From a virus, in IMG/VR virus record IMGVR_UViG_3300031758_000532, positions 1-25,192 of that record: a stretch of DNA of 25,192 nt, one strand, 5' to 3'. This document shows positions 1 to 25,192 of the stretch, in pieces (positions within the stretch are counted from its first letter, which is position 1; each line of letters opens with the position of its first letter). The notes under the pieces are model-generated. The model did not search any database. It had not been told where the DNA came from and worked only from the letters and a program-made list of their open reading frames with translations. The position numbers and the translations under genes were made by a program.

Positions 1-882
1 TTCTTCAAGATTTAATTCATACTCATAATTTGTTATTGGTTTTATGAAAGAACTTGAAGGAACTAAAGTAGAATATCCAAGACCAGCATCCCAGTATTCA
101 TAATAATATGCAGAATCTCCACTTTGGTTTATAAAATTTGAAGTTAAACTAAAGATAACTTGTTCTCTTCTTGATGTTGATAGTACTGGTTTAATAATAT
201 TGGGTATCTCTGGAAGTTCATAAGTAAATCCATTGAAGTAAACTTCATTAACTATGTGTTGTCCGTTATACTCTCTTTCTGATACTCCATCTATAGTGAC
301 TTGACTTCCTGGAGAAATATTTGGTATTTGATTTTCCATAAACACCGTCACAGTTTTACTTGGAGTTAATTCATCAGCACCTTCTGTTGCAGATATATTA
401 GTAATAGATGAGTTAATTGCTTCAATAAAGTTTCCGTTAGTTTTCCAAGTAGGATTATCTTTACTAATTTGGATACCACCTTTAAGAACTGTAATACCTA
501 AAGAATTCTTAATCTCTTCAGTTTCATAATGATGAACACCATTGTATAGATTATCATAAGAACCATAACGATCTAACATTACTTGATCAAAAGTTCTCTG
601 AGTCATTGGCCATTCTGATTGAATATTCAGAATATTATTTGAAAGAAGAACTACCCAATCTAAAGTCTCATCATTATAAAACTTATAAGCAACATTATCA
701 GGTCTTTCATCACCAATAATTGAATACTTTTCAAAGAATTGGAGATTAGCAAAAATATCTTCTCTTAATTTTCCACGCTTGAAAAGATTTTTGACTGGAA
801 TATATTCAGAGATATATTTGTCTCCTGGATTTCTGGAGACGTATTCAAAGTTAGGAACTTGTCTGAAGTATGGTTTAGTCAT
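1..882 (-). CDS. gp53: Baseplate wedge subunit gp53 (T4-like), 3' end cut off by window
   Basis: The minus frame is open from the ATG at 882 to the window edge (294 codons, no stop), so the C-terminus is missing. The protein begins MTKPYFRQVPNFEYVSRNPG. A region around residues 25-90 matches the gp53 pattern: an early aromatic-rich stretch, then FFEKYSIIGDERPDNVAYKF and DWVVLLSNNILNIQSEWPMT, where gp53 proteins describe a short N-terminal domain with a 'WVLL.NN' core. In T4, gp53 is a wedge subunit that helps join six wedges around the hub; this function is family knowledge. The start lies 1 base after the gp48 stop (884-886), so the two are probably translationally coupled. No strong ribosome binding site is seen. 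The visible part is already longer than T4 gp53 (about 196 residues), which suggests a cyanophage-type C-terminal extension. Confidence 0.82.
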   Translation of the reverse strand, partial: MTKPYFRQVPNFEYVSRNPGDKYISEYIPVKNLFKRGKLREDIFANLQFFEKYSIIGDERPDNVAYKFYNDETLDWVVLLSNNILNIQSEWPMTQRTFDQVMLDRYGSYDNLYNGVHHYETEEIKNSLGITVLKGGIQISKDNPTWKTNGNFIEAINSSITNISATEGADELTPSKTVTVFMENQIPNISPGSQVTIDGVSEREYNGQHIVNEVYFNGFTYELPEIPNIIKPVLSTSRREQVIFSLTSNFINQSGDSAYYYEYWDAGLGYSTLVPSSSFIKPITNYEYELNLEE

Positions 883-883
883 T

Positions 884-2221
884 TTAGTAACCTATTGGAT
901 GCGATGCTGCTGGTATTGCTGCATAATCAGTATCATATATTGGAGTAAGTTCTTGGAATTGAAGAGATATTGTATATGCAACCATAGTTCCATCTTCATA
1001 GGTTGCATATGTTCCAAGAGGAGTATAATCAACAGAACAGTTTGTAAGAGCACACTCTTTAATTAAATTTAATCCTGGATGTGGAGTTGATGTTCCATAT
1101 TGATATTCAATCTTAAAAACATTTGGTGCTTTTAAAAATAAACCAGTAGTTTCTTGGCGAGTAGCCATATGATATTTAAAATATTTAATGATTTTTTTTA
1201 CTTGCTCTGCTTCTGGTTTTTCTCTTGCAGACATTTTAAACTGAAAACTAAAAGGTCTTAGTTGAGGACCTTGGAAAAGAAGTTCAAGGTTTGGATTGAG
1301 AACAATATTATCAGTTCTTGCAAGTACATTATTAATACCTGCTGCTTGTCCTGCAAGGTATCTTCCAAATTTTCCTCCTTCCTTTCTAAGTTTTCCTTGA
1401 ATTTGACCTGCTAGATCACCAACTTTGTTTCCTAATTCTTGACCAGTATCCGATTGCATTAAATTTATTGATGCATTGTATAAGGCAGCATCAATTGCAT
1501 TTACACTATCAGGACCCCAATCAACACTATTTTGGTCACTAATTCCTGCCTGAATTGCTAAGAACACCGGACCATCTACACTTTCATAATTTCTTTGTCC
1601 AAATTTAAAGTTTAGATTTATTTCAGATGATACTTGACTTTGACCAGTTCTTGGTAGTATTTTATATGCTTGAAACTTAATTCTGTCTTGAGTTGATTTT
1701 CTATTAAGAGGATAAGTTAGTCCAGAGTCTGGTGCTATTTTAAGTTGTTTACCTGTAGTTACTGTTTCAATTGATGGAACTGTTTCTGTTTTTCCTGTTG
1801 GTATTGCTGCTTGCTGATCTGGACCTTGTGGTGTTGGTGAAGTTGGTGTAATACCTTTTGATTGTGCTGTTGTTGATAAAATACCATTCATTTGAGTTTT
1901 AACTTGTTCAGTAGTTGTTCCATCCCAACTACCTCGGCCAGCTGCTAGTTCTTGAAGACTATTAAATTGTCGTGGACTTTGTGTTCCGTCTTGAACTCTA
2001 TAAGTTATTTTACCATCAGTCTGAATTGCATATTCAAGATTTTTGATATTAAAATTAGTTGAAGTACTATTTGGAAAAACTTTAACATAACCCGATGGAT
2101 TATTTTCGGTTATTGTAGTAAGTGGATTTTTGCCATTTATATTATATGTTGAACTTATAACACCTACTCCCGTTCCAATATTTGGCGAAGATACTTGCCA
2201 AGTATAGTTTTGTCCCGCCAT
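884..2221 (-). CDS. gp48: Baseplate tail-tube cap protein gp48 (T4-like)
   Basis: A 445-residue protein. Its C-terminal third, roughly residues 310-435, is the recognisable part: NPNLELLFQGPQLRPFSFQF, then KMSAREKPEAEQVKKII, an internal YGTSTPHPGLN segment, and near the end YTISLQFQELTPIYDTDY. The 'FQEL.PIY..DY' ending is typical of gp48-type tail-tube junction proteins. In T4, gp48 sits on gp54 and starts or caps tube polymerisation on the baseplate. The middle (about 110-150) is rich in T, Q, P and S and looks like a flexible insert. A strong Shine-Dalgarno at 2228-2235 supports this start. It lies between the 129-residue protein and gp53 in the minus-strand block. gp54 is a related fold and a possible confusion, but a better gp54 candidate starts at 3165. 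Confidence 0.82.
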   Translation of the reverse strand: MAGQNYTWQVSSPNIGTGVGVISSTYNINGKNPLTTITENNPSGYVKVFPNSTSTNFNIKNLEYAIQTDGKITYRVQDGTQSPRQFNSLQELAAGRGSWDGTTTEQVKTQMNGILSTTAQSKGITPTSPTPQGPDQQAAIPTGKTETVPSIETVTTGKQLKIAPDSGLTYPLNRKSTQDRIKFQAYKILPRTGQSQVSSEINLNFKFGQRNYESVDGPVFLAIQAGISDQNSVDWGPDSVNAIDAALYNASINLMQSDTGQELGNKVGDLAGQIQGKLRKEGGKFGRYLAGQAAGINNVLARTDNIVLNPNLELLFQGPQLRPFSFQFKMSAREKPEAEQVKKIIKYFKYHMATRQETTGLFLKAPNVFKIEYQYGTSTPHPGLNLIKECALTNCSVDYTPLGTYATYEDGTMVAYTISLQFQELTPIYDTDYAAIPAASHPIGY

Positions 2222-2227
2222 CAGAAC

Positions 2228-2235
2228 TCCTCCTT
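2228..2235 (-). promoter_or_regulatory. Strong ribosome binding site for gp48
   Basis: On the minus strand the sequence AAGGAGGA lies 6 bases upstream of the ATG at 2219-2221. It is the strongest Shine-Dalgarno in the minus block and fixes the gp48 start. Confidence 0.75.
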
Positions 2236-2296
2236 ACTTACAAGAGGATTAAGTATCTCAATTATTTGTAGAGTATGAGACATTGATAAGGAGTTT

Positions 2297-2686
2297 TTAT
2301 TTATTTAGACGGAATTTTCCATACTGCAATGAAATTAATTCATCTAACTCATTATACTTAACAACGTGAAGTTTTCCTGCAACTTCTTCCCAGGTGTATT
2401 GTCTTGATTGTCTCCAATGAAAATTCATACCTTTGAACCCCCATTTCTCTAAGGAAGTACAAGCAATCAATGGATGTTGGTCATACTCAATCTCTGGTGT
2501 CTTTGGGTTATAAAGAAAGGTATAAAACTTTCCTGGTTCTGGATACAAGACTTCTTCCTTAAAAATATCCATAATGATTAGCATAATATCTTCAGGATCG
2601 GAGACACCTTCTCTTTCAATTCTCCGAAAAAGTTCTTTGGTTCTTACAGTTCCTGTTCCTACGTACTTACCAAAACCTTCCGACAT
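2297..2686 (-). CDS. Unknown 129-residue protein between gp4 and gp48
   Basis: I do not recognise a family. The 129-residue product starts MSEGFGKYVGTGTVRTKELF and is a compact mixed-charge soluble protein with many aromatic residues (YPEPGKFYTFLYNPKTPEIEY, then HWRQSRQYTWEEVAGK). No signal peptide or membrane segment is seen. Its ATG overlaps the gp4 stop by one base (TGATG at 2684-2688), and a purine-rich GAGGAG lies upstream on the minus strand, so it is translationally coupled to gp4. The position between head-completion and tail-tube genes suggests a role in virion assembly, perhaps head-tail joining or baseplate. That is inference from location only. Confidence 0.8.
   Translation of the reverse strand: MSEGFGKYVGTGTVRTKELFRRIEREGVSDPEDIMLIIMDIFKEEVLYPEPGKFYTFLYNPKTPEIEYDQHPLIACTSLEKWGFKGMNFHWRQSRQYTWEEVAGKLHVVKYNELDELISLQYGKFRLNK
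2298..2305 (-). promoter_or_regulatory. Possible T4-type late promoter before gp48
   Basis: The minus strand reads AATAAATA here, one base from the T4 late element TATAAATA. It is 77 bases upstream of the gp48 ATG, leaving an untranslated leader. It overlaps the last codons (N, K, stop) of the preceding gene, which could produce this string by chance. It is the only visible candidate for separate expression of gp48-gp53. Confidence 0.35.
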
Positions 2687-3126
2687 CAGTTAAACAACTC
2701 CTCTTCTGTGATGACTTTGAATTCTATCATCCTATCCTTACAAAACTCTTCTGCTGCTTTCCACTTTGCTTGATTAACTGCATAAGTTTTGCATTCATAC
2801 AAGTATGATTTAGTCACTCTTGATTTTTGTTTTGGTGGAACTGTTTGTTTCTTTGGTTTCACTTCAATTACATAAGTCTTTATTTTTCCAGATTGTTCTT
2901 TAACTTTAATTAAGTAATCTGGAAAATAACGATGTGGTCTACCATCCACAGGAGACACATAACCTATACAAAATTCTTCCGATGCCCAAGATATAATGCT
3001 TGGATTATGGTCACAGTAATAACAAAATTTGCGTTCCCAACTGCTTCTGCAAATGATGTTGTTCGCATCACCTTGATATTTTTCTGGATAAGATGGTTTG
3101 TAGATACTCTTAATGCTTTCCGCCAT
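2686..3126 (-). CDS. gp4: Head completion protein gp4-like, PD-(D/E)xK nuclease fold
   Basis: Using the ATG at 3126 the product is 146 residues. The open frame extends to an ATG at 3192, but the late promoter at 3156-3164 would lie inside that longer form, so the 3126 start (MAESIKSIYKPSY) is preferred; an ATG at 3135 is also possible. The sequence has the nuclease-like set RSSWERKF (E31), YFPDYLI (D70) and YVIEVKPKKQ (E88, K90), matching a PD-(D/E)xK active site. T4 gp4 family proteins act late in head completion after DNA packaging; the nuclease-like fold is known for relatives such as TnsA-like proteins. It is the first gene of the minus-strand late block. Four cysteines cluster around residues 26-53 (C26, C35, C38, C53). 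Confidence 0.78.
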   Translation of the reverse strand: MAESIKSIYKPSYPEKYQGDANNIICRSSWERKFCYYCDHNPSIISWASEEFCIGYVSPVDGRPHRYFPDYLIKVKEQSGKIKTYVIEVKPKKQTVPPKQKSRVTKSYLYECKTYAVNQAKWKAAEEFCKDRMIEFKVITEEELFN

Positions 3127-3155
3127 TTCCAGCATACATAATATAACAGTAAAAG

Positions 3156-3164
3156 TATTTATAG
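3156..3164 (-). promoter_or_regulatory. T4-type late promoter for the gp4-gp48-gp53 block
   Basis: The minus strand reads CTATAAATA, an exact match to the T4 late element TATAAATA with the preceding C often seen in cyanophage late promoters. It lies about 30 bases upstream of the gp4 ATG at 3126 and nowhere in a plus-strand gene, since gp54 begins at 3165. T4 gp55-type sigma factors recognise this single element without a -35 box. Confidence 0.75.
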
Positions 3165-4250
3165 ATGACTGTACGATTATCAGTCGATTCATTTATACCT
3201 TCCTCTTATGGAAATGAGAAACCAGGATATTATGGACCTCCAACTCCAGGTACAGAAACTGCACCATTTCCAGCACCAGGAGTTCCACAAGTTCCAACTC
3301 AAACCACATCAGGAACAGGAACAAGTCCTGGTAATGGATTTCCGTCTTCAAGTACAACAGGACCATCATCTCCTGCACCAAAAAATTATAGTGCTGGAAT
3401 TGATTTAAAATCGAGACTACTTCAACCAGCACTTACAACACATTATCAAGTTTGGATTAGTTTAGAAAAATTTCGAAATTTTCCAAGTATATTTGACGGT
3501 ACTTTATATGATTTTATGGGAAAATTAGATTCAAGACTTCCAGGATCTAGTGAACTTTTATTGATAAGTTGTTCTGAAGCATCATTACCCGGATCATCAT
3601 TAACCACTCAAGAGTTAAATGATGATTATACTGGAATTACACAGAGACATGCATATAGAAGACTTTATGATGATCGCATAGATTTTACTTTTTATGTAAA
3701 TCAAACATATGATCAGATTAGATTTTTTGAAAGGTGGATACAATTTATTTCCGGCGAACAAATATCTACAAATGAAGAGAATCATTTTATTAGATTTAAA
3801 TTTCCACAAACTTACAAAACAACTATTTTTATTGATAAATTTGAAAGAAATGCACAAAGAAATGTAGGAAAAGATAAAGAAACGAATGGACCTCACACTG
3901 GAGCAAAATTATCATATGAGTTTATTAATGCATTTCCAATTTCTATAAATTCAATGCCTGTTTCTTATGATAGTTCGCAATTACTCAAATGCACTGTTGC
4001 TTTTTCTTATGATAGATATCTTATGAAAAATATAAGTGTTGTAAGCACAGAAACTGAACCATCACAAACGCCAGCTACTGGGGTTCCAAATCTTTCTAGC
4101 GCACAAATAATAGGAGAGTCACAAACGCGACCATTTGATCTTGACTATCAACTTGCACCTGTTCCTGGACAATTTACTGTTCCACCCGGTCAGGGAGGAG
4201 ATGCAGACTTATTTGGTGGAATTGGTGTTAGGAACCCGGTAGTGAGGTAA
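3165..4250 (+). CDS. gp54: Baseplate tail-tube initiator gp54 (T4-like)
   Basis: A 361-residue protein. Residues about 15-75 are a low-complexity P/T/S/G-rich linker (PPTPGTETAPFPAPGVPQVP and similar). The folded part starts near YSAGIDLKSRLLQPALTTHY and carries the tube-initiator pattern: SELLLISCSEASLPGSSLTT, then a YRRLYDDRIDFTFYVNQTYD segment, FFERWIQFISGE, and near the end FINAFPISINSMPVSYDSSQ followed by LLKCTVAFSYDRY. The 'P.SIN..P.SYD......TV.F.YDRY' form is shared by gp54 and tail-tube proteins. It should sit on the hub and start tube polymerisation, with gp48 stacked above. The start has no Shine-Dalgarno and lies right beside the opposite-strand promoter, so the true start is less certain than the gene. 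Confidence 0.78.
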   Translation: MTVRLSVDSFIPSSYGNEKPGYYGPPTPGTETAPFPAPGVPQVPTQTTSGTGTSPGNGFPSSSTTGPSSPAPKNYSAGIDLKSRLLQPALTTHYQVWISLEKFRNFPSIFDGTLYDFMGKLDSRLPGSSELLLISCSEASLPGSSLTTQELNDDYTGITQRHAYRRLYDDRIDFTFYVNQTYDQIRFFERWIQFISGEQISTNEENHFIRFKFPQTYKTTIFIDKFERNAQRNVGKDKETNGPHTGAKLSYEFINAFPISINSMPVSYDSSQLLKCTVAFSYDRYLMKNISVVSTETEPSQTPATGVPNLSSAQIIGESQTRPFDLDYQLAPVPGQFTVPPGQGGDADLFGGIGVRNPVVR

Positions 4251-4256
4251 TAAATA
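4248..4256 (+). promoter_or_regulatory. Likely late promoter for gp26 and the hub operon
   Basis: TAATAAATA overlaps the stop codon of gp54 and ends 27 bases before the gp26 ATG. It fits the cyanophage-type late form NATAAATA. A Shine-Dalgarno-like TAGGAT follows at 4275-4280. It is a plausible start for the long hub operon that runs to about 17915. Confidence 0.55.
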
Positions 4257-4283
4257 GTCACACTGAAACTTTTATAGGATATT

Positions 4284-5003
4284 ATGCCTTTACCTAAAAT
4301 TTCTACACCAACTTATGAACTTGAGTTGCCTTCAACTGGACAAACAATTAAGTACAGACCTTTTCTTGTAAAAGAAGAAAAACTACTAGTCATTGCATTG
4401 GAGTCTGAAGATACAAAACAGATTACTAATGCGATTAAAACTGTTATTAAAAATTGTATTGAGACAAAAGGAATTAAAGTAGAATCACTTCCAACTTTTG
4501 ATATTGAATTTCTTTTCTTGAATATTCGCGGAAAGTCAGTGGGAGAGGAAATCGAGGTTAATATCATCTGTCCTGACGATGGTGAAACTCAAGTTCCTGT
4601 GAAAATTAATGTAGACGATATTAAAGTTCAAAAAAATCCAGACCATAATAAGCAAATTAAACTTGATGATTCAATTATGATGGAAATGAAGTATCCATCA
4701 CTTGATCAGTTTATTAAGAGTAACTTTGATCTTTCTGCTGATAATACAATGGATCAATCATTTGATTTGATCTCATCTTGTATTGATAAAATTTATACAG
4801 AAGATGAGGTATGGTCTACTTCTGATGTAACTAAAAAAGAATTGGTTGAGTTTTTGGACCAAATGAATTCCTCACAGTTCAAAGAGATTGAAAAGTTCTT
4901 TGAGACGATGCCTAAACTATCTCATAAAATTAAAATTAAAAATCCAGTGACTGAAGTTGAAAGTGAAGTGACGTTAGAGGGTCTCTCAAGTTTTTTCGAA
5001 TAG
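4284..5003 (+). CDS. gp26: Baseplate hub assembly protein gp26-like (T4_baseplate family); N-terminal part of a possible frameshift chaperone
   Basis: A 239-residue protein starting MPLPKISTPTYELELPSTGQ, followed by IKYRPFLVKEEKLLVIALES, the hallmark opening of the phage T4 baseplate (gp26) family. The middle contains DIEFLFLNIRGKSVGEEIEV and a Cys-containing strand pair (NIICPDDGETQVPVKI); the C-terminal half is helical and acidic. gp26 is needed for T4 hub assembly, probably as a chaperone not kept in the virion. TAGGAT at 4275-4280 supports the start. Its final codons TTT TTC GAA TAG contain an exactly phased TTTTTTC slippery site; a -1 shift would read through into the next small gene and give a protein of 299 residues. 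Close neighbours are gp54 upstream and tape-measure-like genes downstream. Confidence 0.85.
   Translation: MPLPKISTPTYELELPSTGQTIKYRPFLVKEEKLLVIALESEDTKQITNAIKTVIKNCIETKGIKVESLPTFDIEFLFLNIRGKSVGEEIEVNIICPDDGETQVPVKINVDDIKVQKNPDHNKQIKLDDSIMMEMKYPSLDQFIKSNFDLSADNTMDQSFDLISSCIDKIYTEDEVWSTSDVTKKELVEFLDQMNSSQFKEIEKFFETMPKLSHKIKIKNPVTEVESEVTLEGLSSFFE
4991..4997 (+). other. Candidate -1 ribosomal frameshift site (TTTTTTC)
   Basis: The heptamer T TTT TTC is phased so that TTT and TTC are zero-frame codons of gp26 (residues 237-238), the canonical X XXY YYZ arrangement. The gp26 stop TAG is at 5001-5003. After a one-base backward slip the reading continues TTT CGA ATA GGA ATG and enters the 5006-5182 frame without meeting a stop. 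A gp26-gp51-like fusion of 238 + 3 + 58 = 299 residues would result. A purine-rich AGGA lies just downstream; I did not identify a clear stimulatory stem-loop. Confidence 0.6.
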
Positions 5004-5014
5004 GAATGAGTCAT

Positions 5015-5182
5015 ATGGACCTGGAGAGTTACTTCAGGTTAAATTTTTCTTTGATGCAGTATCATAAATATTCATTAACAGAGATTGAAAATATGATGCC
5101 TTGGGAAAGGGACATTTATGTGATTTTGTTGAAACAGCATCTGGAAGAAGAAGAACTCAAACACCAGCAACAACAGCGATAA
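5015..5182 (+). CDS. gp51: gp51-like hub assembly chaperone, small
   Basis: A short gene of 55 residues from the ATG at 5015 (58 from the ATG at 5006). The 5015 start is preferred because AGGA at 5002-5005 is 9 bases upstream, whereas it abuts the 5006 ATG. The product has the pattern MDLESYFRLNFSLMQYHKYS, then LTEIENMMPWERDIYVILL and a charged Q-rich tail. The 'L.M..YS..EIE.M.PWERDIY...L' segment resembles the short second frames of phage tail-assembly chaperones that precede tape-measure genes, and small cyanophage proteins labelled gp51. It is much shorter than T4 gp51 (about 249 residues), so the gp51 name is only tentative. The stop TAA is immediately followed by the ATG of the next gene. 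It is in the -1 frame relative to gp26. Confidence 0.72.
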   Translation: MDLESYFRLNFSLMQYHKYSLTEIENMMPWERDIYVILLKQHLEEEELKHQQQQR

Positions 5183-7462
5183 ATGAGATCAGTATCCGAA
5201 AAAATCGATGAAAGAATTTTAAGGCTACTGGGTCTTGAGGATGTTTTCGACATCGATTATGATACTTATCTAACCCTCCTTAAAGAAGCAATTGTTGCTG
5301 GTTCAAAAAAGTTACCTCAAGAGGAACTTGCACTACTTGCAAACGAAAGAAAAAGAATTCGTGGAAAGAAAGGTAGATTTAGTCCAAAGAAAGAAAAGAT
5401 AACTGCAAGTAAAGTAGCAACAACAAAATTACTCAAAGGAACTAAAAAGACACTATCAATTGCTCCTTCATCTACAACTTCTTTAGTGGAAAGTGGTGGT
5501 TTTGATGGGATTAAAAAAACATTAGATTCTATTCTTAAAACTTTAGGATCCAAGTTTAAGTTCGATCAAAAACAAGCAGACGAAGATAGAAAAGAAAAAG
5601 AAACAGAAAAAAGAGGAAAAAGAGAATCAACATTAGAAGGATTTAAAAAAGGTGTTGCTGGAATTGTATCGACAACTAAAAAGATGTTGTCTCCATTTCA
5701 AGCAATCATTGATCGTATCTGGAGGTTTGTATTCTTCACATTACTTGGTAGAGCATTTACCAAGTTCATGGATTGGATGAGTGATAAGGAGAATCAAAAT
5801 AAATTTAATTCATTTATAGAATTTTTAACAGACCATTGGCCCGCTCTTGCAGGACTTTACATTTTATTTGGAACTGGTTTTGGAAAATTAGTTCGTGGAT
5901 TATTGAAAGGTGTAACGAGAATGATTGTTGCACTTGCAATGAGCATTCCAAAAATATTTGGATTCATTCGTAAAAATAAAAAACTTTCTTTCTTAGCATT
6001 TGCCGCAGCACCTTTAGTTAGCAGAGAAATTGGAAATTTATTTACCGATAAACCCTCTCCAGAAGCAGGATTAATACCATCATCAAATCCAGAATTAGAT
6101 CAAGCAAAACAATCTACTGATCAAGCAGCAAACACTAAAGTTCCAACACTCAATCTTGGTGGAATGATCCCTTCTTTCAAAATGGGTGGAGTGACTCCTT
6201 TTGGTGGAATGGGAGGAATGGATTTTTATGGTGGTGTTCCAATTTCCGGTGCTGGTCAAGATAATACTCTGATTGCTGCAAAAACTGGTGAAGCAATTTT
6301 AACAGAAAGAGATCAACAAGATATTGGTCAAAGATATATTGATAGAACTACTGGACAACCTTTAAACATTCCTCAGTATCTTGCAGGAAGAAAACCAGGA
6401 TCTGTTGCTATGAGTAATTTAAGATTTCCTGGATTTGGTGGTGGATTTTCAAGTGGTGGAATGATTTCAAAGTTTAAGGATGGGGGTATTGTTGGTGGAT
6501 CTCTCAAAAGACAATCAACAGATCTAACAAAGTCTGCATCATCTTTAATGAAAGAAAATTGGAGTTATGCATCTAGGGGTGGAGATGCAAAAAATGGATG
6601 TGCTCCTGCAATTAATGAAGTCTATAAAAGAGCGGGAATATCTGTACCTTGGGGTTCAGTTATGAGACCAAATTATGTACCAGATATTCAATCATTTTTA
6701 TCTAAAAAGTTTTTAATGGTTTCAGAAAAACAAAGAAAACCAGGTGATATTGTAATATGGAAAGATACGGGAGATCCACCTGGTAGTGGAAAAGAACCAT
6801 ATGGTCATATTGGTATAGTGATGCCAGATGGTAGAATTGCAAACAATTCAACATCTAAAGGAACTTTTAGTAATTTAAATACTCCAGAACAAGCTAGATC
6901 CTGGTGGCCTAATACTCAAAGTTTAATATATTATAGGCACCCACAAGTTAATCAATCACCAACAAAACCAAATTCAAAACCAAATTCAAAACCAAATTTA
7001 AAACCTGGTGTAGTTGGTGGTTTATTTACAAATCTTCTTGGTGGTTTATCAATCAATAAAAAACAAGGTGGAGGACTGGTTAATTCTAATACTGGTATGG
7101 ATATTAGTGGAACTGCAGATACTCAATTAACTGGACTTCAACGTGGAGAATATGTACTTCCCGTAGATACAGTGTCTCGTCTTGGGGGACCATCATTAAT
7201 TGATCGTTTGGTCGCAATGACCGACAGCAATTCTACTCCATTTAAACAAGGTGCTTTAAATAGGCCTCAAATCACTCCTTACAGTTCTTCTGGATCAGGA
7301 TCTGGTGGTATGATTACTCTTCCGCCAATTACACAGTCTACAGGAGGATCAAGAGCAAGATCAGCAGGTCTTGGTGGTGGATCAGAAGTTCCTGAGTTCT
7401 CTGCAACTGCTCCAAATAATGATAGAGCAATGAATGCAAGTATCTATGGGTTGGTGGGATAA
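5183..7462 (+). CDS. Tape-measure-like tail protein with NlpC/P60 or CHAP-type peptidase domain
   Basis: A 759-residue protein starting MRSVSEKIDERILRLLGLED. Residues about 45-165 are very basic (KRIRGKKGRFSPKKEK) and Lys/Glu-rich. Hydrophobic helices follow at about 178-195, 220-236 and 240-262, as in tape-measure proteins. Glycine-rich stretches (GGMIPSFKMGGVTPFGGMGG) and the phrases GEAILTERDQQDIG and LQRGEYVLPVDTVSRLGGPS are also common in tape-measure proteins. Residues about 458-570 form a cysteine peptidase-like domain: GCAPAINEVYKRAGIS with C473, KPGDIVIWKD, then YGHIGIVMPDG with H542. This suggests it fills the tail lumen and cuts peptide cross-links during DNA entry. It takes the place expected for T4 gp29, but sequence identity to gp29 was not seen. 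A 12-base repeat lies at 6964-6999. Confidence 0.72.
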   Translation: MRSVSEKIDERILRLLGLEDVFDIDYDTYLTLLKEAIVAGSKKLPQEELALLANERKRIRGKKGRFSPKKEKITASKVATTKLLKGTKKTLSIAPSSTTSLVESGGFDGIKKTLDSILKTLGSKFKFDQKQADEDRKEKETEKRGKRESTLEGFKKGVAGIVSTTKKMLSPFQAIIDRIWRFVFFTLLGRAFTKFMDWMSDKENQNKFNSFIEFLTDHWPALAGLYILFGTGFGKLVRGLLKGVTRMIVALAMSIPKIFGFIRKNKKLSFLAFAAAPLVSREIGNLFTDKPSPEAGLIPSSNPELDQAKQSTDQAANTKVPTLNLGGMIPSFKMGGVTPFGGMGGMDFYGGVPISGAGQDNTLIAAKTGEAILTERDQQDIGQRYIDRTTGQPLNIPQYLAGRKPGSVAMSNLRFPGFGGGFSSGGMISKFKDGGIVGGSLKRQSTDLTKSASSLMKENWSYASRGGDAKNGCAPAINEVYKRAGISVPWGSVMRPNYVPDIQSFLSKKFLMVSEKQRKPGDIVIWKDTGDPPGSGKEPYGHIGIVMPDGRIANNSTSKGTFSNLNTPEQARSWWPNTQSLIYYRHPQVNQSPTKPNSKPNSKPNLKPGVVGGLFTNLLGGLSINKKQGGGLVNSNTGMDISGTADTQLTGLQRGEYVLPVDTVSRLGGPSLIDRLVAMTDSNSTPFKQGALNRPQITPYSSSGSGSGGMITLPPITQSTGGSRARSAGLGGGSEVPEFSATAPNNDRAMNASIYGLVG
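6964..6999 (+). repeat. Three 12-bp tandem repeats (Lys-Pro-Asn-Ser)
   Basis: The unit AAAACCAAATTC occurs three times (6964-6975, 6976-6987, 6988-6999), the last with one change. It encodes the KPNS linker that follows the peptidase domain in the 759-residue protein. The repeat keeps the reading frame, so copy-number change would only alter linker length. Confidence 0.85.
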
Positions 7463-7466
7463 GTAA

Positions 7467-10400
7467 ATGGCGAAAATCATAAATCCTTCAAAACTACTAG
7501 CATCATCAAAGTCTTCAGCAATTACAAAGATTGGAAAGTCTAATATTCTTGCAAAGACTTCTCCACTCTCAAAGGGTTTATTAGCAACAAGACAATCTAA
7601 AGATGCGAGCGATGCAAATAATAAGTTAGTTAATATAGATAAATTTTTAAAATCAGATCTTATAGTTTCCCAAAAAAAAGCAGAGGTCAAAAGAAAGGGT
7701 AAAGAAAAACAAGACTTTGATGAAGCAGAAAAGAAATTAGAAACTCCAAAATTAAAAGGATTTAAACTTCCATCACTTGGATTACCTTCTTTAGGATTTT
7801 TTGATCGTGTAAAAAGATTTCTTTTCTTTACTGCACTTGGATGGTTGCTTCCAAAAATTATAGAGTTTCTACCAAAACTTGAAGGGTTTGCAAAAATTGT
7901 AGGTGGAATCTATCAGTTTGCTGAAGGATTATTTGGTAGTCTTTTTAATGGTTTCATGAGTTTGGTGAAGTTTGGTGGAGACTTAAAAGATAAAACACTT
8001 GGATTTATAGCATCAGCAAAAGCAGGAGTTGGTGGAAACTATCAAAAGGAGTTTGATAAGTTAGAAAAGCAGTTCAATACTTTTGTAAATGCTTCTATTA
8101 TTGCTGGACTTGTTGGACTTGATATAGGTCTTGCTGCTGTTGATGAATTTAAAAAACAGAGGAAAGGGCAAAAACCTGCTGCGGGAAAACCTGCAGCAAA
8201 AGTAACACAAGGAAGAGGTGGAAAAAAACCGGGCGGAAAACCAAAAGTAACTACTGGTAAAGGTGGTAAGGTTCCTGGATGGTGGAATAATATTTTTAAA
8301 GGTCCTTTTGCAAAACTCAAAGGTCCTTTAAGTAAGTTTGCAGGTGCTGCAGTTCCTGGACTTGGTGCTGCTGTTGGTACTGCTGACGCTTTTGCAAGAT
8401 TTAAATCTGGAGATAAAATTGGAGGAACACTTGCTTCCATTTCAGCAACTCTTGATGGATTAGCAGCAGGGTCTGCAATTCTTGCATTAACAGGAGTTGG
8501 TGCTGCTGTTCCAGCTGCATTTGGTTTGGTAAGTATGGGTATTGATGTTGTTCTTTTAATTCGTGATATTATTAAAGCATTTTTTCCATATGTTCCAATG
8601 TTCTCTCGTGGAGGAAAAGTTGTTAAAAGATATCAAGGTGGTGGAACTACAAGAGGTGGAAGACCAGTAGGAGGACCAAAAAGAAGAACGATTACTCCAA
8701 CAAGAAGAAAACCACCAAGAGTTACAATACCAAAAACACAACCAGGTAAGGATGTTGGTGGTGAAAAGAAAGTTAAAGAGTTCTATGCTAAACCAGAAGA
8801 TCCTAGTAAGAAATATACAAGACCTGCTGGTGGTTGGTTGGCTAACCTAGGAAAAGAAAAGAAAGATTTAAGTGCATTTGATACACTGAAAAAAATGTCG
8901 GGCACATTAAAGTCTGACGAAACTCTTGCAAAAGGAATTCTTGGTGTAATGAGTTCTGGTATTGATATGGCTCTGGGTCAAAAACCAGACAAAAAAGTCT
9001 TTAAGGCTTTCTTTGATAGTATTGGATATATTGCAGATACTCTTGCAAATCAAAGAACAAGTAAGAGTATGAGTTCTTTAAGATCTCAAATTGGAGCATT
9101 TGCTGAAGGTGGTACAATTCCTTCAAGAGGATTAAGAGGAACTTATGGTGATGTAAATACTGGAGATATGCTTGCAAAACTTATTGGTCCTACTATAGAT
9201 CAAAGAGTAAATGAAGCAATTCAAAGTATTGAAAAGCAACTTCAAATGAAGAGTGGTGGTGAAAGACCTGGGAGTGGAGGTGGCGGAGGAGGAGGTGCTG
9301 ATGGTGGTGGAGGCTCTATTACATCCATTTCTATGTCTGGACTAGCTCCAGAAGATGTTGATGCATTAGGTAGAATGATTCAAGCAGAATCTGGAAATCA
9401 AAGTGGTTTAGGTAAAGCAGCTGTTCTTTCTGTAATCTTGAATAGATATAGATTAATTAAATCTGGAACAGCTTCTCCTGGTCAATTTGGTATTAGGGGA
9501 AAAAACAAAGATCAGGTTACAATTAGAGATATTCTTTTTGCGCCCAGTCAATTTTCTCCTTATGCAGATGGTAACTTTAACAGAACTAGTTCTGTTTCTG
9601 GAAGATCTGCATTATCTTCTGCAATTAAAGATGGTGGAAATGATCCAGAAAAATTTAAGGAAAACTTGATTAAATCTGGTTTGAATGAAAGAGATGCTGA
9701 TTATGTAGTTCGTTCAGTGTTTTTTTCAAATAGGAGCACTAGAACAAGTCAACCTGGAAGAACTAGAGAAGTTGCAGTTGGAGACCATGTATTTCAGCAA
9801 TCTACTGATGTTAAGTTGACTGGAACTATTGGAAAAGTAGATGCGGAGATTTCTGAAGAAACCGGTGGCGAAATAGGGAATAAAATTTTTCAAGCAGCTA
9901 AAAATCTAAAAGGATTAGACACAAGTTCTGGTCCTGGAGGTGGAAATGTTTCTTGTGTTTGGGTTGTAAATAAAGTTTTTTCTAAAGCAGGAGTTTCTAC
10001 TCCTTGGGGAAGTGCCCAATCTACAGATCAGGTAATCTATGGATTAGATAGAAAGGGATGGAAAAGAGTTTCTACTGGAGATGCAAAACCTGGAGATGTT
10101 TGGGTCTATGATGCAAATGATGGCCTTCGAGGCCACGTTGGAGTTATGATGGATAATGGAAGAGTGCTATCAAATTCTAGTAGTAGAGCAAGATTTTCTT
10201 GGGAAGCAACACCCGATCAATTATTGCAATCTTATCCAGCTAGTGGGATGACTCCCCCCGGCGGAGCATTTTATAGAGCTCCAACTGCACCTAAACCAAC
10301 AGAAGCAGTACAACCAAAATCAAGTACAGGAAGATTAACGCTTGAGCAGGCAAGAGACCTAGAAAGACGTTCAGTAAATTTAAAACTTGGAGATAAACCA

Positions 10401-10811
10401 ATTACAGTTCCTGGTATTGGTAGCATTCAAATGGGCAAAGATTTTTTTGGAAATTCTAAAAAGAAATATTATAATAAAGATGGTACAGAGATAACACAAC
10501 AACAATTTAATGATTTGATGAAAAAATATAAACTTCCAGAGGGATCTCAAATTGGATCAACTCCAACACAACCAGATATATCAAGGAAAAATATGCAAGG
10601 AGGTGGTCTCATTGGACCATCAAAACCAAATAGAGCAATTCCAAACTCCTTTGCTTCTTATGAAACTCCCGGAGGTGGAATGATGATCGCTATTCAACCT
10701 ATGATTATTGAAAGACAAGTTCCGGTTTCTGGTGGTGGAAATAAAATGATTGCATTCCCAGTTCCAGTTGCTGTAAATAGTAATATGGATTTAAGTTTAA
10801 GTAGAGGATAA
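7467..10811 (+). CDS. Tape-measure-like hub protein with SleB-like hydrolase and NlpC/P60-type peptidase domains
   Basis: A 1114-residue protein, the second of two related long genes. The N-terminal part has a conserved hydrophobic segment (FFDRVKRFLFFTALGWLLPK, near 110-130) like the first protein, then basic linkers and long hydrophobic stretches near 275-370. Residues about 630-760 look like a SleB-type cell-wall hydrolase: LGRMIQAESGNQSGLGKAAV with candidate catalytic E641, then LSVILNRYR and FAPSQFSPYADG. Residues about 815-945 form an NlpC/P60 or CHAP-like peptidase: NVSCVWVVNKVFSKAGVSTP with C830, KPGDVWVYDAND, then RGHVGVMMDNG with H890. A glycine tract (about 605-620) separates the regions. 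With both glycan-strand and peptide-bond activities it is a likely virion-associated lysin. The start is 4 bases after the upstream stop. Confidence 0.72.
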   Translation: MAKIINPSKLLASSKSSAITKIGKSNILAKTSPLSKGLLATRQSKDASDANNKLVNIDKFLKSDLIVSQKKAEVKRKGKEKQDFDEAEKKLETPKLKGFKLPSLGLPSLGFFDRVKRFLFFTALGWLLPKIIEFLPKLEGFAKIVGGIYQFAEGLFGSLFNGFMSLVKFGGDLKDKTLGFIASAKAGVGGNYQKEFDKLEKQFNTFVNASIIAGLVGLDIGLAAVDEFKKQRKGQKPAAGKPAAKVTQGRGGKKPGGKPKVTTGKGGKVPGWWNNIFKGPFAKLKGPLSKFAGAAVPGLGAAVGTADAFARFKSGDKIGGTLASISATLDGLAAGSAILALTGVGAAVPAAFGLVSMGIDVVLLIRDIIKAFFPYVPMFSRGGKVVKRYQGGGTTRGGRPVGGPKRRTITPTRRKPPRVTIPKTQPGKDVGGEKKVKEFYAKPEDPSKKYTRPAGGWLANLGKEKKDLSAFDTLKKMSGTLKSDETLAKGILGVMSSGIDMALGQKPDKKVFKAFFDSIGYIADTLANQRTSKSMSSLRSQIGAFAEGGTIPSRGLRGTYGDVNTGDMLAKLIGPTIDQRVNEAIQSIEKQLQMKSGGERPGSGGGGGGGADGGGGSITSISMSGLAPEDVDALGRMIQAESGNQSGLGKAAVLSVILNRYRLIKSGTASPGQFGIRGKNKDQVTIRDILFAPSQFSPYADGNFNRTSSVSGRSALSSAIKDGGNDPEKFKENLIKSGLNERDADYVVRSVFFSNRSTRTSQPGRTREVAVGDHVFQQSTDVKLTGTIGKVDAEISEETGGEIGNKIFQAAKNLKGLDTSSGPGGGNVSCVWVVNKVFSKAGVSTPWGSAQSTDQVIYGLDRKGWKRVSTGDAKPGDVWVYDANDGLRGHVGVMMDNGRVLSNSSSRARFSWEATPDQLLQSYPASGMTPPGGAFYRAPTAPKPTEAVQPKSSTGRLTLEQARDLERRSVNLKLGDKPITVPGIGSIQMGKDFFGNSKKKYYNKDGTEITQQQFNDLMKKYKLPEGSQIGSTPTQPDISRKNMQGGGLIGPSKPNRAIPNSFASYETPGGGMMIAIQPMIIERQVPVSGGGNKMIAFPVPVAVNSNMDLSLSRG

Positions 10812-10814
10812 AAA

Positions 10815-12131
10815 ATGCCCGCGAATATTGCAGCACAAGGTGGTCAGTCACAAGTTAATTTATTTGAGATTGAATCAAACTATGGAAGACCAAAGTTAGA
10901 CTTGGCGGGTGGTATTATAGAACTAAACTATTATGAAAGTATTCTTGATAATAGTATAAGGGCATCTGCAACTTTTGCTGATACTGGATATAGAAAAGAT
11001 GAAGGTTCTGCAGTTGTAGAAGAACAAGGAATTAAACTTACAACTGGTGAAAAAATTAATCTCAAAATTACTGATGGATATGATACAACTTTATCTTTTC
11101 TTGGAGAAAAGCATTTAGTTCTAAAAGTACCAACGCAAACTGCAGGAACAACTAATAAAATTACTTTTGACTTAGATCTTTTTACAGCAGAGGCAGTGAA
11201 CAATGAGTTGGTTCCTTTTAGAGTGATTAAAAGATATGATGGTAAAATATCAGACACTATTGAAAAGATACTAACAGAAACATTAAAAACAACAAAGAAA
11301 CTTGATATTGATACGACTTTAAATTCTTTAAGTGTTTTACCAACAACAACCAAACCTTTTTACCAATGTACTTGGTTAGGACCAAGATCAGTTCCCGACG
11401 TTCAAGATTCAAAAGGAAAACTTGCAGGATTTCTTTTTTATGAAACTTATGATGGTTATAAGTTTAAATCAATTGATAAATTATTCGAACAAAAACCAAA
11501 GAAAAAACTTATCTTTAATAATCTAATTGATCTTCCACCAACTTATGATGCAAAGATCCTACAATACTCTTTTGTAAGTTCTCTTGATTTAAAAAATATT
11601 CTTCAAACTGGTTCTCAATCAAAAACTAAATTAAAAGGAATGAATACTTATGAGAGTGCATATCGTGAGAATCAATTTGATTCTAAAGAGCAATTTAAAG
11701 TAACTAATAATGGCGGAAAGGAACAACCAGTAATTGGAAAATTCTTAAATATTCAAGAGCAAGAAGCAAGAATATCTTATAAACTTGATGATCAAGGATT
11801 TCTTGTTCCGGGCAAAACATTATTAGATCAACTTCCAAAATCAACTTATGTAAACTATAATAATGATGAGATTTTGAGGCAGTCTTATATGAGATATAAT
11901 AATCTCTTTTCAACTAAACTTTCGATTGCAATTCCTGGAGATTTTAGTCTTCGTGCAGGAGATTTAGTTCATTGCGACTTTCCTGAGATTACAAGTAATA
12001 CAACAAAACTTGTAAGTGAGAAAGTAAGTGGTATATATATGATATCGGATGTGTGTCATCGTATAACAAAAAATAGTTGTTATACAAGACTCAATTTAGT
12101 GAGAGATTCAATCGGAAGAAAATCGTCCTAA
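10815..12131 (+). CDS. gp27: Baseplate central hub protein gp27 (T4-like)
   Basis: A 438-residue protein. The N-terminal region (VNLFEIESNYGRPKLDLAGG, then IIELNYYESILDNSIRASAT) and TTGEKINLKITDG match the tube-like domains of gp27 and P2 gpD hub proteins. Other typical parts are KRYDGKISDTIEKIL (about residues 138-152), a YETYDGYKFKSIDKLF segment (about 210-225), and the C-terminal LSIAIPGDFSLRAGDLVHCD followed by SGIYMISDVCHRI. In T4, a gp27 trimer forms the torus between the tube and the gp5 spike. Start 10815 lies 3 bases after the previous stop. The order tape-measure, gp27, small gene, gp5 is consistent with a hub operon. Confidence 0.85.
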   Translation: MPANIAAQGGQSQVNLFEIESNYGRPKLDLAGGIIELNYYESILDNSIRASATFADTGYRKDEGSAVVEEQGIKLTTGEKINLKITDGYDTTLSFLGEKHLVLKVPTQTAGTTNKITFDLDLFTAEAVNNELVPFRVIKRYDGKISDTIEKILTETLKTTKKLDIDTTLNSLSVLPTTTKPFYQCTWLGPRSVPDVQDSKGKLAGFLFYETYDGYKFKSIDKLFEQKPKKKLIFNNLIDLPPTYDAKILQYSFVSSLDLKNILQTGSQSKTKLKGMNTYESAYRENQFDSKEQFKVTNNGGKEQPVIGKFLNIQEQEARISYKLDDQGFLVPGKTLLDQLPKSTYVNYNNDEILRQSYMRYNNLFSTKLSIAIPGDFSLRAGDLVHCDFPEITSNTTKLVSEKVSGIYMISDVCHRITKNSCYTRLNLVRDSIGRKSS

Positions 12132-12132
12132 A

Positions 12133-12348
12133 ATGGAAAAGTCACTTCAGCAGCACATTAATAATGATCGAGATGAATTAGACAACCCTAATACAAATGG
12201 GCAACGTCGTCGTCATTTGGAAAATGAATTAGATTCTCTTGAAAAATATCAGATCAATCACCCAGATGATGATCATGATCCAACACCTTTAGAACTTTAT
12301 TGTGATGGTCATCCTGATGCACTAGAATGTAGGATATATGAAGACTAA
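12133..12348 (+). CDS. CP12-like small protein inside the hub operon
   Basis: A 71-residue, strongly hydrophilic protein starting MEKSLQQHINNDRDELDNPN. Its last 20 residues, PLELYCDGHPDALECRIYED, match the C-terminal domain of cyanobacterial CP12: two cysteines (C57, C66) spaced by eight residues, with P, A, ECR and YED at matching places. CP12 bridges GAPDH and phosphoribulokinase and switches off the Calvin cycle; cyanophages are known to carry it. The N-terminal CP12 cysteine pair and a clear AWD-VEEL core are missing, although HLENELDSLEKY sits where that core would be. It starts one base after gp27 and overlaps the gp5-like gene (TAATG), so it is made with hub proteins. The alternative is an unrelated hub-assembly protein with a chance likeness. 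Confidence 0.62.
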   Translation: MEKSLQQHINNDRDELDNPNTNGQRRRHLENELDSLEKYQINHPDDDHDPTPLELYCDGHPDALECRIYED

Positions 12349-13043
12349 TGAATGCATATTCTGGTAATTTTGATTTAAATGCAGCCTCCTCTTTACCGAG
12401 ATGGTTTGGTAGAGTTGTTTCTAGTGCTTCTTGGCAAGATAATATTGAGGCAGCACATTTTGATCCAAAGGACCAAAAAGGTTGGGGTTATCGTTATCGT
12501 GTGAGATATTTTGGATTACATTCAGGAAGCACTCAAGATCTTCCCGATGAACAATTACCTATGGCAAATGTGATTATGCCAGTGACTGCAGGATCTGGAC
12601 TTGGTGGATTTATTGATACACCTACTATTTCTGCTGGAACAATAGTTACTGGTATTTTTCTTGATGGAATGGCGGGGCAAGAACCTTATATTGATGGTAT
12701 TTTAATAAACTCAAATAACGAAGTTCCAAAGCAACAACCAAAAGATGAGATTGGTGGACTTCAACTTTTTAATGATACCTACAAAGGAACAACACCACAA
12801 CTTGCTGCTTATGTTCCTGATTATTTGATTGCAATTAAAAATATAAAAAGACCTGGTTATGCCAGCACTCAATATAAAGTTGCACAGTCCATTCCATATA
12901 CCTTAAATGAATTAAGACAAAGAACAGCAGCAAGAGAAGCAGCAGGTCCACAAGTTGGTGATGTAGTCACTGACCCAGAAATTGTAGCAGAATTGGAAAA
13001 AGAGAGATACATAATAGAGAATGGGACTTTACCACCAAATTAA
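12348..13043 (+). CDS. gp5: gp5-like hub OB-fold protein without lysozyme domain
   Basis: A 231-residue protein. Residues about 16-122 match the T4 gp5 N-terminal OB domain: LPRWFGRVVSSASW, YRYRVRYFGLHSG, LPDEQLPMANVIMPVTAGSG, GGFIDTPTISAGTIVTGIFL and EPYIDGILIN. In T4, gp5 continues with a lysozyme domain and a triple beta-helix; here the chain ends with a short helical charged tail (LNELRQRTAAREAAGP) and no lysozyme signature. The ATG overlaps the previous stop (TAATG). It should sit under gp27 as a trimer. A separate beta-helical protein at 15653 may supply the spike. Confidence 0.8.
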   Translation: MNAYSGNFDLNAASSLPRWFGRVVSSASWQDNIEAAHFDPKDQKGWGYRYRVRYFGLHSGSTQDLPDEQLPMANVIMPVTAGSGLGGFIDTPTISAGTIVTGIFLDGMAGQEPYIDGILINSNNEVPKQQPKDEIGGLQLFNDTYKGTTPQLAAYVPDYLIAIKNIKRPGYASTQYKVAQSIPYTLNELRQRTAAREAAGPQVGDVVTDPEIVAELEKERYIIENGTLPPN

Positions 13044-13046
13044 ACT

Positions 13047-14045
13047 ATGACAAGTAGCGTTTTATCACCTCAAGGACAAAAAGTGCTTCAACGTGCAGTT
13101 GATATGCCACATGCACTTGGTTCTGATGAAATTACAAAATTTGCTTATCAGTATAAAGATGATATTGGGAAAGTATATGCAGTGGCAAGTCCTTGTAAGT
13201 CTGATAACGGTGATTCTAAAGGAATACAAAGAGTCATTAAAAATCTTCAGAACGCAATATCAACGATTAAAAGATTTTCAAATATCAATTCTGCAGTTGA
13301 TGCTTTGATAAATGAAGATGTTGAACCTGGAAAGACAATTAAGAAAATAGTCAGCATTGCAACTACAGATATTGCTGGTTATGCAAAAAATATTATGGGA
13401 AGAGTTCGTGGTTGGGTATTGAATCAGATTCAAAATAATGTGAAAAAAGTTCTCCCATTTTTATTTCCTGGAGAAATGCCTTCATTTTTAGATGGTTTAG
13501 GTAAAGGAATTAATGGTTTATCCTGTGCTTTTGCAAAAATTGTAAGAGGTCTTGCAAAAACAGTTGGAAGTTTGTTATTAGGATTAATTGATAAGTATGT
13601 TAATGGACCTATGTGCATTGTTGAAGATTTTCTTGCAGATTTACTTAGAGGTATTACTGATCCAATTTCTTCTGCAATAGGTGCAATCAATTCTTTTTTA
13701 GGTAATGCTGTAGGAAAAATTACAAACTTAGCAGATAGTTTATTCAATGCAATTGATTTTGTAACTGGAATCCTAAACTTCTTTAAGTGCGATGATGACA
13801 AAGCGTGTCCAACACAGAATGAAATTAGTCGTTCTGGTGATTCATCAGAAACTTCTGGAAATACTGGCGATGCAGTGGAGGCAACATCACAACCTGGATC
13901 TTTTGGATCAGGTAAAAGTGTTGGAACAAGTCAAACTCCCGCTACTTCATATGTAAATACTTCTAATAGTGGTGGAGTTGATTGGTGGAATGGAGACATT
14001 ACTCCGGAACAAAGACAAGAAGCGGTTAATAGTTTAGATTTATAG
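13047..14045 (+). CDS. Unknown structural-region protein with hydrophobic helices
   Basis: A 332-residue protein that I cannot assign to a family. Residues 1-110 are soluble with a conserved-looking opening (LSPQGQKVLQRAVDMPHALG). Residues about 110-255 hold several amphipathic or hydrophobic helices (GWVLNQIQNNVKKVLPFLFP, VGSLLLGLIDKYVNG, ITDPISSAIGAINSFLGNAV). Six cysteines are spread from residues 50 to 252. The tail from 255 is rich in S, G and T and ends with DWWNGDITPEQRQEAVNSL. It begins 3 bases after the gp5-like gene and has no signal peptide. Its position between the hub and spike genes suggests a virion protein. Membrane-interacting behaviour during infection is possible but unproven. 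Confidence 0.78.
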   Translation: MTSSVLSPQGQKVLQRAVDMPHALGSDEITKFAYQYKDDIGKVYAVASPCKSDNGDSKGIQRVIKNLQNAISTIKRFSNINSAVDALINEDVEPGKTIKKIVSIATTDIAGYAKNIMGRVRGWVLNQIQNNVKKVLPFLFPGEMPSFLDGLGKGINGLSCAFAKIVRGLAKTVGSLLLGLIDKYVNGPMCIVEDFLADLLRGITDPISSAIGAINSFLGNAVGKITNLADSLFNAIDFVTGILNFFKCDDDKACPTQNEISRSGDSSETSGNTGDAVEATSQPGSFGSGKSVGTSQTPATSYVNTSNSGGVDWWNGDITPEQRQEAVNSLDL

Positions 14046-14054
14046 TAATTTAAT

Positions 14055-15656
14055 ATGGCAGACCAGTATAGAGACTCTTGTGTAGATAGACAAAATAAGA
14101 CAAGAAAGGTTTTTAAAGGAAAACCTAATGATCCAATTCGCGTTTCATTCTATGATAAAGACGGAATGCGAATTAATGATGTAACTCGTAGTGAGGCGAA
14201 TTGTGTTGCATCCAAAGATCCAAACCAACTTTTTTATTTTCAAGATGGTGATGGATATCAGAGAGAATTGTTGATTAAAGAGGTAAATAATCTTGAGGTT
14301 CCCGATGCTTTACCTTCAACTCCTGCTCCCTGTCCAACAAATCCTCAACCTTGCGGTCCACCAAAAGTTCAATTTTTTGGTGGAATGGGAATGGGAGCAA
14401 TGGCAAATGCTATTATAAGTCCCAATTCAAGTTCAATTATAGGTTTTGATATTAAGAATCCTGGATTTAATTATCTAAAACCACCATTTGCTCAGTTAAT
14501 TGATGAATGTGGAAATGGATCTGGTGGAAAATTATTTGTTCGAACAAGACCATATAGTGGAACAAAAAAAGGAACAAAAGGTGGTCTTGAAGTAAAAGAT
14601 ATTGTTATCACTTCTCCTGGGAGAGGTTATCTTCCTGCTCCTGATGGTAGTAAAGGTGGAAACGGCAGAAAAACTGATCCAGCTCCAGATCCTAATGATC
14701 CATCACCACAACTTCCAATTGTTACATTTACTGCATCTAAGTATCTTATAACTTCTCCTGAAGAAGTAACTCTCTTTTGGTCAACAGAAAACGTTACTAC
14801 AGTTAATATCACAGAAGTTGGAAATAATCTTTCCTTGAGAGGAACTCAAAAAGTTTTAATAGAAAAAACAAAGACCTATGTTCTAACAGCATCAGGACCT
14901 GGTGGAACCAAAACTTCACGGGTTACTATTTCTTTAGTACCGACTTTACCACCAGATCCACCAGTTCCAGATCCAGCAAGACCACCTTCTGTAAACTTTG
15001 TATCTTCAAAGTATGAAGTCACTGGCGATGAACAATTTGATTTGCTATGGCAAGTAACTAATGCAACAAGTGTGGAGATTGATCAAGGAATTGGTACAGT
15101 AACTAAAGAAGGTAAGAGAACTTTAACTATAACAAGTACATCAACTTATACTTTAACTGCAACTGGACCAGGAGGAGTTGTAAAACAAAAGGTTGCAGTG
15201 ATTCATAAGTCACCTATTCCTCCTGTTCCCACTGTTCCACCAGTACCTCCTATACCTCCTGTACCTCCTGCCCCACCTCCTTCAGCACCTACATATAAAG
15301 TTCTGATGTGTTTAGATAACATTTATGTTGAAGATGGTGGATTTGGATTTGTGCCTGGAGATATTGCAAGGGTTGTTCCTGAAAATGGATCTCAAGTTGA
15401 ATTAGAAATAAATGAAAGAGGAGAAATTGTATCAATTAAAGTTCTTTCAAAAGGATGTGGATATACCGATCTTCCAGAGATTGTAATTGAATCACAAACA
15501 GGTTATAATGCAAAATTATATCCAGTATTAAGTGCTACTCCAATTACTGATGAGCAAGCATTATTTGATATTCCAGATGGAGTTCAACTAGTTAGTGTTG
15601 TTGATTGTGTAGGAAAAATTGCACCAAAAACAGAGTTTGATAGAGTACCACGATGA
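14055..15656 (+). CDS. Structural protein with two Ig-like domains and a proline-rich linker
   Basis: A 533-residue protein. Residues 1-80 form an N-terminal domain (YRDSCVDRQNKTRKVF). Around 120-205 there is a glycine-rich beta segment with the repeated phrase GFDIKNPGFNYLKPP and VITSPGRGYLPAP. Two tandem Ig-like domains follow, about 220-293 and 312-382; both have 'V.F..SKY..T..E...L.W...N.T.V.I', then 'TYTLTATGPGG'. Residues about 386-412 are a proline-rich linker (PIPPVPTVPPVPPIPPVPP), and the C-terminal part repeats the earlier phrase as IKVLSKGCGYTDLPEIVIES. Ig-like domains in phage virion proteins often bind cell surfaces. The last codons overlap the next gene start (ATGA at 15653-15656). 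Confidence 0.75.
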   Translation: MADQYRDSCVDRQNKTRKVFKGKPNDPIRVSFYDKDGMRINDVTRSEANCVASKDPNQLFYFQDGDGYQRELLIKEVNNLEVPDALPSTPAPCPTNPQPCGPPKVQFFGGMGMGAMANAIISPNSSSIIGFDIKNPGFNYLKPPFAQLIDECGNGSGGKLFVRTRPYSGTKKGTKGGLEVKDIVITSPGRGYLPAPDGSKGGNGRKTDPAPDPNDPSPQLPIVTFTASKYLITSPEEVTLFWSTENVTTVNITEVGNNLSLRGTQKVLIEKTKTYVLTASGPGGTKTSRVTISLVPTLPPDPPVPDPARPPSVNFVSSKYEVTGDEQFDLLWQVTNATSVEIDQGIGTVTKEGKRTLTITSTSTYTLTATGPGGVVKQKVAVIHKSPIPPVPTVPPVPPIPPVPPAPPPSAPTYKVLMCLDNIYVEDGGFGFVPGDIARVVPENGSQVELEINERGEIVSIKVLSKGCGYTDLPEIVIESQTGYNAKLYPVLSATPITDEQALFDIPDGVQLVSVVDCVGKIAPKTEFDRVPR

Positions 15657-16231
15657 CGAAATCTAAAAATTACGAAACAAAAAGAACAGGAACAAAGGAT
15701 GGTATGCTCTCTTTTGGGCATATTCATCCAGACCAAGTTAAATCTTCAGTGATGATTCAAGGGCAGGAGTCTCTTGAGTACATTGCAATCGATCAAACGG
15801 AACCAAGAAGACGATGGATGACTCATCGTTGTAGGGGTCGTTATCAAGTTGGATGTGGAGATGATATTCCAAAAGACCAAGTTGGTTTTTGGGTGAATGC
15901 AGAATCAAGTGATATTCTAATTCAAACAAAAGGAAGAATTAGAATGGAGGCAGAGAATATTGATTTGATTGCTCGTGGACCTGATCCAACTAAAGGAGTC
16001 ATCAATATTATCTCCAATGAAAGTGTAAACGTAGAGACTAAAAAATTTACAGTAAACGCGAATGAGTCTCTCAGTTTGTACACTGATGGAGAGATGCAAC
16101 AAACAGCAATAAATATTATGAAAATATTTGGTGGTAGCATTCAGAAGATGACTTCAACGAGTGCTCTTAAAGGACCATCAGTTCCGATTTTAGGAAACTT
16201 AGCACAATTAGCAAAACAATTTCCATTATAA
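15653..16231 (+). CDS. Beta-helical spike-like baseplate protein
   Basis: A 192-residue protein. After a basic N-terminus, residues about 80-150 show short alternating beta repeats ending in polar turns: SDILIQTKGRIRMEAENIDL, GVINIISNESVNVETKKFTV and NANESLSLYTDGEM. This rhythm is typical of the triple-stranded beta-helix of gp5 and VgrG spikes. A Cys pair occurs at about 59-68 (HRCRGRYQVGCGDD). Because the gp5-like gene at 12348 has no beta-helix, this product may form the missing needle. It overlaps the Ig-like gene by four bases (ATGA) and ends 3 bases before the next gene. Function is inferred from sequence pattern and location. Confidence 0.65.
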   Translation: MTKSKNYETKRTGTKDGMLSFGHIHPDQVKSSVMIQGQESLEYIAIDQTEPRRRWMTHRCRGRYQVGCGDDIPKDQVGFWVNAESSDILIQTKGRIRMEAENIDLIARGPDPTKGVINIISNESVNVETKKFTVNANESLSLYTDGEMQQTAINIMKIFGGSIQKMTSTSALKGPSVPILGNLAQLAKQFPL

Positions 16232-16234
16232 TCT

Positions 16235-17050
16235 ATGTCAAGTTCTAGTGATTTTGAGTTGATTCATGGTCAACTTCATTGTACAAAAGATCCTTCAAAA
16301 CCAGAAATTCTTGGAAGAGGTCCTGCTTGTATTCGTGGGGCAGCCTATCAACAAGGTCCAAATCTTCAAGGAGCAGATAGAGCATTCCCAAACATCTGGG
16401 CAACCACGATGATTGGTCCTTTAGATAATAGTGATTCTCCTACTCCAATTATTCCTGGAGTCTTAGGTTATTGTGGTTCATTAACAAATCATTCTCCATA
16501 TTCACTTGCAGTTATTGGAGATGCTGCTATTTTTGATAATTTAGATGTAAATGCAAGTATTCTTGCTGGGGGAGAAATTAAATCAGCTTTAAATATAAAA
16601 GCACAAGGAACAGTAGAATCTCATTGTGGAAGACATAAGTTACATAGAAAGAAAAATTTTGATATTCCTCACCCAACTAAACAAGGTTGGAGACTGACTC
16701 ATACTTGTGTAGAAGGACCGGAAGCGGCAGTTTATATTCGAGGAAGAGTTAAAAATAGAACTGAAATTTCTCTACCAGAATATTGGAAAGGTCTTGTTGA
16801 TATTAACACGATTACAGTTAATCTGACTGCTATTGGTGCTCATCAGGATGTAATTATTAAAAGATGGGATGATGAGAAAGTGTATCTCCAGGCAAAAGGA
16901 GGTATGCCGATTGATTGTTTCTATTACATTATGGCCGAAAGAAAAGATACTGAAAAACTTATTCCCGAATATGAGGGAACAATTGAAGATTATCCTGGAG
17001 ATAATTCTCAAAGATCTATTGCTGGATATCATTACGACATAAAGGAGTGA
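16235..17050 (+). CDS. Fibre or baseplate structural protein with conserved C-terminal domain
   Basis: A 271-residue protein. The N-terminal half is a beta-rich, glycine-containing region (GRGPACIRGAAYQQGPNLQG; then SILAGGEIKSALNIKAQG). From about 140 a distinct domain starts: KKNFDIPHPTKQGWRLTHTC, VEGPEAAVYIRGRV, EISLPEYWKGLVDINTITVN, LTAIGAHQDVIIK and a closing FYYIMAERKD. This 'FDIPHP...H.CVEGPEA.VY.RG' domain is one I associate with ends of viral tail fibres, but I give no exact family. It follows the spike-like gene by 3 bases and probably belongs to the baseplate or a short fibre. Confidence 0.7.
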   Translation: MSSSSDFELIHGQLHCTKDPSKPEILGRGPACIRGAAYQQGPNLQGADRAFPNIWATTMIGPLDNSDSPTPIIPGVLGYCGSLTNHSPYSLAVIGDAAIFDNLDVNASILAGGEIKSALNIKAQGTVESHCGRHKLHRKKNFDIPHPTKQGWRLTHTCVEGPEAAVYIRGRVKNRTEISLPEYWKGLVDINTITVNLTAIGAHQDVIIKRWDDEKVYLQAKGGMPIDCFYYIMAERKDTEKLIPEYEGTIEDYPGDNSQRSIAGYHYDIKE

Positions 17051-17054
17051 ATAT

Positions 17055-17915
17055 ATGATTGAAACTACAAGAGATTATAATATTGGACTTATTAAGGTAG
17101 AACCTCCAGAATTACCATCAGATCCATATCCAATAACAATAATCACCTCAAATGGTTCTGATTATGAGTATGCAAGAAGACATACTACGTTAGAAGATCC
17201 TGCAGATGTTGGTAGCTTAGCGACAGGAAAACTTGCGATAGTTGGGATTCAACAATCTCCTAGTTTTTATAAATCTATTGATATTGTTGTTGGAATTGCA
17301 AGTGCTGTTACTCAGCACGCATCAGTTCATTCCGAACCATATCTTTTTACCGGAACAACAACACTTAATAACACCAGATTAGATAATGCATGGCACTTTA
17401 GAGCAGATCCTTTTACAGGAACTCAGGGTATTGGAGTTAGTTGGGGAGTAGTTGATGAATTTGGATTTGCTTTTTCAAATCCAACACTTGCAAATAATTC
17501 TTATGGATTTTACTATGGATCTCCTGGTTCTCCTGTAACTGGTGGAGACTGGGGAGTTTTTATTGATGATAATGTTTCAAATTACTTTAAAGATCTTGTT
17601 TTAATTGGTGATTATACATCAATAGGTGCTGGTGGTGCAACTGAGCCAGAACCAATTCTTCAAGTTTTTGATAATAATGGTAAGCAAGGAGAATATGTAG
17701 AAAGTATTGTTGGAATTGGAACTCGTCCTGATACCAGATATCAATTACATGTTCAAAAAAGTGCAAGTGCTACCTTGGCGGCAAGATTTGTGGGAAATGT
17801 TGCAGTAACAGGAAATGTTTCTGTCGGTGGAAATGAACTCACTATTAGTGTTGTTGGATCTAATTTAACTATATCTGTTGTTGGTGTTGGATCAACCACT
17901 TTAAAACTGGCATAA
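17055..17915 (+). CDS. Fibre-like structural protein, last gene of hub block
   Basis: A 286-residue, beta- and glycine-rich protein starting MIETTRDYNIGLIKVEPPEL. It has no clear enzyme motif. Fibre-type features are short strands with small residues, the segments TQGIGVSWGVVDEFGFAF and GTRPDTRYQLHVQKSASATL, and a C-terminal repeat (LTISVVGSN then LTISVVGVG). 'YQLHV.....A..AARF.GNV.VTGN' is typical of phage fibre stretches just before a C-terminal tip. A strong AAAGGAG at 17041-17047 with 7 bases spacing sets the start. It is the last gene before the accessory islet. I see no clear terminator directly after it. Confidence 0.7.
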   Translation: MIETTRDYNIGLIKVEPPELPSDPYPITIITSNGSDYEYARRHTTLEDPADVGSLATGKLAIVGIQQSPSFYKSIDIVVGIASAVTQHASVHSEPYLFTGTTTLNNTRLDNAWHFRADPFTGTQGIGVSWGVVDEFGFAFSNPTLANNSYGFYYGSPGSPVTGGDWGVFIDDNVSNYFKDLVLIGDYTSIGAGGATEPEPILQVFDNNGKQGEYVESIVGIGTRPDTRYQLHVQKSASATLAARFVGNVAVTGNVSVGGNELTISVVGSNLTISVVGVGSTTLKLA

Positions 17916-17921
17916 CCCCCC

Positions 17922-17950
17922 TTGACGCCCTGACCTGACCCTGCTATGAT
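17922..17950 (+). promoter_or_regulatory. Sigma70-type promoter with extended -10
   Basis: TTGACG at 17922-17927 and TATGAT at 17945-17950 are separated by exactly 17 bases, and TGC precedes the -10 (extended -10). This fits the bacterial housekeeping sigma factor and not the NATAAATA late type used around it. The 61-base gap (17916-17976) is visibly more GC-rich than its surroundings. Transcription would start near 17957 and reach the small gene at 17977. Confidence 0.8.
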
Positions 17951-17976
17951 AACTGGGTAATCACGAAACGAACCAA

Positions 17977-18159
17977 ATGCAAGACGAGTACCTGACACGT
18001 TGCGTGGTTGATCCGCTGAAGCGTACTGTGTATCTGTATTCCAGTGAGGGGTCAGAAAAAAAAGTGTCCTGCGATACGGTTGATGAGTTTATGAATGTGT
18101 TAGACTATGTACGTAACACAGTTGATGAAAGCACTCTCTCATACGCAAATCCACTTTAA
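17977..18159 (+). CDS. Unknown 60-residue protein, first gene of accessory islet
   Basis: A 60-residue soluble protein, MQDEYLTRCVVDPLKRTVYL continuing with a charged, beta-like middle and DTVDEFMNVLDYVRNTVDES. I do not recognise a family. It starts about 20 bases after the likely transcription start of the sigma70-type promoter, so it probably is an early or middle gene made with host polymerase. No membrane segment is predicted. A gap of 63 bases without a gene follows it. Confidence 0.72.
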   Translation: MQDEYLTRCVVDPLKRTVYLYSSEGSEKKVSCDTVDEFMNVLDYVRNTVDESTLSYANPL

Positions 18160-18205
18160 GTTCCATTTTTGGTCCAAAAATTTCTCCGGTAAAAATCTCA
18201 CACGA

Positions 18206-18225
18206 TACTTTTTTGAAAAAGTATG
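18206..18225 (+). repeat. Inverted repeat over the start of the 68-residue gene
   Basis: ATACTTTTT and AAAAAGTAT form a perfect 9-base inverted repeat with two bases (TG) between. It includes the ATG at 18223. A second inverted repeat, TTTTTGG and CCAAAAA, lies at 18166-18180. These could be a binding site or a structure that blocks translation. The tiny loop makes a stable RNA hairpin unlikely unless some pairs open. Confidence 0.45.
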
Positions 18226-18429
18226 AATCTATACAAAATCTCACATAAAAACCTCAAAGAGGAACCAGTCAAAACAACCCCTCAGAACGTAAAAGAAGCA
18301 AATGATGGTTTGTTTTACTCTAAAATGAATCTTCCAGAAGCAGCAAAACACTGTGGAATGTCGCATAAAGAAATGAAGTTGACATTCTTTGAGTTTCTGA
18401 AGTATAATCCTATCACCTACAAAGGGTGA
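18223..18429 (+). CDS. Unknown 68-residue protein
   Basis: A 68-residue protein starting MNLYKISHKNLKEEPVKTTP. The second half (MNLPEAAKHCGMSHKEMKLT) resembles a small helix-turn-helix-type segment ('LPEAAKHCGMSHKEMK') of the sort seen in short phage regulators, but that is only a weak impression. No Shine-Dalgarno precedes the ATG, and an inverted repeat overlaps it. A stem-loop covers its stop codon, and the tRNA gene follows 7 bases later. Confidence 0.6.
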   Translation: MNLYKISHKNLKEEPVKTTPQNVKEANDGLFYSKMNLPEAAKHCGMSHKEMKLTFFEFLKYNPITYKG

Positions 18430-18434
18430 TTTTT
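18412..18434 (+). terminator. Weak stem-loop with short T-run before the tRNA
   Basis: ATCACC (18412-18417) and GGTGAT (18425-18430) form a 6-base stem with a 7-base loop, followed by TTTT. It overlaps the stop codon of the 68-residue gene. It may be a weak terminator or a processing structure ahead of the tRNA at 18437; the T-run is short. Confidence 0.35.
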
Positions 18435-18436
18435 AT

Positions 18437-18509
18437 GCCCGTGTAGCCCAGCGGAAGAGGCAAACGACTTAAAATCGTTCAAGCGACAGTTCGAATCTGT
18501 CCACGGGTA
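18437..18509 (+). tRNA. tRNA with anticodon UAA (Leu), short variable loop
   Basis: A complete cloverleaf of 73 bases. The acceptor stem is GCCCGTG with CACGGGT (one G-T pair at the end), the D-stem GCC with GGC, the anticodon stem AACGA with TCGTT, the loop CTTAAAA, and the T-arm GACAG, TTCGAAT, CTGTC. The anticodon is TAA (18470-18472), which reads UUA leucine codons. The discriminator is A, and no CCA is encoded. The variable region is only five bases (CAAGC), so it has class I form, whereas leucine tRNAs normally have a long class II variable arm. Confidence 0.88.
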
Positions 18510-18510
18510 T

Positions 18511-18523
18511 GAGGTTTAACCTC
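18511..18523 (+). repeat. Perfect inverted repeat just after the tRNA
   Basis: GAGGTT and AACCTC flank a single T, one base after the tRNA discriminator region. It may help end or trim the tRNA transcript. TCTAAATA, one base off the T4 late element, overlaps it at 18522-18529, too weak to call a promoter. Confidence 0.4.
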
Positions 18524-18537
18524 TAAATAATCAAAAG

Positions 18538-18550
18538 TAGGAACATCCTA
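18538..18550 (+). promoter_or_regulatory. Hairpin containing the ribosome binding site of the 89-residue gene
   Basis: TAGGA (18538-18542) and TCCTA (18546-18550) are perfect complements with a three-base loop ACA. The AGGA part is the Shine-Dalgarno, and the last base is the A of the ATG at 18550. Such a fold could limit translation, or it may be a coincidence of a short arm. Confidence 0.4.
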
Positions 18551-18819
18551 TGAAGTACCGTATTGATGCAAGATATTGCTGGTACAATAGAGGAACCCAA
18601 TTGGTTCTGATGTACTTTATAAATCAAGTTCCTTTTACTTTTGATGATGTTGCAGATAGTCTTATGTACGATCTGGAACTCATAGAATTAGCAGATAAAG
18701 AAAGACGCTTTGAACCAGAGGACTTATACAAATCATCTTTCTATCTTATAGATGAAGAGTGTCATCCAATGCTATTTGAAGTTGAACTGGAAAATCCAGA
18801 AATGATGCCTGCTGATTGA
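18550..18819 (+). CDS. Unknown 89-residue protein between two tRNAs
   Basis: An 89-residue acidic, soluble protein: MKYRIDARYCWYNRGTQLVL, then FTFDDVADSLMYDLELIELA and a C-terminal ECHPMLFEVELENPEMMPAD. I do not recognise it. The AGGA Shine-Dalgarno at 18539-18542 supports the start. It sits between tRNA-UAA and tRNA-Thr; the tRNA-Thr starts just one base after its stop codon, so they share a transcript. Small acidic proteins of unknown role are common in such phage islets. Confidence 0.75.
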   Translation: MKYRIDARYCWYNRGTQLVLMYFINQVPFTFDDVADSLMYDLELIELADKERRFEPEDLYKSSFYLIDEECHPMLFEVELENPEMMPAD

Positions 18820-18820
18820 T

Positions 18821-18893
18821 GCCTCTATAGCATAACGGTTACTGCATCCGCCTTGTAAGCGGAAGATTTTCGGTTCGATTCCGAATGGGGGCT
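18821..18893 (+). tRNA. tRNA-Thr (anticodon UGU)
   Basis: A complete 73-base cloverleaf: acceptor GCCTCTA with TGGGGGC (including G-T pairs), D-stem GCA with TGC, anticodon stem TCCGC with GCGGA around CTTGTAA, and T-arm TTCGG, TTCGATT, CCGAA. The anticodon is TGT (18854-18856), reading ACA threonine codons, which suits an AT-rich phage. The discriminator is T, and no CCA is encoded. Confidence 0.92.
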
Positions 18894-18915
18894 TTAGTTC
18901 TTATAAAACTATAAA

Positions 18916-19089
18916 ATGAAAATCAATCTCTGGTATTGTGAATCTATGCAGCAATGGCGTTGGATTCTTACCGACGATTCAAGACCTATTCTTAAGCAAG
19001 AATCGGGACAACAACCATTTCTTCGTGATGCTATGAATGATGTAGCAACTACAGTAGAATATATGATGGAATGCAAACAAAGTGAGTAA
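18916..19089 (+). CDS. Unknown 57-residue protein
   Basis: A short open frame of 57 residues, MKINLWYCESMQQWRWILTD, continuing DDSRPILKQESGQQPFLRDA and ending in VEYMMECKQSE. It has four tryptophan or tyrosine residues near the N-terminus and no membrane segment. It lies between tRNA-Thr and the Mom-like gene, on the same strand, with 10 bases to the latter. No clear Shine-Dalgarno precedes it, and the upstream TATAAAACTATAAA is too close to the ATG to be its promoter. Codon use looks like that of its neighbours, which supports a real gene. The function is unknown. Confidence 0.62.
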   Translation: MKINLWYCESMQQWRWILTDDSRPILKQESGQQPFLRDAMNDVATTVEYMMECKQSE

Positions 19090-19099
19090 AAATACTTAG

Positions 19100-19741
19100 A
19101 TGAAAACCGATTACTTTATAGATAGGGTAGGTAAGGAAGAAATAAAAAATCTTCTTTATACCTATCATTATCTTAAAGACGAGTCTAAGGATTTTAAAAG
19201 TGGATATAATTACGGGTTATTTTCCTCTTCCTCTACTGATATTCTCCATGTGGGTGGGTGCCGCGCTTGTTGCGTGTTTACTAAGATCCCCGTCCCAGAA
19301 ATAGCAGTTGGTGCTTTTGGGTTGGAAAGACACGAACAAGAAGGTCTCTATGAACTTTCAAGACTTTGTGTTCATCCAGATCTCCAAAAGACAGAGTATA
19401 ACATTACATCTTGGTTCGTCAGTCGTTGTATCAAAAGGTTCCGAAAAGATGCCCGCGTTCGTTGTATTCTTAGTTATGCTGACTCTAATCACCACTCTGG
19501 AGTTATATACAGAGCTTGTAATTTTAGTTACTATGGGTTAACAGACTCAAAGAAAGACTTTTACTATGCTGATGGAACCAAGCACTCTAGAGGTTCTGTA
19601 AAGGGTCTAGAAGGTGAATGGAGAGACCGTAGCAGGAAACATAGATACTTGATGGTATTTGATAAGAACCTGAAGAAAAGATTGACGTGGAAAGAAGAGA
19701 AGTGGTATAATAATCAAGACGATACAAATTCGTCACAGTGA
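19100..19741 (+). CDS. Mom-like DNA adenine modification protein (GNAT fold)
   Basis: A 213-residue protein that resembles the phage Mu Mom family. Matching features are an early YHY motif (Y22-H23-Y24 in LLYTYHYLKD), the central LYELSRLCVHPDLQKTEYN with SRL at 87-89, a helix WFVSRCIKRFRK, and LSYADSNHHSGVIYRACNFS with D128 and Y137 followed by YYG. Mu Mom, a GNAT-superfamily enzyme, adds a carbamoylmethyl group to N6 of adenine and protects phage DNA from restriction; that chemistry is not shown here. A plain GNAT acetyltransferase is the alternative. It is the last gene of the islet and has an intrinsic terminator 21 bases downstream. The C-terminal 40 residues are basic and Lys/Arg-rich, suitable for binding DNA. 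No Com-like regulator gene is seen. Confidence 0.72.
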   Translation: MKTDYFIDRVGKEEIKNLLYTYHYLKDESKDFKSGYNYGLFSSSSTDILHVGGCRACCVFTKIPVPEIAVGAFGLERHEQEGLYELSRLCVHPDLQKTEYNITSWFVSRCIKRFRKDARVRCILSYADSNHHSGVIYRACNFSYYGLTDSKKDFYYADGTKHSRGSVKGLEGEWRDRSRKHRYLMVFDKNLKKRLTWKEEKWYNNQDDTNSSQ

Positions 19742-19761
19742 CCCAAAAAGTGTGACTTCAG

Positions 19762-19785
19762 AACCTCCTTCGTGGAGGTTTTGTT
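19762..19785 (+). terminator. Intrinsic terminator closing the accessory islet
   Basis: AACCTCC (19762-19768) and GGAGGTT (19774-19780) form a perfect 7-base stem with the loop TTCGT, followed by a T-rich tail (TTTTGTT). It separates the Mom-like gene from the late promoter of the giant fibre gene. Just upstream, GTCACA and TGTGAC (19732-19737 and 19751-19756) form another possible stem. Confidence 0.82.
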
Positions 19786-19789
19786 GTAT

Positions 19790-19797
19790 GATAAATA
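19790..19797 (+). promoter_or_regulatory. T4-type late promoter for the giant fibre gene
   Basis: GATAAATA fits the cyanophage late form NATAAATA. It stands directly after the terminator and 32 bases before the ATG at 19829. It marks a return to late structural expression after the sigma70-type islet. Confidence 0.65.
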
Positions 19798-19828
19798 ACT
19801 TATAACGGAAACTATAAGTATTAATAAG

Positions 19829-22800
19829 ATGGGTCTTTCACGCCTGGAAAATTTCTTGAAGTCTGCAAGAGGAACAATTCTCTACGTTGATCCAAGCAGT
19901 CTTGATTCTACTGATAGTATTGAAAACTCTGGAAATAGTCTAACAAGACCGTTTAAAACTATTCAAAGAGCACTGATTGAATCAGCAAGATTCTCATATC
20001 AGCGCGGTTTAGGTAATGATAGATTTAATAAGACCACTATTCTCTTATATCCAGGTGATCACATTGTAGATAACCGACCAGGATATATTCCAACAAGCAC
20101 AGGAACTTACTCAGAAAGAAGCGGGATCACAGGTCTCACAGATCTTACTCAATGGGATCTAGACACCAATTTTAATCTAGCATCTCCTGATAATACTCTC
20201 TACAAATTAAATTCTGTTTATGGTGGTGTGGTTATTCCAAGAGGAACATCCATTGTTGGTATGGATCTTCGTAAAACAAGAATTCGTCCCACATATGTTC
20301 CAAATCCAGAAAATGATAATATTGAAAGATCTTGTGTTTTTAGAGTAACTGGTGGATGTTATATTTGGCAGTTTACTATTCTTGATGCAGATCCAAACGG
20401 AACTTGCTATAAGGACTACACTTCAAATATCTTTGTTCCAAACTTCTCACACCACAAACTCTCAGGATTTGAATATGCTGATGGTGTAAATACTGTAAGA
20501 ATTCAAGATGATTTTCTTACCTATGACGAAACAAGTCCTAATTGGGCAGCCAGAACTGATCTGGACATGTATTATGAGAAAGTTGCTGCTGTCTATGGTG
20601 CTTCTTCTGGTAGAGAAATTCAACCTGATTATGATGGTGGAACAGCAACAGTAGATATTCAACCAGTTATTGACGAATATCGTATTGTAGGACCAAAAGG
20701 TGCTTCTGTTGGTATTACAAGCATTCGTTCTGGAGATGGAGTTACGCCAACAAAAACAATTACAGTAAACCTTGTAGAAACTGTAGAAGGATTAAGTGTT
20801 GATAGTCCAATTCAAATTAGTGGAGTAAGTGCTGCTGGTTATGATGGACAATACGTAATCTCTTCGGTCCCAAGTAATACTCAAGTTACATATCAGGTTC
20901 AAAATATACCCACAAATCCACTTCCAGGTGTTACGGGATCAACATTAGATCTTGTTGTTGATACAGTTACTTCAGCATCTCCATATATTTTCAACATCTC
21001 TCTTCGTTCTGTTTATGGAATGTGTGGATTGCTTGCAGATGGTGATAAGGCAACCGGATTTAAGTCAATGGTTGTTGCTCAATACACTGGTATTGGATTG
21101 CAGAAAGATGATAATGCTTTTGTGAAGTATGATACTGGATCTGGTGATTATAAGTACTCAAATACTGTCTCAAATCTTAATACAAATTCAAGGTCAAGAT
21201 TTAGACCAGAATATGAAAATTTCCATATCAAAGCAACTAATGATGCATTCTTACAGTTAGTATCAGTCTTTGCAATTGGATATGCACAGCACTTTGTTAC
21301 TGAAAATGGTGGAGATATTGCACTCAACAACTCAAACTCAAACTTTGGTGCAAAGGCACTAGTATCATCTGGATTTAGAAGAGAAGCATTCAATCAAGAT
21401 GATCATGGATATATTACCCACATTATTCCCCCAAAAGAAATAGAACTAGAACAAATCAGTGTTGAATTTAGTGCAATCGATGTGGGAATTACAACACTTA
21501 GATCTGCCGGTGCTGGTACAACTTCAAGTCTTTATCTTTATAATGAAACAAATGAGAATATTCCTCCAAAAGTTGTAATCGACGGATATCATATTGGTGC
21601 AAAACAGAATGAGCAACTGATTGTTCAAGTTTATCAAAATGGAGGAATATCAACTTATTCTTCCAGAATTGTAATGCCTTATGGACCTTATAATTCAACT
21701 CAATCTTCGTCAGAAAAATCATTTACTGTAGGAAGAAATGTTGTTGGAATTAATAGTATTGCAGCAAACACACTTACATTAACACAACAACATTCATTTA
21801 TTAACGGAGAATCGATTCGCATTATTGCTGATGATGGAAATCTTCCTGATGGTTTAAAAGCAAATCAAATTTATTATACTTCAACTGTTGGAATTACCAC
21901 AAATAATCAAATTTATATTTCAAAAACTTTAAATGATGCAATCAACGGAACACCTATTACAATTAATAATAAGGGTGGAACTCTAAGTATTGTAAGTAGA
22001 GTTAGTGATAAAAATCCAGGAGATATTGGACATCCAGTTCAATGGGATACTGGTGGATACTGGTATGTTAATGTTGATACTGCAAACAATGGAGTTTATG
22101 ATGCGATTAATTCTTTAGGTGTTGCTGGACTAGGAAATGCAACTCCAAGGTCATATGTAACTCGTAAACCAGATTCTAGAAGTTTAGTAGATACTCTTTA
22201 CAGAGTTCGTTATGTTCTTCCAAAAGATTCTCCAACTACAGCAAGACCTCCTGTTGATGGGTTTATTCTTCAGGAATCAAATGATATTATTGGTTCTGGA
22301 ACTAATGAAATCTCACAACTTTATAGTGGTTCAGGTTCAATAAATTCCACAGATTTAAGAAATCCAAAATTTATTGCAGAAGCATCTTGGTCCTCCAATG
22401 TATCCACAGTTAGATCAGAACTTCCTCATGGTCTAAAAGTTGGCGATGAAATAGAAATTGTAAATGTAACTCCAACAGGATACAATGGAACTTATACAGT
22501 AACTTCAATTGTAAGTGCAAAAGAATTTACTTATGCACTACCTTTGGCCACCACACCTGGTACATTTGCAAGCGACACATCAAATAGAACTTCAAGTCTC
22601 CCATACTTTAGAAGAAAGAAATATACCAAAACATATCAAGTTTATAGAACAGAAGAAATTCAACAGTACGTTGCTGGTTCTCAAGATGGTATCTACCACC
22701 TCACATTAATCAATTATGCAAACAGTCCAACAGTAACACCATTTACGGGGCAAAAATTTGCACAACCAATTGAAAATCTTTATCCACAGTCTAACAAAGA

Positions 22801-25192
22801 TAATCCAAATTCTGATCCAAGTGCATCAGACTCTCATGCTCTTCCAGACACGATTGGTCAAGTTGTAATTAATGATCCTCAGAATAGTATTACAAAAGAA
22901 ACATTAGAATCTCTTGTTGTTGGTTATGGTATTACAAACATTCGTTCATCTAGTGGAACAGCACACACGATTTATACTACAATTGATCACGGACTTGCTG
23001 GAATTACTACCGTAAGTATTGTAAGTGGTGGTAGTGCATATGGATCATCTGGAAGTTTCACAGGAAGTCTTTATAATGCTCAATTAGTTGGTTTTGCAGG
23101 AAGCACAACTGGTTCAAATGCAACTGCAAAGATTGATCTCACTGCTGGTGCAATTACTGGAGTCACAATTATTGATGGTGGTTCTGCTTATGGTATTGGA
23201 AACACTCTTACGGTTGTTGGCGTTGCTACAACTACAAGTCATGTAATTGGTGTCGTAAGAGTTGAGACAATTGCTGATAATATTGGCGACACCCTCAAGA
23301 TTTCTGGAATTTCCTCTGCATCAAACTCTGAGTATAATACTCTTTATAGAGTTTCTGGTATTTCAACTGGAAAATCAAAAGAGATTGATGTAATTTCTGC
23401 CGAAACTTTTGTAGGATTTTCAACATTAGGTTTAGGAGTAACAGTAACATCAAACGCTGGTTATATTCCAACAGGTAAAGTTCTTTCAGTCTCATCACTT
23501 ACTTATAGTTCAGTAACTGGTCTTGCTACTGTCGGATTTACAACCAGTCACGGATTTTCTGTTGATAATAAGATCAGTATTCGTGGTGCAAATGAAACGG
23601 TCTTTAATGGAGACTTTATTGTTAATAGAATTAACAGTTCAGTTGGAATTTCTTCTATAGTCGTCAATATTGGTATTGGAGCAACAACTTCAACTTCAGC
23701 AACAGGAACTTTATATGCCTATCGTCCTACTCTAACTTCTTATGGTGGCGATTTACTTGGAGATTCGGAAAATACTTCAGGTCGCTTAACTTATCAGTAT
23801 GCAGGAATTACAACAACAATCGGAAATTCAATTCTTCCAACCACAAATTTAGATACTAATGATTTAAACTACTTAAATATTTCAAATGCGGTTTCTCTTG
23901 GATTTAATCTTGGAGATTATTTACTTGTTAACAATGAAATCTTTAGAATTAGAAAAAATGTTTCTTCAGATTCTGTAAATGTCTATAGAGGACTTCTTGG
24001 TTCTCCAAGACAGGCACATGTTATTGGATCTGTTGTTCGTAGAATTAAAGTTACTCCAGTTGAACTTCGTCGTAACTCAATCATTCGTGCCTCAGGGCAT
24101 ACTTTTGAATATCTTGGTTTTGGTCCTGGTAATTATTCAACCTCATTACCAGACAAGCAAGATCGTGCTTTAAGTAATTCTGAGAAATTCCTTGCACAAG
24201 CAACAAAGACTGATGGTGGTATTGTTGTTTACACTGGTATGAACAGTGATGGTGATTTCTTTGCTGGTAACAAGAAGATTAACTCTGCAACAGGTAAAGA
24301 AGAGACTTTTGATACTCCTGTTCCAACCTATACAGGAGAAAAAGGTGGTGATACATTAAGCAACATTACCGATACTCAAAAATTATTTGTTACTGATTCT
24401 ATAAAGGTTGATGGTGGTAAAGATAAAAATACAATATCAGAATTTGATGGTCCTGTTGTTTTCAACAATAAAGTTACTTCAAACTCTGATGTTGAAGCAA
24501 ACTCATTCTTTATTCAAGGAAATGAAGAGATATCTCGTCGCATTTCTATTAATTATGAGAAACCTGATTTTGCAGGAAATTATGGTGATATTGAATTTAA
24601 CAGTGAACCAGAAAAATCAGGGTTTGCTGGTTGGATTTATACTCTACAAAATGAATGGGTTCCTTGGGGATTTATTGGTGGTCCTGGTGTTGGTATTGCA
24701 TCTGCTGGGTCTTATGTTGGTTTTGCAACTCTAATTAATCTTGTAACTGAGGGTATTAATCTTAATGTTGATTATAATTCACTAACAGGAATTAGCACTC
24801 TTACTTTTGATACAAATCCTAGAGTTGCAATTACTACTGGTGCTTTTGCTCAAAACCTTGTTGGTCTTGTAACGACAATTAACTTTATTGGTGCTCTTGT
24901 AGAGGTAACTGGAAGTCCTTCTGGAATTGCAACTGTAAATATTAGCCCAGTAAGTCTTGGTGGAAGTTTACCTGGATTACCTTTCAACTCCTTGCAGTTT
25001 AATGATAATGGTGCCTTTAACGGCGCTTCCAATTCTTATTATGATGAAACACTAAATCTATTGCATTTTGGAGCATATCCAAATCAAGCAAATACTCTTA
25101 CAGTTACAAATGATGGTAGATTAGGTTTCTCATCTTATTCACCATCAGCAAAAGTTGAAATTGTTGCAGATAATGAAACTTCACTATACATT
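19829..25192 (+). CDS. Giant virion structural or tail fibre protein, 3' end cut off by window
   Basis: The frame is open from the ATG at 19829 to the window end, 1788 codons with no stop, so the protein is larger still. Start: MGLSRLENFLKSARGTILYV. Residues about 15-90 look like the entry of a right-handed beta-helix (TRPFKTIQRALIESARFSYQ, TTILLYPGDHIVDNRPGY). The body is long beta-rich repeats with GVGITT-like strands and glycine phrases (IVSGGSAYGSSGS, IIDGGSAYGIGNT). Two 'VGD.I.I....P..YNGTYTV.SI' modules occur near residues 870-900 and again near 1250-1270 (VDNKISIRGANETVFNGDFI). Further on, FAGWIYTLQNEWVPWGFIGG and EFDGPVVFNNKVTSNSDVEA are phrases typical of cyanophage fibre ends. It is not T4 gp37 by clear match. 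ATAAG upstream gives only a weak ribosome site. Confidence 0.82.
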   Translation, partial: MGLSRLENFLKSARGTILYVDPSSLDSTDSIENSGNSLTRPFKTIQRALIESARFSYQRGLGNDRFNKTTILLYPGDHIVDNRPGYIPTSTGTYSERSGITGLTDLTQWDLDTNFNLASPDNTLYKLNSVYGGVVIPRGTSIVGMDLRKTRIRPTYVPNPENDNIERSCVFRVTGGCYIWQFTILDADPNGTCYKDYTSNIFVPNFSHHKLSGFEYADGVNTVRIQDDFLTYDETSPNWAARTDLDMYYEKVAAVYGASSGREIQPDYDGGTATVDIQPVIDEYRIVGPKGASVGITSIRSGDGVTPTKTITVNLVETVEGLSVDSPIQISGVSAAGYDGQYVISSVPSNTQVTYQVQNIPTNPLPGVTGSTLDLVVDTVTSASPYIFNISLRSVYGMCGLLADGDKATGFKSMVVAQYTGIGLQKDDNAFVKYDTGSGDYKYSNTVSNLNTNSRSRFRPEYENFHIKATNDAFLQLVSVFAIGYAQHFVTENGGDIALNNSNSNFGAKALVSSGFRREAFNQDDHGYITHIIPPKEIELEQISVEFSAIDVGITTLRSAGAGTTSSLYLYNETNENIPPKVVIDGYHIGAKQNEQLIVQVYQNGGISTYSSRIVMPYGPYNSTQSSSEKSFTVGRNVVGINSIAANTLTLTQQHSFINGESIRIIADDGNLPDGLKANQIYYTSTVGITTNNQIYISKTLNDAINGTPITINNKGGTLSIVSRVSDKNPGDIGHPVQWDTGGYWYVNVDTANNGVYDAINSLGVAGLGNATPRSYVTRKPDSRSLVDTLYRVRYVLPKDSPTTARPPVDGFILQESNDIIGSGTNEISQLYSGSGSINSTDLRNPKFIAEASWSSNVSTVRSELPHGLKVGDEIEIVNVTPTGYNGTYTVTSIVSAKEFTYALPLATTPGTFASDTSNRTSSLPYFRRKKYTKTYQVYRTEEIQQYVAGSQDGIYHLTLINYANSPTVTPFTGQKFAQPIENLYPQSNKDNPNSDPSASDSHALPDTIGQVVINDPQNSITKETLESLVVGYGITNIRSSSGTAHTIYTTIDHGLAGITTVSIVSGGSAYGSSGSFTGSLYNAQLVGFAGSTTGSNATAKIDLTAGAITGVTIIDGGSAYGIGNTLTVVGVATTTSHVIGVVRVETIADNIGDTLKISGISSASNSEYNTLYRVSGISTGKSKEIDVISAETFVGFSTLGLGVTVTSNAGYIPTGKVLSVSSLTYSSVTGLATVGFTTSHGFSVDNKISIRGANETVFNGDFIVNRINSSVGISSIVVNIGIGATTSTSATGTLYAYRPTLTSYGGDLLGDSENTSGRLTYQYAGITTTIGNSILPTTNLDTNDLNYLNISNAVSLGFNLGDYLLVNNEIFRIRKNVSSDSVNVYRGLLGSPRQAHVIGSVVRRIKVTPVELRRNSIIRASGHTFEYLGFGPGNYSTSLPDKQDRALSNSEKFLAQATKTDGGIVVYTGMNSDGDFFAGNKKINSATGKEETFDTPVPTYTGEKGGDTLSNITDTQKLFVTDSIKVDGGKDKNTISEFDGPVVFNNKVTSNSDVEANSFFIQGNEEISRRISINYEKPDFAGNYGDIEFNSEPEKSGFAGWIYTLQNEWVPWGFIGGPGVGIASAGSYVGFATLINLVTEGINLNVDYNSLTGISTLTFDTNPRVAITTGAFAQNLVGLVTTINFIGALVEVTGSPSGIATVNISPVSLGGSLPGLPFNSLQFNDNGAFNGASNSYYDETLNLLHFGAYPNQANTLTVTNDGRLGFSSYSPSAKVEIVADNETSLYI

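Follow-up and report, generated by a model that had tools for sequence, protein, structure and literature searches.

A gp26-gp51 junction in a T4-like phage fragment with the features of a programmed −1 frameshift site for tail assembly chaperones

Introduction

Frameshifting is reportedly conserved in several groups of T4-like phages and not in the group of T4 itself, as the abstract of Vladimirov, Gautam and Davidson is said to state. In that article, gp26 and gp51 were named as the tail assembly chaperones (TACs) of T4-like phages (Vladimirov, Gautam and Davidson, Virology 2022;566:9-15). Two other papers refer to it: one credits it with the poly-T −1 slippery sequences of T4-like TAC-N genes (PMC12846349), and the paper describing PRFect cites it for T4-like phages in which frameshifting gives way to a pair of genes, one short and the other longer and fused (PMC10885494). 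In Vandenendeviridae and Andersonviridae, a TAC frameshift is associated with an invariant GTTTTT (PMC12846349).

Here, we describe the gp26-gp51 junction of a viral DNA fragment of 25,192 nucleotides from IMG/VR (record IMGVR_UViG_3300031758_000532, positions 1 to 25,192), hereafter called the window. A sequence-only reading had drawn attention to a slippery site at this junction and supposed that a gp26/gp51 frameshift had not been described. This supposition fell, as Vladimirov, Gautam and Davidson (2022), cited by PMC12846349, came earlier. Since the idea is already published, the window is a further example of it and not a discovery. The features of the locus are collected in Table 1.

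Table 1. Features of the gp26-gp51 junction and the adjoining tail gene (window coordinates)
Feature	Position	Strand	Basis or detail
gp26 ORF, 239 aa, putative short tail assembly chaperone (TAC-N)	4284..5003	+	PF12322, PHROG 150
Slippery heptamer T TTT TTC, P/A sites TTT TTC -> TTT TTT	4991..4997	+	Read from sequence and conserved in relatives
−1 frame CGA ATA GGA ATG ... TAA; C-terminal domain (TAC-C, gp51-like) of the predicted 299-aa fusion	4997..5182	+	
gp26 zero-frame stop TAG, bypassed in the proposed frameshift	5001..5003	+	Read from sequence
Candidate independent gp51-frame starts, ATG 5006 and ATG 5015	5006..5017	+	AGGA at 5002-5005
9-bp RNA hairpin, candidate stimulatory element	5018..5040	+	5018-5026 pairs with 5032-5040; 5-nt loop
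Large tail gene, 759 aa, candidate tape measure protein	5183..7462	+	Position, size, weak PHROG matches

Results

The gp26 protein matched the family PF12322 (T4_baseplate) with an E value of 2.3e-77 and 260 bits (cut-off 24.5), the one PF12322 match in the 25-kb record, and PHROG 150 (baseplate hub) with an E value of 1.3e-82. The open reading frame at 5006-5182 matched PHROG 634 (baseplate hub assembly catalyst, gp51; E 6.4e-28) and also aligned with the end of PHROG 150 (E 6.8e-5), which suggests that some PHROG 150 members read as one protein. The predicted model of gp26 had a pLDDT of 87, and its matches in BFVD were other gp26 proteins; a PDB sequence search found no relative. When the model was compared with PDB folds, two chains of the HK97 tail assembly chaperone 2OB9 came out on top (probability 0.41 and 0.54, E 1.4-1.8), followed by 3FGX (probability 0.38), and the rest of the matches listed had probabilities of at most 0.08. 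None of the PDB fold matches was significant, with E values of about 1-2, and the match to a TAC fold is thus only suggestive.

The candidate tape measure gene begins at the base right after the gp51-frame stop, and its product gave weak PHROG matches to tape measure proteins and endolysins and a weak CHAP match. This gene and the next large tail gene (7467-10811) both gave weak matches to peptidoglycan hydrolases, the domains weakly matched across the two being CHAP, Amidase_5, NlpC/P60 and Hydrolase_2. A further open reading frame, 19829-25192, encodes at least 1788 residues and is cut off by the window's end.

The gp26-frame codons at 4989-5003 are AGT TTT TTC GAA TAG. The sequence-only reading had placed T TTT TTC in the gp26 zero frame, with an uninterrupted −1 frame that yields a 299-residue gp26-gp51 fusion, and both claims proved correct: the heptamer has the phase X XXY YYZ, the stop follows 10 nt further on, and the −1 frame, open already 34 nt upstream of the gp26 stop, continues to TAA at 5180-5182. 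The peptide spanning the fusion junction is ...GLSSFFRIGMSHMDLESYFR. Among 44 in-phase heptamers of the X XXY YYZ type in the genes of the window, this one alone has a −1 frame that enters another coding region. In a single sequence, an open −1 frame of this kind has a chance probability of about 1-3% and is weak evidence by itself, so that the comparison with relatives carries the case. The only other heptamer at a gene end, TTTAAAA at 17900-17906, lies in phase 13 nt before the stop of gene 17055-17915; its −1 frame closes after 12 codons, and it is probably due to chance.

Homologous junctions were searched for with peptide patterns that excluded the slippery site, and the loci were therefore not selected for the heptamer. 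In a first set of relatives, TTTTTTC lay precisely 10 nt upstream of the gp26 stop wherever this stop was readable. Of 166 distinct homologous junctions, 160 have it exactly at −10. Stenotrophomonas, Aeromonas and Vibrio phages, whose gp26 is only about 24-35% identical to that of the window, share the site. Phage S-CRM01 has TTTTTTC at −7, one codon later than usual, phage C48C1 has TTTTTTT at −7 instead of TTTTTTC at −10, and four junctions (4/166), all from distant phages (VAP7, Kuja, K364 and Cygsa01), lack the heptamer and keep the −1 offset of the gp26 and gp51 frames. The −1 frame was open for at least 140 nt beyond the gp26 stop at 244 of 249 loci, and the remaining five run off their contigs. 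A comparison of gp26-gp51 junctions for heptamer and frame offset, proposed beforehand as a check, thus found both conserved (160/166; −1 relation). Judged by this comparison of sequences, the heptamer at the end of gp26 is not a chance occurrence. In VAP7 and Kuja, which are Ackermannviridae, and in K364, TTTTTTC is replaced by GTTTTTC or CTTTTT[CG]; these motifs resemble the GTTTTT of Vandenendeviridae and possibly reflect a different mode of slippage.

The arrangement in T4 is different: gp26 and gp51 are encoded by separate, divergently transcribed genes on opposite strands. T4 gp26 ends in GAG TTC TTT GAG, where both Phe residues are retained in codons that are not slippery. PF12322 matched T4 twice, in gp26 and in the first 200 residues of gp51, as compared to a single match in each of the other phage records (17/17). 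T4 gp51 thus consists of a complete PF12322 domain plus TAC-C, and T4 has two members of the family. When the fused cyanophage protein was used as a profile, its N-terminal part aligned with T4 gp26, and T4 gp51 aligned (residues 123-245) across the junction. These homologies indicate that TAC-N and TAC-NC are encoded in T4 as two genes, whereas the other phages apparently rely on frameshifting within one gene. The 25-kb record of the window contains no second PF12322 gene carrying TAC-C like that of T4.

RNA folding around the junction was compared with synonymous codon randomisation across a 384-nt stretch. Excess folding was greatest in the scan window that begins 3 nt past the first base of the gp26 stop (160 sequences, mean z −1.9), where 59% of the sequences had z below −1.5, and it was gone 24 nt further on (z ~0). 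The peak survived grouping at 80% identity (z −2.1, sem 0.18, 69 groups). The excess was strong in the cluster that contains the window (n=95, z −2.6), and the P-RSM4/S-RIM2-like cluster showed little structure at the same place (n=57, z about −0.7; −0.66). In this latter cluster, z was −1.85 for the scan window starting at −27. P-RSM4/S-RIM2-like loci (e.g. L115 and L192) had their strongest excess over and upstream of the slippery site, not downstream, in a region that begins roughly 27 nt ahead of the gp26 stop and ends 15 nt past it.

When all column pairs were scanned without bias, two pairs of one hairpin ranked highest. The hairpin GGTCC-ATAT-GGACC (alignment columns 18-31, 10-nt spacer) had compensatory changes in 5/5 pairs. 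It gave 42 compensatory cells compared to 12.8 in shuffled alignments (0/500) and exceeded all slid versions, in counts that are inflated by the kinship of the sequences; it occurs mostly within the clade of the window. In the window itself it is broken (3/5 pairs). The window's own folding reached z of about −4 against synonymous codon randomisation, and its hairpin at 5018-5040 starts 20 nt after the heptamer, outside the usual spacer of 5-9 nt between a slippery heptamer and a stimulatory structure. Strong hairpins of their own were found in other lineages, e.g. S-PM2 and ACG-2014f. Depending on the cyanophage lineage, predicted hairpins start approximately 5, 9, 10 or 20 nt past the site, and two of them overlap and are mutually exclusive. 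RNAalifold found no consensus structure in a 78-sequence alignment because the lineages use different hairpins; a count of named hairpins and the synonymous-codon control were used in its place. An Rfam search returned nothing meaningful. A negative association between hairpins 1 and 2 (rho −0.44 in the first 77 sequences) failed to recur in 76 new sequences, mostly of other clades (rho +0.19), and therefore holds only as an observation within the clade. The count for hairpin 2 came from the same sequences in which this hairpin had been noticed, and its control is weaker, the slide by +1 being nearly equal.

The junction could instead be a case of translational coupling, in which ribosomes stop at the end of gp26 and begin again at an ATG that overlaps the stop or lies close to it, giving free gp51 with no frameshift, TTTTTTC being mere conserved Phe codons. 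The window does have ATG 5006 and ATG 5015 with AGGA upstream, a stop-start overlap (e.g. TAATG) occurs in 8 of 166 junctions and an ATG at +5 in 61 of 166, and free gp51 genes are annotated in database records. Yet no ATG, GTG or TTG precedes the conserved TAC-C domain in the gp51 frame of 51 out of 173 distinct junctions, and a start with a 4-base Shine-Dalgarno match is present in only 10 of the 173, the window among them, and lacking in 163. Moreover, the two Phe codons are fixed as TTT TTC after a T in nearly all relatives, whereas the other Phe codons of gp26 are mixed (TTT:TTC = 642:267, in an alignment restricted to heptamer-bearing junctions), and T4 gp51 is made as a fusion to a gp26-like domain. 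We therefore consider coupling very improbable.

Both products might also be made, namely a frameshifted TAC-NC and, in phages with ATG 5015, a certain amount of free gp51 initiated there. AGGA lies 9 nt upstream of ATG 5015, as this explanation would have it, but neither the start nor its Shine-Dalgarno sequence is conserved in relatives, and we regard joint production as unlikely. The gp51 start claimed earlier at 5015 is thus real as a feature of the window and is not conserved among its relatives, 51/173 of which lack any start, so that gp51 made on its own is probably not produced in general. Database annotation of gp51 varies from a full gene to an internal methionine (S-RIM2) or omission (S-CAM4), as expected if gp51 is not an independent gene, and a gp26-gp51 join was found in none of the annotated records read. 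Such inconsistency, with gp51 started internally or left out, was seen in S-RIM2, S-CAM4 and C48C1. A different origin of the −1 product would be transcriptional slippage, whereby RNA polymerase shifts some mRNAs into the −1 frame on the T run. A run of six T is indeed present, but it is short for polymerase, the slippage of which usually needs 8 or more A or T. The near-invariant C at position 7 and phase of the heptamer, and the structure peak 3' of the site, both fit tRNA slippage, and slippage by polymerase is hardly credible here.

Discussion

From the observed site, its phase and conservation, the open −1 frame, the excess of structure and the permanent fusion in T4 gp51, we infer that ribosomes slip at this junction: the heptamer at 4991-4997 is very probably a programmed −1 ribosomal frameshift site for making the tail assembly chaperones TAC-N and TAC-NC. 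The majority of ribosomes would terminate at TAG 5001 to give the short chaperone TAC-N (gp26). A minority, with two Phe-tRNAs on TTT TTC, would slip back one base, read on through CGA ATA GGA ATG and yield the 299-residue long form TAC-NC (gp26 plus gp51), at a rate that is probably boosted by an RNA hairpin just downstream. If lambda gpG/gpGT is a guide, TAC-N and TAC-NC may coat and recruit the tape measure protein during tail assembly.

On this interpretation, the small 'gp51' found next to gp26 in hundreds of cyanophage genomes would be the end piece of a frameshifted protein; some annotated records start gp51 too late or omit it. It is possible, and we suggest it tentatively, that each lineage has its own stimulatory RNA, which is replaced over time while the heptamer stays invariant, so that the same frameshift is kept and only its enhancer is rebuilt. 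If so, hairpin turnover perhaps retunes the ratio of TAC-N to TAC-NC. The lineage-specific hairpins may be a new detail.

The window and T4 would offer two clearly distinct solutions for the same chaperone pair: frameshifting, by which one gene gives two products, and the two genes of T4. The gp26 and gp51 proteins of T4 are homologous to those described here, but in T4 gp51 a gp26-like domain is permanently joined to TAC-C, and T4 has no slippery site. Hence the equation of gp26/gp51 with a T4-type G/GT, made in the sequence-only reading, is strongly supported by conservation as regards the −1 fusion and does not extend to T4 itself, which uses two genes. The slippery site of P2, T TTT TTN, is of the same type as the T TTT TTC of the window, and that of lambda, GGGAAAG, is unlike it. 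A −1 frameshift in lambda gpG/gpGT and P2 gpE/E' was reportedly described by Xu, Hendrix and Duda in 2004. The window resembles both in a predicted −1 slip near the end of a short chaperone gene, a C-terminally extended long form and a position just upstream of a gene that, in the window, is a candidate tape measure gene, and it is likened to them by layout and site. The TAC genes of Vandenendeviridae and Andersonviridae are alike in having −1 frameshifting at the end of TAC-N and an open −1 frame, but differ in phage group and in motif, their GTTTTT resembling that of the Ackermannviridae relatives. Closest are the T4-like TACs, for which the earlier work reportedly gives the same gene pair and the same inferred TAC-N and TAC-NC roles (Vladimirov, Gautam and Davidson, 2022); the hairpins and the 166 junctions surveyed here may add to that description.
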